Assembly: GCA_017446045.1 (NCBI GenBank)
Contig: JAFSRP010000034.1
Span: forward strand, 1 to 64,000
Source: Lachnospiraceae bacterium
GTDB lineage: Bacteria; Bacillota; Clostridia; Lachnospirales; Lachnospiraceae
Direction: 5' to 3'
Length of the DNA: 64,000 bases
Shown one piece after another: positions 1 to 64,000 of the stretch. Within the stretch, counting starts at the first letter, position 1; each line of letters begins with the position of its first letter. The notes beneath the pieces were generated by a model. It saw only the letters and a list, made by a program, of their open reading frames with translations, had not been told where the DNA came from and made no database searches. The position numbers were made by a program, and so were the translations under genes.

Positions 1-2123
1 ATGCTCTTGACAAGGCTGACCGCGATCTGCACGGATTCCTTCATCACATCACCGAGACGGCCGGTCACGGTGACCTTGCCTTCGCCTTTGGTCAGCATGG
101 TCTCAATATAAAGGATATCGCCGCCGGCAGAGGTCCAGGCAAGACCGGTCACGACACCGGGCTTGGCCGATGCGGGAACGTTCTTGCGGCGGACCGGGGG
201 CATGTCCATGTAATCGGGAAGATTGTCCGCAGTGACAGTAAGATGGCCCTTGATCTTTCCAAAGCCACCCGGCACTGTACTCTCAGGTCCTGCCGCCGCC
301 TGCGTGCCTTCCTCCGAACGTGTATCGGGCACGGAAGATCCGGTCTCCGCATCCTGTGCGCCAGGGACAAGCTCAGCGTCCGGTGCGGGTACGGGCTCAC
401 TGTCCGTTGCGGGTGCCGCCTGCGCTTTCTCCTGACCTTTATCCTGCGCATTCTCCAGGGCATTGTCCTGGGCATCGCGCACCAGCTGTACCGCAGCGCT
501 CCGGCAGATCAGGTCCATACGCTTCTTAAGGCCTCGGACACCTGCCTCGCGGGTATACTCCTCGATCACGCGGTCGATGGCGTCCTCCGCGATCTCCAGC
601 TGCTCCGGGGTGAGTCCCACTGCCTCCATAGCCTTCGGAAGCAGGTGGCGCCTTGCGATCTCGTGCTTTTCGATGGGTGTGTAGCCTTCGAACCGGATCA
701 GCTCCATACGGTTCAAGAGCGGCTCCGGGATCGTGTCCGTCGTGTTGGCTGTGCAGATGAAGAAAACATCCGACAGGTCATAGGGCACGTTGAGATAATG
801 GTCTGTAAAGGAGAAATTCTGCTCCGGATCCAGAACTTCCAGCAGCGCGCTCGCAGGATCCCCGTTGTAGGACTGGGACAGCTTGTCGACCTCGTCCAGC
901 ACCATGACCGGATTCGAGACGCCGCTCTTGCGGATGCCGTCGATGATCCGGCCGGGCATCGAACCGATATAGGTCCGCCTGTGGCCGCGGATGTCCGCCT
1001 CGTCCCGCACACCGCCCAGAGAAACGCGGACATACTCTCTTCCGAGTGCCCGGGCAATGCTCTGGCCGATACTGGTCTTGCCGGTGCCGGGAGCTCCCAC
1101 GAACAGCAGGATGGATCCCGACTGCTTTCCGGTCAGCTGCATCACGGCGATCTGCTCGATGATGCGGCGCTTTACCTTCTCCAGGCCGAAATGATCCGCC
1201 TCCAGCACCTGTTCCGCCTCCGCAAGGCTGATGACGCGTCCTTCCTCCTTTTTCCACGGAAGGGTCGTCAGCAGCTCGAGGTAATCATTCAGCATGCCGG
1301 ACTCCGCGCTGTTGCTGCCTTCGGACTTCAGGCGGTTCAGGATACGCCGTCCCTCCGCGCGGGCGGTCTCGTTCATCTCCGACTCTTCCAGCCGGATCTC
1401 GAGCTTGCGCAGATCCGAAACATTCTCCGGATGCATCTCGTCCAGTTCCTTCTGGAGATACTCCATCTGCTTCTTGATGGCGGATTCCTTGTAGATCTTC
1501 TGATAGTCCTCTTCCTGGGCGGAACGTGCCCGTGTCTTGACCTTGATGATCTCCAGATTCTCATAGAGCATCTTTTCGATCATATCAAAGCGCTTCTTCC
1601 GGCTGTCCTCAGCCAGGAGAGCATAGCGCTCCTCGTTGCTCAGATTGACCCACGGCGAAAAAGCACCGGCGATCTCGCCGATGGTGTTCCACGACGGGAG
1701 CAGGCCGCGCATCGCGCCGCCCCACGCAAAGTCATCGGAGACCCGGGAGATCTCCTCCTTCAGCGCGCGCAGACGTTCCTCGGCATACGCCGGATCCAGA
1801 TCCTCGATCTCCCCGCGCCTTTCCACTACGATATCGATGCTGTGGTCCATGAAGACGGTGATCTCCCTGATATCCACACGGTTGGTAAGGGTCAGGACCA
1901 GGTAACCGTTCTCATTGACCTCGGTCACGGTGCCGGCAATGCCGATCTTGTAAAAGCTGTCGTTCTTCAGCTCTTCCTTATGCAGGTCTTCCTTGGTGAT
2001 AATGACCGTGACTCTGTCATCCACCTTGGGGGTCTTCCCGGTCAGCTTTCGGTACATGCTGATCTTGAGGTAAATGACGGCGTCCGGTACGGCAATAATA
2101 TTATGAACAGGTAAAACAGCCAT
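1..2123 (-). CDS. lon: ATP-dependent protease Lon (C-terminal part outside window)
   Basis: Cytosolic AAA+ serine protease that degrades misfolded and regulatory proteins. About 707 residues are visible: an N-terminal substrate-binding region, a coiled-coil stretch around residues 190-240, then the AAA+ module with Walker A GAPGTGKTS near residue 341, a Walker B VMVLDEVDK and the lid ending in EAGVRGLKKRM. The protease domain begins (GLAWTSAGGDILYIET) but the catalytic Ser/Lys lie beyond position 1. The ATG at 2123 is preceded by GGAAGGAG at good spacing. Unusual: an Ala/Pro/Glu-rich insertion of roughly 65 residues (about 549-618) sits between the AAA+ lid and the protease domain, where typical Lon has a short link. 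A CIRCE operator overlaps the promoter, so heat-shock control by HrcA is inferred. Family assignment is secure. Confidence 0.96.
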   Translation of the reverse strand, partial: MAVLPVHNIIAVPDAVIYLKISMYRKLTGKTPKVDDRVTVIITKEDLHKEELKNDSFYKIGIAGTVTEVNENGYLVLTLTNRVDIREITVFMDHSIDIVVERRGEIEDLDPAYAEERLRALKEEISRVSDDFAWGGAMRGLLPSWNTIGEIAGAFSPWVNLSNEERYALLAEDSRKKRFDMIEKMLYENLEIIKVKTRARSAQEEDYQKIYKESAIKKQMEYLQKELDEMHPENVSDLRKLEIRLEESEMNETARAEGRRILNRLKSEGSNSAESGMLNDYLELLTTLPWKKEEGRVISLAEAEQVLEADHFGLEKVKRRIIEQIAVMQLTGKQSGSILLFVGAPGTGKTSIGQSIARALGREYVRVSLGGVRDEADIRGHRRTYIGSMPGRIIDGIRKSGVSNPVMVLDEVDKLSQSYNGDPASALLEVLDPEQNFSFTDHYLNVPYDLSDVFFICTANTTDTIPEPLLNRMELIRFEGYTPIEKHEIARRHLLPKAMEAVGLTPEQLEIAEDAIDRVIEEYTREAGVRGLKKRMDLICRSAAVQLVRDAQDNALENAQDKGQEKAQAAPATDSEPVPAPDAELVPGAQDAETGSSVPDTRSEEGTQAAAGPESTVPGGFGKIKGHLTVTADNLPDYMDMPPVRRKNVPASAKPGVVTGLAWTSAGGDILYIETMLTKGEGKVTVTGRLGDVMKESVQIAVSLVKS

Positions 2124-2199
2124 ATTTCCACTCCTTCCTGTCAGTTATCCGATTCGGATGACGGAGATATCCCATCATCGTTTTTATTACAGTACGCTA

Positions 2200-2228
2200 A
2201 CTATACCATGTTTGTTAGCACTCGTCAA
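2200..2228 (-). promoter_or_regulatory. lon promoter, sigma-A type
   Basis: On the minus strand TTGACG (2223-2228) is followed after exactly 17 bases by TATAGT (2200-2205). The -35 box lies inside the CIRCE inverted repeat, so a bound repressor would block RNA polymerase. Confidence 0.85.
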
Positions 2229-2241
2229 TCTCGAGTGCTAT
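2215..2241. promoter_or_regulatory. CIRCE operator (HrcA binding site)
   Basis: TTAGCACTC (2215-2223), a 9-base spacer, then GAGTGCTAT (2233-2241). This matches the known CIRCE layout TTAGCACTC-N9-GAGTGCTAA with one mismatch in the last base. It overlaps the -35 element of lon. HrcA itself is not in the window. Confidence 0.92.
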
Positions 2242-2263
2242 TAAGAATCTATAAAAATATCAT

Positions 2264-2310
2264 AAAAAAGGACGCCATATCGTTTCTATAAGAAAACGGT
2301 ATGACGCCCT
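2264..2310 (-). terminator. Rho-independent terminator of the ohrR-like / AI-2E operon
   Basis: Minus-strand hairpin with arms starting GGGCGTCAT and ending ATGGCGTCC, a short TTATA loop and a TTTTTT tract. It follows the exporter stop codon directly and insulates the lon promoter. Confidence 0.85.
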
Positions 2311-2327
2311 GATCATTCAATTGTATT

Positions 2328-3515
2328 TTACGGCTGCGGCTTTTTTACTCCCTCGGCCGTACCCGGCAGAAATGATTCCTCGACCTGGCTGTATGGAATG
2401 CCGCGCTTTCTCTCCTGCCGTTCCACAAAATCATGATAGACAAAGTTCAGGATCGCTACGACCGGGATCGCCAGAAGGATGCCCATGACACCGAACAGCT
2501 TGCCGCCCACGATGACGCCGATGACGATCCAGACGCCGGGCACGCCCAGCGTGCCGCTGAAAAGTCTGGGCTTGATCACATAACCGTCCAGCATCTGCAG
2601 GACCAGTGTGAAGATCAGGAAGATCGCCGCGTCGATCGGTTCCGCGAAGATCAGGATGAACGCACCGATGCCGGCGCCCACAAAAGGTCCGAAGGTCGGC
2701 GCCAGATTGGTGACACCTACGACCACAGAGACCAGGACGACATACGGCATACCGACCAGTGTCATAAAGACCGCATTGATGATGCCCACGATCATGGCGT
2801 CCAGGATATCTCCTACGACATATTTGCCCATGATGTCGTTGCACTTGCCGAGGAACTGCCGTACACTGAGATACCGCTTCTCATCGATCACACAGCGGAA
2901 CAGCCTGTCCATTCCCTGAAGCATACGGCGCTTGTCAGCAAGAAAGTAAAGTGCCAGGATCAGACCGATGACGATATTGAACGACTTGCCGCCCAGCGAG
3001 AACGAACTGCTGATGATCTTGTTGGCATTGCGGGAAAGGAACCTTGCTACTTCATTGAAGAAGTTGTCACCAAACGAGATCAGCTCCCCGATATCGAGGT
3101 TCATCTCGCTTGCCCGGTCCCTGAGGTCCTGGAGGACGGAACTCAGTTTATCAGAATAATAGTTGATATTCGCGATGAACTGCAGCACACTGGAGATCAG
3201 CTGCGGGATCAGCAGGCTCATCAGCAGGGACAGCAGCACCGCCACGGTCACCAGGGCGAGCAGCATCGAAAGATTGTAGCGAAGCCTCCGGTGCGGGATA
3301 CGGCGGAGCAGATGGCGCTCGATCCACTGGATGAGCGGAGTTACCACATAGGCGATAATGATGCCGATGATGATAGGTTCGCACACGTTGAGGAACGCGC
3401 TGATCATATGCAGCACGCCGGTCAGGTGACTGAAAAAAAGGTATACGAACACTGCGGAGCAGGTAGCGATCGTATACGGTATCCACTTTCCTTCCTTAAA
3501 GAATCGTTTATTCAT
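2328..3515 (-). CDS. AI-2E family transporter (PerM/TqsA-like)
   Basis: Polytopic membrane protein of 395 residues, the usual length for this family. Hydrophobic segments lie near residues 15-35, 38-60, 75-95, 160-180, 235-260, 270-300 and 330-365. The GVTNLAPTFGPFVGAGIGA stretch and the C-terminal IPVVAILNFVYHDFV are typical of the family. Family members export or exchange small molecules, sometimes autoinducer-2 or ions; the substrate here cannot be read from sequence. It begins 18 bases after the stop of the MarR-type gene and ends at a strong terminator, so the two form an operon and may share peroxide- or stress-responsive control. Confidence 0.88.
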   Translation of the reverse strand: MNKRFFKEGKWIPYTIATCSAVFVYLFFSHLTGVLHMISAFLNVCEPIIIGIIIAYVVTPLIQWIERHLLRRIPHRRLRYNLSMLLALVTVAVLLSLLMSLLIPQLISSVLQFIANINYYSDKLSSVLQDLRDRASEMNLDIGELISFGDNFFNEVARFLSRNANKIISSSFSLGGKSFNIVIGLILALYFLADKRRMLQGMDRLFRCVIDEKRYLSVRQFLGKCNDIMGKYVVGDILDAMIVGIINAVFMTLVGMPYVVLVSVVVGVTNLAPTFGPFVGAGIGAFILIFAEPIDAAIFLIFTLVLQMLDGYVIKPRLFSGTLGVPGVWIVIGVIVGGKLFGVMGILLAIPVVAILNFVYHDFVERQERKRGIPYSQVEESFLPGTAEGVKKPQP

Positions 3516-3533
3516 AGATGAAGCGATGCCTCC

Positions 3534-4025
3534 TTAAGGCATGTCGTCCTGCAGCAGTCCATACAGCAGACGATAGAGGCTCTGTGCATCCTCCCGGCTG
3601 ACAGCAAGGCAGCTGCCGACCCGGACCGGAATATTCTTTGCAGCCTCACGGAGCTCCATTCCCTTCTCCGTGACACAGACCCTGACGACCCGTTCATCTT
3701 CGGGCAGACGGCATCGGGTCACGATCCCGTCCTTCTCCATCTTTTTGATCACGGGAGAGATCGTGCCGTTATCCAGATAAAGCTTTCGGCAGAGATCGCC
3801 GACGCTGGACTCCTTTGCTTCCCAGAGCACCAGCAGTACGAGGTACTGCGTGTAGGTCAGTCCCAGCGGCTTCAGATACGGCGTGTAGGAATTGATGACA
3901 TGGCGCGCTGCTGCATACAGCGGAAAACAGAGCTGGTTCTCCAGCTTCAGCAGGCTGTAAGCCTCATCGTCTTCCGCTTTGCCGGCATTTGCCGGTATTT
4001 TTGTTTTCTCTTTACTGACAGCCAT
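3534..4025 (-). CDS. MarR-family regulator, OhrR-like
   Basis: Winged-helix DNA-binding repressor of 163 residues. The motif LENQLCFPLYAAAR at residues 28-41 matches the OhrR subgroup, where the single N-terminal Cys (Cys33 here) senses organic peroxide; the wing region LYLDNGTISPVIKKME and RLPEDERVVRV is intact. A longer frame with a GTG start at 4070 exists, but it has no ribosome site; the ATG at 4025 has GGGG eight bases upstream and gives the usual family length, so I prefer it. It heads an operon with the AI-2E exporter. A one-Cys OhrR role is inferred from the Cys motif; other MarR functions remain possible. Confidence 0.85.
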   Translation of the reverse strand: MAVSKEKTKIPANAGKAEDDEAYSLLKLENQLCFPLYAAARHVINSYTPYLKPLGLTYTQYLVLLVLWEAKESSVGDLCRKLYLDNGTISPVIKKMEKDGIVTRCRLPEDERVVRVCVTEKGMELREAAKNIPVRVGSCLAVSREDAQSLYRLLYGLLQDDMP

Positions 4026-4054
4026 GTGTTTCCCCGGTATCTCTTCAGTCACAC

Positions 4055-4085
4055 TGTCCGGTGCCGGCACTTGCCGGCGGACAGG
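4055..4085. repeat. GC-rich inverted repeat in the ohrR-like leader
   Basis: TGTCCG-GT-GCCGGCA faces TGCCGGC-GGACA around a 2-base centre. It lies between the promoter and the preferred start codon, so it would form a hairpin in the leader RNA or could serve as an operator. No function is established. Confidence 0.5.
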
Positions 4086-4120
4086 GGCGATTGAATTGCA
4101 TCAAATCTATTCTGATATTA

Positions 4121-4148
4121 ATCATACCAAACCATTTTTTCTTGTCAA
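4121..4148 (-). promoter_or_regulatory. Promoter of the ohrR-like operon
   Basis: Minus-strand TTGACA (4143-4148), 16-base spacer, TATGAT (4121-4126). It is about 95 bases upstream of the preferred start codon. Confidence 0.8.
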
Positions 4149-4255
4149 GAAAGTATAAAATAATTCTGAAAGCTGTAAAACTTTTCTTAACTGTGCTACA
4201 ATTGGTCATGTATAAATATTCATACATTCATGTGTCTTTTTCAAGGAGGTATTCC

Positions 4256-5059
4256 ATGGATTCTATTTCCGCATTAGGTGCCGCAGCGGTCCCGTTGCTC
4301 TTTAACATCATTGCCGCGATCATCATTTATATCATCGGTAAAAAGCTGATCTCGCTCGCACTGAAAGGCGTGGACAGGGCTACCGCCAAAGCCGGAACGG
4401 ACGAAACGCTTCGCAAGTTCTTCCTTTCCGTCGTCAAGATCGGACTCTATGTCCTGCTGGTCTTCATCATCGTTTCCCAGCTGGGCGTCAATACCGCTTC
4501 CCTGATCACCGTCCTCGGCTCCGCGGCCCTGGCAGTCGGCCTGGCGCTGCAGGGTTCCCTCGCGAACTTTGCCGGCGGTGTCCTGATCCTGCTGACCCGT
4601 CCCTTCCAGGTCGGCGACTATATCGTCACCGGACTCGGCGAAGGCGTAGTTGAGGAGATCAACCTGATCTGCACCAAGCTGACGACACTGGACAAGAAGG
4701 TCATCATCATCCCGAACAGCGCGATCTCCAGCGCGCCGATCACCAACTGCTCCACGCATCCTACCCGCCGTGTCGACATTGCCGTGCCGATCAGCTATAA
4801 GTCCGATATGGCAAAGGCACGCCAGCTCATTGAAAGTGTATACAATGCGCATCCCGACATTATAAAAGACGGTACGGTAGCTTCCCACGTGGACTCGCTC
4901 GGCGACCACGCTGTCACCATCGCGGCCTGCGGCTTCACAGAAGGTTCCAAGTACTGGCCGGTCAGGTGGCAGCTCATCGAGGATATCAAGACCGCATTCG
5001 CGGAGGGCGGCATTGAGATCCCGTACAACCAGCTCGATGTCAATGTAAAGAACAGCTGA
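4256..5059 (+). CDS. mscS: Small-conductance mechanosensitive channel, MscS family
   Basis: Membrane channel of 267 residues that releases solutes during hypo-osmotic shock. Three transmembrane helices lie near residues 10-32, 58-80 and 85-112; the third carries the glycine/alanine-packed pore helix (VGLALQGSLANFAGGVLIL). The beta domain follows (PFQVGDYIVTG) and then the mixed C-terminal domain ending NQLDVNVK. The start is set by AAGGAGG seven bases before ATG 4256; an upstream in-frame extension begins inside the regulatory region and is rejected. It is monocistronic, with a strong bidirectional terminator after it. Confidence 0.92.
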   Translation: MDSISALGAAAVPLLFNIIAAIIIYIIGKKLISLALKGVDRATAKAGTDETLRKFFLSVVKIGLYVLLVFIIVSQLGVNTASLITVLGSAALAVGLALQGSLANFAGGVLILLTRPFQVGDYIVTGLGEGVVEEINLICTKLTTLDKKVIIIPNSAISSAPITNCSTHPTRRVDIAVPISYKSDMAKARQLIESVYNAHPDIIKDGTVASHVDSLGDHAVTIAACGFTEGSKYWPVRWQLIEDIKTAFAEGGIEIPYNQLDVNVKNS

Positions 5060-5090
5060 GTCCCATCTCCCGTTGGTCTCCCACTATACG

Positions 5091-5150
5091 TAAAACCTGC
5101 ATTTTGCATCCCTCTGAACACAGAGTTCACGGATGAAAATGCAGGTTTTA
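5091..5150. terminator. Bidirectional terminator
   Basis: Long hairpin: TAAAACCTGCATTTT at 5091 pairs with AAAATGCAGGTTTTA ending at 5150, with an inner CATCC/GGATG pairing. The A-tract and T-tract on the two sides suit both mscS and the opposing membrane-protein operon. Confidence 0.9.
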
Positions 5151-5205
5151 TTGTTGCCGGATCTCACGGCCCGGAATGATCCGGACCGGGTCTTTGCTGT
5201 AATCG

Positions 5206-6228
5206 TTACATCAGGGTCCCGGCTGCCAGCAGCCCGGCGACGGCACTGATCACATTGGCGACGATCGAATAGATCAGCAGTTTCTTTGGGGGCATATCCT
5301 TGTAGATCGACTTATAAAGAAGATACTCCACAGCGATGACGGCGACCTCTCCGATCCCGACGAATACGTAGTAATTCATCCCCAGGAGATACACAAAGAT
5401 CGCCAGAAGGAGGTTGAACGCCAGATTCGTGATCAGGTTGACCGGGATGACCCACCAGACGGGCTTCAGGTGGAAGAAAAGCCCAACGATGAGTTCCAGC
5501 AGGATCGTGATCACCAGAGCGCCGATAAAGGCCCCCACGAGCAGAAGAAGTCCCAGAAAGATGCTGGCGATAACGGAGCCTCCGCCGGACCCGTCGTTCC
5601 CACCCGGGTCGATCTCGCCTTCCGGCGTGAGGCCGCCGGCCATTCCGTTGGAGATCACTTCACCCGTGGACGCGTCATAGCTGATCTCGCCCCTGAAGCT
5701 TCTCGGCTTGCTTTCATACGCTTTAAAAGGATCCGAGACAGCGAGGACCGTGCCTCCTTCATCGAACAGGACCAGTCTGGTCTCCTGCCCCAGCTCCTTG
5801 ACAAGGTCATATCCGTTCTCGAACTGCCAAACATGATAGACTCCGTCCTGCTCGGACAGTTCCCGGAATGACTCAGCTTCACTGTCATGTACGGAATAGC
5901 TGACAGCGCCGTCCAGCTCGTAGCCCGCGATCTCGCAGTCCGCGGGCAGTCCCCGCTCTGACAGTACCTGTTCGTTCAGCTCTGTGTATTCATCTTCGGG
6001 TATGCTGTCCTTCGGAACGAGGAAATCGATCCCGCTTGTGCCTTCCGGCGCGTTTTTGACCGTAATGTCAAAGCAGTAGCGCGGGACGGGTGCATTGGCA
6101 TAGGCCGCACCGATCCCTCCGGCAATGCCGCCGGAAATACCCGGGAGGGAAATGCCGCTCGCCAGGAACAGCAAAAAAACGGCTGCGCCAACAAACAGAT
6201 GTCTCATTTTTGTGAAAAACCGGGTCAT
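5206..6228 (-). CDS. Predicted membrane protein of unknown function
   Basis: 340 residues. An N-terminal signal segment (about residues 8-45, ending near AYANA) is followed by an extracellular domain of about 170 residues, a Gly-rich linker (GGNDGSGGG), and four closely spaced transmembrane segments from about 218 to 338. I recognise no catalytic motif. The start has AAGGAGGGAAACG ahead of ATG. It is the last gene of the rhomboid / pyrophosphatase operon, 24 bases after the pyrophosphatase stop, and shares the terminator at 5091-5150. The layout, an extracytoplasmic sensor-like domain on a four-helix anchor, is compatible with a rhomboid substrate or partner, but that is only a guess from position. 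Confidence 0.75.
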   Translation of the reverse strand: MTRFFTKMRHLFVGAAVFLLFLASGISLPGISGGIAGGIGAAYANAPVPRYCFDITVKNAPEGTSGIDFLVPKDSIPEDEYTELNEQVLSERGLPADCEIAGYELDGAVSYSVHDSEAESFRELSEQDGVYHVWQFENGYDLVKELGQETRLVLFDEGGTVLAVSDPFKAYESKPRSFRGEISYDASTGEVISNGMAGGLTPEGEIDPGGNDGSGGGSVIASIFLGLLLLVGAFIGALVITILLELIVGLFFHLKPVWWVIPVNLITNLAFNLLLAIFVYLLGMNYYVFVGIGEVAVIAVEYLLYKSIYKDMPPKKLLIYSIVANVISAVAGLLAAGTLM

Positions 6229-6252
6229 CGTTTCCCTCCTTCTCGAATAGTG

Positions 6253-7938
6253 TTACAGATCGTTTTCCAAAGCGTCGAGCAGTGCCGGGACGAACTGTTT
6301 CTTGCGGGACATGACGCCGGGCAGATGCACTTTTCCGCCCTCGGTCTCCGTCCGGAACGCTTCCCGAAGCAGCGCGTCCGCGCCTCTGCCGGCATACAGC
6401 ACATCGCTGGACTGATCCTGGATGCCGGTGGCCAGGTAGAACGCCATGTCCAGGCCTTCCCGCTCGGGCACCTCGTCAATGTATCCCGCGATCATCTGCT
6501 CTGCCTTCTCGAGGCTTGCCACACTGTTGAACGTTCCCTGCGCTATCGCCAGCCGCATTCCGTTGTGACGCAGTGTCTTACAGTCGTTGTGGAACACGCC
6601 GTCCGGCGTCTTTCCGGTCATATCCTCTCCCGCGTCGAACATATCAGACGCAAGCTGATCAAGGTCCACTCCTGCGATAACAGCCAGGTCAGCCGCCGCA
6701 TCGCGGTCCTTCTTAGTACAGGTCGGGGAACGGAACTTCAGTGTGTCCGAAAGGATCGCGCAGCAAAGCAGTCCCGCGATCGGCGGTTCGATACCGATGC
6801 CGTGCTCCCGGAACATATGGTAAATGATGGTCGCCGTACAGCCGACCGGCTGGTTCCGGAAAAGGATCGGACCGCTCGTCTCCATATCGCCGATCCGGTG
6901 ATGGTCAATGATCCCGAGGATCTCCGCCTCTTCAAAACCGTCCACGCACTGGCTCTTCTCGTTATGGTCCACCAGCACGAGCTCCTTGCGCTTGAGATTG
7001 ATGAGGTTTCGCTTGGATACGAGTCCGTGTACGATATCCTCGTCATCGACGACAGGGAAATAATCGTAACGTACCCGGCTCATCGCCTCCCGCACCTCAT
7101 CGAGAGACGTCGCCGGTGTAAAGCACATGACCTTCGTCTGCATGTGGTTTCCGACCGGGATGCTCTGGTTGATCAGGCGGGATACGGTATAGGTGTCATA
7201 ATGCGTGGCGATCAGCATGCAGTGATTTTCTTCCGCCAGCTTCCGGATCGTCTTCGCGATCTTGTTGGCGAGGCAGACGATCACGACGGAGGCGCCGAGT
7301 TCGATGGCGCAGAGCTGTGCCTCATAACGGTCGCCGACGATCACGATGTCGCCCTCTTCGACAATATCCTCCATTGCCTCGGGGCTGCCGGCACCGATGA
7401 TCAGACGGCCGCGGTCAATGAATCCCTCCGCATCACCGTTGATCAGTTCGCCCTCGATCGTTTCCAGAATGTTGCGCACAGGAACATGGGCTTTGGACAG
7501 TATATCCGCCTCCAGGCTGTCCATGTTGGCCATGGCAATATCCGAGACCGTGATCACGCCTTCCAGGTGGCCGTTGCCATGGACCACGGGCAGCGTGGAG
7601 ATATCCTGCTCGATCATTTTCCGCCAGGCATTCCGAAGGCTCGTTCCGGAAGGGATCCCCAGCTCGCCCCGGATATCCAGATCGCTGACCTGGGCGCGGA
7701 CATCAAGGCAGAGCCTTGGGAGCTCAAAGCCGAAACGATGGAGGACAAATTCGGTCTCCTTATTGATCACACCGGCACGGCAGGGCTCATATACCCTCCC
7801 GTCGTCTTCCAGACCAGACTGAAGGTTCCTCTCCCGGATCCGGTTTCTTAAGTTTGCATAGCAGATCGCGGAACATATCGAATCCGTGTCGGGATTCTTA
7901 TGTCCGATGACCATTACTTTTCTTATCTCGTCTTTCAA
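6253..7938 (-). CDS. Putative manganese-dependent inorganic pyrophosphatase with CBS and DRTGG domains
   Basis: DHH-family enzyme that hydrolyses pyrophosphate to phosphate in the cytosol, with nucleotide-sensing regulatory domains. From the TTG start it has 561 residues: the N-terminal DHH start VIGHKNPDTDSI, a first CBS motif, a DRTGG domain near residues 200-305, a second CBS motif, then LVDHNEKSQ and IIDHHRIGD (DHH) and the DHHA2 domain at the C-terminus. A longer frame starts at 7977 but would overlap the rhomboid gene. TTG at 7938 has AGGAG eight bases ahead and starts 4 bases after the rhomboid stop, so I chose it. CBS-containing members of this family are typically controlled by adenine nucleotides; that is family knowledge. 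Confidence 0.93.
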   Translation of the reverse strand: MKDEIRKVMVIGHKNPDTDSICSAICYANLRNRIRERNLQSGLEDDGRVYEPCRAGVINKETEFVLHRFGFELPRLCLDVRAQVSDLDIRGELGIPSGTSLRNAWRKMIEQDISTLPVVHGNGHLEGVITVSDIAMANMDSLEADILSKAHVPVRNILETIEGELINGDAEGFIDRGRLIIGAGSPEAMEDIVEEGDIVIVGDRYEAQLCAIELGASVVIVCLANKIAKTIRKLAEENHCMLIATHYDTYTVSRLINQSIPVGNHMQTKVMCFTPATSLDEVREAMSRVRYDYFPVVDDEDIVHGLVSKRNLINLKRKELVLVDHNEKSQCVDGFEEAEILGIIDHHRIGDMETSGPILFRNQPVGCTATIIYHMFREHGIGIEPPIAGLLCCAILSDTLKFRSPTCTKKDRDAAADLAVIAGVDLDQLASDMFDAGEDMTGKTPDGVFHNDCKTLRHNGMRLAIAQGTFNSVASLEKAEQMIAGYIDEVPEREGLDMAFYLATGIQDQSSDVLYAGRGADALLREAFRTETEGGKVHLPGVMSRKKQFVPALLDALENDL

Positions 7939-7942
7939 TTTA

Positions 7943-8581
7943 TCAACTCCTGTCTGCGGCAATGCGGTCAGCCGCACGGCTTTTATGATGGATCATCTGA
8001 AAATATACCGGCCAGGTGATGAGGAAGCCCCCGATCAGCCCGCCGACATGGGCTGTCATGCTGATCGTGTGATCCGATAAGCCCGGTGCCAGCACCAGCA
8101 GCACCGAGAACATCACGCGACGCAGGGGAAACATCCGCTTCATCCGCGGCAGCAGCGCAAATACGAGAAATACGCCCAGAAGCCCGCAGATCGCGCCCGA
8201 GGCGCCTGCCGCAACGGAATAGTCCGGCACCGAGGCACGCCACTTCAGAAGATCCAGTCCGAGTACCAGCAGGTTCCCGGCCAGTCCCGAAAACAGGTAG
8301 ATCACAAGAAAACGGATCCGCCCGAAACAGCGCTCCACAAAGGAACCCAGCACATAGAGCGAGATCATGTTGCTGCCAAGATGCTCCGGCCCGAAATGCA
8401 GGAACATAGCCGTAAACAGACGGTACCACTCTCCGTCCCCCAGCACCGCGGGAGCGCTGTAGGCACCGAAGCTGAGTGCCACCGATATATCTTCGCTGCC
8501 GCCGGCCATCGTCTCCAGAAGGAACACCAGCACATTCAGGACGATCAGCGCGATTGTCATCACGGGTCTTTTCTGATTCAT
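7943..8581 (-). CDS. Rhomboid-family intramembrane serine protease
   Basis: 212-residue six-helix membrane protease that cleaves transmembrane segments of other proteins. The catalytic pair is visible: Ser128 in GASGA and His178 in TAHVGG; the WYRLFTAMFLHFGPEHLGSN loop and helix, carrying the family HxxxN arrangement, are also present. It is first in an operon with the pyrophosphatase and the unknown membrane protein. There is no clear ribosome site before ATG 8581, and the predicted -10 box ends only seven bases upstream of the start codon, so the mRNA may be nearly leaderless. The substrate is unknown. Confidence 0.93.
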   Translation of the reverse strand: MNQKRPVMTIALIVLNVLVFLLETMAGGSEDISVALSFGAYSAPAVLGDGEWYRLFTAMFLHFGPEHLGSNMISLYVLGSFVERCFGRIRFLVIYLFSGLAGNLLVLGLDLLKWRASVPDYSVAAGASGAICGLLGVFLVFALLPRMKRMFPLRRVMFSVLLVLAPGLSDHTISMTAHVGGLIGGFLITWPVYFQMIHHKSRAADRIAADRS

Positions 8582-8587
8582 ATACTT

Positions 8588-8616
8588 ATCATAAACAAAC
8601 GGGGCCGCCGAAGCAA
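8588..8616 (-). promoter_or_regulatory. Promoter of the rhomboid operon
   Basis: Minus-strand TTGCTT (8611-8616), 17-base spacer, TATGAT (8588-8593). The expected transcription start falls at or beside the rhomboid ATG. The -35 box lies in the loop of the preceding terminator hairpin. Confidence 0.55.
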
Positions 8617-8625
8617 CCCCGTTTT
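8597..8625 (-). terminator. Terminator of the DUF3798-type ABC operon
   Basis: Minus-strand hairpin AACGGGG / CCCCGTT with a GGTTGC-type loop and a following TTTGTTT tract, eight bases after the last gene of the ABC operon. Confidence 0.75.
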
Positions 8626-8632
8626 GTACGAT

Positions 8633-9097
8633 TCAGATATCACCGCCGATACCGAATTCATCGGTCGCGGTCTCTTCTTCCGTTTCCTCTTCCTCGACCG
8701 GCGCGATCACGAACTCGGAAAGGTAAGCATCTGCGGGAAGTCCCGCCATCAGCTCCGGCAGGTTGACGATGATGCCGTCCATGCCGTAAGGCAGCGTCAT
8801 GCTAACCTTGTGCGAGTGGGGCTCCGCGCCCTTCTCATCGGTGATCTCCAGGGTCATCTCGAATTTCTGGCCCATGGTATCCGCCATGCCGCGGTCGCGT
8901 TTGCCAAGCTTCGCGACCTGCTCCCCGTCCACGGTCACCACGACCTTGTGGAACGCTTCGTAGGTCTGTCCGTTGTACTCGGCAGTCTTGTTGTCGAAGT
9001 ATACGGTATGTCCCCGTCCGATCACGAACATCAGTGCCGCGATCAGCAGGACGATCAGGAGCGCTCCCGCCCGGAATAAAACTCGTCTTGATCTCAT
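8633..9097 (-). CDS. DUF6672-like membrane-anchored protein of an ABC operon
   Basis: 154 residues: one N-terminal transmembrane anchor (about 8-28), a compact extracytoplasmic domain beginning YFDNKTAEYNG, and an acidic Glu-rich C-terminal tail. I recognise it by position and size as the small protein that accompanies DUF3798-type ABC importers in Lachnospiraceae; the assignment is from memory of that context and not from a search. Its ATG overlaps the stop of the upstream permease by 4 bases, so the two are translationally coupled. It may assist assembly or substrate handling of the transporter. Confidence 0.65.
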   Translation of the reverse strand: MRSRRVLFRAGALLIVLLIAALMFVIGRGHTVYFDNKTAEYNGQTYEAFHKVVVTVDGEQVAKLGKRDRGMADTMGQKFEMTLEITDEKGAEPHSHKVSMTLPYGMDGIIVNLPELMAGLPADAYLSEFVIAPVEEEETEEETATDEFGIGGDI

Positions 9098-10260
9098 ACG
9101 TTACCCCCCTTTCCGGAGGCCTTCGCTTCATCCCTGTCCTGTTCAGCTCTGAGCTGCTGTCCGGATACGCTCTTTTCACGGCGCTTCTTGGTCTCATACA
9201 TGATCAGGGCAAGCGTGATGACCGCATAGGATACGAACACACGGAAGTACTCGCCGATCATGGAGTCGCCGGTGATATAAGCACCTGCGCGCGGCGCCAC
9301 GATGAACATGGTATGGAACAGGATAACGCCCAGGAATACGTTGCCGATGGACGCCCGGTCAACCGACGCGCCGCCGACCAGCAGTGCGGCGATACAGAAC
9401 ATGCCGATCTGGCTGTGGGAACTGTAGGTCGCGATATTGCCCATGTTCTGAAGGTAGATGATCATGCCGATGCCCGCCAGGACCGTGGACATCACGATAC
9501 TGATGATACGGGTACGCTCGACATCGATGCCGGCATCTCTCGCCACTTCCATATCCTGTCCGACCGCCCGCATGTCCTGTCCGAGCTTGGTCTTGCGGAA
9601 CCAGATGATAAAGACACATAGGATACCTACGATGATGAAAGTCATCACCGGGATCTTGATGCCATTGACATTGATCGCGATCAGGTTGTCCAGATGCTGA
9701 CGCATGCGGAGCAGGGAGACCGTGTTGCGGATGCCGTAGCCTCTCGGCAGTTTGATCGAGCTGTGCTTGATCGGGATGATGAAGCCCATCAGGTACAGCA
9801 CTACCAGCTGGTAGATACCGTTGATGAAGAAGCTCATGATATAGCTTGTGATCATCTCACGTCCCTTGGCCTTATTGAGGATCTTGCCGCAGAAAATACC
9901 GAGCAGGATCGAGATCGGGATGGAAATGATCGCCGCCAGCACCATGCCGGGAATACCGACGATCTGCCAGTCGGATACCAGGATCAGGCCGATCTCACCG
10001 GCCATGGCGCCCAGGGTCATGCCGAAATTCAGTCCCATGCCTGCCATGATCGGGATCAGGAGGCTCAGGATCAGGAACGAGTTGCGGCCCATACGGGTCA
10101 CGATCTCATTGGCAAGATAACTCGGGCTCAGGCCCGCGATCGGGATGCAGACCGCGCAGATGATGATGAACATCAGCGGCACGGAAGCCTGCTGGAGGAT
10201 CATGCCGTAATCGACATTCTTCTTTTCGGAGGTCGTATATTTATTGCTTCCAGCTCTCAT
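9094..10260 (-). CDS. ABC transporter permease, branched-chain/sugar type (second)
   Basis: Inner-membrane subunit of 388 residues in the BPD_transp_2 superfamily (the RbsC/BmpC-like class). About eight to ten hydrophobic helices are visible, and the coupling region AGIDVERTRIISIVMSTVLAGIG contacts the ATPase. LLVGGASVDRASIGNVFLGVILFH is the characteristic C-terminal half signature. It overlaps the first permease by 4 bases (ATGA) and DUF6672 by 4 bases. With two non-identical permeases encoded, a heterodimeric channel is likely. Confidence 0.9.
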   Translation of the reverse strand: MRAGSNKYTTSEKKNVDYGMILQQASVPLMFIIICAVCIPIAGLSPSYLANEIVTRMGRNSFLILSLLIPIMAGMGLNFGMTLGAMAGEIGLILVSDWQIVGIPGMVLAAIISIPISILLGIFCGKILNKAKGREMITSYIMSFFINGIYQLVVLYLMGFIIPIKHSSIKLPRGYGIRNTVSLLRMRQHLDNLIAINVNGIKIPVMTFIIVGILCVFIIWFRKTKLGQDMRAVGQDMEVARDAGIDVERTRIISIVMSTVLAGIGMIIYLQNMGNIATYSSHSQIGMFCIAALLVGGASVDRASIGNVFLGVILFHTMFIVAPRAGAYITGDSMIGEYFRVFVSYAVITLALIMYETKKRREKSVSGQQLRAEQDRDEAKASGKGGNV

Positions 10261-11318
10261 CTTGATGCCTCCGTTTTTCTGGTAAGTGCAAACAGGATCA
10301 TGCCCATGGAAGCGATGATGCGGATGACTTCCGACATATCCATATGGATCATGTTGTTCATGACGGTCGGCGTCATGGTGACGATGCCCTGGAACAGGAT
10401 CGTACCTACGATGACATTCATGATGCTCGCCTTATTGACGGACGCGCCGCCGATCAGGATGGCCGAGACCGCCGGAAGCGCCATATAGAACGGCGCCATA
10501 TACAGCTGGATGAAGCCGAATCCCTGCTCATAGACGAGGATGCCGATAGCAGCCAGCCAGGTTGACATAATTACCGAAAGCATACGGATCCGGTCGACAT
10601 TGATGCCAGCTGCCCGGGCAAATACCGGGTTGGAGCCGACGGCTGTCATCGCGGTGCCGGTCTTGGTATGCAGGAAAGCCCAGATACCGAAAGCCAGCAG
10701 GGCAAAGAACAGCAGGGTCCCTGTCGGGATGGAAACGTTGCCGATATTGATCTGACCGATGCCGGCCAGCGCCTGGTTGTAGTAGCCCTCGAGGGAGATC
10801 GTGGTACGAAGTCCCTTGCCCGAGAAGCCCCAGACCATGTTCGGGCTGTGATACGGCAGCAGAAGCCACATCATGCACATCAGGGATACGGAGGAGAATC
10901 CGACGTAGGTCGCGATCATCATCTCTCCGCCCTTGATCTTGTTGAGCAGCCAGCCATAGAGCGCGCCCAGCACCAGCGCGAAGGGCGTGGCGATCACGAT
11001 GGCCATCAAAAAGCTGAAAGCCCCGGTAAAGCCGAATTCAATGGAAAGCGTCGCGCCCAGCAGGCCGGAAATAATGCCCAGCGGCAGGCCGAAATTCAGG
11101 CCGCAGCCGGAATGCACCATCGGAACCATAGCCAGCACCAGCACGCCGTTCCAGCTGAAACGGTTGATGATGTTGGAGATCTGGGTCGGCAGATCCGCGC
11201 CGACAAAAGGCGCCATGATCAGCAGGAGCAGCAGGAATCCGGTTATGATCAGACGCGGAAGGCCGAAGCTTTTCAGTGAGGCCATAATCTTATCTTTCAT
11301 GGTAATACTCTCTGTCAT
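10257..11318 (-). CDS. ABC transporter permease, branched-chain/sugar type (first)
   Basis: 353-residue membrane subunit, same superfamily as its downstream partner: AAGINVDRIRMLSVIMSTWLAAIG and ILIGGASVNKASIMNVIVGTILF correspond to the matching motifs in the second permease, showing the two are paralogues. AAGGAGGAAGAA precedes ATG 11318. Lies 15 bases after the ATPase stop. Substrate unknown. Confidence 0.9.
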   Translation of the reverse strand: MTESITMKDKIMASLKSFGLPRLIITGFLLLLLIMAPFVGADLPTQISNIINRFSWNGVLVLAMVPMVHSGCGLNFGLPLGIISGLLGATLSIEFGFTGAFSFLMAIVIATPFALVLGALYGWLLNKIKGGEMMIATYVGFSSVSLMCMMWLLLPYHSPNMVWGFSGKGLRTTISLEGYYNQALAGIGQINIGNVSIPTGTLLFFALLAFGIWAFLHTKTGTAMTAVGSNPVFARAAGINVDRIRMLSVIMSTWLAAIGILVYEQGFGFIQLYMAPFYMALPAVSAILIGGASVNKASIMNVIVGTILFQGIVTMTPTVMNNMIHMDMSEVIRIIASMGMILFALTRKTEASR

Positions 11319-11333
11319 TTCTTCCTCCTTCCC

Positions 11334-12926
11334 TTATACAACATTGCTCAGCATCAGCATGCCGAAATCTTCAACGGATGCGCCTGCCGGAAGGACGCCC
11401 GAAACACGTCCGCCGGAGATGATCGCGATGCGGTCGCAGGTGGAGCGGAGCTCCTCCAGCTCCGAGGAGATCATCACGACAGTGACGCCCTTCTCACGGT
11501 TGAACTTCTTGAGCGCCTCGAGCACCAGCGCCTTCGCGCCGACGTCGATGCCTCTGGTCGGTTCGCTGACGAAGAGGACCTTCGGCTCCAGGGCAAACGC
11601 CTTGGCCAGGCAGACCTTCTGCTGGTTGCCGCCGGAAAGCTCTCTCGCGTTCTGCTTCGAGCTCGTACACTTGATCTTCAGCTCATCGATATACTTTTCC
11701 GTCACTTCCCGGATGGCCTGCTCGTCTCTCCACTTGACCAGGCCGCCCAGATAGTTCTTCAGGAAGCGGTTCTGCACCTGCATGGCCGGGAACGCGACGT
11801 TCCACTCAAGGGACTCGTCCAGCAGCAGGCCGACACCGCGCCGGTCCTCGGAAACGAAGGCAAAGGAAGAGTCCAGGCATTTTCTGGGATCATTGAGCGG
11901 GATCTCTTTGCCGTCGAACACTACCCTTCCGCCGGCCTGGTAGAGGCCCATGATGCCGTTGGGAATGCCGAGCTTGCCCTGGCCGGCCAGTCCGCCGATA
12001 CCGAGGATCTCGCCTTCTTTCACGCTCAGAGAAACGTTGCGGACAGTCTCTCCCGGCATATCCACCCAGAGCTTGTCGATCTCCAGGATCGTCCGGGCAT
12101 CCTCGTTGATACGGGATTCCGTCCGGGCGGCTGTATTGTCCACGTTCCGGCCGACCATCCAGCGGGTGATCTCCTCCACATTGGTGGACGCTGCCGGCAC
12201 TTCCTGCACCAGGACGCCGTCGCGCATGACAGCGACATTGTCGCAGACAGACAGGATCTCCTGCAGACGGTGTGTGATAAAAATGACCGAAATACCGCGC
12301 TCGGACATGCCCCGGATCGAAGCCAGGAGCGCTTCCGCCTCCCGCTCGGTCAGGACTGCCGTCGGTTCATCCAGAATCAGAAGCTTCAGCTGTTCCTTGG
12401 AAAGCTCACGCGCGATCTCCGTAAACTGTTTATGTCCGACGGGCATGCTGTTGATCAGCATATGCTGATCGATCTTTACGCCCATCTTTTCAATGGCCTT
12501 TGCGGCTCTTTCATCCATTTCCCTGCGGTCAAGCGTGTCCAGACGTTCTCCGAACACCTCCGCGATCAGGTTGGTCTTTTTCGGTTCCCGGTTTAACAGA
12601 ATATTCTCCGTCGCCTCAAAACCCGGGATCAGGGAAAACTCCTGGTGGACCATACCGATGCCCTTGGCGATCGCCTCAAACGGCGTCGCAAAAGACACCT
12701 TTTCCCCGTTCAGCAGGATCTCGCCGCCGTACCCGCCGGTCTCGCGAATATCCGTTGCACCGAAAAGGATCTTCATCAGTGTTGATTTGCCCGCTCCGTT
12801 CTCGCCGACCAGGCCCAACACTTCGCCTTCCTTCAGCTTCAGGTTGATGTCTGTCAGGACCTGGTTGCCGAAGAAATCCTTTTTAATATTCCGCATCTCC
12901 AAAAGGGGTGCGTTGTCTGTTATCAT
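11334..12926 (-). CDS. ABC transporter ATPase, tandem nucleotide-binding domains
   Basis: 530-residue cytosolic energy subunit of the RbsA/MglA/BmpB type. Domain 1 has a normal Walker A (GENGAGKST, residues 41-49) and Walker B (LLILDEP, 182-188), but its signature loop reads MPVGHKQ. Domain 2 has a perfect signature LSGGNQQ (430-436), but Walker A is GLAGQGKLG with Leu in place of Ser/Thr (312-320), and Walker B is VLFVSEP with Ser454 in place of Asp. So one composite site (domain 1 Walker plus domain 2 signature) looks catalytic and the other looks degenerate. It follows the binding-protein gene after a terminator-like hairpin. Confidence 0.93.
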   Translation of the reverse strand: MITDNAPLLEMRNIKKDFFGNQVLTDINLKLKEGEVLGLVGENGAGKSTLMKILFGATDIRETGGYGGEILLNGEKVSFATPFEAIAKGIGMVHQEFSLIPGFEATENILLNREPKKTNLIAEVFGERLDTLDRREMDERAAKAIEKMGVKIDQHMLINSMPVGHKQFTEIARELSKEQLKLLILDEPTAVLTEREAEALLASIRGMSERGISVIFITHRLQEILSVCDNVAVMRDGVLVQEVPAASTNVEEITRWMVGRNVDNTAARTESRINEDARTILEIDKLWVDMPGETVRNVSLSVKEGEILGIGGLAGQGKLGIPNGIMGLYQAGGRVVFDGKEIPLNDPRKCLDSSFAFVSEDRRGVGLLLDESLEWNVAFPAMQVQNRFLKNYLGGLVKWRDEQAIREVTEKYIDELKIKCTSSKQNARELSGGNQQKVCLAKAFALEPKVLFVSEPTRGIDVGAKALVLEALKKFNREKGVTVVMISSELEELRSTCDRIAIISGGRVSGVLPAGASVEDFGMLMLSNVV

Positions 12927-12965
12927 TCAGGCCGCCTTTCTGGTTTGCATTAAGATAACGTTCTA

Positions 12966-13015
12966 AGAAAAAGTCCCCTTCCGGGCGAACCTCCTTGGAA
13001 CACCCGGGAGGGGGA
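12966..13015 (-). terminator. Attenuator-type terminator between binding protein and ATPase genes
   Basis: Minus strand: GATCCCCCTCCCGGG pairs with CCCGGAAGGGGA, followed by CTTTTTCTT. Placed inside the operon, it should allow only partial read-through, giving more binding protein than ATPase and permeases. Confidence 0.8.
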
Positions 13016-13052
13016 TCATAAACTAATATAAAAGACTGAAGAACCCGACAGA

Positions 13053-14405
13053 TTACTTAACTGTGAAATACTTCTCCGGAACTTCGATCTCGGTGGAACC
13101 CATGTAGTGACCCGGGTTGCCCATGATGTAGGTATCCTGGTAGATCAGGAAGGTGTTGTCAGCCTTGACACCGGTGTCAACATTGGTGTAGTTGGAACCG
13201 TTCCACTCAGCGCCCGGTGAGAATACACCGTATGCAGCAGAGATGTCATCGATATCATCCAGCTCGGACTCGCCGAGGATGACGTTTCTTGCATGCTCTG
13301 CAAGACCTGCGGAAACAGTGTAGCCATAGGAATAAGCCCAAGTACCGAATCTGCCCTCGCCGCCTTTTTCAACGACTGCGGACTCGACCTTTGCAAGGAT
13401 CTTCTGGAAGTCTCCTGCCTCCTCGGTCAGATCCAGGCCAAGTGCTCCCGGATAGCCCATCAGCGGTGACGGAAGGTCTGCTTCGATGAAGTATCCGCCA
13501 TACTCAAGAAGCTGCTTCAGCAGCGGCTCGGTATGTGCGTCATTGGTACAGAAGTAAGCGGAGTTGGTGCCGTACTTGTCGATCCACTCCGGAACATGCT
13601 CCAGAATGTAAGCCTGTGCGCCCGGAACACCTACGTCGGTGGTCGGGTCGGGAGCGGTCTCCATCTCGAACTTCATGCCGAACTCATTGCAGGCTTCCTT
13701 CATGATCGCAACACGGCGGCTCATTGTCTCATAGGACAGATGACGCGGGAAGGAAATGTGTACGAAGGTGTCGCAGCCCAGTTCATGAGCGGTACGGATC
13801 ATCAGGTATCCACGCGCGACGAAGTCGTTGTTGACGACCAGGTCTGCAGCGGAACCGATCTCCGGAAGGTCCTCATGGGACTCACCGGCGATGCAGATGA
13901 TGTCAGGTCTTCTCTCCTTGATCTGACGGAAAGCCTCGGTAGTACCCGGAATCGCCTGGTTGACGATGATGGCCTTCATCTGCGGATCATCGGAAAGGTT
14001 GACGATGGTCTGGATGGTGGTCTCCAGCTCCTCGGTGAAGTTATCCGGATAGATCGCCAGCTTGACGACATCCTCGCCGTACTTCTCCTGGAAAGCCTCA
14101 GCACCACGTCTGTCATCCTCGGACTGGGATACGGAACCGGTAACGATACCGATGTGGAAATCTTCCTCACCGCCGACTGCTTCCGCAACCTGCTCGACTG
14201 CCTCAGATGCTGCTTCCTCTACGGACTCGACCGCTTCGGAAACCTGCTCTTCCGCCTGCTCCTTGACTTCTTCCGCTACTGACTCGGCAGCGCTCGCTGC
14301 CTGGGTCGCTGCGCTCTCGATGGTAGCGCTGCCGGAATTACCGCAGGCTGCCAGGGAAACGACCATAGCTGTCCCAAGAAGAAGGCTTAAGATCTTCTTT
14401 TTCAT
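13053..14405 (-). CDS. DUF3798-type ABC substrate-binding lipoprotein
   Basis: 450 residues. Lipoprotein signal peptide MKKKILSLLLGTAMVVSLAAC with the lipobox Cys at about residue 21, then an Ala/Glu-rich linker (about 25-80) and a periplasmic-binding-protein-like fold (FHIGIVTGSVSQSEDDRRGAE onward). It should capture an unidentified solute outside the membrane and deliver it to the adjacent permeases. The start is ATG 14405, preceded by AAAGGAGG; the longer frame to 14459 lacks a ribosome site. The DUF3798 label is from recognition of the family's IVNQAIPGTTEAFRQI-type motifs and operon context, not from a search. Confidence 0.85.
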   Translation of the reverse strand: MKKKILSLLLGTAMVVSLAACGNSGSATIESAATQAASAAESVAEEVKEQAEEQVSEAVESVEEAASEAVEQVAEAVGGEEDFHIGIVTGSVSQSEDDRRGAEAFQEKYGEDVVKLAIYPDNFTEELETTIQTIVNLSDDPQMKAIIVNQAIPGTTEAFRQIKERRPDIICIAGESHEDLPEIGSAADLVVNNDFVARGYLMIRTAHELGCDTFVHISFPRHLSYETMSRRVAIMKEACNEFGMKFEMETAPDPTTDVGVPGAQAYILEHVPEWIDKYGTNSAYFCTNDAHTEPLLKQLLEYGGYFIEADLPSPLMGYPGALGLDLTEEAGDFQKILAKVESAVVEKGGEGRFGTWAYSYGYTVSAGLAEHARNVILGESELDDIDDISAAYGVFSPGAEWNGSNYTNVDTGVKADNTFLIYQDTYIMGNPGHYMGSTEIEVPEKYFTVK

Positions 14406-14483
14406 AATGTATCCTCCTTTATGGATTTTCCCCTGTGGGAATGTGTTGCCGTATGGCATCCTCTTTTGGAAATGCCAATACAG

Positions 14484-14518
14484 TATACCATTATACTTTT
14501 TTCCGTCTGTATACAGTT
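14484..14518 (-). promoter_or_regulatory. Candidate promoter and operator of the DUF3798 ABC operon
   Basis: Minus-strand TATAAT at 14490-14495 has no good -35 at 17 bases (AACTGT). The perfect 10-base palindrome CTGTATACAG sits at 14507-14516, just where an activator or repressor would act, and a related half GTATACTGTAT lies at the start site. Binding by the divergent regulator is an inference. Confidence 0.45.
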
Positions 14519-14622
14519 ATTCCAAAAATCTATGGTCGCCTATAAATAATATCAATATAATATTCCTAAAGGTTGCCGTGTCCGCTTTTCCCTTTCGTGT
14601 TTGCCGCCTTCTGAGGGTGTGA

Positions 14623-14651
14623 TTGAAGCAGACGTCCGGATATGGTAAAAT
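14623..14651 (+). promoter_or_regulatory. Promoter of the EBP-like regulator gene
   Basis: TTGAAG (14623-14628), 17-base spacer, TAAAAT (14646-14651). Its position excludes the in-frame ATG at 14642 as a start codon. Confidence 0.8.
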
Positions 14652-14713
14652 CGCTCTATCGGCAGGCAGTTAACTGCCGCGCGCAGCTGTTTTTCAATGA
14701 AAGGCTATTAAAT

Positions 14714-16774
14714 ATGAAAAAAACCGTCTGTGTGATCTCAGCCCGTCCCGGTATGGCGGAATTCTATGCAGGTATCCTGCGGAACCTCTGCAGTGATTTT
14801 ATGGAAATCCATCTGTGTTCCCTGGAGGACGGAAGCATTCGCAGCATGCCGCAGTGCGACCTCTATGTCAGTTCGGTGACCAGTTATGACCTGCTCCGGA
14901 ACAACTGGGCGAGGGACTTTCTTCCGGCAATGTCCACAGTCGTTCCCATGGATGTCTCCTTTTCCAAGGCAGCCCTGGACCTGCTGCATACCTATCCCGA
15001 AGGAACGAAGGCACTCCTTGTCAATCAGAACAAGCATATGACCATGGAGTGCATCGCACAGCTCTATCATCTGGGCATTTCCAACATCGAATTCTACCCC
15101 TGCTACCCAGGTGCCGAAAAGCTTCCCGAGACTGACCTCGTCTTCACCGTCGGCGAGCCCGACCTCGTCCCCGAGGACGCAGTCCATGTGGTGGATATCG
15201 GCTCACGCTGGCCTTCGGTCAACACGCTGACCGAGATCGCGCTCAAACTCGGCAACGCTTTCTTTCTTGAGAGCGAGCGTTTCCGCCGTTACCAGGCAAG
15301 ACTTGCCGGCGTGGACTACTCCCTGCTGAAGATCACCTCCGACACCCTCTCCGCCGAAAACAAGCTGGAAATGATCCTGAACTCCCTGGACGAAGGGATC
15401 GTATGCATCAACGAGCAGGGGCTCATCACCCTGATCAACCGCTGTGCCCGCGAACTGCTGGGCGTCAACCGCTCCGAGGTCCTGAACCGCAAGGTGACCC
15501 GCGCGCTCCCGATGCTGCCGTTTGACAGGCTCCGCCCGGAGGGCACCGGTTCTGTCGGTCCTCTCCTGATCAATGTCCGTGACACGGATCTCGGCGTGAC
15601 CCTGTCTCCGCTCCTGATCCAGGAACAGTACCTGGGAGCTTTCGCGCAGCTGCACAGATTCCGTGAATCGGAAGACCAGCAGATCGCGCTGCGCAAGCAG
15701 AAGACCCGCCGAAGCCACAAAGCCAAATATTTCTTTAAAGATATCATCGGGACCAGTCCGGAGATCAGCCGGGCACGCGATATTGCCCGGCGCATGGCTC
15801 CCAACGATGCCGCGGTGCTGCTGGAAGGTGAAGCCGGCACGGGCAAGGCCATGTTTGCGCAGGCGATCCACAACGCGTCTCCCCGCGCGAACGGCGCCTT
15901 TGTGACCCTCAACTGTGCCGCGCTGCGGGATGACCTTCTGGAGGTGGAGCTCTTCGGATACGCGAAAGGCTCCCTTGAGAGCGCCGAAGGAAGGACCGGT
16001 CTGGTCGAGATCGCCCATCGCGGAACACTTTTTCTGGACAGCCTCGAATCCATGAGCCCCCGTCTGCAGGCAAGCCTGCTGCGGATGCTGCAGGCCCGGG
16101 AGATCACCCGGCTCGGATCTGATGAGCCGGTCCCGATCGATGTCCGCATCATCTCATCTACCTCGATAGACCTTCAGAAACGTGTCCGGGAAGGCACATT
16201 CCGGCGGGATCTGTATTACCGTCTGAACGTGATCGCGATCAGGGTCCCCACACTTTGGGAGCGGCGGACGGACGTCCCCCTGCTGGTCGATCATTTCCGC
16301 GCATCCATGGACGCACGCTTCGAACTCACCTCCCAGGCAAGAGTGGCGCTGCTCCAGCACCGTTGGGAAGGAAACGTGCGCGAACTGAAAAACTGCATCG
16401 AATACCTCAAATATACAGGCCTGCAGACGATCGATTTTGACGATCTCCCCGACGTCGTCCGGGAACCGCGGACCCGCAGTATGCTCCGTGAAGACCTGGA
16501 GCGGCGCAGCGGCCTCAAGATCCGCGAATACTGGGTCATGCGCGAGCTTGGCGAAGTCTATGGAGACCAAAGCGGCCTCGGAAGGCAGGCAATCGCCGAA
16601 CGCTGCCTGTCCCACGGCAACGCGATCACCGAACACGAGGTCCGGGAAGCGCTTAAAGCGCTATCCGAAATGGGACTGGCCAAAGTCCGTACCGGCCGTG
16701 GCGGCACCGCCCTCACAGAAAAAGGATACCTTAGGTACCGCCGGATCGTGCACGATGAGGAGTCGCTGACATAA
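14714..16774 (+). CDS. Degenerate sigma-54-type AAA+ regulator (PAS + AAA+ + winged helix)
   Basis: 686 residues. Order: an N-terminal sensor-like domain (1-190), a PAS-like segment (about 225-330, ILNSLDEGIVCINEQGLITLINRCA), an AAA+ domain (about 350-590) and a C-terminal winged-helix-like region (about 600-680). Walker A has Lys378 in GEAGTGKAM, and the lid YYRLNVIAIRVPTL and WEGNVRELKN are family-typical. However, the sigma-54 contact loop GAFTGA reads GSLESA (419-424), and the Walker B DE pair reads DS (442-443). It therefore probably does not drive sigma-54 transcription and acts by DNA binding alone, as TyrR does. Divergent from the DUF3798 ABC operon, which it likely controls. Start supported by promoter position and AAAGG upstream. 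Confidence 0.85.
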   Translation: MKKTVCVISARPGMAEFYAGILRNLCSDFMEIHLCSLEDGSIRSMPQCDLYVSSVTSYDLLRNNWARDFLPAMSTVVPMDVSFSKAALDLLHTYPEGTKALLVNQNKHMTMECIAQLYHLGISNIEFYPCYPGAEKLPETDLVFTVGEPDLVPEDAVHVVDIGSRWPSVNTLTEIALKLGNAFFLESERFRRYQARLAGVDYSLLKITSDTLSAENKLEMILNSLDEGIVCINEQGLITLINRCARELLGVNRSEVLNRKVTRALPMLPFDRLRPEGTGSVGPLLINVRDTDLGVTLSPLLIQEQYLGAFAQLHRFRESEDQQIALRKQKTRRSHKAKYFFKDIIGTSPEISRARDIARRMAPNDAAVLLEGEAGTGKAMFAQAIHNASPRANGAFVTLNCAALRDDLLEVELFGYAKGSLESAEGRTGLVEIAHRGTLFLDSLESMSPRLQASLLRMLQAREITRLGSDEPVPIDVRIISSTSIDLQKRVREGTFRRDLYYRLNVIAIRVPTLWERRTDVPLLVDHFRASMDARFELTSQARVALLQHRWEGNVRELKNCIEYLKYTGLQTIDFDDLPDVVREPRTRSMLREDLERRSGLKIREYWVMRELGEVYGDQSGLGRQAIAERCLSHGNAITEHEVREALKALSEMGLAKVRTGRGGTALTEKGYLRYRRIVHDEESLT

Positions 16775-16796
16775 TCACCGATCAAACTGGCATTTA

Positions 16797-16846
16797 TCAG
16801 GATAATACCGGTTTGTATTCATATTTTATCCTGTTTATGCTTTTTT
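16797..16846 (+). terminator. Possible terminator after the EBP-like regulator
   Basis: CAGGATAA pairs with TTATCCTG across an 18-base loop and is followed by TTTATGCTTTTTT. The large loop makes it weak. Confidence 0.4.
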
Positions 16847-16851
16847 AATAT

Positions 16852-16880
16852 TTGTCATCAAGCTTTGTTCTTCATATAAT
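16852..16880 (+). promoter_or_regulatory. Promoter of the nhaC-malY operon
   Basis: TTGTCA (16852-16857), 17-base spacer, perfect TATAAT (16875-16880), 83 bases before the nhaC start codon. Confidence 0.85.
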
Positions 16881-16962
16881 ACAATCAAAGGGTTCGGAAC
16901 GGCATCCGCTCCCCGGCCCGACAGTAACAACTGTTCCCGTTTTTTCAGAGAGGAGTATTATT

Positions 16963-18297
16963 ATGGAGAAAGAGAAAAAGAGTTTGGGCGGCCTTGCGTT
17001 TTTACCGTTGATCGTATTCCTGGCACTATACATCGGTACCGGCGTGATCCTGACCATTGCAGGCGCAGAGAGCACCTTCGGCGCATTCCCGCGTCACGTG
17101 GCATTGCTTGTCGGCTTTGGCGTGGCCCTGCTGATCCAGCCCGGTCAGTCGATCCAGGAAAAGACCGACCTGTTCTGTGAGCACATGGGCAACTCCGGTG
17201 TCATGCAGGTCATCCTGATCTACCTGATGGCCAGCGGCTTCCAGGGCGCGGCAGCGACCATGGGCGGCAAGGAATCCGTCGTCAACCTGGCACTGCATTT
17301 CATCCCCGTGAAGCTCCTGATCCCCGGTGTGTTCCTGATGTGCTGCCTGATCTCTACTGCGATCGGTACTTCCATGGGTACGATCGCAGCCATGGGTCCT
17401 GTAGCACTGAGCGTTGCCCAGGGCGCAGGCCTCAGCACCGCGATCACCGCGGCAGCTGTTATCGGCGGTTCCTACTTCGGTGACAACCTGTCGATGATCT
17501 CCGACACCACCATTTCCGCCGCAAAGGGCTGCGGTTCCGAAATGAGAGACAAGTTCTTCATGAACGGCGCGATCGCGCTTCCCGCAGCGATCATCGCCAT
17601 CGTACTCTACACCCTCATCGGCGCGGGCGGAAGCGGCGCTGTAGAAGCAGGTGCCTTCAGTGTCATCAAGGTCCTTCCGTACCTGATCGTTCTTGTCACC
17701 GCACTTGCGGGCGTCAATGTTACGAGCGTTCTGTTCATCGGTATCATCTCCACCGGCATTATCGGTTTCCTGACCGGTTCCTGCGGATTCCTTGAGTGGA
17801 TCCAGGGCATCGGCGGCGGCATGGCAGACATGTTCTCCATTTCCATCGCTGCAGCCCTCATCTCCGGTACTGTCGGTCTCGTCAGAGAATACGGCGGCAT
17901 CGAGTGGTTCGTCAACTGGATCCGTTCCAAGATCACGAACCGCAGAGGTGCGGAGTACGGCATCGGCATCCTGTCCGGTATCCTGTCCGCAGCACTGGTC
18001 AACAATACCCTGGCCATCATCGTATCCTGCCCGATCGCAAACGAGCTGGGCGAGGAATACCACATCGCTCCGAAGAGACTTGCATCCCTGGTCGACATTT
18101 TCGCCTGCGGCTTCATGATGCTGATCCCGCATGACGGTGGTATCATGATGCTGACCGCCATGAGCGGAGATTCCCCGTTCACCGTCCTTCGCTATTCCTT
18201 CTACCCCGTCGCGCTGCTGATCGCTACCTGCGTCACCATCCAGCTGGGACTGCTCCGTACGAAGGAAGAGAAAGAGTTTGCCGCGAAAGAAGCATAA
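16963..18297 (+). CDS. nhaC: Na+/H+ antiporter NhaC family protein
   Basis: 444-residue polytopic membrane protein. The GGSYFGDNLSMISDTT segment is the family hallmark in the ion-path helix, repeated in part as SAALVNNTLAIIVSCPIA. Members exchange Na+ for H+; several clostridial relatives next to metabolic genes exchange organic acids or amino acids instead. ATG 16963 has AGAGAGGAG nine bases upstream; an extended frame from 16852 starts in the promoter and is rejected. It is 29 bases ahead of a MalY/PatB C-S lyase, so an amino-acid or thiol-related substrate is possible. Confidence 0.9.
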   Translation: MEKEKKSLGGLAFLPLIVFLALYIGTGVILTIAGAESTFGAFPRHVALLVGFGVALLIQPGQSIQEKTDLFCEHMGNSGVMQVILIYLMASGFQGAAATMGGKESVVNLALHFIPVKLLIPGVFLMCCLISTAIGTSMGTIAAMGPVALSVAQGAGLSTAITAAAVIGGSYFGDNLSMISDTTISAAKGCGSEMRDKFFMNGAIALPAAIIAIVLYTLIGAGGSGAVEAGAFSVIKVLPYLIVLVTALAGVNVTSVLFIGIISTGIIGFLTGSCGFLEWIQGIGGGMADMFSISIAAALISGTVGLVREYGGIEWFVNWIRSKITNRRGAEYGIGILSGILSAALVNNTLAIIVSCPIANELGEEYHIAPKRLASLVDIFACGFMMLIPHDGGIMMLTAMSGDSPFTVLRYSFYPVALLIATCVTIQLGLLRTKEEKEFAAKEA

Positions 18298-18326
18298 ATC
18301 ATTTTTACCGGAAAGTGGGGTAAATT

Positions 18327-19508
18327 ATGAAATACAATTTTGATGAGATCGTTGACCGCCGCGGTACGGACTGTCTGAAATATGATTTCGGCATGAAGAG
18401 AAAAGGTCGTAATGATCTGCTCCCCATGTGGGTCGCGGATATGGATTTCCGGCTTCCGGAAGAGGTCCTGGACGAGCTCCGCAAACGGGTAGACCATGGC
18501 ATCTTCGGATATACGGACCCTTTGGATGATTATTTCAATGCCCTCAACCACTGGTTCTCCACACGCTACGGCTATACGGTGGATCCGTCCTGGGTCACCC
18601 TCGGCGCCGGTCTGGTGTACGCTATCCATATCAGTGTACAGGCATTTACCGAGCCCGGTGACGGCGTAATGGTCATGCAGCCGGTGTACTACCCATTCAG
18701 CGAAGCGATCAAGAATAACGGCAGAAAGCTGGTCAACTGCCAGCTGCATTATGAGAATGGCTGCTACACGATCGACTTTGAAAAGATGGAGCGGCTGATC
18801 CGTGAAGAAGGCGTACGCGCGCTGATATTCTGCAGCCCGCACAACCCGGTCGGCAGGGTCTGGACCGAAGAAGAGGTCAGGAAAGTAGCGGATATCTGCC
18901 TCGCCAATGACGTGATCATGATGGTCGACGAGATCCACTGCGACTTCATATTCCCGGGACATACTTTCTTCAGCTGCATGAAGCTGGAAGAAAAATACCG
19001 CGGGAAACTGGCACTCTACAGCTCGCCCGGCAAGACCTTCAACATTGCCGGCCTGCAGTCCGCAAACATCATCATTCCGGGTGAGGAACTGCGCGCGAAG
19101 TATAAAAAGTACAACACGATGGCAGGTTACAGCCAGGCCAACATCATGGGCCAGACCGCGCTGATGGCTTGCTACACCAAGGGCGCGGAGTGGCTGGACG
19201 AACTGGTCGAATATATCTACGGCAATGTGCAGTATGTAAAGGAGTTCGTGAAGGTGAACTTCCCGAAGGCCACCTTTGTTAACCCGGACGGCACCTACCT
19301 CGTCTGGATCGACTTCTCCGGTTACGGCATGAAGCCGGAGGAGCTGGAGCGACTCATCCTGGATGACGCGAAGCTGTGGCTGGATTCCGGCGCCATCTTC
19401 GGCGCGGAGACCGCCCTCTTCGAGCGCTTCAACCTGGCGTGCCCGCGCTCGGTCGTGGAACAGGCTATGAAGCAGCTGAAAGCAGCATTCGACAAGCACC
19501 AGGGATAA
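18327..19508 (+). CDS. MalY/PatB-family pyridoxal-phosphate C-S lyase / aminotransferase
   Basis: 393 residues, fold-type I PLP enzyme. Start motif MWVADMDF (residues 34-41), HNPVGRVWT substrate and cofactor region, and PLP-binding Lys236 in SSPGKTFNIAG, plus SNLACPRS-like end motif NLACPRS with the conserved Arg. Relatives cleave cystathionine or cysteine to pyruvate, ammonia and a thiol. It is second in the operon with nhaC and is followed by a strong terminator. The exact substrate cannot be assigned. Confidence 0.92.
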   Translation: MKYNFDEIVDRRGTDCLKYDFGMKRKGRNDLLPMWVADMDFRLPEEVLDELRKRVDHGIFGYTDPLDDYFNALNHWFSTRYGYTVDPSWVTLGAGLVYAIHISVQAFTEPGDGVMVMQPVYYPFSEAIKNNGRKLVNCQLHYENGCYTIDFEKMERLIREEGVRALIFCSPHNPVGRVWTEEEVRKVADICLANDVIMMVDEIHCDFIFPGHTFFSCMKLEEKYRGKLALYSSPGKTFNIAGLQSANIIIPGEELRAKYKKYNTMAGYSQANIMGQTALMACYTKGAEWLDELVEYIYGNVQYVKEFVKVNFPKATFVNPDGTYLVWIDFSGYGMKPEELERLILDDAKLWLDSGAIFGAETALFERFNLACPRSVVEQAMKQLKAAFDKHQG

Positions 19509-19538
19509 ACTTAAAGCTGAAACCTCATGCAGCAGCTT

Positions 19539-19585
19539 AGCCGGCGCTGTCCGGACCGCTTCGGTCCGGCGGCTGCCGGCTTTTC
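19539..19585 (+). terminator. Terminator of the nhaC-malY operon
   Basis: Nested hairpin: outer AGCCGGC / GCCGGCT, inner CCGGACCG-CTTC-GGTCCGG, then TTTT. Confidence 0.85.
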
Positions 19586-19667
19586 CCATGCCCGTAGACC
19601 GCTCTTCTCTCCTTTCTGCAGCCATAACCCTTCCGTCAGGAAAGGAAAAGGATGCAAACTGATCTGA

Positions 19668-19697
19668 TAGACAATCCAATATGCCTTATGATACAAT
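19668..19697 (+). promoter_or_regulatory. Promoter of the esterase gene
   Basis: TAGACA (19668-19673), 18-base spacer, TACAAT (19692-19697). Consensus match is moderate. Confidence 0.6.
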
Positions 19698-19754
19698 ATA
19701 GGACGTCGGCCATACCTGCCGATATCCGTACGAAACCAAACGGAGGACACTGAT

Positions 19755-20495
19755 TTGAACAGAGAACAGATCACCTATTACAGCCATGCGCTCGAAAAGG
19801 ATATTAATATCCTGATCCACGGACATGCCGGGCTCCCGCTGCTGATGTTCCCGACACAGGATTCGATGTGCGATAACTATGAGGGCTTCGGCATGGTCCG
19901 GGAACTGTCAGACTATATCGAGGGCGGGCGGATCCAGCTTTTTACCCCGGATACCGTTGATAAAGAGAGCTGGTCTGATACCGATGGAGACAAGGGATAC
20001 CGCGCCTGGCGGCAGGAACAGTATTTTCATTTCATCACGGATGAGATGGTCCCCTGGATGCGTTCCATCAATCCTGCCGCTCCGGTGACTTCCGGCTGCA
20101 GCATGGGTGCCAACCATGCACTGCTCTGCTTCCTTCGCCGCCCCGACCTTTTTTACGGTACGATCGCCCTCTCGGGCGTCTACAACACCGACTATTTCTT
20201 CGGCGGATGGATGAACGGCACGCTCTATGAGAATTCTCCGGAGCGCTTCCTTCCGAACCTTCCGACGGATCACCCCTATATACAGCTCTACAATGAGCGC
20301 AAGATCATCATATGCGTCGGACAGGGCGCCTGGGAGGACGAAGGGATCCGTTCCCTGCGGTGGCTCGACCAGGTCTTCCATGAAAAGGGGATCCATGCAT
20401 GGTGCGATTTCTGGGGATACGATGTCAACCATGACTGGCCCTGGTGGTTCAAACAGATGCGTTATTTCCTCCCCTTCATGCTGGGAGACAGATAA
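19755..20495 (+). CDS. Alpha/beta-hydrolase esterase, putative-esterase (Esterase D/Fes-like) family
   Basis: 246 residues, cytosolic (no signal peptide). Nucleophile elbow GCSMG at about residues 116-120, acid region after FYGTIALSGVYNTDYFFGG, and C-terminal His in VNHDWPWW. The family hydrolyses carboxylic esters; a C-S or acetyl ester substrate cannot be decided. The start codon is TTG at 19755, with GGAGG eight bases ahead. It is 50 bases before glyA and may be cotranscribed with it. Confidence 0.85.
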   Translation: MNREQITYYSHALEKDINILIHGHAGLPLLMFPTQDSMCDNYEGFGMVRELSDYIEGGRIQLFTPDTVDKESWSDTDGDKGYRAWRQEQYFHFITDEMVPWMRSINPAAPVTSGCSMGANHALLCFLRRPDLFYGTIALSGVYNTDYFFGGWMNGTLYENSPERFLPNLPTDHPYIQLYNERKIIICVGQGAWEDEGIRSLRWLDQVFHEKGIHAWCDFWGYDVNHDWPWWFKQMRYFLPFMLGDR

Positions 20496-20545
20496 ATCAT
20501 ATCATTCACATAATTCACTGATTCTTATTTTGAGGAGAGTATACA

Positions 20546-21790
20546 ATGATCAACGAAAACATTGAGATCGTAAAAGCCAAGGATCCTAAGATCGCGCGCG
20601 TGCTCGAACTGGAGCTCCGCCGTCAGCAGAGCAACCTCGAGCTGATCGCTTCCGAAAACCTGGTCAGCCCCGAGGTCATGGCCACGATGGGCAGCGTACT
20701 GACCAATAAATACGCGGAAGGTTACCCAGGACACCGTCATTACGGCGGATGCGAGTATGTCGATATTGCGGAGCGTATCTGCATCGACCGTGCCAAGGAG
20801 ATCTTTTCCGCGAAATATGCCAACGTACAGGCACACAGCGGCTCCCAGGCGAACTTCTGCGTCTACCTCGCGCTCTGCAAGCCGGGCGATACCGTGCTCG
20901 GCATGGATCTTTCCATGGGCGGACACCTCACCCACGGAAGCAAGGCGAGCTTCTCCGGAAAGCTGTACAACACGCAGTTTTACGGCGTAGATCATGTGAC
21001 GGGACTGATCGACTACGATGAGGTCCGTAAAAAGGCACAGGAATGCAAGCCTAAGATGATCATCGCAGGCGCATCCGCTTACCCCCGCATCATCGACTTC
21101 AAAAAATTTGCGGAGATCGCTCATGAGGTCGGTGCCTATCTCATGGTCGACATGGCCCATATCGCCGGCCTGGTCGCCGCAGGTGAGCATCCCAATCCCC
21201 TACCCTACGCCGACGTCGTGACCACCACCACCCACAAGACCATGCGCGGACCGCGTGGCGGCATTATCATGACCAACAACGAGGAAATCGCCAAGAAAAT
21301 CGACCGCGCCATGTTCCCCGGCACCCAGGGCGGCCCGCTGATGCACATCATCGCAGCCAAGGCTGTGGCCCTCGGCGAGGCGCTCCGTCCCGAATTCAAG
21401 TCCTATCAGGCACAGATCGTCAAGAACGCGAAAGTGCTTGCTGAGACCCTGATGAACGGAGGCATTGACCTCGTCAGCGGCGGTACAGACAACCATCTGA
21501 TGCTGCTGGACCTCCGCAAGCTCAATATGACCGGACAGGAGCTCGAGGACCGTCTGGACCGCGTCCACATCACCGTCAACAAGAACTCCATCCCCGGTGA
21601 TACCCAGCCCGCTATGATCACCTCCGGCATCCGTATCGGCACACCCGCCATGACGACGCGCGGACTCAAGGAAGAAGAAATGAAGATCGTCGGCGACCTG
21701 ATCCTCAAAGCTATTTTCGACTTTGACGTCAGCCGCGGCGAGATCCTCTCCACCGTAGATGAGATTTGTGTAAAGTATCCGCTGTATTAA
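20546..21790 (+). CDS. glyA: Serine hydroxymethyltransferase
   Basis: 414 residues, the usual bacterial length. Converts serine and tetrahydrofolate to glycine and methylene-tetrahydrofolate in the cytosol. The PLP lysine is Lys231 in [28 protein letters not shown] and [14 protein letters not shown] are diagnostic. GAGGAG lies nine bases before ATG. A bidirectional terminator follows. I see no glycine riboswitch or T-box in the short gap ahead of it. Confidence 0.97.
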
Positions 21791-21828
21791 TAAGATCTAA
21801 AACAGAAAAAACAAAACAACGTACAAAC

Positions 21829-21864
21829 AAAACCGCAGGGGACCGAAATCCCCTGCGATTTTGT
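21829..21864. terminator. Bidirectional terminator between glyA and the giant adhesin
   Basis: CGCAGGGGA (21834-21842) pairs with TCCCCTGCG (21849-21857), flanked by AAAAC and GATTTTGTT. Nearly the same element recurs at 62582-62620. Confidence 0.9.
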
Positions 21865-21890
21865 TAAAGGTGAACGGAAATACGTTATCG

Positions 21891-24800
21891 TTAAACTGTG
21901 ATCTTACTCTTTCTCCTGAGACCGAGCATCAGAGCAGATGCCATGATGAGCATCAGGCCGCTCAGTGTATAAGGCAGTGTTCCGTGACCGCCGGTGGACG
22001 GCAATGCGGCTCCTGTGCTGTTAGTTATCGTAACAACATAAGGCTCTGCTTCCGTTCCGGTACCGGTTACCTTAAATTCCTTTGTTTTCTTTCCATCTTT
22101 AATAAGCTCAGCAATAACCTTATTATCGCCAACACTTATGTGCACTTCACCGTCCGGCGGATAGTATCCCTTCGGGACTACTGTTTCTGACAAAACATAA
22201 TCATCTTCGGAAACAGTTAACTCAAAAGTATACTTTCCGCTTCCATCACGTAACAGACCGCTGATATCAATATTACCGTCCATCGTGCCAGGTTTTTCCG
22301 AAACAAGGTTTCCTTCCAGCGCGTCGAACGTGAACTCGGCGCCGCCAAGCGTATCACCGTTATCATTGGTCTTCATGAACCGGACATATTTCGGCACCTG
22401 CTTATTGGTGATGGTTCCACCATTTGAAACAGGATGTGGATGCTCATCGTCTACGACCAGTTCGTATCCCGACCATTTTTCGGTCTCGCCAATCGTGTAT
22501 TTGATTTCCTCTGTCACTCCATCCACAATCTTGTACATTGGAAGTCCGACAAATGTCGCTACCCAGGAATCACTCTCATAACCGCCGGTTGTTGGAACTC
22601 TCCAGGTTTCACCCTCTCCGACTTCTTCTTCATCCTTGGTACCGTTCAATACGACTGTTGACAATACTGTACCATCTTCATCATAGAGAGTAAATGTCAC
22701 ACTTGCGTCTGCAGGGGCTTCAGTTGTTCCGTCGGCATTCTGCCATGCTTTGGTTGCACTTACAGAAGTCGTCGGAGCCGTGTTGGTGATGGTCGTGGTG
22801 GCTACTAAATTGTCAGCATCCCACGCTGTGTGTCCACTCTCGTTCGTAACGCTCTCAACGCTCAGTTTACCATCATTATCAGCAGCTATTACTATCGTGA
22901 TAGTCTCAGCTGCTCCATATTGTACTGCTTTTCCATTTACTATCTGCAGTGTGTCGGCATCATCTTCTGCTATAGTGTAGGTATAGGTTCCGGCTTCCGT
23001 AAAGCGGATCTTTCCAAAGCTGTAACTCTTGTCTGCAGAACCGCTGGCTTCCGTCAGATAGAATCTAACTCGCCCGGATGCACCAATCACCGGCAGGGGC
23101 GCGTCATTTGTCGTCTCGAGGTTGAAATAATATCTCTCACCGGACCACTCATAGCCATCCAGATGCTTTGTCCCGGTCAGTTCAACATCGATCGCGTCAT
23201 TTAATGTATTAGTGAACTGGTTATAGTAACGGACATCCAGATAATCGATCGTGCCAGTAACTGTCGTTCCAGTTTGTGGATTTGTTTCACTGACCGTATT
23301 TGTAACAGGATTTCTTGATTTTGTAATAAATGTTGTTTCATATCCCGCATCAGCAATGTTAGCCTCCATCGTACTGGGCTCCGCATCAGCATCTCTGGAA
23401 GGATCTGACTGGCGATAGTTGTTGTACATCTCCGTGATGGTATATTCCGTATCAGCAGGAAGATTCGTAAAACGAATGATCTCCTTGCGCTTCAAAGTGA
23501 TGTCGATTGTCGCCGACATCGTCGCGCCGCCTGCATCGAGGCTAAACATATCTGTCATCTGGCGGTTGGCCGTAGATGTCGTTACCGTATATCCACCGTA
23601 TATCTTTCCACTGAACCGGCTTACATCGCTTGCAATACCCTGAACATTTCCAACTTCGGTATTCTGATAGCCAAAGATGATATAACGGTTGGATGCCGGC
23701 GGATCATCCCATCTTGGTACATACTCATACGCTGTAATACCGGAGATATCTGCATCAGCCGGAACCGTCAGGGTCACTCTGTAGGTAAAAGTCTCAGCAT
23801 CCAACTGTTCTTCAGTGAAGTTGCCGGTGTTATCCACGATCTGCTTGGTAATATCCAGTTCGGCTGTCTTACGGTTGGTACCGATCAGTGTTCCCTCGTT
23901 TTCACCTGAAACAACATAGTAAACATTTTCCGTATCTGAGCTTTTCGCCGCCCTGTAGGTCTTAGCATCGTCATCGATATAGTATGCCGTTGCGCCTTCC
24001 GGGGCAGGATTATACTTATCGACAAGTACTAAATAAGTCAGCACACCATTGATCTCCATCGGACGAACGATCTGAGGTGTAAACTCGTACTCGTATTCGT
24101 TGCCAACAAGAATCTTTTCATCCAACGAATACTTATGACCGGTCTCCAGGATATCGCCGCCCTTCATGACACCGGGTGCGATAAATACACTGTTTTGCCA
24201 ATTATTGCTGGCATCTACAGGAAGCTTAAACACTTTGCTGTCATCCAGAGTGTCCGATACAGTACCGTCATCTTGATAATACTTTCCATCCCTTAGCAGA
24301 TAGAACTCAATCTGATCATAGATGTGCTGCGCATTGATATCGTTGGCGAAGTCCTTACGGACATTCATCTGCGTTTCATCAAGGACCATCTGACCCTGTT
24401 CAAACGTAACCGGATCAGTATAAGTGGTTCCCTGGAATGTGTAGGAAGTATTTAAGGTCGTATTTGTCTTCAGATAATATTTGCCACCGCTTTCATAAAT
24501 CTGACTTTGTACAACAGGCAAAAGATCATCATAATCGACCACCTCGTTATTCAGGTTGGCAATGATGTCATAGGCTTCCTGACTGGGCCAGACGGTGAAT
24601 CTCACTACATATGTGACCTTAGCCTCGGTCTGTCCGATAGAACTAAGATCCCAGGTAACGCTGCCATCTTCGTTGTAAATCGTGCCTGGAGCATCTGCCC
24701 ATGTTACACCAAGCCCACCGTTGGCAGTGTGATCATATTTCTCATGTTCGACCCCGTCTAAGCCTTTGACTACTCCGCCTTTGCGATAGTACTCGAAGGC

Positions 24801-27800
24801 ACCCGCTGCACCGTGGACATCAGCGCTTACAGAGGATAGCTGAGTCACACCGTCAGTCGTGGTGACACCGGTCGCTCCAAGACTGTTCACGATCGTCTGT
24901 GCGATGTTTTCGAATGCAGTCTTGATTGCCTCTTCGCTGGTAGCCGTAATGCTGCTGACACCACCCGAACTACTTATCAAAGTGTTTAACAGACTGGTAC
25001 TGTCCGTTCCTGTATAAATACCATACAGGTATGCACCGATGCCATCTTCCGTAATTGTTGAAGAATAATCGCGTCCACCAGACCTCCACGAAGCGGTTGT
25101 TGAGTAACTTGTTCCTTTTTCACCTGCTATGGCCTTTGCATATCCAAGACCACCAACGTAGCAAGGATCCGACGTGTTATTCGTTCCTGCGGCTCCGTGG
25201 CTGTCATTGTTATTGGCAAAGCTGTTCACAGAAGGACAACCGTCGGTAATGAAAATGACATATGTCGGATCGTCATCCGGAGGATCCGCAGCTAAATTAT
25301 AGGCATATTGGAGCGCCTGATGCCAGTTTGTTCCATAAGATGAAGATCCGCTTGCAGTCAGCCCATTAACTGTACCTGTGATATCTGATCCGTCTTTGGT
25401 CCAATAGCTTCCGCTATACTGTGCTCTTGTGGCGCCGGTTCCAAAGTAAACAAGCGACATATCGATGTCATTTGTTCCCGGGTCCAACGTTTCAACAAGT
25501 GTTTCCATGGCATCCTGTGCTACTGCCAGTCTCGTTCTGCCACCGATCCTGTTTGTGATCATACTGTTGGAATTGTCAAACACCAGAACTACATTTGCAC
25601 CGCTTTGCAATGTCTCAATAATCTGAGCGCCGGTAATATCCAGTTCAATTGTATATGTGCCGTCCGGCGTTCCGTCCGGATTCTCATTCGGCGTTACATG
25701 CTTTTCAGTAGTGGGAGTCGGAATATCATCGTGCTCCGAGGGGGTTGGGACGTGAGGATGATCCGGATCCGGCAGCCGGTAAACTGCATATATGTGACTG
25801 TTTTCAGCTATTGGAAATGCCGCAGCAGCATTCTGGGCATCTTCAGCATTCCATTTATAATTATCACCATCGGTTACCTTTGTAATAACGTCATTGATAA
25901 AGATACGGCCTTCAATTTCTTCAGCAACATCGATACTCACGGTCTGCGGTTCCGAGATGTAGTACACGGCATCTGCATATTCGTAGCCATTGTAGGAAGC
26001 TCTCAAATCGACGCTTCCCACAGAAGTATCGAGATTTGCAGCATCAAATTCGTTAAATGTGCCATCATCATTGATCGTACCCCAATGAATGGTCGCTCTT
26101 TTCTGGTTGGGCTCTTCCCCCCAGACAAGGGCGAATACCGAGAAGCTTTCCGTGGAAAACTCCACGCTCTCTACCAGGAGGGTGCCGTCTTCGCCGTCCA
26201 TCGTACCGGTGGTGGAACCGAGCACCTCCGTCTTTTCCGCACCGAAATGAACAGTGGATACTTCCGTATCCTCTGCGATCACGAAATTGTTCTCCTCGGT
26301 AAGGTAGATCTCTACCTTGACGGATGAGCCTTCCGCGAGCTGTACCGGTTGCTCGCTTCCGTCTACGATCTTGATGTCAAAGAAACGGGCTGGGACCGGC
26401 TCACCGTTTTCGATCTTTGAACTAAGCTCTGCCTTGAGCGCGTCACGGTCGAGCTCTACATTGGCTTTTGCCGCGGCAGCCAGACGGGCGTCCGCGTAAT
26501 AATCGGCATATTTCTCATTTCCCTGGAGAATCTCAGATACTCTAAGCCCCGCATCCCCGGGAATCCCGGCATCCGCGCCAAAGCTTGCAATGATCTGCCA
26601 GGTATCTCCGGCACTGTCGATGAAACGGGTATCCAGCCTTCCGGTCACGACCGTGCCTACGACGGAAAAGCTGTCCTGGCTGAAGGTGAACCGATAAAGG
26701 TCGGATTCGCCTTCAAAGTCCGCCTCGTCGAACATGCCTTCCGCATCTTCTTCCTCATCCTCTTCGGGAACAGATCCATCTTCATCTTCCGCTGAGGCTC
26801 TGTCTGTCAGGTGGTCTTCGGGGTCTATGACCTCTCCATTCGCATTGACCGCAACATAAGCAGACCCTTCAACGGTTCCGAAAGGGGCTTCGGTATCTTC
26901 GGTCTCCTCACTTTCTGGCTTGATATCTTCTTCGGTATCATCCGGGATGGCTTCTTCCGTATCCTCTTCCGGGGCCTGCTGAGCGGGCTCTGCTTCTTCA
27001 TCTTCTTCCGCTTCGATCATCACTTCCGGATCACCGGTCGCGTCGAGGACTTCGATCTCATCATCATTTATGAAATGTACTGCCAGCTTCTCACCGTCTT
27101 CCGGAACGATGATCTGTTTGGCATAGGTGATGGTGATGTCTACACCGGCACCCTCTTCAGGTTCGATCTCCTCTTCATCAGAAAGGATGGTGATATCAAA
27201 GAAACGGGCAAATTTTATCTCATTGGTCCCGTCGAGGATCTCTTTCTCTGCCTTTTCATAGTGATCCTGATATTTCTTGGAACCGGGCTCGAGTTCCTCT
27301 ACTTTGAGCCTTGGCCTCGGTTTTTTCGGGATCTGTGCATCTTCCGTTATAGCTACGCTGATACGGTAATCGCCCGGCTCGATATAACGAAGGGTTCCTT
27401 TAAAGTACTCGTCTTCCAAAGCAGGAACTGCTTCCACGGGTACCTCTGTAGGAACCTCCTCTGTAACGACAGAGGCTCCTCCGGCGGCCGCTTCGCCTGA
27501 ACCGTTTCCGTCCTGAGCATCCTGTGCGATACCGGTACCGTCAGCTGCGTTTTCCTGGTCTTCAACGGATTCGGGGACGTTGACTTCATCCGATCCTGTA
27601 TCCTGGCTTTCTTCTTCCACGCTCTGCTCCGAGCCGGGGGCTGCCGGATCATCGCTGCCTGTGTTTCCGGACTCGGGTTCGGGATCTATTATTTCTGATC
27701 CTTCTGTTTCCTGCGAAGGCTCAGGATCGGCGGTCCCGCCGTCTTCGGATGTATCCTTTGTACCATTGGCCTCAGAGCTTCCTGTACCAGAAGTGGCCTC

Positions 27801-28172
27801 AGGGTCTTCGGACCCGGTATCGCCTGCTTCCCCTCCGGTCATTACATCAGCATCATCTTCTGATGGCTCTGGATCGTCTTTACTGCTGATCTCGTCGTCA
27901 GAATCAACATCCTGACTGGTACCGCTTTCAGTATCGGTGGTACCTACGAGTTCGGCAGTATCGTTCGTATCTTCTGCTTCTTCCTGTATGCCGACTTCCG
28001 CCTTGCTCTCTCCTACCAGAGCGGATGCGGGCTGTACGAGGACAGAGACAGTATACAGAAGTACAAGGGAAGCCATTATCGTTACTGCCTTCTGCCATCT
28101 CCTGTGCAGCCTGTTTCTCCGGATCGCTGTTATCTCTCGGCGGAGCTTATCATTCTCTTTTATCTGCTTCAT
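21891..28172 (-). CDS. Giant LPSTG-anchored vWA adhesin (putative pilus tip protein)
   Basis: About 2093 residues. Signal segment near residues 28-52 (ending PASALVG), a long acidic Glu/Asp/Ser/Thr-rich stalk to about residue 250, repeated adhesin-type beta domains, a von Willebrand A domain with metal-site motif DNSNSM near residue 864 and FITDGCPS later, then Cna_B/SpaA-like and Spy0128-like domains (SFGKIRFTEAGTYTYTIAE), LPSTG at about 2055, a hydrophobic span and the tail RRKSKITV. This is the layout of large pilus-tip adhesins fixed to the wall by sortase. I chose ATG 28172 (AAGGTGG upstream); ATG 28220 lies inside a 12-bp-stem hairpin. Last gene of the pilus operon. The stalk-coding part is GC-richer than the central part, suggesting mosaic ancestry. 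Confidence 0.9.
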   Translation of the reverse strand: MKQIKENDKLRREITAIRRNRLHRRWQKAVTIMASLVLLYTVSVLVQPASALVGESKAEVGIQEEAEDTNDTAELVGTTDTESGTSQDVDSDDEISSKDDPEPSEDDADVMTGGEAGDTGSEDPEATSGTGSSEANGTKDTSEDGGTADPEPSQETEGSEIIDPEPESGNTGSDDPAAPGSEQSVEEESQDTGSDEVNVPESVEDQENAADGTGIAQDAQDGNGSGEAAAGGASVVTEEVPTEVPVEAVPALEDEYFKGTLRYIEPGDYRISVAITEDAQIPKKPRPRLKVEELEPGSKKYQDHYEKAEKEILDGTNEIKFARFFDITILSDEEEIEPEEGAGVDITITYAKQIIVPEDGEKLAVHFINDDEIEVLDATGDPEVMIEAEEDEEAEPAQQAPEEDTEEAIPDDTEEDIKPESEETEDTEAPFGTVEGSAYVAVNANGEVIDPEDHLTDRASAEDEDGSVPEEDEEEDAEGMFDEADFEGESDLYRFTFSQDSFSVVGTVVTGRLDTRFIDSAGDTWQIIASFGADAGIPGDAGLRVSEILQGNEKYADYYADARLAAAAKANVELDRDALKAELSSKIENGEPVPARFFDIKIVDGSEQPVQLAEGSSVKVEIYLTEENNFVIAEDTEVSTVHFGAEKTEVLGSTTGTMDGEDGTLLVESVEFSTESFSVFALVWGEEPNQKRATIHWGTINDDGTFNEFDAANLDTSVGSVDLRASYNGYEYADAVYYISEPQTVSIDVAEEIEGRIFINDVITKVTDGDNYKWNAEDAQNAAAAFPIAENSHIYAVYRLPDPDHPHVPTPSEHDDIPTPTTEKHVTPNENPDGTPDGTYTIELDITGAQIIETLQSGANVVLVFDNSNSMITNRIGGRTRLAVAQDAMETLVETLDPGTNDIDMSLVYFGTGATRAQYSGSYWTKDGSDITGTVNGLTASGSSSYGTNWHQALQYAYNLAADPPDDDPTYVIFITDGCPSVNSFANNNDSHGAAGTNNTSDPCYVGGLGYAKAIAGEKGTSYSTTASWRSGGRDYSSTITEDGIGAYLYGIYTGTDSTSLLNTLISSSGGVSSITATSEEAIKTAFENIAQTIVNSLGATGVTTTDGVTQLSSVSADVHGAAGAFEYYRKGGVVKGLDGVEHEKYDHTANGGLGVTWADAPGTIYNEDGSVTWDLSSIGQTEAKVTYVVRFTVWPSQEAYDIIANLNNEVVDYDDLLPVVQSQIYESGGKYYLKTNTTLNTSYTFQGTTYTDPVTFEQGQMVLDETQMNVRKDFANDINAQHIYDQIEFYLLRDGKYYQDDGTVSDTLDDSKVFKLPVDASNNWQNSVFIAPGVMKGGDILETGHKYSLDEKILVGNEYEYEFTPQIVRPMEINGVLTYLVLVDKYNPAPEGATAYYIDDDAKTYRAAKSSDTENVYYVVSGENEGTLIGTNRKTAELDITKQIVDNTGNFTEEQLDAETFTYRVTLTVPADADISGITAYEYVPRWDDPPASNRYIIFGYQNTEVGNVQGIASDVSRFSGKIYGGYTVTTSTANRQMTDMFSLDAGGATMSATIDITLKRKEIIRFTNLPADTEYTITEMYNNYRQSDPSRDADAEPSTMEANIADAGYETTFITKSRNPVTNTVSETNPQTGTTVTGTIDYLDVRYYNQFTNTLNDAIDVELTGTKHLDGYEWSGERYYFNLETTNDAPLPVIGASGRVRFYLTEASGSADKSYSFGKIRFTEAGTYTYTIAEDDADTLQIVNGKAVQYGAAETITIVIAADNDGKLSVESVTNESGHTAWDADNLVATTTITNTAPTTSVSATKAWQNADGTTEAPADASVTFTLYDEDGTVLSTVVLNGTKDEEEVGEGETWRVPTTGGYESDSWVATFVGLPMYKIVDGVTEEIKYTIGETEKWSGYELVVDDEHPHPVSNGGTITNKQVPKYVRFMKTNDNGDTLGGAEFTFDALEGNLVSEKPGTMDGNIDISGLLRDGSGKYTFELTVSEDDYVLSETVVPKGYYPPDGEVHISVGDNKVIAELIKDGKKTKEFKVTGTGTEAEPYVVTITNSTGAALPSTGGHGTLPYTLSGLMLIMASALMLGLRRKSKITV

Positions 28173-28205
28173 GTATCTTTTCCACCTTGTTTTTTGACAG
28201 ATGAA

Positions 28206-28247
28206 ATCCCTCATATCCATCTTTTTTAGAACACAGATATGAGGGAT
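28206..28247 (-). repeat. Intergenic hairpin in pilus operon (minor pilin / giant adhesin)
   Basis: Perfect 12-base stem ATCCCTCATATC (28206-28217) / GATATGAGGGAT (28236-28247) with an 18-base loop. No T tract follows on the minus strand, so a processing or stability role is more likely than termination. Confidence 0.75.
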
Positions 28248-28280
28248 ATGATGCTTGTTATCTTTGATCAGAAAACAGGA

Positions 28281-29678
28281 TCAGTCATCACGTTTCCTGC
28301 CAACAAAGCCTCCGCCGATCAGGGCAAAACCGCCGATCAAAAGGATCGGTACCGGCCACCACAGCTGGCCTGTCTGCGGGAGTCTGTCAACGCCGAGCAC
28401 TGCCTGCTCGGGCATTCCAGGATCACGCTCCGCGCCAAGGACTCCGGTGTCCGGCTCACCAGGTGTTATAGGCGTCCCGGGATCACCGGGATCACGCGGT
28501 GTTCTTTCTTCCCGGTCGCGGCCTCCGCCACCGTAATAGTTGCTGAAAAGGATCTCGATCGGATCCGGCCCGCTTACTGTACCGGTCCGGTTGGCAGTGA
28601 TCTTCTGCTTTTTCATGCTCTCACTTGCGCCGTTCAGCTTGTCGACTTCGATCGTGTCGACATACAGGTTGCCATCCGCATGGTAGTTCACCGTATACGT
28701 GATCATATAAGAGTTGAAGTCATAGATGTACCTGCTGTAGAACTTACCACTGACTGCGTCGACCTCAGCTTTGGTGCGAAGCTCTCTCACTGTATAAGCG
28801 TAAGTTCCGGGCTCAGTAAAGTCTATGACGCCTGCCTCCACGGTACCTGTCGGCTTAGCGCCTGATCCGCTCTTTTTGGTCGTGATCTTCAGGATCTGAA
28901 CGCCCCCGGCTTCATCGATGCTCACCTGCGCACCGTCAAGGTCATGCTTCGCGGGGTCGTGCTTTGGCATCGGCTCCCCTTTGTTCGCTGCCTTGAACTC
29001 AAAGTAAAAGTCCTCTCCACCGGATGCAGAGGTGACATCCACGATCTTGGTGATCGGCGGGTCCGCCTGGCAAAGGCCTGCTGCCTTCTTTTTGACCTTA
29101 TCCACCTTCGGGGAGGCATCCACATCATACTGTGCCTTTACCTTGCTTCCGTCCGTGGTCTTGACTGCCTCATCATAGTAAGGGATCGTCACAAGGAAAG
29201 AGCTCACCGGCTCATATCCTTCTGCCGCAGCTGTCTGTCTGACCAGGTAGAGTCCGAGGTCACGGCCGCCGAACGATGCCTTGCCGTTCGCGTCGACCGT
29301 CTGCGTTGCGACAGGCTTCACGTTGTCTGTGATCAGGCCCTCAGCTGCCTTCGCAAGGTCACTCGTAAGGTCAGCATCCGCTGCGATGGGGTTCTTAAGC
29401 CCATCGAACGGCGCGATATAACGGAGCTTGAATCCGTTATCCACATACACCTCGGCGATCTTGTAAGCCTCGAGGGTGCCGCCGCCGACTGCCTGGCCTT
29501 CCGCGGTCTTCATCGTGACATTGATGGAGCCAGTAGCCTTAAGGTCCGGGAACTCCCTCGGGGTCCCTTCCGCCTTTGCGGACATGCCAAACACTCCGGA
29601 TGCGATGATCGTCGCCGCAAGCACTGCGCCGCCAAGGATCCTGCTCATCTTCTTAAGTTTCATATTGATCGTTTTCAT
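28281..29678 (-). CDS. LPQTG-anchored minor pilin
   Basis: 465 residues. Signal peptide to about residue 34 (GVFGMSAKAEG), SpaA/Cna_B-like N-terminal fold, then a Spy0128-type isopeptide domain with VIDFTEPGTYAYTVRE and YMITYTVNYHADGNLYVD, a Pro/Asp/Arg-rich linker with two VLGA/VLGVDR motifs, LPQTG at about 433, a Trp-rich hydrophobic span (QLWWPVPILLIGG) and tail GRKRDD. It lies directly after the sortase gene. A pilus anchor or ancillary subunit is the likely role. Confidence 0.9.
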   Translation of the reverse strand: MKTINMKLKKMSRILGGAVLAATIIASGVFGMSAKAEGTPREFPDLKATGSINVTMKTAEGQAVGGGTLEAYKIAEVYVDNGFKLRYIAPFDGLKNPIAADADLTSDLAKAAEGLITDNVKPVATQTVDANGKASFGGRDLGLYLVRQTAAAEGYEPVSSFLVTIPYYDEAVKTTDGSKVKAQYDVDASPKVDKVKKKAAGLCQADPPITKIVDVTSASGGEDFYFEFKAANKGEPMPKHDPAKHDLDGAQVSIDEAGGVQILKITTKKSGSGAKPTGTVEAGVIDFTEPGTYAYTVRELRTKAEVDAVSGKFYSRYIYDFNSYMITYTVNYHADGNLYVDTIEVDKLNGASESMKKQKITANRTGTVSGPDPIEILFSNYYGGGGRDREERTPRDPGDPGTPITPGEPDTGVLGAERDPGMPEQAVLGVDRLPQTGQLWWPVPILLIGGFALIGGGFVGRKRDD

Positions 29679-29788
29679 CCTCTCTCATCTCCTGTCTTCC
29701 AGACTTTTTGGGTGGATGTTAGTTACTTTATCCTTTGATGGTTCCTATTTATGTTCAAGCATTTCTGCTGTTGTTTTCTTTATTTTTA

Positions 29789-30757
29789 TTATCGTTTCTC
29801 TTCTCTCTCTTCGATCATCGCATGGAGCTTCCGGATCCTCTTCTTCTGTCTGCTCGTCATGCCGGTATCGATCAGCATCAGAATGATAAGGATGATGATC
29901 ACCGGTACCGCGATGAACGGCACGATATTGACCGGTTTGATCTGAAGCGCATCCGCCACGACCTTCACGTCACCCTGGGCGTTCGCTACCCTGTGGCCTC
30001 TTACAAGAAGTCTGTGGGTATTGATGCCGTACGGGGTACAGGTGACTAAGGTACAGTAGTCCATGCCTTTGAAGATCTTTAAGTTCGAAAGGTCTGTAGG
30101 CTCTACCACCCTGATCTGGTCTACCTGGTAGGTAAGGGTCTCGTTTAAGATCGTCAGGATGAAGATATCTCCGTCTACGAGCTTATCAAGGTCCGAGAAG
30201 AGCTTGGCACTTGGAAGTCCCCTGTGCCCCGAAAGGACGATATGGGTCCCTTCCTTCGGGTCCATCACCTTTCCTTCCTTGGAGTTCCAGGATGGGGAGC
30301 CTACCGGGAGTGAGCTTCCTTCCACATGCCCAATGCCTGTCTGGAGGACTGCTTCACTTGTACCATGGTATAGAGACAACATCGTATTGATCTTATCGAT
30401 CTGGATATAGCCCATGTTGCCGCTTGGATTATAGGCAAGCTCGGCGTTATACTTTGCGGTATCCTCTTCCGTAGGCATCCAGTTCGGCCCGAAGATCGTG
30501 ATCTTCTTGTTATACTCTTCGGCTGATTCGATCCACCTGTCATACTCCGAAGTATCCATGTTCGATACTTCTTCCATGTAAGACATGATCGCCCTTGACT
30601 GGTGGAAGGAGTTCCAGTAATCCGAGAAGCTCGGGTAAAGGAGTATCCCCAGACCGACCAGCATCACCAGGAACAGTGCCGGGGTAACAAGCTTACTGGA
30701 TCTGATGCCTTTTTTCTTGTCTTTATTCTGTTTGCTTTCTTTATTCTCTGGTATCAA
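29789..30757 (-). CDS. srtC: Class C (pilus-type) sortase
   Basis: 322 residues. Membrane-bound transpeptidase that links pilin subunits. Transmembrane helix at about 23-41, catalytic domain with His178 (SGHRG), Cys240 (TLVTCTPYG) and Arg249 (HRLLVRG), and a second C-terminal helix at about 274-297, the class C hallmark. The start is TTG at 30757 with AAGGA upstream. It sits between the backbone pilin and the minor pilin, behind a strong hairpin that probably lowers its expression relative to the pilin. It is the only sortase in the window. Confidence 0.95.
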   Translation of the reverse strand: MIPENKESKQNKDKKKGIRSSKLVTPALFLVMLVGLGILLYPSFSDYWNSFHQSRAIMSYMEEVSNMDTSEYDRWIESAEEYNKKITIFGPNWMPTEEDTAKYNAELAYNPSGNMGYIQIDKINTMLSLYHGTSEAVLQTGIGHVEGSSLPVGSPSWNSKEGKVMDPKEGTHIVLSGHRGLPSAKLFSDLDKLVDGDIFILTILNETLTYQVDQIRVVEPTDLSNLKIFKGMDYCTLVTCTPYGINTHRLLVRGHRVANAQGDVKVVADALQIKPVNIVPFIAVPVIIILIILMLIDTGMTSRQKKRIRKLHAMIEEREEKR

Positions 30758-30769
30758 ATATCTTTCCTT

Positions 30770-30803
30770 TCCGGAGCAGCACTCCTTAGAGCACTGCTCC
30801 GGA
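30770..30803 (-). repeat. Intergenic hairpin between backbone pilin and sortase
   Basis: CCGGAGCAG pairs with CTGCTCCGG, with further partial pairing of ACTC and GAG inside. It ends one base ahead of the sortase ribosome site, so it may also limit sortase translation. Confidence 0.75.
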
Positions 30804-30881
30804 AGTGTGATGTTTAATCAACGATCAGTTTTTAAACACTACGTTTCTTTTGTTTAACGATCATCTTCTCTTATTTGAGGA

Positions 30882-32375
30882 TCATGCATCCATTCTTCTC
30901 TTGGTGACGAGCAGGACGCCTGCACCGATCACAAGGATGGAACCAAGGATGTAGAAGATCGTGGTACCGATGCCACCGGTGGACGGAAGGACTGAACCCT
31001 TGTTGTTTTCAACATCAATCTTTTCAAAAACAAATGTTGTAACAGCGTCCTCGCCTTCTCCTTCCGTTTCGGTTGCTTTTACTTCAACCGGTTCCTCAAG
31101 AAGGTTATAACCTGTCGGAGCCTTGGTCTCTTTAAGGCTATATGTCACATCGCTATCAAGACCATTGATTGTAATAGTATTACCATTTGTAACAATTTTG
31201 GTTGTCGTTGTAGTGTCTTCGGTTGTAGCAATTCTATAAGTCTTGCCAGCCTCTACTTCTACGAGATTGATAGCCGTTTCATTAAGCTGAAGTTCGAATT
31301 CTGCACCAACCAGCTTTGTCTTCGTTTCACCTGTATCAGCTCCATCTACCTTATCGAATTGGAATTTATATGTCTTGGTCTCGACCGTCTTCACAACAGA
31401 TTTATAATTGTTACCATACTCCAGCACAAGATCATTAGGAATACCAGTCTCAACAACAGCATCCTTATTCAGAATAGCAGTGTATTCGATAGTGATGGTC
31501 TTTCCCTTGTTTGCGATAACAGTATCTTTGGCAAAAGTAATCGTGAATTCCTTATCTGCTGCTGCAGGTGTAGTAGGAGTCAAAGTGTATGGAACATCAT
31601 CTTCACCTGCCTTTACAGAATCGATAGCTTTGAAGGTCAGACCAGCATCCATTGTATCTGTAAGAACAATTATATCATTAGCAGACTCAGGAACTTCTAC
31701 TGTAAGGGTGTAGTTGATTTCATCACCAATCTGAGCATTTACATCAGAACTGTTAATTGTTTTGTCAACACCCGGATAAGTGTTCTTTGTGTTGATCTCA
31801 ATGTCAGCCAGGGTCTGAACTACAAGAACATCACCCAGCGTAGAAGTGATCAGGTAGTAACCAGCATCAAGATCATCAGCTGTCGCACTACCACCAGGTT
31901 CGGTCTGAGCAAATGTATTATCTGCAGTAGCGAAGGTATCTTTAACCCCATCAAGTGCCGTGGCAATCTGCTCAGCACTTGCATTTGTATCTTTATTTAA
32001 CTCAACATACCACTTAGCCTGAGTAGCGTCTTTTACTACATTAAAGATGGGTTTAGCATTTTCCCCTTCTCCGACTTTAAGCCCCTCAAGAGCAGTTGCC
32101 TTAGCCTCAGTAGTAACATAATAGGAAACCTTGGGGGCATCATCGCCAGTACCAGCTGTTGATTCACCTGTTTCAGGATCAACAATAATCTTGGAGGCAT
32201 CTTCAATAGATGCGTCAAGGATCTTATAATACGTATATATTGTCGTTTCTACAGCCGCTTCGTCATCAGTAGCGGTACTATTGATCGTAATGCTTGCAGC
32301 AAACACGCTTATGCTCATAACAAGTACCATTGTAGCTGCAACTGCAAGTGCGAATAATTTCTTGAATTTCTTCAT
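30882..32375 (-). CDS. LPSTG backbone (major) pilin, SpaA-type isopeptide-forming
   Basis: 497 residues. Signal peptide MKKFKKLFALAVAATMVLV ending VFA, an N-terminal domain, then TYPGVDKTI, which resembles the pilin motif whose Lys is used for polymerisation, two Cna_B-type domains, an E-box YSLKETKAPTGYN near residue 412 whose Glu promotes an isopeptide bond, LPSTG at about 463 and the tail TKRRMDA. The ATG at 32375 has AAAGG ahead; the frame extended to 32477 adds a non-signal N-terminus and is rejected. No promoter is evident in the gap, so transcription must come through the upstream adhesin gene. Confidence 0.92.
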   Translation of the reverse strand: MKKFKKLFALAVAATMVLVMSISVFAASITINSTATDDEAAVETTIYTYYKILDASIEDASKIIVDPETGESTAGTGDDAPKVSYYVTTEAKATALEGLKVGEGENAKPIFNVVKDATQAKWYVELNKDTNASAEQIATALDGVKDTFATADNTFAQTEPGGSATADDLDAGYYLITSTLGDVLVVQTLADIEINTKNTYPGVDKTINSSDVNAQIGDEINYTLTVEVPESANDIIVLTDTMDAGLTFKAIDSVKAGEDDVPYTLTPTTPAAADKEFTITFAKDTVIANKGKTITIEYTAILNKDAVVETGIPNDLVLEYGNNYKSVVKTVETKTYKFQFDKVDGADTGETKTKLVGAEFELQLNETAINLVEVEAGKTYRIATTEDTTTTTKIVTNGNTITINGLDSDVTYSLKETKAPTGYNLLEEPVEVKATETEGEGEDAVTTFVFEKIDVENNKGSVLPSTGGIGTTIFYILGSILVIGAGVLLVTKRRMDA

Positions 32376-32503
32376 CGTTGCTTTTCCTTTCTTGAAAAAA
32401 TGTTCCTTCAAACTCTTTTTCTTGTTCAGCCTGTTGAAGGCAGGCTTTGTCACGCTTTCCCAGGTGACCGGGGGCATTCGTTTGTGAGATAGTTTTGTTC
32501 TGG

Positions 32504-32541
32504 CTGTTCTGCGGGTCTCCCGACCGGTTCCCGCAGAACAG
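32504..32541 (-). repeat. Hairpin in the leader of the backbone pilin
   Basis: Perfect 12-base stem CTGTTCTGCGGG (32504-32515) / CCCGCAGAACAG (32530-32541) with a 14-base loop. Without a U tract on the minus strand it looks like a processing or stabilising element ahead of the most abundant subunit. Confidence 0.8.
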
Positions 32542-32596
32542 TCTGTTTCTTATTTGTCTTCAGTTTCGGCGTCAGTTATTCGTCGAGATCAGAGGC

Positions 32597-35500
32597 TTAA
32601 TAATACCTCCTTTCTCTACGCCTCATCCTGAAGCCGTACATCATAGCGGATCCAAGCATCAGCAGAAGCCCGCCAAGTGTATAAGGTAAGGTTCCGTGGC
32701 CGCCGGTGGACGGAAGTGAAGCACCAGGTGTGTTCTTTACAGAAACAGTATATACAGGTTCCGCATCTGTCCCTGATTCCTCTATTTTGGAATACTCAGT
32801 TGGGCTTTCAACAGGATTTCCATCCTCATTTGTCAATCTTGCCTTAAGAACTGACCCTTCTTTGTAAACTTCAAAATAGATATTTTTTGTAAGAATGACA
32901 TAACCTTCTGGAGCCTTTGTTTCTACCAGCTGATATCTTCCGATGCCGAGGCCTCCAAGATCAAGTGGATTATCAAAAGTAATCTCGGTTTCATCTCCTG
33001 TTTCTTCATCAATAACTGTTCCGCTTCCTCCAGGTGCAAGATCAGTTTGGACACTGGTCCAGGATCCGCCACCTTCAGCTGCAATCCATTTATTAAGATT
33101 GAAGATAGACCCTACAAGCGTGGTTGATAGGTCCTCTTTTGTCTTCTTTAACTGGACATCGATCGTACTCCACTTATTAGTTACTGTTACTTTATACGCA
33201 GACTCAACATATTCGATCGTTCCAGTTATAGACTGTCCGGAAGATTCTCCCGTATCCTCTGTGGTCCAGTCTTCTGTGGTTTCTTCATCGCCATCTGCAT
33301 CATATCCTCGTTCACCCGCGATACTTACGAAACTGTACCCTTCGGCAGGCATAGTTTCTGATTCAGCTATTGTGTATGTGGATCCATCTGGCAGATTCAA
33401 GAAACGAACACTGTAATTGGTCTTCATATCAATGGAAACCTGTGTTCCAGACGGTACACAGAAGTAACCATTAAAATCACTTGCAGAGGGCTTTGTGCTG
33501 GTGACAGATCCATCATTCAGCTGCCATCTAATATCATCCGCCACTGCAATATCTGGATCTTTAATTAATGTATAGTTATTATTTGAATCCGCAATTGAGA
33601 ACCATGCCCATGCATCCGAGTTAACATCACTGATATCGTAAGATTCCGCATCCGCAATACTCACTTTCATGGTGAATGGGAATTTATCGCCTTCCGGGAC
33701 ATTGCTGCCTTCCACGGTTTTTACCACATCCAGATAACTACGACGGTGGTTTGTGGCGGTGAGATTGATTTCACCTTCCATCACCACGTAGTATTTTACG
33801 TCACTGCCAATGGTCAATTTATAATATGTATCCCCATCAACCACTGCTTTCGCCTGATCTTCAGTTGCTCCAGTAATAGCAGAGGGAGCATCCTCAGCAT
33901 CTATCAGCTTCAATGTCGTAGGTTCATTATTGATCAGCATCGGACGGACAGTATCTGCTTTAAGTACCCAGTTATGGCCAACGACTGCCTCTTCTGAGAA
34001 GGAGTAATCATGACCAGTCGTCTTCAGGTGAACGCCACCACCATCTTCGGTAAGTAGACCGAAGGAAATAAAGGAACTTGCTGACCATCCGTTGTCTCTA
34101 TTTAGTGTTACCTTGTGGACTTCTTCCCCATCACGCTTTACGAAGAGATCAACTGCAGATTGCCAACCTGTCTGACTATCAAGAGTATTCTTCCAGGTCT
34201 TGCTTACCGCCAATGCCTCTGTTGCGTTAACCGGCTGAGGATCAGGGTTATCAAAACCTGATGTCTGTTGCCCATTCTCTGTACGTGTATCCGTATAGGT
34301 AAGTGTAGCGCTAGTATTTGTCTCTAACTTATAATCCGCTGTCAGATATTGCCTGATTGCAGGATCCAAATCACTATAAGCTATGTCACCATTCTTCAGA
34401 TCAGCTATCAAGTCAAGAGTTTCCTGGCTTGGATAACAGTCGAAAGTCACTGTATAGGTTACTCCATCCAGCAAAGTTCCTACACTATTCAAATTCCAGT
34501 CAACTGCTCCGGTGTCACTGTTATGAGTGGCCGTTGGAGGCGTATAACTATAGAAACTTGTAGGCCCTGTCCATTCAACTGTCAGCTGATTTAGATCAAC
34601 TTTTCCTGCATAAGTAACAGATTGGTTGTTTCCGTCTTTATCAGTCCAAGTTATATCGACATTTTCACCATTAGGAGTAACTGTATAAACAATGGGATCA
34701 CCTGTTGTCTTATCCGGCATGGTAAAGGTATATGTTCCTCCAGTACCAGCTACAACAGGGAATGACAGCCAATACTGATATGAATTATCAACAACAAGCA
34801 GATGAGCAACTCCTGTACTTGTTGAAACATTAGTAGTGGTGCCGTCTGTAATAGAGACCTCAGTCACACCCAAAGTCTGAACGATTCTTTGGAAAATGTC
34901 ATTGATTGCCTGCGTCAATGCAGCAGTATCACTTGCTTTGTAATATCCCTCCGTATCAAAAGTCGTTCCCGGATTAGAAGGATCTGAATTATTGTATGCA
35001 TAATACAGTAAAGAGGCGAGCCAATCGTCGCTGTTCGCGAACGCGAAAATACCATATAATGCACCGTCAGTTTCATCACAGCTGCTCTCAATCCTCTGGG
35101 CAATAACTTTTGAAGCATTATAATTTGGTTCAGCCGCAGATTGAGAAGAAGTCTGAGGACGCCCATCAGTTATGAACACAACATAAGTCGGATCGTCGTC
35201 TGTTGCGGAGGAGTTGATCAGGTTCTCTGCCATCTGGAGCGCAGCTGTCCAGTTTGTATAATTTGAATAATTGAGTCTATATGAAGTTCCTGTCGAAGAA
35301 ACTCTATTCAGGATATCATTTCTGTTAGATGTCCATCCGTTCGTAACATTGGTCGCGCTTCCCGAAAACGTAATAAACGCTGCCTGAATATTTGTGGGAT
35401 CATCTTGATTCTGATACCCGAACAAAGCATTTGTAAAATCATAGACAACTTTTTCACTTGCAGATGCTCGGTCAATACTATAACTGTATCTTTGCCCATG

Positions 35501-36832
35501 ATATTCATTATAAGTATAACGGCCAGGATTACCGGTACGACGGTAAACGGTACCTGAATAGGTATCATCTGTAATTCCTGTGTACCCGGTTCCACTTTGG
35601 TTCCGTCTATATAATTGGAAATACTCTCCATCCTGATAAGAGGTGTGACTCTGAGTAGTATCCAATCCACGTCCACCGGTAACCATAGGAACATAGTTAT
35701 ACGGAGCAATCATCGATGAGGAAACATCATACACGATGATGACATTAGCATTAGAAGCATTTGTGCCTTCAGTGTCAGCATCACCTGTTACATCAAGCCC
35801 AATCGTGTATGTTCCGTTTTTATTGTCCGTTAGTGTTTTACTATGATCGGGCACATCACCAGCACCTCGTAACACCACTCCTCCCGCTTTAGAGTCAGCA
35901 GCCTTTGCCAAGTTTACTATATCCGCTGTATGAATACTCTCAGATGGATCATAATCATCCTTTGCTTCGATGGTATCGTAATCATACATATATACGAGGT
36001 CATAGTCCGAGAACCCATCGACGTCATAAACAGTTTCTATATAGCCCTTTGCTTCAGCCTTATTCTCAGCTTCGACTAATTCAGCCCCGCTTTCCGTATA
36101 ATGTATTGCGGCAAACCTGTTGTTCCTTTTCTTCGGCTCAATTGTTTCTCCCGTGAGTTCATCGATGAACGTTCTAGCAGTATCTTCAGTGGAGAGCGGC
36201 TCACTATATTCAATCTTAACCTGCACTGGGGCTTTTGGCTCATATTCCTTCCCGTCGACCATAATGCTGATGCTCAGGAAACGAACGTCACTTAATGTAA
36301 CATTTCCATATTTATCACTTAAAACATCAGCAAGCTGTACAGAACGGTCAATCCACTTCTCATCATTTTCCTGGATTTCCTTTACTTCAAGCACTGCGCC
36401 TTCTGGAATCTCAGCCAATTCATCATAAGTAACAGTTACCTTGAGTGTCTTTCCATCTGCAGTCAGAACGCTGCCAACTAGCTTTCCGACGATGGCGTAA
36501 ACCGAAAATCCGGATGTTTCAAATGTAACTATATTTCCATCTTTAGAAGCCGTAGCATCCAGAACCTCTGTCACCTCACCAAAATGAACCACCTTAGGAT
36601 CTTTGATGGGGTCATCCTTCAGTTCGACCTTTACGCCAACCTTTCCTTTAGGCTGTATTTCTTTGTCGCCCTGCTTTAAAGTAATGTTAAAAAGCTTTAC
36701 CTGCGTTCCTTTGCTAAGCTCAATGTTGAGTGCTTCTGCAGCTAATTCAGCATGTGCCTTAAAGTCATCACCATCAAGTTCGCTGATTTCCAGAACTGCA
36801 TCAGCCGGTACTTTAGCAGCAGTAAGATCCAC
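32597..36832 (-). CDS. vWA/Cna_B LPSTG adhesin lacking its 5' end and signal peptide
   Basis: 1411 residues from a GTG at 36832; the frame is open to 36916, where TGA closes it. Contains two adhesin-type beta domains, a vWA domain with metal-site motif DVSSSM near residue 370 and FITDGRPQTSS, Cna_B/SpaA-like domains with the E-box YQLVETKAPEGY, LPSTG near 1372, and tail RRRERRYY. The giant adhesin at 21.9 kb has about 270 residues (signal, stalk) before the equivalent point; here they are missing and the frame runs into AT-rich DNA. No ribosome site precedes the GTG. Either a truncated gene or a silent cassette. AT-richer than its neighbours. It precedes the pilin gene in the operon. Confidence 0.8.
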   Translation of the reverse strand: MDLTAAKVPADAVLEISELDGDDFKAHAELAAEALNIELSKGTQVKLFNITLKQGDKEIQPKGKVGVKVELKDDPIKDPKVVHFGEVTEVLDATASKDGNIVTFETSGFSVYAIVGKLVGSVLTADGKTLKVTVTYDELAEIPEGAVLEVKEIQENDEKWIDRSVQLADVLSDKYGNVTLSDVRFLSISIMVDGKEYEPKAPVQVKIEYSEPLSTEDTARTFIDELTGETIEPKKRNNRFAAIHYTESGAELVEAENKAEAKGYIETVYDVDGFSDYDLVYMYDYDTIEAKDDYDPSESIHTADIVNLAKAADSKAGGVVLRGAGDVPDHSKTLTDNKNGTYTIGLDVTGDADTEGTNASNANVIIVYDVSSSMIAPYNYVPMVTGGRGLDTTQSHTSYQDGEYFQLYRRNQSGTGYTGITDDTYSGTVYRRTGNPGRYTYNEYHGQRYSYSIDRASASEKVVYDFTNALFGYQNQDDPTNIQAAFITFSGSATNVTNGWTSNRNDILNRVSSTGTSYRLNYSNYTNWTAALQMAENLINSSATDDDPTYVVFITDGRPQTSSQSAAEPNYNASKVIAQRIESSCDETDGALYGIFAFANSDDWLASLLYYAYNNSDPSNPGTTFDTEGYYKASDTAALTQAINDIFQRIVQTLGVTEVSITDGTTTNVSTSTGVAHLLVVDNSYQYWLSFPVVAGTGGTYTFTMPDKTTGDPIVYTVTPNGENVDITWTDKDGNNQSVTYAGKVDLNQLTVEWTGPTSFYSYTPPTATHNSDTGAVDWNLNSVGTLLDGVTYTVTFDCYPSQETLDLIADLKNGDIAYSDLDPAIRQYLTADYKLETNTSATLTYTDTRTENGQQTSGFDNPDPQPVNATEALAVSKTWKNTLDSQTGWQSAVDLFVKRDGEEVHKVTLNRDNGWSASSFISFGLLTEDGGGVHLKTTGHDYSFSEEAVVGHNWVLKADTVRPMLINNEPTTLKLIDAEDAPSAITGATEDQAKAVVDGDTYYKLTIGSDVKYYVVMEGEINLTATNHRRSYLDVVKTVEGSNVPEGDKFPFTMKVSIADAESYDISDVNSDAWAWFSIADSNNNYTLIKDPDIAVADDIRWQLNDGSVTSTKPSASDFNGYFCVPSGTQVSIDMKTNYSVRFLNLPDGSTYTIAESETMPAEGYSFVSIAGERGYDADGDEETTEDWTTEDTGESSGQSITGTIEYVESAYKVTVTNKWSTIDVQLKKTKEDLSTTLVGSIFNLNKWIAAEGGGSWTSVQTDLAPGGSGTVIDEETGDETEITFDNPLDLGGLGIGRYQLVETKAPEGYVILTKNIYFEVYKEGSVLKARLTNEDGNPVESPTEYSKIEESGTDAEPVYTVSVKNTPGASLPSTGGHGTLPYTLGGLLLMLGSAMMYGFRMRRRERRYY

Positions 36833-36940
36833 TGTGATGGTGTAAGTCTCACCCTCAGCAGTCAGATAATCAACAGTAACTATTTCACCCTCGACAATTA
36901 TCAGATGTCCGTTTAATCAGTTTTTAAAACAACATTGAAT

Positions 36941-36971
36941 ATTATTGTTAATACACACAAAATTATTGTTA
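36941..36971. repeat. Direct repeats with two-turn spacing
   Basis: ATTATTGTTA occurs twice, start to start 21 bases. Same-face spacing suits a regulator dimer upstream of the pilus operon. Confidence 0.5.
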
Positions 36972-37127
36972 TAACACGTCCTGTAATGTATATATTGAAC
37001 ATATATTTAGATGTTATATAACAAATATGTTTGTTCTTAATTTGTTTAGAACAATCTTCCATTTAACTCAATGAAATTTGCCGAAGTGATAACCCGAAAA
37101 GTGTTCCAAAATGTACTCATTCAACAT

Positions 37128-37158
37128 AAAAAGCCCGCCTCTTTCGGAGCGGACTTTT
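37128..37158. terminator. Terminator-like hairpin
   Basis: AAAAAGCCCGCCTC faces GGAGCGGACTTTT with one internal mismatch; A and T tracts on both sides. Confidence 0.65.
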
Positions 37159-37242
37159 AAAATGTGAAGCGTCATCACTATCAAATGAAAACAAGCTTCG
37201 CTTTCCCTTTTGATCAAACACTTATATCGCAGGAAACATCGA

Positions 37243-37271
37243 TTTACAGATTTTTTTCTTCTGTGTATACT
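37243..37271 (+). promoter_or_regulatory. Promoter of the amidohydrolase gene
   Basis: TTTACA (37243-37248), 17-base spacer, TATACT (37266-37271). Confidence 0.75.
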
Positions 37272-37324
37272 TTCTATATGACCCGGATCTTTGTCCGTAT
37301 ATGACGCTGTGAGGATTTAAAGAT

Positions 37325-38572
37325 ATGCTCAAAATAACAAATGCCAAAACCATAGATGGCCGGATGATCGATCTGGTAACAGATAAGGATAAGATCATTT
37401 CGGTAACCAAGTCTTCTGAAAAGAATAATGATATCCTGGGTAAGCAACCCGGTATGAACGCTCATGATTATGATGATGCGAAGATAGCTTATCATATTCA
37501 TGACTCAGTATACGACCGGCAGATCGATGCCGCCGGTTATATGATCCTGCCGCCGTTTGTCGATACACACACCCATCTTGACAAGACGGCTGTCGGCATG
37601 GACTGGATCGTCAATGCCCTGCCCCCGTACCTGCCTGCCTGGGTAGAGAATGAGCGTTCACACCGAGATGAGATCGGGATCGACCCATACCGTCAGGCCT
37701 GCCGCCTGATCGAGCGGGACCTTTCCTATGGGACCATCGCTATACGCAGCCATGTCGATATAGACCTTGAGCACGGACTCCGGCTGCTCGACGGTGTTAT
37801 GAAGGCGCGGGAAGACTACAAGGACAAGGTGCATATTGAACTAGTAGCCTTCCCGCAGAGCGGCCTGCTCGTCCGTCTGGGGACATATGAACTGATGTCG
37901 GAAGCCCTCTCCATGGGCGCCGATCTTGTCGGCGGCATCGATCCGGCAAATGTCGACCGGGACCCGAAAGGCGGTGTCGATGCGATCTTCCGCCTCGCAG
38001 AAAAGTATGATAAGCCTGTTGACATCCATCTGCATGAACCGGGGCATCTGGGTGCATTTACCATGAGCCTGATCATAGAGCGCACCAAAGCTGCCGGTAT
38101 GGAAGGCCGGGTGACCATCAGCCACGCATTCTGCCTCGGGTATCCCGAAGCCGGCCTTGCCGAACCTTTGATTGAAAAGCTCGCTGATGCAAAGATCGCT
38201 GTAACGACAGGCAGTCAGGCATATATCAAATATGTACCCTCCGTCCTCCAGCTTGAGGATGCCGGCGTCCTCATCTGTGGAGGCAACGATAACGTTCGAG
38301 ATATGTGGAGCCCTTACGGTACCGGTGATATGCTCGAGCGGGCAATGCTGATCTCGATGAAGAACGGGCTGCGTCGCGATGATCTTCTGGTCCGGGTGCT
38401 GCGCATGTGCTCTGATAACGGTGCCCGTCTCCTGCATCTTCAGGACTATGGCATCGCACCTGGCCGTGATGCCAGCTTCGTATTGGTGCGGGCACAGACT
38501 GCTGCCGAATGCGTGGCACAGGCTCCGAAGGAACGCATCGTATTCAACCACGGAAAGATCATGTCCGTATGA
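37325..38572 (+). CDS. Amidohydrolase, cytosine-deaminase-like (CodA/AtzC-type)
   Basis: 415 residues, cytosolic metal-dependent hydrolase. Metal ligands: THTHLDK (His82, His84), DIHLHEPGH, SHAFCLG and the Asp in GGNDNVRDMWSPYG. The last motif is characteristic of the cytosine/isocytosine deaminase branch, so deamination of a pyrimidine-like ring is the best guess. GAGG lies ten bases before ATG 37325, and the gene has its own promoter and terminator. It stands alone between a truncated adhesin and a recombinase module and may be cargo or a bystander. Confidence 0.87.
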   Translation: MLKITNAKTIDGRMIDLVTDKDKIISVTKSSEKNNDILGKQPGMNAHDYDDAKIAYHIHDSVYDRQIDAAGYMILPPFVDTHTHLDKTAVGMDWIVNALPPYLPAWVENERSHRDEIGIDPYRQACRLIERDLSYGTIAIRSHVDIDLEHGLRLLDGVMKAREDYKDKVHIELVAFPQSGLLVRLGTYELMSEALSMGADLVGGIDPANVDRDPKGGVDAIFRLAEKYDKPVDIHLHEPGHLGAFTMSLIIERTKAAGMEGRVTISHAFCLGYPEAGLAEPLIEKLADAKIAVTTGSQAYIKYVPSVLQLEDAGVLICGGNDNVRDMWSPYGTGDMLERAMLISMKNGLRRDDLLVRVLRMCSDNGARLLHLQDYGIAPGRDASFVLVRAQTAAECVAQAPKERIVFNHGKIMSV

Positions 38573-38619
38573 TCATTTCGTATCAAAATATCTGCGTTAA
38601 CTGATAATGATGAATAAGC

Positions 38620-38660
38620 AACAACCGCCACTCAAAGGTGGCGGTTGTCTATTTATCTTT
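38620..38660 (+). terminator. Terminator of the amidohydrolase gene
   Basis: CAACCGCCAC (38622-38631) pairs perfectly with GTGGCGGTTG (38638-38647), followed by TCTATTTATCTTT. Confidence 0.85.
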
Positions 38661-38744
38661 CAATTAATGCCTGTGTCTAAAGTTTTTCTTTATGGTCTTT
38701 GTCTTATTAATTTTCTTATACTTTTGTCTTCCTCTTCTGATGCC

Positions 38745-40868
38745 TCACCTCTCCCCGAACTTGCGGATGCGAATGCCGATGCCGGCTTTAAAAGCCACCA
38801 TCAGATAGTCTTCACAAACGATGACTTTGTCGATGAAGCGCTTGACCATATCATTGTTGTAATGGCGCACGGGGCCTAATTGGGAAATGTTGTCGGTGCG
38901 GGCGTAGAAATCCTCCACCTCGGTACAAGCAGCCGGATCCCTGGAGACACTGCCTCGGGCTGCAGTCCCGTTTTCCGCAGACTGTTCCGAACTCTCCGTA
39001 TTCCAGGACCTTTCATTCCTTTCTTTCCCGCTTCCTCCGCGGGATCCCGGTCCGCTCATCGGATATCCCGATTTTCCCGTGATCAGGCAAAAGTCATTTT
39101 TCTCATCTCTCAGGTCATCACGGTTCCAGTTGATTGCATCTACCAGGCGAAGTGCCGACTGGATCTGCAGTTCCTGCATCGCAAGATTCGCCTTGCGCTC
39201 ACTTTCTTCATCGATCCTGGCTTCGAGCTCATCGAGTTCTTCCTGCAGTCGGTCAGCCTGTTCAGACAGCCGGGCAAAACGCTCTTCCGAAACCGTTCCG
39301 CCGGCATCCTTTTGAGGATCGCTTGCGGCATCAGCGCCCGAATCCCCGGCAGCCTTGCCCTCGATCCCATCAATGTTCCCGTCGATTCCTTCAAACATTC
39401 CCGTATACATGCCTTCCGGTGTGTAATTTCCCGATATCGTCCTGTTTTCTTTTGCTGTCAGCAGCGCCTCTTCGGCTTCCACCTGTTCTTTTAATTCCAG
39501 ATACTGCGCTTCCAGCGTATCTTTTTCATCGTCCAGTTCCCGCAGGCGTCTCCTGCTTTCCTCTAAAGGGCCCCAGCGGGTCCTTTCCTGCATGCGGATC
39601 AGCTCGTCGCGGTATAGCGGCAGACGGTTAAAAGCCGCGACGACAGCATTTTTCACATCCTGCTCCTTCACTGCTGGTCCCATGCAGGCATTTCGTTTCG
39701 ATACTCGGGTACGGCAGCGCCAGACTGCGTCGCGTATATCCGTGGTGCCCAGGTCCTCGGACCAGGTATCTGAGGAGGTATGGGAAGACAGCTCCTCTGT
39801 CAAATCAGATTTGGGACCCTCTGGAGCATAACGCCGGTACGTGGCGCCGCAGAGCCCGCAAACCAGCTTGCCATTCAGAGACATATCCTTTGTCGTACGT
39901 TCCTGTCTCCCGCCAATCACCCTGTCCCGCTCGGTCTGCGCCAGCTTTGCCTGCGTCATCATGTAGATCTCCCTCGGAATGATGGGCTCGTGGGCATTTT
40001 CCACATAATAGCGCGGCATCGTACCGGTATTGCGCACCTTGCGCTTGGTCAGGAAATCCGCTGTGTAGGACTTTTGCAGCAGCAGATCTCCCATATATTT
40101 TTCGTTCTTCAGCATGGATGTGATCGTGCTGTGGTACCATTTACCCTTGCCAGACGGGGCGCGTACGCCCTCTTCCTCCAGGCTGAACACGATCTCACCG
40201 AGCGACATTCCCTCGAGATAATCCCGGAATATCCGCCGCACGATCTCCGCTTCCTCAGGCACGATCTTTAAGTCTCCGCCCCGTTCCTTGGTGTAACCCA
40301 GGAACATCTTGTGATTGAGCATCGGCCGGCCCTTCTGAAAGTTATAGTGGATGCCCATCCGGACGTTCTGTGAGATCGACTGGCTTTCCTGCTGCGCCAG
40401 CGACGCCATGATCGTCACGAGCAGTTCGCCGCCCATACCGAGCGTATTGATATTTTCCTTCTCAAAAAGGACCGGGATCTCCAGGTCGCGGAGCTTGCGG
40501 ATATACTGCAGGCAGTCGAGGGTGTTGCGCGCGAACCTGCTTATGGATTTCGTAATGACCATATCGATCCTGTGGGCCTCACAGTCCGCGATCATACGGT
40601 TGAAATTCTCGCGGCCCGCGGTCGACGTGCCGCTGATACCCTCATCCGCATAGATACCGGCGAGGACCCATTCATGCTTACTGCTGATCAGCTCCGTATA
40701 ATGGCTCACCTGCGCTTCATAGCTCGATTCCTGTTCTTCCAGCTCCGTAGAGACCCGGCAGTATGCCGCCACCCGGAGCTTCGGGGTCTTATTTTTCGTA
40801 TCATGCCGCGCCGCCTTCTTCTGCTTTGCGGGGATGACTTTTACTGATGATTTAGCTTGTTTCTCCAT
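38745..40868 (-). CDS. Large serine recombinase (third gene of module)
   Basis: 707 residues. Resolvase-type catalytic domain: RVAAYCRVSTELEEQESSYE (about residues 31-50) with the nucleophilic Ser in RVST, GTSTAGRENFNRM, and ITKSISRFARNTLDCL. A recombinase domain (GMSLGEIVFSLEEEGV) follows, then a zinc-ribbon region (LVCGLCGATYRR and later Cys pairs) and a long coiled coil near 430-580. Such enzymes integrate or excise DNA at short att sites without a strand-exchange cofactor. Its ATG overlaps the stop of the short recombinase gene by 28 bases, with GAAGGTGAG ahead of it. Confidence 0.93.
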   Translation of the reverse strand: MEKQAKSSVKVIPAKQKKAARHDTKNKTPKLRVAAYCRVSTELEEQESSYEAQVSHYTELISSKHEWVLAGIYADEGISGTSTAGRENFNRMIADCEAHRIDMVITKSISRFARNTLDCLQYIRKLRDLEIPVLFEKENINTLGMGGELLVTIMASLAQQESQSISQNVRMGIHYNFQKGRPMLNHKMFLGYTKERGGDLKIVPEEAEIVRRIFRDYLEGMSLGEIVFSLEEEGVRAPSGKGKWYHSTITSMLKNEKYMGDLLLQKSYTADFLTKRKVRNTGTMPRYYVENAHEPIIPREIYMMTQAKLAQTERDRVIGGRQERTTKDMSLNGKLVCGLCGATYRRYAPEGPKSDLTEELSSHTSSDTWSEDLGTTDIRDAVWRCRTRVSKRNACMGPAVKEQDVKNAVVAAFNRLPLYRDELIRMQERTRWGPLEESRRRLRELDDEKDTLEAQYLELKEQVEAEEALLTAKENRTISGNYTPEGMYTGMFEGIDGNIDGIEGKAAGDSGADAASDPQKDAGGTVSEERFARLSEQADRLQEELDELEARIDEESERKANLAMQELQIQSALRLVDAINWNRDDLRDEKNDFCLITGKSGYPMSGPGSRGGSGKERNERSWNTESSEQSAENGTAARGSVSRDPAACTEVEDFYARTDNISQLGPVRHYNNDMVKRFIDKVIVCEDYLMVAFKAGIGIRIRKFGER

Positions 40869-41320
40869 ATTCTCACCTTCTCTGTATCTTTCTCGCTCAT
40901 CACGCTCCGGCCGTCAGCCGCAGGGATGATCAGGCTGTAAATATAGGATGCGATCTCTCCTGCCGTCATGCCGCTCCCGTTCCTTCGGGGAGGCTTCATG
41001 CGGAAAGTCTGCCGGACAGGCTGTCCTCTCGCCGTTGCCCTCGATCCGGGATGCGTTCTTCGTTCTATTTCCAACGCGACCAGGTCAAACGTCTCTTTTT
41101 CTGTCAGCGCGGGATAGTATCCGTCCCCCAGGTAGACCGGGTTTTTCAGTAAATGCCGCAGGCTCGTGGCAGAGCGTGGGATCCCTGCCGCCTGATTTGC
41201 TTCTTTGATCGATAGACCGCTCAGGTAAAGATCTATGAATATCCGGATCTTTTCTGCCTCGTCCGGTACAGGCTCCGCCCGACCGTCCCTGATGCGGTAT
41301 CCGTATGCTATATGTGCCAT
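40841..41320 (-). CDS. Short recombinase-domain protein without catalytic domain
   Basis: 159 residues. Only the recombinase DNA-binding region is present: GYRIRDGRAEPVPDEAEKIR, LSIKEANQAAGIPRS and LLKNPVYLGDGYYP. The resolvase catalytic domain is absent, yet the frame is intact and has AAAGGAG eight bases before ATG, so it is probably a genuine accessory protein, perhaps directing site choice of the two large recombinases. Confidence 0.8.
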   Translation of the reverse strand: MAHIAYGYRIRDGRAEPVPDEAEKIRIFIDLYLSGLSIKEANQAAGIPRSATSLRHLLKNPVYLGDGYYPALTEKETFDLVALEIERRTHPGSRATARGQPVRQTFRMKPPRRNGSGMTAGEIASYIYSLIIPAADGRSVMSEKDTEKVRIWRNKLNHQ

Positions 41321-41446
41321 ATGTTTCGCTCCTTTGATAGATTCACCCTCCCGGAAGAACGAAACATGATGATACTGCGTATATTTGTTGTCTGATCTGC
41401 AGATGTTCTCTGCAATGCCGAGTGTTATCTGTACAGTTTACCGCGC

Positions 41447-43249
41447 TCACTCCAGCGTCTCTGTAAGGCAAAAACCGCAGCTGAGCCTGAATACCAGTTC
41501 CTTTTCTGTACGGACCGTGATCTGTTCCACGATTCCGGGCAGCAATTCTTCGGCAGCCGGGAGGAGATCCATGTCCGATTGCTGCGCGTCAACAGTTCCC
41601 TGTTGTCCAGCGTTCTCCTCTCCCAGTTTCCGCCAGTCTTCCAGCTGCTGCCGAAAGGCACGTACAGCGCCGATGCCCGCAGATCCCGCTTCCAGGCGCA
41701 GCTTTCGCAGGGTCTCGCGGATGAAAGCCTCCTCGGCTTCTATCTCCATGATCCGGCGCCCGTATCCATGCTGGTCACCGCGCCCCCGTCCGAGGACTTC
41801 CCGAAGATGAAGGCGTTCTTTTGTGCATTTAAGTCCCTGCTTTTCCAGTTCATGTATCCGGTCGATGTTGCTGCGCTCACCGTCCCGCTGTAATGCCGCT
41901 GCATAGGTCCCGAGCACGGCGTCCGGGGCAAACGCCAGTTTGTTCATCATCGTCATGAAAGCATTCATCACATCCTGTTCCGGGATCCGTTTCATCCCGC
42001 AGATCTCCCTGCTTTCGAGATGCCTGAGGCAAGCCCAATGGTGCCGTTTCCCGCCTGCCGTCTTCTGGCTCACACGGCGCATCGGCGCGCCGCAGCATCC
42101 GCAGACCATAAGGCCGGAAAGAACATACCGCTTCAGTCCTCCCCGCCTGCCCTCATCGCGTTCATCCTGATATTCTTCATATTCCGGTTCCTCCTGAGAT
42201 CCGGCATCGAGTCCAAACTCCGTAAGGTCCCGCACCCGGACTCCCTTTTCCACACCGCGCTGCCGGCTCGATAATACAGCATTCATAAAATGCTTCCTGT
42301 CAATGATGGGCTCGTGGTGTTCTTCGACATAGTACATTGGTTTTTCACCATGGTTCGGCCGGCATCGGAAATACCGGTCGTGCCAGGTCTTTTGCATCAG
42401 AGCGTCTCCGGTATAGAGTACATTGGTGATGATCCCCTTCACCATGAAGCTCGTCCAGCGCCCCGGCGTGCCGTCGCGCCGCACAGTTCCCGTCGGGATC
42501 CCGCGCCGGTTCAGCTCCTTTGCGATCCGGTAAGCTCCCTCTCCGCGAAGTACCATTCCATAGATTTCCCGTATGATCCCGGCAGTATCCGGGTCAACGA
42601 CGAATGTTCCATCCTCCAGCCGGTACCCGTAGGGCGCCCGGGAGTAACGGAAGGAACCGTCTTGAAAACGCTTCTCGATCGCCCAGGTCAGGTTGGCGGA
42701 AATGGAATGCGACTCCGCTTCCGCCATGGATGCGAATAACGTCAGCATCAGCTCCGATTCTGCTGTGCCGGTATAGATATTTTCTTTTTCAAACAGGATC
42801 TGTACGCCCATTGCATTGAGCTTACGTACCAGTTCCAGGCAGTCCGCAGTGTTCCTTGAAAACCGGCTGATAGACTTGGTAAGGATCAGGTCAATACGGC
42901 CTTTCGACGAGTCTTCCATCAACCGCGCCAGCTCCGGCCGCGCTTCCTGGCGGGTACCTGTCACACCGGTCTCCCAATACACGCCCGCCGGGATCCACTC
43001 CGGGCGTGAAGCGATATACGTCTCATAATGCTCCCGCTGATTCTCGATGGAGCTTTCCTGCTCTGTCATGTTGGTCGAGACTCGGCAGTACGCTGCCACA
43101 CGCCTGCGCTGATATTCGGGCGCAAGGGTCCGCGGCTTGCGAAACGCCGGGATCACCTCGATCCGGTTATGGACCGTGTCACGGGTGGAATCACCCATGG
43201 TCTGCCTGTTCCAAGTCGAATACCCGGCTTTCTTTTTATCGTGATCCAC
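41447..43249 (-). CDS. Large serine recombinase (first gene of module)
   Basis: About 600 residues from a GTG at 43249. Catalytic domain with RRVAAYCRVSTNMTEQESS and LILTKSISRFSRNTADCLE, recombinase domain (APYGYRLEDGTFVVDPD; YRIAKELNRRGIPTG), zinc ribbon CGCCGAPMRR with later Cys residues, and a C-terminal coiled coil. Start choice is uncertain: the frame opens at 43357, but its first codons lie in a terminator hairpin; AGGAGG at 43263-43268 is 13 bases before GTG 43249, somewhat long. Confidence 0.9.
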   Translation of the reverse strand: MDHDKKKAGYSTWNRQTMGDSTRDTVHNRIEVIPAFRKPRTLAPEYQRRRVAAYCRVSTNMTEQESSIENQREHYETYIASRPEWIPAGVYWETGVTGTRQEARPELARLMEDSSKGRIDLILTKSISRFSRNTADCLELVRKLNAMGVQILFEKENIYTGTAESELMLTLFASMAEAESHSISANLTWAIEKRFQDGSFRYSRAPYGYRLEDGTFVVDPDTAGIIREIYGMVLRGEGAYRIAKELNRRGIPTGTVRRDGTPGRWTSFMVKGIITNVLYTGDALMQKTWHDRYFRCRPNHGEKPMYYVEEHHEPIIDRKHFMNAVLSSRQRGVEKGVRVRDLTEFGLDAGSQEEPEYEEYQDERDEGRRGGLKRYVLSGLMVCGCCGAPMRRVSQKTAGGKRHHWACLRHLESREICGMKRIPEQDVMNAFMTMMNKLAFAPDAVLGTYAAALQRDGERSNIDRIHELEKQGLKCTKERLHLREVLGRGRGDQHGYGRRIMEIEAEEAFIRETLRKLRLEAGSAGIGAVRAFRQQLEDWRKLGEENAGQQGTVDAQQSDMDLLPAAEELLPGIVEQITVRTEKELVFRLSCGFCLTETLE

Positions 43250-43300
43250 CTTTTTGATGTCACCTCCTGCTATATTGGAGCGGACTGTATTTCCGCACCA

Positions 43301-43331
43301 AAACAAAAAGCCCCTGCATAAAAGCAGAGGC
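43301..43331 (-). terminator. Terminator/attenuator ahead of the recombinase module
   Basis: Minus-strand GCCTCTGC-TTTTAT-GCAGGGGC followed by TTTTTGTTTT, placed about 50 bases upstream of the first recombinase start. It may attenuate recombinase expression. Confidence 0.8.
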
Positions 43332-43671
43332 ACGATCAACGTATTCATTTCATTCATTCGAGAGAGTGTATTTCTATCTTAATAAAGCTTCGCCTTCCGT
43401 TCAAGACGGAATATCTGCCAAACTCTTAAGGACGAAATTGCGCACTATTGACAGAAATTATAATATCATACTATGACACTCTGAAAATGAAATATCCTGC
43501 CCGTACTGATCACACATCGGGCAGGACATTTCAATGATCTTCAGATGAGGAACGTCTCTTTTTCTATGGCTTTCTTGTCTTCGTTATCTCCTTTCTGCGA
43601 TGTTATTGTTTATCTTATTATAATTGTGGTTCTCTTGTTTCAGTGATCATTTTCAGCTATTGCTTCTTTTT
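43332..43671. other. Gap between recombinase module and LPQTG adhesin
   Basis: About 340 bases without a gene. Contains a small inverted repeat TTCCGT-TCAAG-ACGGAA near 43392, a TATAAT-rich stretch near 43455-43475 that may hold the recombinase promoter, and the adhesin terminator at 43488-43533. No clear attachment-site repeat found. Confidence 0.6.
43488..43533 (-). terminator. Terminator of the LPQTG adhesin gene
   Basis: GAAAT-A-TCCTGCCCG pairs with CGGGCAGGA-C-ATTTC over a 14-base loop, followed on the minus strand by a T-rich stretch. Confidence 0.7.
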
Positions 43672-46600
43672 TCAGTCATCTTCTCTGCGTCTCACGACTC
43701 CTGCGGAGAGAAGGCCTGCGCCCGCGATCAGAAGGATCGGGATCGGCCACCAGAGCTGTCCGGTCTGCGGAAGTCTGTCTGCGCCGAGGACGCCCTGCTG
43801 CGGCTCGCGGTCTGCACCGAGAACTGCGCTCTCTTCGATTTCCGGTTCACGGTCAGCACCGAGAACTGCGCTTTCAACTGCCGGTTCATTGCTTGCGACA
43901 AGGACTGCCGGGCCGGCGCTGTAGGAATAGGTTCTCTCGCTGTTATTGCTTCTTCTGCCGCTGTTGCCGCCGTTATTGGGGGCCGGAGAGGGAGTCGGAT
44001 CCTCAGTCGGGTCCTGTGCCGGAGCGGGCTCATGTACGTTGTTGATTCCGAAACCATTGCCGGCAGATCCGCTGATGGTTGCTTCATATCCTTCAACTGC
44101 TGCTTCAGCGACCGTATACTCGATCTCTTTGCCTTCCGCGTATCTGTACATGTCGCCGACGACCTTTTCCCAGTCTTCCTTACTGCTGATCTCGACAGTC
44201 TTTACGACTTCACCGTCCGCAAGGATGCTGACTTCGATGCTGTCGGGGCGGATGTTGTCTTTGTTGTTTTCATCTTCCCAGGTCTTGGAGATCGTGAACT
44301 CGATCTTCTCCGGTGCATGGGTGTTGGTGATCTCAACAGCTTTGACCAGTCCGTTTACTCTTTCGTTTTCACTCTCAAGAAGGGTCTCATTGACCTCACT
44401 GGTGTAATCTGCTACTGCAAGCTCACGGATGGAGTACTTGATCAGATTGCCGTCATCATCAAATGCCTTGAGGTTATCGAAGGTGTATTTCCAGTCGCCA
44501 TCCTTTGTCAGGGTGATCGGTGTGCCTTCTTCTTTGTCATTTGCCATAAGCTGTACCTGAATGCTCTCGGGACGCTTGCCGTCGCGGTCGTTGTCATCAT
44601 TCCAGGTCTTGTTTACACTGAACCAGGTCGCGAACTCGGCGTAGAGACTGACTGCGGACTGTACCACTCTGTCCTTGGTTGCACTGAGCTTTGCCAGTAT
44701 TCCGCCGCTTACGTTCTGATCATCTTCCAAGTCATCGATGTCCAGCTTGCCTGCGGTGCCATCAGCTGCTTCTTTGAAGGAGTCTGCAAGTGCTACCGGC
44801 TCTTCCGGGATCGAACGAAGTCTGGTAGCGGTTTCATTGTCAGAGCTCTGTGCCCCGGTATCGTCTTTCTTGACGAACCAGCCAAGGAATCTGAGGGTGT
44901 TGTTGCTGCCAAGGACCATTTCCTCGACCCACTTCTGTGCGGTCTTTTCTGCCTTGTTGTTATCGACGTCAATGTCGTCAAAAGATTCTATATTTGCATG
45001 TTCGATTTCTGCGTCTTCATTCTCTACGGTGATGACACTTCCGTTCTTTGCATCAAGATAGTTGACCGTGATGGAGGGCTGCCACCAGGCATCTACAGAC
45101 TTATTAAGAGCAGTATTCTCGTCTTTGGTGATCTCCGGAGCATCCAGCTTATCGACTGCCTCATCCCCATTGATCGGGCTTTTATCCTCTCCGTACCATC
45201 CAAGAAACTGATAATGCTCATGTTCGCTCTTGACCTCGGTACCTTTTACATCGACAGATTCAAAGCTCTTATCGACGGTCTTGGTGGTTCCAAACTCATT
45301 GAAGTTTACAGTGATCGCCGGCTGCCAGTAGGCATATATATTAACATTCTTTGTTGTGCCTTTCGGTATCTCGGCCGAGCTGTAGATATTTTCATCACCG
45401 TCATAAAACTTAACGCCGGTCTCATCATTCTGCCAGTATTCAAACTGATAATCAGACTGTGGTGTTTTAATGGATGGATCTGAGAATGTGTGCTTGTATT
45501 CAGTCACAGCATCCTTGTTGCTCCAGGATCCCGAACCGGTGGAGATATTGTCGATGTAATTGTAGTTAAGGTACCAGTTGGCAGTTGCCTTGTAGACCGG
45601 GGAGATATAAACATCTTTCCCATCGACCTGGATTGTTTGCCCACTATTCATTACAATTGATGCTTTACCATCTGAGGAGTACTTGATTTGTTTTACAGTA
45701 TCGCCATCACTTGCTGTATTCCAACAAACCGGTTCACTATCTTTCGTTGTTACGGCAAACACATTCAAAAACTTGTAAGTATATCCTAATCCACCAGCTG
45801 AATTATTGTTTCCTCCGGCATAGCTTTTGAAGCCATTGATTCCTTTGCTCTGTCCCTTCACCATATCCATTTCGGCTTCATAAGCCACTGCATGTCCGTT
45901 TTCAGCGTGTACTGCTGTCCACAGGATATTGCTGATATGGACTGTCAGATTCTCTTTTTCCGGCTCTGTGGACTGAACTGTGATCGCCGGAGCTGCCAGA
46001 GCCATTGCCATCATTCCCAAGCTGTTTGACTCAGAACCGAAATCCAGGGTTACACCGTTCTCATCCTGGCTTACACCATCAGTGGATTTAGTCCCGACTG
46101 CAAGTGCTTTTGTATTCCTGACAGGTACTTCGTTCTTCGGAGCCTCTGCTTCGCTTACTGCTGCATTTGCATTGGTTTCCTGTTCGGTGACTGTGGTTTC
46201 TGCAACTGCGGAAACTTCGTTCTTATCAGAGCCTTTCTCTTCCTGAGATTTCTTTTCGACCGGTGCTTCAGCCTTTTTTGCCGATGCTGCAGCTGCCTGC
46301 TTTTCGATCTCTACGCTTACTTCATTCTTATCAGACTCAGCCTTTACTTCCTGGACATTGGTAGTCTCAGCAGCCGGTCCGATGTTGGCGGTCAGCGCCT
46401 TTTCTGCACCGGGTGCTGCGATGATGGTGGAAAGTCCGTCCGCGGTGATCGTCACATTCTCTGCGGGTGCGGAGATAGCCGGAGCTGCCTCTGCCTTCTT
46501 CTCTGCAGGTGCTTCGCTTTTCTCGGTGTCTGCGGGAGCGGCGATCTCTTCACTGGTTTCTTCCTTTTCGGAAGCCTGCGATACGCTTACTGCTGCGTCC

Positions 46601-47142
46601 GTTTCTGAGGAAGCCTGTGCATCGTCAGCCTTCACGATCTCGACTGTGCTCTCGGCTGAGGTGCCTTTGTCTGCAGTATCGGCCGCGGGATCACTTCCTT
46701 TTTCTTCCTGAGCTGTGGCCTCTTCATGGGCTGCGCTGTTGCTGCTGTTATCTTCGGAGCTTTCAGATGCTTCTGCAGCATCAGACTTGTCGCTCGCTTC
46801 TTCTTTCTCGGAAGCTTCTGCCTTTTCTTCCTTTTCGGAAGTATCAGCCTCTTCCTTTTCGGAGCTCTCGCTCTTTTCTTCTTTCTCTTCCTTTTCGGAA
46901 CTCTCGGCCTTTTCTTCTTTCTCTTCCTTTTCGGAACTCTCGGCCTTCTCTTCCTTTTCTTCCTTTTCGGAGCTTTCTTCCTTCTCGGCCTTTTCCTCAC
47001 CGGATCCCTGCTCCTCGGTGCTCTCCAGCGTATCTGCCATGGCCGGGATCGCGGGGGTCAGGTGGACCGAAGTCATCGTCAATACCATCATGAAAACCAG
47101 AATGCGGTTCCACAGGCTCTTTCTTAAACTTCCTCTCTTCAT
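43672..47142 (-). CDS. LPQTG-anchored adhesin with charged repeat stalk, InlB-type and Cna_B domains
   Basis: 1156 residues. Signal peptide (1-36, ending PAMADT), a Glu/Lys/Ser-rich repeat stalk to about 130 with three 12-residue repeats (EKEEKEEK type), a long Ala/Glu-rich region to about 390, a globular part, three InlB/Listeria-Bacteroides-type repeats (FEYWQND; FLGWYGEDKS; FLGWFVKKDD at about 571, 649, 754), two Cna_B domains beginning NKTWNDDNDRDGKRPESI and SKTWEDENNKDNIRPDSI (about 844, 950), three VLGADR motifs and LPQTG near 1122. AGGAGG stands six bases before ATG 47142. Monocistronic, own terminator. Probable host-surface or mucin adhesin. Confidence 0.9.
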   Translation of the reverse strand: MKRGSLRKSLWNRILVFMMVLTMTSVHLTPAIPAMADTLESTEEQGSGEEKAEKEESSEKEEKEEKAESSEKEEKEEKAESSEKEEKEEKSESSEKEEADTSEKEEKAEASEKEEASDKSDAAEASESSEDNSSNSAAHEEATAQEEKGSDPAADTADKGTSAESTVEIVKADDAQASSETDAAVSVSQASEKEETSEEIAAPADTEKSEAPAEKKAEAAPAISAPAENVTITADGLSTIIAAPGAEKALTANIGPAAETTNVQEVKAESDKNEVSVEIEKQAAAASAKKAEAPVEKKSQEEKGSDKNEVSAVAETTVTEQETNANAAVSEAEAPKNEVPVRNTKALAVGTKSTDGVSQDENGVTLDFGSESNSLGMMAMALAAPAITVQSTEPEKENLTVHISNILWTAVHAENGHAVAYEAEMDMVKGQSKGINGFKSYAGGNNNSAGGLGYTYKFLNVFAVTTKDSEPVCWNTASDGDTVKQIKYSSDGKASIVMNSGQTIQVDGKDVYISPVYKATANWYLNYNYIDNISTGSGSWSNKDAVTEYKHTFSDPSIKTPQSDYQFEYWQNDETGVKFYDGDENIYSSAEIPKGTTKNVNIYAYWQPAITVNFNEFGTTKTVDKSFESVDVKGTEVKSEHEHYQFLGWYGEDKSPINGDEAVDKLDAPEITKDENTALNKSVDAWWQPSITVNYLDAKNGSVITVENEDAEIEHANIESFDDIDVDNNKAEKTAQKWVEEMVLGSNNTLRFLGWFVKKDDTGAQSSDNETATRLRSIPEEPVALADSFKEAADGTAGKLDIDDLEDDQNVSGGILAKLSATKDRVVQSAVSLYAEFATWFSVNKTWNDDNDRDGKRPESIQVQLMANDKEEGTPITLTKDGDWKYTFDNLKAFDDDGNLIKYSIRELAVADYTSEVNETLLESENERVNGLVKAVEITNTHAPEKIEFTISKTWEDENNKDNIRPDSIEVSILADGEVVKTVEISSKEDWEKVVGDMYRYAEGKEIEYTVAEAAVEGYEATISGSAGNGFGINNVHEPAPAQDPTEDPTPSPAPNNGGNSGRRSNNSERTYSYSAGPAVLVASNEPAVESAVLGADREPEIEESAVLGADREPQQGVLGADRLPQTGQLWWPIPILLIAGAGLLSAGVVRRREDD
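46861..46968 (-). repeat. Three tandem 36-bp repeats in the adhesin stalk
   Basis: Near-identical units at 46861-46896, 46897-46932 and 46933-46968, each coding 12 residues. A number divisible by three keeps the frame when copy number changes. Confidence 0.85.
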
Positions 47143-47269
47143 GGCGTCCTCCTATCTGAAAATCAATTGATATACTGAAATCATTTATTCTGACACCACT
47201 ATAACAACCGAAGAGCCACAGATAAGGTACAATACAGATACAAAACGGACACACTTGAAAAAAATTTTT

Positions 47270-47310
47270 CATATCAAAACACCCCGCTTTTTGGAAGCGG
47301 GGTGTTGCTT
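47270..47310 (-). terminator. Terminator of the opp operon
   Basis: Perfect 12-base stem AACACCCCGCTT (47278-47289) / AAGCGGGGTGTT (47295-47306), with TTTTG following on the minus strand. Confidence 0.92.
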
Positions 47311-47350
47311 TTGCTGGGACTATACCGGCTTGTGTTTCATTCCTTCGGAA

Positions 47351-49174
47351 TCACTTGCGGCCGTACTGCGGGTCGTTGTTGCCGGAAGTGGTAGTGAACA
47401 TCTCAAGCATGTTGATCGGGTCGTTGAAGTCAGCGATCCAGCCTTCACGTGCCATATCGAAGTTACCGTTCTTACGCTCCTCGAGGAAGACGTTCCAGTC
47501 CTGAACACCGATGGAAATATTGATGCCGACTGCTGCAAGGTCCTGCTGCAGGGACTCGGCGATCGCGATGTGGCCTGAGCTCTCGTTGGTCAGGTACTCG
47601 ATATCGATCGGAGTGGAGGGATCAAGCTTGCCGTCGTCGCCGAACTTGAAGCCGGCTGCCTTCAGAAGCTCTGTAGCCTCTGCGATGGTGCCGTCATAGT
47701 CCTCATTGATCGCATATGCGTCGAAGTAGCCGACAGCCGGATCATCCTTGAAGGTTCCGCCGTTGCCGTCCATCATGCCGAGCGGGATGTAGGAGGTCGC
47801 GATGACCTGGCCGGTCTGGCCGATGTTCTCAACGATGTAGTCTCTGTCGATCAGGATGTTGATCGCCTTACGCATGCAGGCTGCCTGCTCCGGGGTCTTG
47901 CCTTCGAACAGCTTGGAGTTTACGTTGAATGCGATGTAGTAAGTACCGAGCTCGTCAACAACGTAGAATTCCGGATTCTGGGACTCGATCAGTGCTGCAA
48001 CCTCGTCGGTCGGTACGGAGTCGATGAAGTCAACGCTGTCGGAGTTGTATGCGGAGTAGATCGCGGTATCATCTGCGGAAAGCATGAACTCAAGCTTCTC
48101 AAGTTTGACATTGTCGGCATCCCAGAAGTACGGGTTCTTCTCATAAGTCATGGAAGTGTCGTGGTTCCAGCCGGTGCAGACGAATGCGCCGTTGCTGACG
48201 AAGCCTGCCTCCTGGCACCATCCGCCCGGGGTGGTCTCCCAGTCTGCATAGGACTCAACAGCTTCCTTCTTGACCGGATAGAAGGTCGGAAATGCCATCA
48301 GGTCTTCCATGTATGCGCACGGAGCAGCAAGAACGAACTCAAGGGTGGTATCATCGACTGCGGTGACATTGATCTCGCCGTCATCATATCCGTCGAAACC
48401 AGAGAACATATACTCGTAGTCAGCAGCGGTCTTGGGATCTACTGCTCTCTTCCAGCTGTACTCGAAGTCAGCAGCGGTCAGGTCGGAACCGTCGGACCAC
48501 TTGAGGCCTTCCTTCAGCTTGACTGTGTAGGTCAGGCCGTCCTCGGTGACCTCATAGCTCTCAGCGCAGGCCGGAACCGGCTTGCCTTCTGCATTGTAGG
48601 TATACAGACCGGAGAAGGAGTTCGCCGCAAGGCAGGCGCCGTCAACGGAAGAGTTCAGAGCGGGATCCAGGAAATCGGGCTCGGAAGCCAGGTTCAGGCG
48701 CAGGGTGTCGGAACCGTTCTCCATCTCGGCATACATGAAGAACTTGGTCGCAAATGCATTTGCATAGACGCCCTTGACATACGGCTTGGACATGTAGAGG
48801 TCATTGTAGTAGTAGATCGGAACGACCGCATAGTTGGACATCAGGATGTCCTCTGCCTGGTGCATCAGCTCGGTACGATGCGCCATGTCGGTCTCTGCCT
48901 TGATCTGCGCGATCAGTTCATCATACTGTGCCCAGTCGCCTACCGGGTCGATGAATGCGTCGCTCAGAAGGCTTGCCGCATCGGGGATCTCCTCCTCCGC
49001 TGCTGCTGCCTCGGTCTCTGCCGGAGCCTCCGTCTCGGGGGCTGCGGTCTCTGCCGGAGCCTCGGTCTCTGCCGGAGCCGCGGTCGTTGCAGGAGCTGTG
49101 CTGGTGCCGCCGCAGGCTGCAAGCGAAGCACTTACCATTGCCACTGCAAGCACAAGTGCAAGTTGCTTTTTCAT
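47351..49174 (-). CDS. oppA: Oligopeptide-binding lipoprotein, apparently circularly permuted
   Basis: 607 residues. Lipoprotein signal with Cys21 (SLAACGG) and an Ala/Thr/Glu linker. Residues about 73-150 (YDELIAQIKAETD; LMHQAEDILM; VVPIYYYNDLY; KPYVKGVYANAF; FFMYAE) match what is normally the C-terminal end of SBP_bac_5 peptide-binding proteins. Only after this comes the normal N-terminal start, SDTLRLNLASEPDFLDPALNS (about 155). The protein ends at FTTTSGNNDPQYGRK, exactly where the usual C-terminal segment would continue. So the tail has moved to the front. Last gene of the opp operon; AGGAGG upstream of ATG 49174. Confidence 0.9.
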   Translation of the reverse strand: MKKQLALVLAVAMVSASLAACGGTSTAPATTAAPAETEAPAETAAPETEAPAETEAAAAEEEIPDAASLLSDAFIDPVGDWAQYDELIAQIKAETDMAHRTELMHQAEDILMSNYAVVPIYYYNDLYMSKPYVKGVYANAFATKFFMYAEMENGSDTLRLNLASEPDFLDPALNSSVDGACLAANSFSGLYTYNAEGKPVPACAESYEVTEDGLTYTVKLKEGLKWSDGSDLTAADFEYSWKRAVDPKTAADYEYMFSGFDGYDDGEINVTAVDDTTLEFVLAAPCAYMEDLMAFPTFYPVKKEAVESYADWETTPGGWCQEAGFVSNGAFVCTGWNHDTSMTYEKNPYFWDADNVKLEKLEFMLSADDTAIYSAYNSDSVDFIDSVPTDEVAALIESQNPEFYVVDELGTYYIAFNVNSKLFEGKTPEQAACMRKAINILIDRDYIVENIGQTGQVIATSYIPLGMMDGNGGTFKDDPAVGYFDAYAINEDYDGTIAEATELLKAAGFKFGDDGKLDPSTPIDIEYLTNESSGHIAIAESLQQDLAAVGINISIGVQDWNVFLEERKNGNFDMAREGWIADFNDPINMLEMFTTTSGNNDPQYGRK

Positions 49175-49338
49175 AGTGTAACTTTCCTCCTTTGAAAAAA
49201 CTCTTTCGGGCATCTTTCATGCCCAATTTTTAATAATCTTTATGTGATCTGCGGGTGAATCCGGCAGCTGCCTGCGCGAATGTGAGCGTTTTGCGCTGCA
49301 TATTTTACCCGCAAAAGAATAAAGCAGTTTTACCGGGT

Positions 49339-50298
49339 TTACCGGTTCCAGCACGCCACTTTGTGGCCGCCTCCGCGGTCGGTCAGCTCCGGACATGCCT
49401 CCGCGCACTTATCCGTCACATATCTGCAGCGGGTACGGAAGGGACATCCGCTCGGCATGTTCAGCGGGCTCGGGACGTTGCCCTCAAGCATGATCCGCTT
49501 CTTCTGCCGCGCGATCTTAGGATCCGGGATCGGCACCGCCGACAGCAGGGACTCGGTATACGGGTGGATCGGATGGTCCATCAGCTCATTGGCTTCCGCC
49601 GTCTCGACCATGTGACCGAGATACATGACGGCAATATTCTTGGAAATGTGCCTTACGACCAGCAGGTCATGGGCGATAAACAGGTACGCTACGCCCAGCT
49701 TTTCCTGCAGTTCCTCGAACATGTTGATGACCTGCGCCTGGATGGAAACGTCCAGCGCCGAGACCGGCTCGTCGCAGACGATGAACCTGGGGTTGACGGC
49801 AAGGGCGCGGGCAATGCCGATACGCTGGCGCTGACCGCCGGAGAACTCATGGGCATATCTCGTCGCATGTTCCGCATTGAGGCCTACCAGGCTCATCAGT
49901 TCCAGGATGCGTTCGCGGCGCTCTGCGCGGCTTGCGTACAGGTGATGCACGTCCAGCGGCTCTCCGATGATGTCCTCGACCGTCATACGCGGGTTGAGCG
50001 AGGAATAGGGGTCCTGAAAGACCATCTGCATCTTGCGGCGAAGCTGGTGGATGTTGCGGGAGCTGATCTCCTCTCCTTCAAACTTCACAGTGCCGCCGGT
50101 AGGCTCATACAGGCGGAGAATGCTCCGTCCGACCGTGGTCTTGCCGCAGCCGGACTCCCCGACCAGACCCAGGGTCTCGCCCTGGTCGATCGTAAAGGAA
50201 ACATCATCAACGGCCTTCAGCGGACGTGACCCGAAAAAGCCGTCTCTTATCGGAAAATACTGTTTGAGGTGTTCAACTTCCAGCAGATGTTCAGCCAT
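49339..50298 (-). CDS. oppF: Oligopeptide ABC transporter ATPase OppF
   Basis: 319 residues. Cytosolic energy subunit with Walker [10 protein letters not shown] (about residue 45), signature [15 protein letters not shown], Walker [13 protein letters not shown], and the family C-terminal oligopeptide extension with clustered Cys ([16 protein letters not shown], four Cys including ECP-type ACPE) that may bind an iron-sulfur cluster or metal. Its start overlaps the end of oppD by 8 bases. Confidence 0.95.
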
Positions 50299-51364
50299 TC
50301 GATGTCACCTCCTCATTTCCTTCAGCAGCCTCAGGGGCACCGTTATTATCCGCAGTCTTTGTACTATTCTGCGCCGCGCCTGCCTGCATGTCCCGGATAT
50401 TGATCCAGCATGCAGCCGCGTGGTCTTTATTGATCATGATCTCCTCGGGCACCTGCTCAAGGCAGATCTTCATCGCTTCCTTGCACCGCGGGCAGAACGC
50501 GCAGCCCTTCGGCATGTTCAGCATATTGATGGGCGTGCCCTCGATGGGCTGTAGCTTTTCCCTGGCACCGGTAACGCTCGGGATGCTGTGCAGAAGTCCC
50601 TTGGTATACTCATGCTTCGGATTGTAGAATATCTCGTCCGCGGTACCGCGCTCGCAGACGCGGCCGCCGTACATGACGATGATCTCGTCGCACATCTCTG
50701 CGATGACGCCCAGATCGTGCGTCACCATGATGATGGCCATGCCGAGCTTCTTCTGGATATCCAGCATAAGTTCGAGGATCTGGGCCTGGATGGTCACGTC
50801 CAAAGCCGTCGTGGGCTCGTCCGCGATCAGGATATCCGGCTCGCAGGCCAGCGCCATCGCGATCATGACTCTCTGGCGCATACCGCCGGAGAGTTCAAAC
50901 GGATACTGCTTCAGACGCTTCTCCGGCTCGTTGATGCCGACCAGCTCCAGCATTTCCACAGCGCGCGCCCTGGCGGCAGCACCGCGCTTATTGGTATGAA
51001 GCGTGATCGCCTCCATCAGCTGGTTGCCCACCGAAAAGACCGGGTTCAGGCTCGTCATCGGGTCCTGGAAAATGATGGAGCAGTTCCTGCCGCGGAATCC
51101 CGACATCTGCTTCTCATCCCATTTGGAAATGTCCTCGCCCTTGTAGAGGATCCTGCCGCCCGCGATCCGTCCATTCTCCGCAAGGATCTGCATCACGGAA
51201 TATGCCGTGACAGACTTTCCGGAACCGGACTCGCCGACGATGCCGAGGACCTTGTGCTCGTCCAGGTCAAAGGACACACCGTTGACTGCCTGGACCTCGC
51301 CGTTTTCTGTAGTGAATGCCGTGTGCAGATCCTGCACACTCAATAAATGTTCGTACTCTTTCAT
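50291..51364 (-). CDS. oppD: Oligopeptide ABC transporter ATPase OppD
   Basis: 357 residues. Walker [10 protein letters not shown], signature [15 protein letters not shown], Walker [13 protein letters not shown], and the C-terminal extension [15 protein letters not shown]. Pairs with OppF to form the ATPase heterodimer. An unusual hydrophilic Asn/Ala/Glu-rich tail of about 30 residues follows the last conserved motif. Starts 16 bases after oppC. Confidence 0.95.
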
Positions 51365-51379
51365 AACACTGTCCCCACC

Positions 51380-52459
51380 TTATCGTCTGAGCTTCGGATC
51401 AAAGGCGTCCCGCAGGCCGTCGCCCAGAAGATTCAGGCTCAGCACGATGAGACAGATCATGATCGATGGAAATACCAGTTTATACGGGTAGGTATTGATA
51501 CCTCCGCGGGCAGCATTGGCCAGGGAGCCCAGGGAAGGCATCGGTGCCTGCACGCCCAGTCCGATGAAGGACAGGTAGCTCTCCGTGAAGATCGCGGAGG
51601 GGATCTGCAGCGCGGTGGATACGATGATCACCGAAAGGCAGTTCGGAATAATATGCTTCCGGATGATGCGTCCCGAGGACGCGCCCGTGGACTGTGCCGC
51701 GAGGATATAGTCATTTTCCTTGATGGAAAGGATCTGGCCGCGGATCAGGCGGGCCATACCGACCCAGTACAGAAGGCCGAATACGATAAACAGCGACAGC
51801 ATGTTCGGACCCATCTTGCCGAGGAAAGAATCCTTGGGAAGCGAGATCCGGCTGCCTAGGACGACCGAGAGCAGAATGACCATCAGCATATCGGGCAGCG
51901 AATATATGACGTCCACGATACGCATCATGATCATATCGACCCTTCCGCCTATGTATCCCGAAATACTTCCATAGATCATGCCGATGATCAGGACGATGAT
52001 GCTGGCAAAGAAACCGACGGTCAGACTGACCCTGGTGCCGTAGACGACACGGATGAAATAGTCGCGGCACTGCTCATCGGTGCCGAAAATATGCGGGAAA
52101 CGCTCCCCTCCCTTGGCGATATACTGCTGCTCCATCTTGGAATACTCGAAGGGCTTTAAGTTCTTCGCGCCTTTGTCACGCTTGCCCTCAACGGAGAGGA
52201 TCTCCTCGTAGCCATAAGGCACGATGTGCGGCGCCGCCGAGATTCCGATCAGGATGAGGAGCAGCACGATGATGCTGAACATGGAAAGCTTGTTCTTGCG
52301 CAGACGGCGCATGCCGTCGCGGAAGAAGGTCGTGGACTCGCTCATGACCTCCTGCTGCGCTTTCTCCTCCTCTGTTGCCTTTTCGAACATGGAGGGATCC
52401 AGCTGCATGCTGAAGGGGCGCTTCTCCGGTTCTATGTTGGGATTGTACTGATTATCCAT
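51380..52459 (-). CDS. oppC: Oligopeptide ABC transporter permease OppC
   Basis: 359 residues. A cytosolic N-terminal stretch of about 55 residues precedes the first transmembrane helix, then a periplasmic loop with GTDEQCRDYFIRVVYGTRVSL and five further helices; the EAA-type coupling loop AAQSTGASSGRIIRKHIIPN is intact. Inner-membrane half of the channel with OppB, 13 bases after that gene. Confidence 0.94.
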   Translation of the reverse strand: MDNQYNPNIEPEKRPFSMQLDPSMFEKATEEEKAQQEVMSESTTFFRDGMRRLRKNKLSMFSIIVLLLILIGISAAPHIVPYGYEEILSVEGKRDKGAKNLKPFEYSKMEQQYIAKGGERFPHIFGTDEQCRDYFIRVVYGTRVSLTVGFFASIIVLIIGMIYGSISGYIGGRVDMIMMRIVDVIYSLPDMLMVILLSVVLGSRISLPKDSFLGKMGPNMLSLFIVFGLLYWVGMARLIRGQILSIKENDYILAAQSTGASSGRIIRKHIIPNCLSVIIVSTALQIPSAIFTESYLSFIGLGVQAPMPSLGSLANAARGGINTYPYKLVFPSIMICLIVLSLNLLGDGLRDAFDPKLRR

Positions 52460-52472
52460 AAACTACTCTCCA

Positions 52473-53384
52473 TCAATCGAATTTGATCCTCGGGTCGACC
52501 AGCTTGTACACGATGTCGCAGATCAGGGTCGCCGCGACCATCAGGACGGCAAGGAAGATCGTCGTCGCCATGATCAGTGTGTAGTCACGGTTGCCGATGG
52601 CACTGACGAACTTGCTGCCAATGCCGCCGATCGTGAAGACATGCTCGATGACCATGGAGCCCGTAATGATGTAGGCGATCTGCGGACCGGCATAGGTGAT
52701 GACCGGGATCAGGGAGTTGCGGAGCGCATGCTTGAAGATAATGTAGAACTTCTTGACGCCCTTGGCCCGCGCGGTGCGGATGTAGTCCTGGCCGAGCGCA
52801 TCCAGCATGCTGCTCTTCGCGAGCCTGGTGGTGTAAGCCATCGGGTAAGCCGCCAGAGCGAGCACCGGAAGCACGTAGTTGTTGGAATTGGCGCTCCATA
52901 CAGGCACCCACCCGAGCATGATGCAGAAGATCAGCAGCAGGAAGGTCGCCAGAATAAAACTCGGGATCGAGGTCAGGAGCGTGGTCAGGAAAATGATCAG
53001 GCGGTCCGGGAACTTGTTGCGCATCAAAGCGGCGATACACCCCAGCACCGTACCGGTCAAAAGCGCCACCGCGATGGCCATAAGTCCGAGCTTGCAGGAG
53101 ATCGGGAAGGATTCCGCGAAGATGGCGGAGATCTCACGGCCGTTCTTCAGTGAAACACCGAAGTCCCCATGGAAAATGCCTTTGAGATAGAGAAAGAACT
53201 GGGAGATCAGCGGCTTGTCCAGTCCGTAGCGCTCATTCAGCGCCTGGACCGTTGCCTCGGACAGAGCCTTCTCACGGTTGAAGGGGCCGCCGGGAACCGC
53301 GTGCATCAGAAAAAACGTAATGGCTGCGATAATAAACACTGTAAATATCGCCAGGATCACTCGTTTGATAATATACCTTGTCAT
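52473..53384 (-). CDS. oppB: Oligopeptide ABC transporter permease OppB
   Basis: 303 residues, six transmembrane helices with N-terminal MTRYIIKRVILAIFTVFII and coupling loop RTARAKGVKKFYIIFKHALRN. First gene of the operon; GAAGGTAACC precedes ATG 53384 and a consensus promoter lies 48 bases upstream. Confidence 0.95.
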   Translation of the reverse strand: MTRYIIKRVILAIFTVFIIAAITFFLMHAVPGGPFNREKALSEATVQALNERYGLDKPLISQFFLYLKGIFHGDFGVSLKNGREISAIFAESFPISCKLGLMAIAVALLTGTVLGCIAALMRNKFPDRLIIFLTTLLTSIPSFILATFLLLIFCIMLGWVPVWSANSNNYVLPVLALAAYPMAYTTRLAKSSMLDALGQDYIRTARAKGVKKFYIIFKHALRNSLIPVITYAGPQIAYIITGSMVIEHVFTIGGIGSKFVSAIGNRDYTLIMATTIFLAVLMVAATLICDIVYKLVDPRIKFD

Positions 53385-53431
53385 GGTTACCTTCTTAACT
53401 GCAGTTTTTTAATAAGAACAAACTGACAAAC

Positions 53432-53460
53432 ATTTTACCACAGGGCCTATACAAATGCAA
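53432..53460 (-). promoter_or_regulatory. Promoter of the opp operon
   Basis: Minus-strand TTGCAT (53455-53460), 17-base spacer, TAAAAT (53432-53437). Confidence 0.85.
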
Positions 53461-53567
53461 GGAAGTCGGTCTCAAATATGAATATTATATGAACAAACAG
53501 CGAACGCAGACAAAGCCATTTCCAACGCTTCGCCCGCGCCCTCTCCGACTTTCTTTCCTATGCCCTG

Positions 53568-54527
53568 TTACAGGCAGCCAAGCAGTTCTTTCCGGAAATT
53601 GTCCATTCTCGTATCCGCCAGACCAAAGTCCATCTGCCGGTAGCTCCATACCGCCCGCGCGATCCCATGCTTTTCAAATACCGCGTGGATGGCATGGAAC
53701 CACTTCAGCGCCTCCGCCGGAGGCACGATATCGATCACGCCGTACTCGCCGCAGTAAAGCTCCGTACCTTCCGCAGCAGCCTTCGTGATCGCGGGCGCGA
53801 AAAGCGCCTCGAAATACTCTTCAGAAGCGCCGCTTTCTTCGTAAGTAAAGCGGTCCTCCCGGTCAAGTCCTGTGTCCCAGTGCGCTCCCTGGTGCGTAAA
53901 TTTCAGCGGCTCATAGCAGTGGAAGTTGTAGATCACATGCGCATCAAAGGGCGGCTCGAGATACTGCACCTCCCGGGCGCCGTTATGATGGTAGCTTCCC
54001 ACCAGGACGTCCGTTTCCGGCGCGTACTTCCGGATCCGCCGGACGCACTCCCTGGAGATCTGCATCCACGGCGCGAGGTAACTCTCGTCTGTCACTTCGT
54101 TTAAGAGCTCGAATATGAGCTTCCCGCTCAAAGTCCCGTACCGCTTTGCAAGTGCTTCCCAGATACCGTAAAAGAGTTTCTGGTATTTTTCACTCTCAAA
54201 GAATCCCGCTTCCCCCTCCTCAGCGTCGAACGAAAAGCCCTGGGTCTTGTGAAGATCCAGCACGGTCTTAAGGCCGTATTTTTCGCTCCAGCCGATCGCG
54301 CGGTCGAGCCTTGCGAATCCCTCCGGTTTCAGGCTGCCGTCCGCAGTCTGGATCACGTTATAGTCCACGGGGATACGGACATGGTCGAGTCCCCAGTCCG
54401 CGATCCGTTTGAAATCATCTTCAACAATAAAGCCGTCCAGGCGCTCATCGCTGTAATCGCACTGCGACATCCAGCCGCCCAAATTGATACCGCGGTAAAA
54501 ACCGCACTCTTTCAGACTACTTGCCAT
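53568..54527 (-). CDS. Intracellular glycoside hydrolase family 5 (cellulase-type) enzyme
   Basis: 319 residues without signal peptide, so it acts in the cytosol on imported oligosaccharides. TIM-barrel enzyme with RGINLGGWM at the start, DHVRIPVDYNV, the acid/base Glu144 in ELLNEVTD, YNFHCYEP, and nucleophile Glu261 in YCGEYGV. It cleaves beta-linked gluco- or manno-oligosaccharides; subfamily not decided. It is downstream of the sugar permeases behind a GC-rich hairpin, in the same direction. Confidence 0.9.
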   Translation of the reverse strand: MASSLKECGFYRGINLGGWMSQCDYSDERLDGFIVEDDFKRIADWGLDHVRIPVDYNVIQTADGSLKPEGFARLDRAIGWSEKYGLKTVLDLHKTQGFSFDAEEGEAGFFESEKYQKLFYGIWEALAKRYGTLSGKLIFELLNEVTDESYLAPWMQISRECVRRIRKYAPETDVLVGSYHHNGAREVQYLEPPFDAHVIYNFHCYEPLKFTHQGAHWDTGLDREDRFTYEESGASEEYFEALFAPAITKAAAEGTELYCGEYGVIDIVPPAEALKWFHAIHAVFEKHGIARAVWSYRQMDFGLADTRMDNFRKELLGCL

Positions 54528-54571
54528 TTGCCTTTCCTCTTTTCTTCCGCTGCGGACACTGTATAAAGTGA

Positions 54572-54597
54572 AGGCCGGCCTATTCAGGGGCCGGCCT
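54572..54597 (-). terminator. Intra-operon hairpin between permease and GH5 genes
   Basis: AGGCCGGCC / GGCCGGCCT with an 8-base loop and no strong T tract: partial terminator or RNA-stability element. Confidence 0.65.
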
Positions 54598-54620
54598 GTC
54601 CAACCATTTTATTTGTTTTG

Positions 54621-55487
54621 TTATCCCTTGACCGCGCCTGCGGTGACGCCCTTGATGATGAAGCGGGACAGGATCAGGTAGACCACCAGTACCGGCAGGA
54701 TCGCCAGCAGGATGAACATGTAGACCTTGCCCATGTCGAACTTGGAGTAGTCCGCGGATCTCAGCTGCGCGATCATGATCGGCACGGTCTTCATTTCCGC
54801 TTTGTCTAAAAGCAGGGCGGGGATGAAGTAGTTATTCCAGGACTGCACGAAGGAGAAGATCATCTGTACCGCGATGGCCGGCTTCATGATCGGCAGTACG
54901 ATTTGGTTGAAGATGCGGAACTCTCCTGCACCGTCCATCCGGGCCGACTCCACGATCTCGATCGGGAGCACACTTTCCATATATTGTTTCATATAAAAGA
55001 ATACGATGGGCGCTGCGATGCTCGGTACGATCAGGGGCAGGAAATTATTTGTCAGCTTCAGCTTGTACATCAGCTGGATGAATCCGACAGCGGAAACCTG
55101 CGGCGGGATCATCATGACTGCCATGATAAAGAGGAATGCCGGTTTCTTCAGCCTGAAATCATAAATATGGATACCATAGGCGGTCAGTGCCGAAAAATAC
55201 GTGGTCAGGACCGCGCAGCAGGACGCTACAAGGAAACTGTTCAGCATACCGCGCGGAATATTGATGGAAGCATCGGTCCAGGCGTTCTTAAGATTATCGA
55301 TAAAATGCCCCTGCGGCAAGGCCGAGAAGCCAGCCTGCAGCTGCGCGTTGGAACGCGTGGAGTTGATGATCAGCATATAAAAGAATACGAGGCAGAGAAA
55401 GGTCAGAAAGATCAGGATCGCATATACTACGATGCGGATGATCATAAGCTGCAGCCTTGCCTTATCGCTTTGTTTCCGGTCATTCAT
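54621..55487 (-). CDS. Sugar ABC transporter permease, MalG/LacG type
   Basis: 288 residues, six transmembrane helices; EAA coupling loop with VESARMDGAGEFRIFNQIVLPIMKP. Pairs with the MalF-type permease 19 bases upstream. Imports oligosaccharides captured by the upstream binding lipoprotein; no ATPase gene is nearby, so it likely uses a shared MsmK-type ATPase encoded elsewhere. Confidence 0.93.
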   Translation of the reverse strand: MNDRKQSDKARLQLMIIRIVVYAILIFLTFLCLVFFYMLIINSTRSNAQLQAGFSALPQGHFIDNLKNAWTDASINIPRGMLNSFLVASCCAVLTTYFSALTAYGIHIYDFRLKKPAFLFIMAVMMIPPQVSAVGFIQLMYKLKLTNNFLPLIVPSIAAPIVFFYMKQYMESVLPIEIVESARMDGAGEFRIFNQIVLPIMKPAIAVQMIFSFVQSWNNYFIPALLLDKAEMKTVPIMIAQLRSADYSKFDMGKVYMFILLAILPVLVVYLILSRFIIKGVTAGAVKG

Positions 55488-55506
55488 CTTCTGTACCTCC
55501 TCCCTC

Positions 55507-56469
55507 TTAGTATTTGCGATGCCTCTTTGGCTTCCTGTACTGGCTGGACAGTGAATTGTAGACGATCAGGCTCAGCGCCGCGGATATGATGAAGAGCACC
55601 ACACTGACTGCGCCCGCCATACCATAGTTCTTACTGGTCGTCAGATAATTATTCAGGTACATGACCAGCGTCATGCTGGCACGGTTCGGCGTGCCCTTGC
55701 CCTTGGTCAGGATCTGCGGCACATCGAACATCTGGAGGCCGCCGATCATGGCAGTAATGACGGTATACACCAGGATCGGCCTGAGCAGCGGCATCGTGAC
55801 CCTGAAGAATACCTGCGTTGAATTGGCACCGTCGATCTGCGCCGCCTCAAACAGGGTCTGATCAATGCCCTGAATGCCTGCCATCAGGAGGATCGTCGTG
55901 TTTCCGAACCACATCAGGAAGTTCATCAGGGAAACAAGGACACGAACGCTGATCTTGATATTCAGGAAATCAACCGCTTTGTCCACCCATCCCGACGCGA
56001 TCAGCACCTGGTTGACGGGTCCTACCGGAGAAAACAAGGTGAAGAACAACATGGAAAAAGCGGAAGCCATGATCAGGTTCGGCATGTAGATGACCGTCTT
56101 AAAGAACTGCTGTCCCTTGATGTTCAGCCGGTAGCTCGTGAAAAAGACCGCCAGAAGCAGCGCTACAACGATCTGCGGGATCGCGCCCATAAGCCAGAGG
56201 ATGATCGTATTGCCGAAGTATTTCAGAATACCCACAGATCCGGAATTATCCTGACTGAACAGAGCCACGTAATTCTGGAGTCCGACAAACTTCGGACCGA
56301 TCTGCTTCAGACCGTCCCGGTAATTCATAAACAGGCTGTTGTAAAATGTCATCACCTGCGGGATCAGCGTGCAGCAGATATACGCGATGAAAAAGGGAAG
56401 GATAAACAGGTATCCCCATTTGGCATTGCTGACGCCTCTCGATTTCGGGTTTTTTACATTCTTGCTCAT
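55507..56469 (-). CDS. Sugar ABC transporter permease, MalF/LacF type
   Basis: 320 residues, six transmembrane helices after a short cytosolic N-terminus; coupling loop FEAAQIDGANSTQVFFRVTMPLLRP. Forms the membrane channel with its downstream MalG-type partner. Confidence 0.93.
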   Translation of the reverse strand: MSKNVKNPKSRGVSNAKWGYLFILPFFIAYICCTLIPQVMTFYNSLFMNYRDGLKQIGPKFVGLQNYVALFSQDNSGSVGILKYFGNTIILWLMGAIPQIVVALLLAVFFTSYRLNIKGQQFFKTVIYMPNLIMASAFSMLFFTLFSPVGPVNQVLIASGWVDKAVDFLNIKISVRVLVSLMNFLMWFGNTTILLMAGIQGIDQTLFEAAQIDGANSTQVFFRVTMPLLRPILVYTVITAMIGGLQMFDVPQILTKGKGTPNRASMTLVMYLNNYLTTSKNYGMAGAVSVVLFIISAALSLIVYNSLSSQYRKPKRHRKY

Positions 56470-56552
56470 ATTTCGTCTCCATCCTGCTTATATCTTACGA
56501 CAATACGGTAGCGGAGTGCAGGTCTTTTAAGAGTATCACGCTTTCAGGTAAA

Positions 56553-56582
56553 CTGGGGCAAGGCATGTATGCCTTGCCCCAG
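56553..56582 (-). terminator. Attenuating hairpin after the sugar-binding protein gene
   Basis: Stem CTGGGGCAAGGC / GCCTTGCCCCAG with a 6-base loop, followed by TTTACC. Expected to reduce permease relative to binding-protein mRNA. Confidence 0.8.
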
Positions 56583-56627
56583 CGAGCTTTCGTTCAGACT
56601 TCACGCCCTTTTGCCAGCACTCTATCC

Positions 56628-58025
56628 TCACGGAGTGATGATGGACGGATAAGTCTCGTTCACATAGTTGTAGAAGTTCTTGAGAGCAGTCTCCTTGTCG
56701 GAAACACCCTTGTAGTACTCCTGCAGGCTGTTCTGCAGGCCTTCATTCAGAAGCTGATCATAAATGGTATGGTTCTCCCACTTGATGTTGTCGGTCATTG
56801 CGGAGAATACTGCCACATCGTTCTGTCCGCCAAGGAACTCGCTGCCGTAATCCGGATTTTCCGCAAACTTCTTATTGACTGCCTGGTTATTGGAGAACTG
56901 TGCCTCATTCTCGACAAGCTTGGAGCAGACATCCTCATCATTGATGAAGGTGTTCATGATATCAGCCAGCATGGTCGGATTGTCGGTGCCTGCCGGTGCC
57001 ATCAGCCATGTGCCGCCCCAGAAATGAGCTGCCGGACCTTCGCAGATCGCCCAGTCTCCGGAGCATCCTTTTTCGGGATCCTGTGCATTGCCCATGCAGA
57101 AATTGAAGTACCATGCCGGGCCAAAGAAGCACATTGTCTTTCCGTCAGCAAACATCTGCTTGTTCTTCTCATCATCCCAGATGCCTGCGGTCAGGGTATA
57201 TTCATTCGCAATGAAATCGTCGGTCTGCTCGATCCATGCCTCGATCTGCGGATCGAACTGCAGATTGTTGTCGGCATCTACCCACGGGCTGGTGCAGTTG
57301 TTAGAGAATACACGGTAGGTCTCCGCGAAGGAAGCGGTCATATAGTAACCCTTGTCCTTGGCGTCCTTGGCTACTGCGTTGAACTTGTCCCAGCTGTTCA
57401 GCAGTTCCTGGACCTCATCCGGCTCGGAGGTTCCGAGAACATCTTCCGCGATGGAACGGCGGTAGATCAGCGCGGACGGGCAGCACTGGAAGGAAACGCC
57501 CTTGACGACGCCGTCAGCATCGGAAGCCGCCTGCACAGTATAGTTGTAAGTATTTGAAAAGTCATCGACGCCAAGCGCGGTGATATCCTGCGTTGCAGCA
57601 TCATCTGCATACTTCACGATGTAGTCTGCCTCCGCGAGGAACATATCGACCTTTTCATCAGGATCTGCATTTTCCTGATTGAGCAGGGCCTCATCCAGCT
57701 TCTGCTGATAAGCACCATTGTCGCTCGGGGTGATGTGCCACTCGACGGTCACGCCGTCCGGTACCTGATAGTACTTCTCGAAGAATCCCTTGAACTCCTC
57801 GTTCCAGGCATAGATATTGAATACCTTGCCCTCGCCGCTCTCTTCCGCCGCTGCCTCAGTCTCGGCTGCGGGAGCCTCGGTCGCGGGTGCTTCGGTCGCT
57901 GCCGCTGCTGTAGTCTCCGGTGCCGGAGCCGCTGTCGTTGCCGGTGCGCTGCTTCCGCCGCCACAGGCTGCAAGAGCCGCCGCCACAGTGATAACAGAAA
58001 GTATTACTGAAAGCTGTTTCTTCAT
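56628..58025 (-). CDS. Oligosaccharide-binding lipoprotein of ABC transporter
   Basis: 465 residues. Lipoprotein signal MKKQLSVILSVITVAAALAAC, an Ala/Thr/Glu linker, and an extracellular solute-binding fold of the family-1 type (VFNIYAWNEEFKGFFEKYY onward), rich in Trp/Tyr/Phe as expected for sugar stacking. Cellobiose or a beta-gluco-oligosaccharide is the likely ligand because of the neighbouring GH5 and GH94 genes. AGGAGG precedes ATG. Confidence 0.9.
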   Translation of the reverse strand: MKKQLSVILSVITVAAALAACGGGSSAPATTAAPAPETTAAAATEAPATEAPAAETEAAAEESGEGKVFNIYAWNEEFKGFFEKYYQVPDGVTVEWHITPSDNGAYQQKLDEALLNQENADPDEKVDMFLAEADYIVKYADDAATQDITALGVDDFSNTYNYTVQAASDADGVVKGVSFQCCPSALIYRRSIAEDVLGTSEPDEVQELLNSWDKFNAVAKDAKDKGYYMTASFAETYRVFSNNCTSPWVDADNNLQFDPQIEAWIEQTDDFIANEYTLTAGIWDDEKNKQMFADGKTMCFFGPAWYFNFCMGNAQDPEKGCSGDWAICEGPAAHFWGGTWLMAPAGTDNPTMLADIMNTFINDEDVCSKLVENEAQFSNNQAVNKKFAENPDYGSEFLGGQNDVAVFSAMTDNIKWENHTIYDQLLNEGLQNSLQEYYKGVSDKETALKNFYNYVNETYPSIITP

Positions 58026-58121
58026 TACTTAGATCCTCCTGATAAATGATGGTGCTTAATGAGAATGTTTGTCACTTCGTTTGTTGCTTGTTGTTAATGA
58101 AATGTGCTGCCTTCTTCAGAA

Positions 58122-59138
58122 CTATCTCAGGTCCGCGACCGATCCGCCTTCCTGCAGCTCTCCGTGGATGATCACCCTGTCCGGGATCGACATCTTGGGC
58201 CGTTCGATCAGTTCGATGAGCCGCTCCGCTGCCGTGTTGCCAAGGCCGGTCGTGTTCTGCTTCCAGGTCGTGAGCTTCGGGCTTAAGATCCTTGAGAGCG
58301 GAATGCCGTCATAGCCTACCGCCGAGATATCCTCCGGCACCTTAAGGCCCGCTTCCTGGATCGCGTTGAGCCCTCCTATATAGGAATAGTCGTCCGGGAA
58401 GAAAATGCAGTCCGGCCGGTCCTTCGCCTCCAGGATACGCTTCGTAAGGATACCGCATTTTTGCGGATCATGGAAGGATCCCTCGAGGACCATATCCTCC
58501 CGCAACGTGATGCCGTACTCCTCACAGGCCCTGTAAAAGCCGGCAAGCCGGGATGCCGTGACCGAGGTCCTCTCCCCGTGGATCAGCGCGAGCTTCCGGT
58601 GCCCCCGCTCCGCAACATACCTGACCAGCGCGTCCATGCCGTTGACATTGTCCGACATGACGGAAATGTGGCCGTTGAACATGTGGTCAATGGTCACGAC
58701 CGGGAGATCCGAATCGACCAGTTCCAGGATCAGGGGATCGTTGAAATCCGCCGAAGCGATCACCACACCGTCCACGCCCCTGTACCGGCAATGCTGCAGG
58801 TAGGTCCCGCCGCGCTTTCCGAAATTGCTGCTGATGAAGGTGATGTCGTACCCGTTGCGCTCCGCCTCCTGACGGATCCCGTCGAGCACCGAAGAGAAGA
58901 AATCATGTGCCAGCGCGAGACCGCCCTGCTGCGTATCCACGAATAACACGCCGATGTTGTAGGTCCGGTTGGTCTTCAGCGCGCGGGCGGCGGCGTTGGT
59001 CATATATCCCATCTCCTCCGCTTTGCGGACGATCCGCTCCCGGGTCTCGGGGCTGATGTCCTGGTGCCCGTTGAGTGCTTTACTGACAGTGGCTACCGAA
59101 ACACTGCATTCTTTTGCGATGTCCTTTAATGAAACCAC
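58122..59138 (-). CDS. LacI-family transcriptional repressor of the oligosaccharide locus
   Basis: 338 residues from GTG 59138 (AGGAGG seven bases ahead); the frame extended to 59219 would put about 27 residues before the helix-turn-helix. DNA-binding motif VSLKDIAKECSVSVATVSKALNG is at residues 1-23, then the periplasmic-binding-protein-like sugar-sensing domain (YNIGVLFVDTQQGG; GVVIASADF; VGYDGIPLSRILSP). Both flanking control regions carry the GAAAACGATTA operator core, so it likely represses itself with the transporter operon, and the divergent phosphorylase gene. Confidence 0.92.
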   Translation of the reverse strand: MVSLKDIAKECSVSVATVSKALNGHQDISPETRERIVRKAEEMGYMTNAAARALKTNRTYNIGVLFVDTQQGGLALAHDFFSSVLDGIRQEAERNGYDITFISSNFGKRGGTYLQHCRYRGVDGVVIASADFNDPLILELVDSDLPVVTIDHMFNGHISVMSDNVNGMDALVRYVAERGHRKLALIHGERTSVTASRLAGFYRACEEYGITLREDMVLEGSFHDPQKCGILTKRILEAKDRPDCIFFPDDYSYIGGLNAIQEAGLKVPEDISAVGYDGIPLSRILSPKLTTWKQNTTGLGNTAAERLIELIERPKMSIPDRVIIHGELQEGGSVADLR

Positions 59139-59220
59139 CCGTTTGCCTCCTGCTTCCAATTCCTGCTCTTTTCGTTTCGATTTACGGTGATTCCGGGTGA
59201 AAATCCGTCTTGAAATCACT

Positions 59221-59236
59221 TAATCGTTTTCGTTGA
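59221..59236. promoter_or_regulatory. LacI-type operator 1
   Basis: Core GAAAACGATTA (minus strand), just downstream of the lacI-type promoter at its start site. Confidence 0.65.
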
Positions 59237-59240
59237 GATC

Positions 59241-59269
59241 AATGTATCATAAGCGCCGGGTTTTTGCAA
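59241..59269 (-). promoter_or_regulatory. Promoter of the LacI-type repressor/transporter operon
   Basis: Minus-strand TTGCAA (59264-59269), 17-base spacer, TACATT (59241-59246). Confidence 0.7.
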
Positions 59270-59424
59270 GTAATTGCAATCAAAATCTGCATTTTTGCGA
59301 TAAGTTTGTGATTTTTTCACAATTATAATCTACCTCATTTGTATAAATCGTTGAAACGCAAAAATAGATATTGCAGTTTTCGTAAAATCATTATACCATT
59401 TAACTGTATATTTTTTTTGATTTT

Positions 59425-59443
59425 TAACGTAATCGTTTTCATG
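59425..59443. promoter_or_regulatory. LacI-type operator 2
   Basis: Minus strand TGAAAACGATTACG, near-match to the general LacI/CcpA pattern TGWAANCGNTNWCA, 46 bases ahead of the phosphorylase start. Confidence 0.7.
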
Positions 59444-59488
59444 CGCAAGAATAGAGAACGGTTACCTCTATGATATACGGAGGACGAA

Positions 59489-61924
59489 ATGCAGTACGGA
59501 TATTTCGATGATGACAGACGTGAGTACGTGATCACGACGCCCCGGACGCCCCTACCCTGGATCAATTATCTGGGATGTGAGGATTTCTTCACCCTGCTCA
59601 GCAATACAGCGGGCGGTTACAGCTTTTACCGGGATGCCCGTCTTCGCCGCCTGACCCGCTACCGCTACAACAACAGCCCTCTCGACCAGGAAGGCTTCCA
59701 TATTTATTTACGTGAAGGAGACACCGTCTGGAATCCGGGATGGCAGCCCGTGCAGACAGAGCTCGACTCCTATTCCTGCCGTCACGGCCTGGGGTATACG
59801 GTCCTTGAAGGATCGCTTGGCGGGATCAGTGCCCGTCAGGAATTCCTCGTACCGCGCGGAGATACCTGCCTTTTGATGCGGGTCACCCTCTCTAATTCGA
59901 GCGATCATGCACGTAAACTCCGGCTCTTCCCTTACGTGGAGTTTTGCCTGTGGGATGCCATGGATGACGCATCCAACTTCCAGCGCAATTACTCCACCGG
60001 CGAGGTGGAGATCGAAGGCAGCGTCATTTACCACAAGACCGAATACCGGGAGCGGCGGGATCATTACGCCTTCTTCTGGTCCGACCGTGAGCCAGATGGC
60101 TTTGATACCTCCCGCGACGCCTTTATCGGTGTCTACGGGAGCCCCATGCATCCGGAAGCAGTTTTCGGAAACGGCTGTACCGAAAGCATCGCGCACGGCT
60201 GGCAGCCCGTCGCCGCGCAGCAGTTCGATCTGGAGCTGCAGCCTGAAGAAAGCGTTTCCCTGCTCTTCGGGCTCGGCTATATTGAAAATGAAAAGGATGA
60301 GAAGTGGGCAGCGCCCGGCGTGATCAATCAAGAAAAGGCACACGCAATGATCGCGCGCTATGCAGGAAAGACTGCCTTCGACAAGGCGATGGCAGAGCTT
60401 TGCACCTACTGGGACGGACTCCTCTCCTCCTGGCAGCTTAGAAGCGGCGACGAGAAGCTCGATCGGATGGTCAGCTGCTGGAACCAGTACCAGTGCATGG
60501 TCACCTTCAACATGAGCCGCTCCGCCAGCTATTTCGAAAGCGGCATGGGACGCGGCATGGGGTTCCGTGACTCCTGCCAGGACCTGCTCGGCTTCGTCCA
60601 CATCATCCCGGAACGCGCCAGGGAACGGATCCTGGACATCGCTGCCACACAGTTTCCGGACGGCAGCGCCTATCACCAGTATCAGCCCCTCACCAAAAAG
60701 GGAAATCTCGACATCGGAAATGGTTTCAATGACGACCCGCTCTGGCTGATCGCAGGCACGGACGCCTATCTTAAGGAGACCGGGGACTGGAGCATTCTGC
60801 AGGAAATGGTCGACTTCGACAATGATCCTGCCCTTGCCGCTCCCCTGATGGAGCACCTCAGAAGGAGCTTCCGGTACACAAGGACCCATCTCGGACCGCA
60901 CGGCCTGCCCCTGATCGGCCGCGCGGACTGGAACGACTGCCTTAATCTGAATTGCTTTTCCGAGCATCCGGGCGAGAGCTTCCAGATCACCGGCCCGAGC
61001 GAAGGGCCTGTTGCAGAAAGTATATTCATCGCGGGCATGTTCGTAAAATACGGGCGCGCCTATGCGGAGATCTGCCGCCATACCGGTCTCGAAGAAGAAG
61101 CCAATGACTGCCTCAGATCCGTGGCTGATATGGAAGCCGCCGTACTGGACGCAGGCTGGGACGGCGCCTGGTTCCGCCGTGCCTATGACGCCTTCGGCCA
61201 TGTCGTCGGCGGAAAGGAATGCGAGGAAGGTCAGATCTTCATCGAGCCTCAGGGCATGTGCGTCATGGCCGGCATCGGCAAGGAAAGCGGTGAAGCCGCC
61301 AAAGCTCTTGCAAGTGTAAAAAAGCGCCTCGATACAAAGTACGGGATCGTGCTGCTGCAGCCCGCTTATACACGCTACCACACGGAGCTTGGTGAGATCA
61401 CGAGCTATCCGCCGGGATATAAGGAAAATGCAGGCATCTTCTGCCACAACAATCCGTGGATCACCTGCGCGGAGACGGAACTCGGCCACGGAGACCGGGC
61501 GTTTGAGGTCTACTGCCGCACCGCACCTTCCTATATCGAAGGTATAAGCGACATTCACCGCACCGAACCATACTGCTACAGCCAGATGGTCGCCGGCTGC
61601 GACGCGCCGACATTCGGCGAGGCAAAAAACAGCTGGCTCACCGGCACCGCTGCCTGGAGCTTCGTCAGCATCAGCCAGAACATCCTGGGCATAAAGCCTA
61701 CGCTCTACGGCCTGACGATCGACCCGTGCATTCCTTCCTCATGGAAGGGCTATGTCGTGACCCGGCAGTTCCGCGGCGCCGAATACCACATCCGCGTTGA
61801 AAATCCGTACGGTGTACAAAAAGGCGTCAGGGAGCTCTATGTGGACGGAACGCTCCATACCGACCCGGTGATACTGCCCGCCGCGCCCGGGAGCACCGTA
61901 GATGTGCGTGTCGTGATGGGATAA
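59489..61924 (+). CDS. Cellobiose phosphorylase, GH94
   Basis: 811 residues, the same length as characterised clostridial cellobiose phosphorylases. The start [20 protein letters not shown] with PWINYLG and [20 protein letters not shown] is specific to the cellobiose branch. The catalytic acid region is [10 protein letters not shown] (Asp480 or Asp483); [10 protein letters not shown] and [13 protein letters not shown] help bind phosphate. It splits cytosolic cellobiose with phosphate into glucose-1-phosphate and glucose, saving ATP. ACGGAGGACGAA precedes ATG. Divergent from the LacI-type repressor, with an operator between. Confidence 0.96.
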
Positions 61925-61950
61925 AGCCAGAACAGAAACAAGCCCTAAGC

Positions 61951-61978
61951 AAGCAGCCTGCAACAGCAGGTTGCTTTT
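61951..61978 (+). terminator. Terminator of the cellobiose phosphorylase gene
   Basis: AGCAGCCTGC-AACA-GCAGGTTGCT followed by TTTCTTT. Confidence 0.85.
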
Positions 61979-61997
61979 CTTTGCGGGAGTTTATGGC

Positions 61998-62003
61998 TAT
62001 AAT
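61998..62003 (+). promoter_or_regulatory. -10 box of the XRE/zinc-ribbon gene
   Basis: TATAAT 52 bases before the start; the -35 region is poor. Confidence 0.45.
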
Positions 62004-62054
62004 ATAAAGCAGAGAAGCGGATGTTAAGCCGCACGATGAGCAAGGAGAACCACT

Positions 62055-62498
62055 ATGGAAATGAAAGATACACTGAAGAATTTAAGAGAAAAGACCGGCC
62101 TGACGCAGGAGCAGCTGGCAGAGCGCCTTATGGTGACCCGCCAGGCAGTAAGCCGCTGGGAGACAGGTGAGACCCAGCCGAATACCGATACCCTGAAGCT
62201 ACTATCCCGGGAATTCGATGTCTCGATCAATACACTGCTCGGAGCCCCGCGGCAGCTGATCTGCCAGTGCTGCGGAATGCCGCTCAATGAGGATGATATG
62301 ATCAGCCGCGAGCCTGACGGCAGCTTTAATGAAGACTACTGCAAATGGTGCTATGCGGACGGCCGTTTCGCCTATAATTCAAAAGCCGGACTGCTCGATT
62401 TCCTGATCAGCCATATGCCGAACCCGGACAATGTTTCCGATGCCCAGCGGCGTATGCAGTATGATATGTATCTGTCTCAGCTGAAACACTGGAAATAA
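62055..62498 (+). CDS. XRE-family regulator with C-terminal zinc-ribbon domain
   Basis: 147 residues. Helix-turn-helix at about 7-60 (REKTGLTQEQLAERLMVTRQAVSRWETGETQPN), then the putative zinc-ribbon domain with Cys pairs CQCCGMPL and YCKWCYADG and a helical C-terminus. Fusions of this kind are common small regulators in clostridia; ligand and targets are unknown. AAGGAG lies seven bases before ATG. Confidence 0.88.
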   Translation: MEMKDTLKNLREKTGLTQEQLAERLMVTRQAVSRWETGETQPNTDTLKLLSREFDVSINTLLGAPRQLICQCCGMPLNEDDMISREPDGSFNEDYCKWCYADGRFAYNSKAGLLDFLISHMPNPDNVSDAQRRMQYDMYLSQLKHWK

Positions 62499-62581
62499 TA
62501 TCTATAAGCAAGCTTGTTTCATGGGTCACAGACTGACTGTTTATAAGATCCGGAACAGAAAAAAACAAAGCAACGCATAAA

Positions 62582-62620
62582 CAAAACCGCAGGGGATCGA
62601 ATATCCCCTGCGATTTTGTT
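62582..62620. terminator. Bidirectional terminator, copy of the one at 21829
   Basis: CGCAGGGGAT (62588-62597) / ATCCCCTGCG (62603-62612) with flanking AAAAC and GATTTTGTT tracts. Confidence 0.9.
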
Positions 62621-62645
62621 AAAGGTGAACGGAAATACGTTATCG

Positions 62646-64000
62646 TTATACTGTGATCTTGCTCTTTCTTCTGAAACCGAGCATCAAAGTGGATGCCATG
62701 ATGAGCATCAGGCCGCCTAATGTATAAAGCAATGTTCCGTGACCGCCGGTCATCGGGAGCTCTACGCCTTCGTCATTCGTAATGAAAGCCTCATAGGTCG
62801 TATCATCGGGTGCCGTATCTTTTCTTACATTATTATCCTGCATGATGCTGATACTATCTCCGGAAACTGTAAGTCCTACCGCTTCGGTTAATTTGTTGTA
62901 ACCATCCGGAGCTGTAGTCTCGACCAGATAATAATCACCATATGTCAGCTCGCCTAACTCGATTACACCGTCTATTTCTCCTACCTTCTTAGACTCCAGA
63001 TCCGTTTTGATAGGATCCGCTTTCGGAGTACTCTCATATCCGGCTTTTGTGTAAAGATCAAAGACCGCTCCGTTCAGCGGCGCAGAGCCATCCTGTCTGC
63101 GCTTTTGAATATTGACATCTCTTGCAAGATATTTATTCTGAATTTTCCCGCCATTATTCACCGGATCATTTGTTATTTTCTCAAATCCATCCGGAACTGT
63201 AACCTCAGCAATGGTATAGTCAATTTCTGTTGCTTCACGTTTTTGTGACCCATCTTCTGCGGTAACTGTTGTAACAGCGTATTGCGGCAATTCTGTCCAG
63301 GTTGCAACCCATGCAGCACTTTCACCACTTGTATCAACTTCACCATCAAGTTCCACCGTTTGATCGGTAGGTTCACCATCCCGGTAAAGAGTAAAGGTGA
63401 CTTTTGTGCCTTCGAGCAGATCTGTCAGTACTGTAGTGCCGTCAGATTTTAACCATTCTTTCGAAGCAGATACGTCAATCGTTTTGATCTTGTTTGTCTG
63501 CGTAGTCAGACCATTAGCCTGTGCGGAATCGGTCGCAGGAGTGAAAGCAGTAGTTCCTGCATCATCTTCAATGTTCGTTACCACAAGTTTTCCGTCTTGC
63601 TCCTCCACTGTAACGGTTATCGTTACAGGATCAGCATAGTCGACATAATCATAGTAGGTTCCTTCAGTAAGCATGTACTGATATGTACCTGCCTTCGTAT
63701 ACCGAATGCTGCCGAATGACAAAGTATGGTCTTCAGTATTCTTATAAATGGAGACCTGTGTAGTAGTCGGTAATGGAGAAGTCCCGCTTGAACCGTCACT
63801 ATAGATTGCATCTCCGGCTGCCAGAGTGAAACGATAGTATTCACTCAGCCAGTCGTAATCCTCAACAACTTTTTTCACCTTCAGTTCAGCATATACTCTT
63901 CCGGTATATTCAGTAACCGTGTTCGTAAACTGATGGTAATATCTGGTATCCAGGGTATCGATCTTACCCGTGATAGTGTCTCCGCCGGATGTGCCTGCTG
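62646..64000 (-). CDS. LPMTG-anchored adhesin, C-terminal part (5' end outside window)
   Basis: About 451 codons are visible; the frame continues past 64000 (RYYHQFTNTVTEYTGR is upstream of the first possible GTG at 63878), so this is the end of a larger protein. It holds a Spy0128-like domain (SFGSIRYTKAGTYQYMLTE), a Cna_B domain (SASKEWLKSDGTTVLTD), a SpaA-like domain with E-box YYLVETTAPDGYN, LPMTG, and the tail FRRKSKITV. Domain order and 3' end match the giant adhesin at 21.9 kb, to which it is paralogous. Confidence 0.88.
   Translation of the reverse strand, partial: AGTSGGDTITGKIDTLDTRYYHQFTNTVTEYTGRVYAELKVKKVVEDYDWLSEYYRFTLAAGDAIYSDGSSGTSPLPTTTQVSIYKNTEDHTLSFGSIRYTKAGTYQYMLTEGTYYDYVDYADPVTITVTVEEQDGKLVVTNIEDDAGTTAFTPATDSAQANGLTTQTNKIKTIDVSASKEWLKSDGTTVLTDLLEGTKVTFTLYRDGEPTDQTVELDGEVDTSGESAAWVATWTELPQYAVTTVTAEDGSQKREATEIDYTIAEVTVPDGFEKITNDPVNNGGKIQNKYLARDVNIQKRRQDGSAPLNGAVFDLYTKAGYESTPKADPIKTDLESKKVGEIDGVIELGELTYGDYYLVETTAPDGYNKLTEAVGLTVSGDSISIMQDNNVRKDTAPDDTTYEAFITNDEGVELPMTGGHGTLLYTLGGLMLIMASTLMLGFRRKSKITV

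What the first reader, a model, noticed from the sequence alone, without database searches (positions are those of the whole stretch)
47351..49174. Circularly permuted oligopeptide-binding protein OppA
The visible protein carries the usual C-terminal segment of SBP_bac_5 proteins (YDELIAQIK...LMHQAEDILM...IPIYYYNDLY-type...KPYVKG...FFMYA) at residues about 73-150, right after the lipoprotein linker. The normal mature N-terminus (LRLNLASEPDFLDPALNS) follows it, and the protein stops at SGNNDPQYGRK, where the moved segment would ordinarily continue. Everything expected is present once, in rotated order. A natural permutation of this fold inside an otherwise standard opp operon would be unusual. 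It could have arisen by tandem duplication of oppA with loss of both outer ends.
Basis: partly seen in the sequence, partly recalled or inferred. Interest (0 to 1): 0.88.

Follow-up and report, generated by a model that had tools for sequence, protein, structure and literature searches.

The report
Repeatedly permuted peptide-binding transport protein
A gut-bacterial peptide-uptake protein has its last 70 amino acids moved to its front, and related bacteria carry either the usual or the rotated order at the same gene position, which makes them a natural test of how rotated proteins evolve.

Summary
Confirmed and extended. The window's oppA (47351-49174, minus strand, 607 aa) is a natural circular permutation of an SBP_bac_5/OppA lipoprotein: residues 153-602 match B. 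subtilis OppA 8are_A 17-450, and residues 83-146, just after the lipoprotein linker, match 456-519. It ends a complete oppBCDF-A operon. It is no assembly fault: the rotated order is in 5 of 25 genus genomes, 27 of 397 family genomes and all 80 loci returned by a genome scan, two of them from named Treponema bryantii strains. The larger finding: normal and rotated OppA interleave at one operon position next to oppF. The OppA tree needs 5 changes of order (4 forced by well-supported branches) and rejects one origin; an independent OppF tree agrees. Two other break points and two fused double modules exist. Likely route: tandem duplication and fusion, then trimming at an extended loop. Peptide binding is inferred; no structure could be predicted; direction of change is unresolved.

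The parts
47351..49174 (-). permuted oppA gene, 607 aa plus stop
   Evidence: ORF and translation; Pfam SBP_bac_5 1.1e-84; phmmer to OppA/DppE
49186..49193 (-). ribosome binding site aaaggagg, 11 nt before the ATG
   Evidence: read from the sequence
49112..49174 (-). signal peptide ending in lipobox LAAC (residues 1-21)
   Evidence: sequence; C21 invariant in the 5-row alignment; lipobox recognised from general knowledge
48938..49111 (-). low-complexity Ala/Glu/Thr/Pro linker and residues up to the moved segment (residues 22-79)
   Evidence: sequence; variable length between relatives
48728..48937 (-). moved segment: the usual C-terminus of OppA, now at the front (residues 80-149)
   Evidence: residues 83-146 match 8are_A 456-519, 83-139 match 8ay0_A 452-508; conserved in 31 permuted members
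48704..48727 (-). join of the old C-terminus to the old N-terminus (EMENGSDT, residues 150-157)
   Evidence: read from the sequence; join length varies among permuted relatives, 9-13 by the counting
47354..48703 (-). body of OppA: usual mature N-terminus through SGNNDPQYGRK (residues 158-607)
   Evidence: matches 8are_A 17-450; R576, W579 and D582 align with positions 413, 416 and 419 of 1b05_A
49339..50298 (-). oppF, ATP-binding subunit
   Evidence: Pfam ABC_tran and oligo_HPY; best NCBIfam match OppF, below its cut-off
50291..51364 (-). oppD, ATP-binding subunit
   Evidence: Pfam ABC_tran and oligo_HPY; best NCBIfam match OppD, below its cut-off
51380..52459 (-). oppC, permease
   Evidence: Pfam BPD_transp_1 and OppC_N; best NCBIfam match Opp3C, below its cut-off
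52473..53384 (-). oppB, permease
   Evidence: Pfam BPD_transp_1; best NCBIfam match Opp3B, below its cut-off
47278..47306 (.). terminator-like hairpin just after oppA
   Evidence: consensus scan, 13 pairs on the + strand, 6 pairs on the - strand with a T-rich tail; not evidence of function

Best explanation
The gene encodes a secreted, lipid-anchored oligopeptide-binding protein of the SBP_bac_5 (OppA/DppE) family. Its chain is circularly permuted at a loop between '..GNNDxQFG' and 'xW..YDELI', so the last ~70 residues now follow the lipoprotein linker and the old termini are joined by a short linker. It most likely folds as an ordinary bilobed OppA and delivers peptides to its own OppBCDF permease, with the membrane tether at a different point of the fold. 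Shown: rotated order, its conservation, purifying selection, place in the opp operon. Inferred: fold, ligand, transport. Among relatives the order at this locus has changed at least four times by the combined tree, so the loop is a recurrent permutation site. The likeliest route is tandem duplication and fusion with later trimming of the outer ends (inferred).
For: Rotated alignment to solved OppA/DppE; nearly full Pfam SBP_bac_5. Permuted relatives in 5 of 25 genus genomes, 27 of 397 family genomes (26 genus codes), and all 80 returned named loci: Bacillota 68, Spirochaetota 8, Chloroflexota 4 by record title. dN/dS against L081 0.18 for the moved segment, 0.11 for the body. An OppF-like gene directly upstream of 75 of 82 arrangement-typed ORFs of named loci (5 had no room). 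Orders interleave: 5 changes, 4 forced, 0% of 200 bootstrap trees with one; AU p 5.9e-113 against the permuted rows as one side; 8.4e-6 against the 11 nested normal rows as one clade. OppF tree: 7 changes, 4 forced, AU p 6.4e-4. An orthologous oppF directly beside oppA in 19 of 21 genomes checked, both orders among them. Double modules L137 and L146; tandem pair L135; SBP gene end directly before L133's gene.
Against: No structure could be predicted, so closeness of the old termini was not measured. No C-N-C intermediate was seen. Most carriers are metagenome assemblies. The body-only tree forces 3 changes and the moved-segment tree (70 columns) only 1. The groups tested by AU were named after a first tree was seen. 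The long loop of the nested normal proteins could be ancestral, since the normal-order outgroup L161/L095 also has one, so direction is open. The OppF tree has weak inner branches and one very long row, G008.
Confidence: 0.93

Rival explanations
1. Assembly artefact: a misjoined or collapsed tandem pair of normal oppA genes.
For: The window genome is a 63-contig assembly, 78.88% complete.
Against: The same rotated reading frame with signal peptide, join and stop recurs in other assemblies at 42-88% identity, in 80 named loci including two T. bryantii strains, and intact in the single-contig genome G208. No long repeat lies in or around the gene.
Confidence: 0.01
2. Not a permutation of one gene but a fusion: the 70-residue segment came from another SBP gene and the original C-terminus was lost.
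For: Cannot be told from permutation by duplication when the donor is a recent tandem copy. For some rows the moved segment's nearest rows differ from the body's (L075).
Against: Body and moved segment often point to the same relatives (L067: both nearest L066; L057: body nearest L182, segment nearest L184, which are close on the tree). Each part is present once.
Confidence: 0.08
3. Order changed by repeated gains only: about four separate permutations from normal-order ancestors at an already extended loop, with no reversal.
For: Starred branches force 4 changes. The normal-order outgroup L161/L095 already has a long QFGK...W loop. Join lengths differ: 12 in all 6 of the L066 group, 9 in ten rows; by hand 10 in L057 and 11 in L059.
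Against: Deep branching is unresolved and the best OppA tree needs 5 changes. Ser/Ala/Pro-rich loops of many nested normal proteins resemble the lipoprotein linkers of permuted relatives, as expected of scars left by reversal.
Confidence: 0.5
4. One ancestral permutation followed by several reversals to normal order (and perhaps re-permutation) through fused tandem intermediates.
For: Normal proteins lie among permuted ones. C-N-C-N fusions exist whose trimming would restore N-C order. All 11 nested normal proteins have a G[K/R/V]-spacer-W loop.
Against: The long loop may be ancestral. No intermediate was seen in the genomes where order varies.
Confidence: 0.4

Closest known systems
OppA of Bacillus subtilis (PDB 8are) and DppE (8ay0)
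   Same: Same family over nearly the whole mature chain; opp operon in the window (organism and structure names as printed; B. subtilis recalled)
   Different: The last ~70 residues are at the front in the window protein and the old termini are joined
TpMglB-2 (Tp0684) of Treponema pallidum, 'Type Ic / Cluster Bc' binding protein (PMC4990184, passages read)
   Same: A natural circularly permuted, lipid-anchored ABC-transporter binding protein; permuted relatives reported in gut Gram-positive bacteria
   Different: Type I sugar-binding fold; there N-terminal strands moved to the C-terminus and the moved part had 13% identity to EcMglB; a different family and event
Saposin/swaposin and DNA methyltransferase permutations (PMC3320104, passages read)
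   Same: Natural permutations explained by duplication and trimming
   Different: Here both orders occupy one operon position in related genera and interleave on the tree

Membership tests
SBP_bac_5 / OppA-type binding protein | Pfam PF00496 above gathering score | tested here: met
   285.2 bits against cut-off 32.4, profile 1-367 of 368
SBP_bac_5 / OppA-type binding protein | Secreted, lipid-anchored, encoded with oppBCDF | tested here: met
   Lipobox read from the sequence; operon genes by Pfam
SBP_bac_5 / OppA-type binding protein | Usual order of the chain (C-terminal segment last) | tested here: not met
   Moved segment precedes the body; order is usual but not needed for homology, so I call it a permuted member
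SBP_bac_5 / OppA-type binding protein | NCBIfam OppA equivalog (PRK15104) at its cut-off | tested here: not met
   236.8 bits against 947; best hit but far below
SBP_bac_5 / OppA-type binding protein | Peptide binding | not testable with these tools
   Only conservation of R576/W579/D582, aligned to 1b05_A 413/416/419; their binding role is recalled
Natural circular permutation | Both parts homologous to one protein, each once, in rotated order in one frame | tested here: met
Natural circular permutation | Old termini close in space, fold kept | not testable with these tools
   Structure prediction switched off; short joins are compatible
TpMglB-2 type (Type Ic) | Type I sugar-binding fold, homologous to MglB | tested here: not met
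   No MglB-type name among the 60 of 92 PDB sequences shown; those shown are OppA/DppA/nickel/heme-type binding proteins

The most novel reading that the evidence does not exclude
Circular permutation is a reversible, recurrent character at one orthologous locus: OppA flips between normal and rotated order through fused tandem intermediates at a loop hot spot, including true reversals to normal order that leave the old lipoprotein linker as an internal scar.
Probability: 0.4. Interest if true: 0.9.

Novelty: new variant of a known kind. Interest (0 to 1): 0.78.

Why it matters
Natural circular permutations are mostly known as old events between distant proteins (general knowledge). Here proteins at the same operon position, with bodies about 69-71% identical in the closest mixed pairs, carry both orders, so steps and selective effects can be tested directly: folding, tether position, docking to the permease. 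The Pfam SBP_bac_5 model does not cover the moved segment, so a Pfam scan does not show the rotation. The rotated form is common among gut and rumen Clostridia records and also occurs in Treponema and Chloroflexota records.

Tried and rejected
Misassembly and collapsed repeat: rejected. Decayed copy of the moved segment downstream of permuted genes: 76 stretches searched, only L135 (a second gene) matched; body-type hits were in L131 and L125 (incomplete frames), L135, and upstream of L133. Separately encoded C-segment (fission-fusion): the G406 118-aa frame ends with its contig, and the G416 and G181 pieces lie within 700 bases of a contig end, so no evidence. A permuted gene on a named plasmid: Ilyobacter hit H1 was judged ordinary from its annotated coordinates (the match starts inside the gene before); its translation was not read. 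Short C-terminal tails such as RYEGWDA in L129 and L130 might be overlap remnants; too short to use. Rows dropped: the careful OppA tree used 69 of 133 modules (all 25 normal, 44 of 108 permuted, chosen to cover clades). L071 was left out because its frame is split, and named-locus ORFs under 480 aa were left out. Most unnamed permuted rows were cut to 500 aa from the moved segment, losing about 25-30 C-terminal residues. The OppF tree used 48 rows: 29 of A8 and 19 chosen from the 75 adjacent OppF of named loci, identity over 60%; G073/L185 was left out because its nearby oppF is a more distant one. Order itself was not a tree column.

Full report
OBSERVATION. The minus-strand ORF 47351-49174 encodes 607 aa. 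phmmer against the PDB matches OppA 8are_A in two blocks: query 153-602 to chain 17-450, and query 83-146 to chain 456-519. DppE 8ay0_A and OppA 1b05_A give the same rotated picture. Pfam SBP_bac_5 covers residues 198-600 with nearly its whole profile. That model ends where the moved segment would usually start, so Pfam alone does not show the rotation. The signal peptide ends in LAAC, and a low-complexity linker leads to DWAQYDELI. The protein ends at SGNNDPQYGRK. oppB, oppC, oppD and oppF precede it on the same strand, and a terminator-like hairpin follows at 47278-47306.

NOT AN ARTEFACT. In the window's genus 5 of 25 genomes carry the same order (window, G003, G004, G007, G008; identity to the window protein 88, 87, 72 and 42%). 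A profile of the join (old C-terminus to old N-terminus, alignment A3) spans from query position 1-2 to 127 or beyond, in one frame without stops, in 27 of 397 family genomes, the window's included, with 26 genus codes. An alignment of 31 permuted members is. All 80 hold an ORF of 100 aa or more with the moved segment before the body, some cut by contig ends: Bacillota 68, Spirochaetota 8, Chloroflexota 4 by record title. Most are metagenome assemblies; Treponema bryantii XBD1002 and B25 are named strains. G208, a single-contig genome, carries an intact one; G294, also single-contig, carries one whose frame is split. L080 appears to lose its frame near the 3' end. Selection is purifying: dN/dS against L081 is 0.18 (moved segment) and 0.11 (body); against the more distant L080 and L083 it is 0.06-0.15, with synonymous differences high; against L102 the body is saturated.

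CONTEXT. In 75 of 82 arrangement-typed ORFs of the named loci (81 permuted, one normal) an OppF-like gene lies directly upstream. Five have no room. L095_1647, the normal-order gene, lacks it, and L135's second copy follows a first permuted copy. Identities of those OppF-like proteins to the window's OppF run from 37 to 90%.

RECURRENT CHANGE OF ORDER. Normal-order relatives such as L077-L079 read '..NNDPQFG-VNPTSAA-PDWSKYDELI..' (L077) without a break and end shortly after FMYA or FQYA. To compare orders, I split every protein into body and moved segment by HMM, aligned the parts apart and built trees with order left out. FastTree on 133 modules (108 permuted, 25 normal) already nests 11 normal proteins among permuted ones. 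IQ-TREE on 69 rows (44 permuted, 25 normal) needs 5 changes of order; well-supported branches force 4; none of 200 bootstrap trees has one change. Holding the permuted rows together costs 194 log units (AU p 5.9e-113). Holding the 11 nested normal rows together costs 171 (p 8.4e-6). The groups were named after a first tree was seen, which these p values do not allow for. The body alone gives 6 changes (3 forced); the moved segment alone gives 7, but only 1 forced, with 70 columns.

The test that does not use oppA at all is the neighbour oppF. Of 21 genomes checked from or near the mixed clade (11 normal, 10 permuted), 19 have their best OppF match directly before oppA: 10 normal (for example G145, G259, G160, G162) and 9 permuted (for example G067, G082, G374, G290). 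The exceptions are G208, whose oppF lies downstream, and G073, whose nearby oppF is a more distant one (compared with the oppA places). The OppF tree (48 rows) needs 7 changes, 4 forced, AU p 6.4e-4. Its inner branches are weaker and one row (G008) is very long. The closest pairs of different order have bodies 69-71% identical (L057 permuted with L182 normal; L059 with L180; L066 with L181) and, for L057 and L184, moved segments 81% identical.

DIRECTION. Change counts cannot tell gains from reversals. For gains only: four changes suffice if the mixed clade is sister to the other permuted ones; join lengths differ between groups (12 in all six of the L066 group and 9 in ten other rows; by hand 10 in L057 and 11 in L059); and the normal-order outgroup L161/L095 already has a long QFGK...W loop. 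For reversals: all 11 nested normal proteins carry a spacer between G[K/R/V] and W in that loop, and many of these are Ser/Ala/Pro-rich like the lipoprotein linkers of permuted relatives. I hold both open.

OTHER BREAK POINTS. The join profile detects any rotation that fuses the old ends. Across 398 phylum genomes it found two further kinds. Type B (L169, L170; a frame with one TGA in G789; spanning hits also in G694, G623 and G598, whose frames were not read) begins near OppA position 363: L170 184-555 matches 8are_A 11-363, and 22-176 matches 363-518. It recurs over nearly the full query in 4 of 72 genomes of the class of G608, G608 included. Type C (L160, G460) begins near DppE position 290 and ends near 285, beside an oppF. 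It is a single case in a 6-kb contig. Pfam gives two separate stretches for each, the best covering the front of the profile at the back of the protein.

INTERMEDIATES. Two Chloroflexota loci, L137 (1290 aa) and L146 (1320 aa), encode two permuted modules in one lipoprotein. L135 has two permuted genes in tandem, and L133 has the end of another SBP gene directly upstream. These show that tandem copies and in-frame fusions occur. No C-N-C gene was seen among the arrangement-typed ORFs or the 131 proteins.

MECHANISM. Most likely the protein works as a usual OppA with its membrane tether moved to a loop (inference). Positions 413, 416 and 419 of 1b05_A, recalled as peptide-contact residues, align with R576, W579 and D582, which are invariant or nearly so in the 47-row alignment A7. 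The duplication-fusion-trimming route is a standard model (PMC3320104, passages read).

LITERATURE. Ten searches of the held open-access library listed no report of a permuted SBP_bac_5 protein; subscription papers are mostly not held. The closest precedent is TpMglB-2 (PMC4990184, passages read), a permuted Type I sugar-binding lipoprotein whose authors also suggested tethering as a possible reason. PMC2588589 (passages read) holds SBP_bac_5 and a permutation reference in unrelated places.

Noticed in passing
L137:5721-9590 and L146:5631-9590: Single lipoproteins of 1290 and 1320 aa made of two permuted OppA modules joined by a long Ala/Val/Glu-rich linker, in Chloroflexota assemblies.
   Followed up: partly
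L160 (G460:C58), L169 (G608), L170 (G468): SBP_bac_5 proteins permuted at two other break points, types C and B.
   Followed up: partly
window 38745-43357, minus strand: Two large serine recombinases (Resolvase, Recombinase, zinc ribbon) flank a 159-aa ORF without a Pfam match at 1e-5: perhaps a mobile element, about 4 kb from oppA.
   Followed up: no
window 43672-47142, minus strand: 1156-aa surface protein with a long Glu/Lys/Ser-rich region and two Cna_B stretches, ending in LPQTG plus a hydrophobic anchor (motif read by eye).
   Followed up: no
L071 (G294:C1:437773-441171): A permuted oppA split into frames of 396 and 204 aa in a single-contig genome: decayed gene or sequencing error.
   Followed up: no
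L148:7254-9599 and L157:7311-9596: Permuted OppA proteins preceded by more than 200 residues of Ala/Glu/Val-rich sequence: a very long tether, or in L148 possibly an over-extended frame, since no signal peptide is seen at its start.
   Followed up: no
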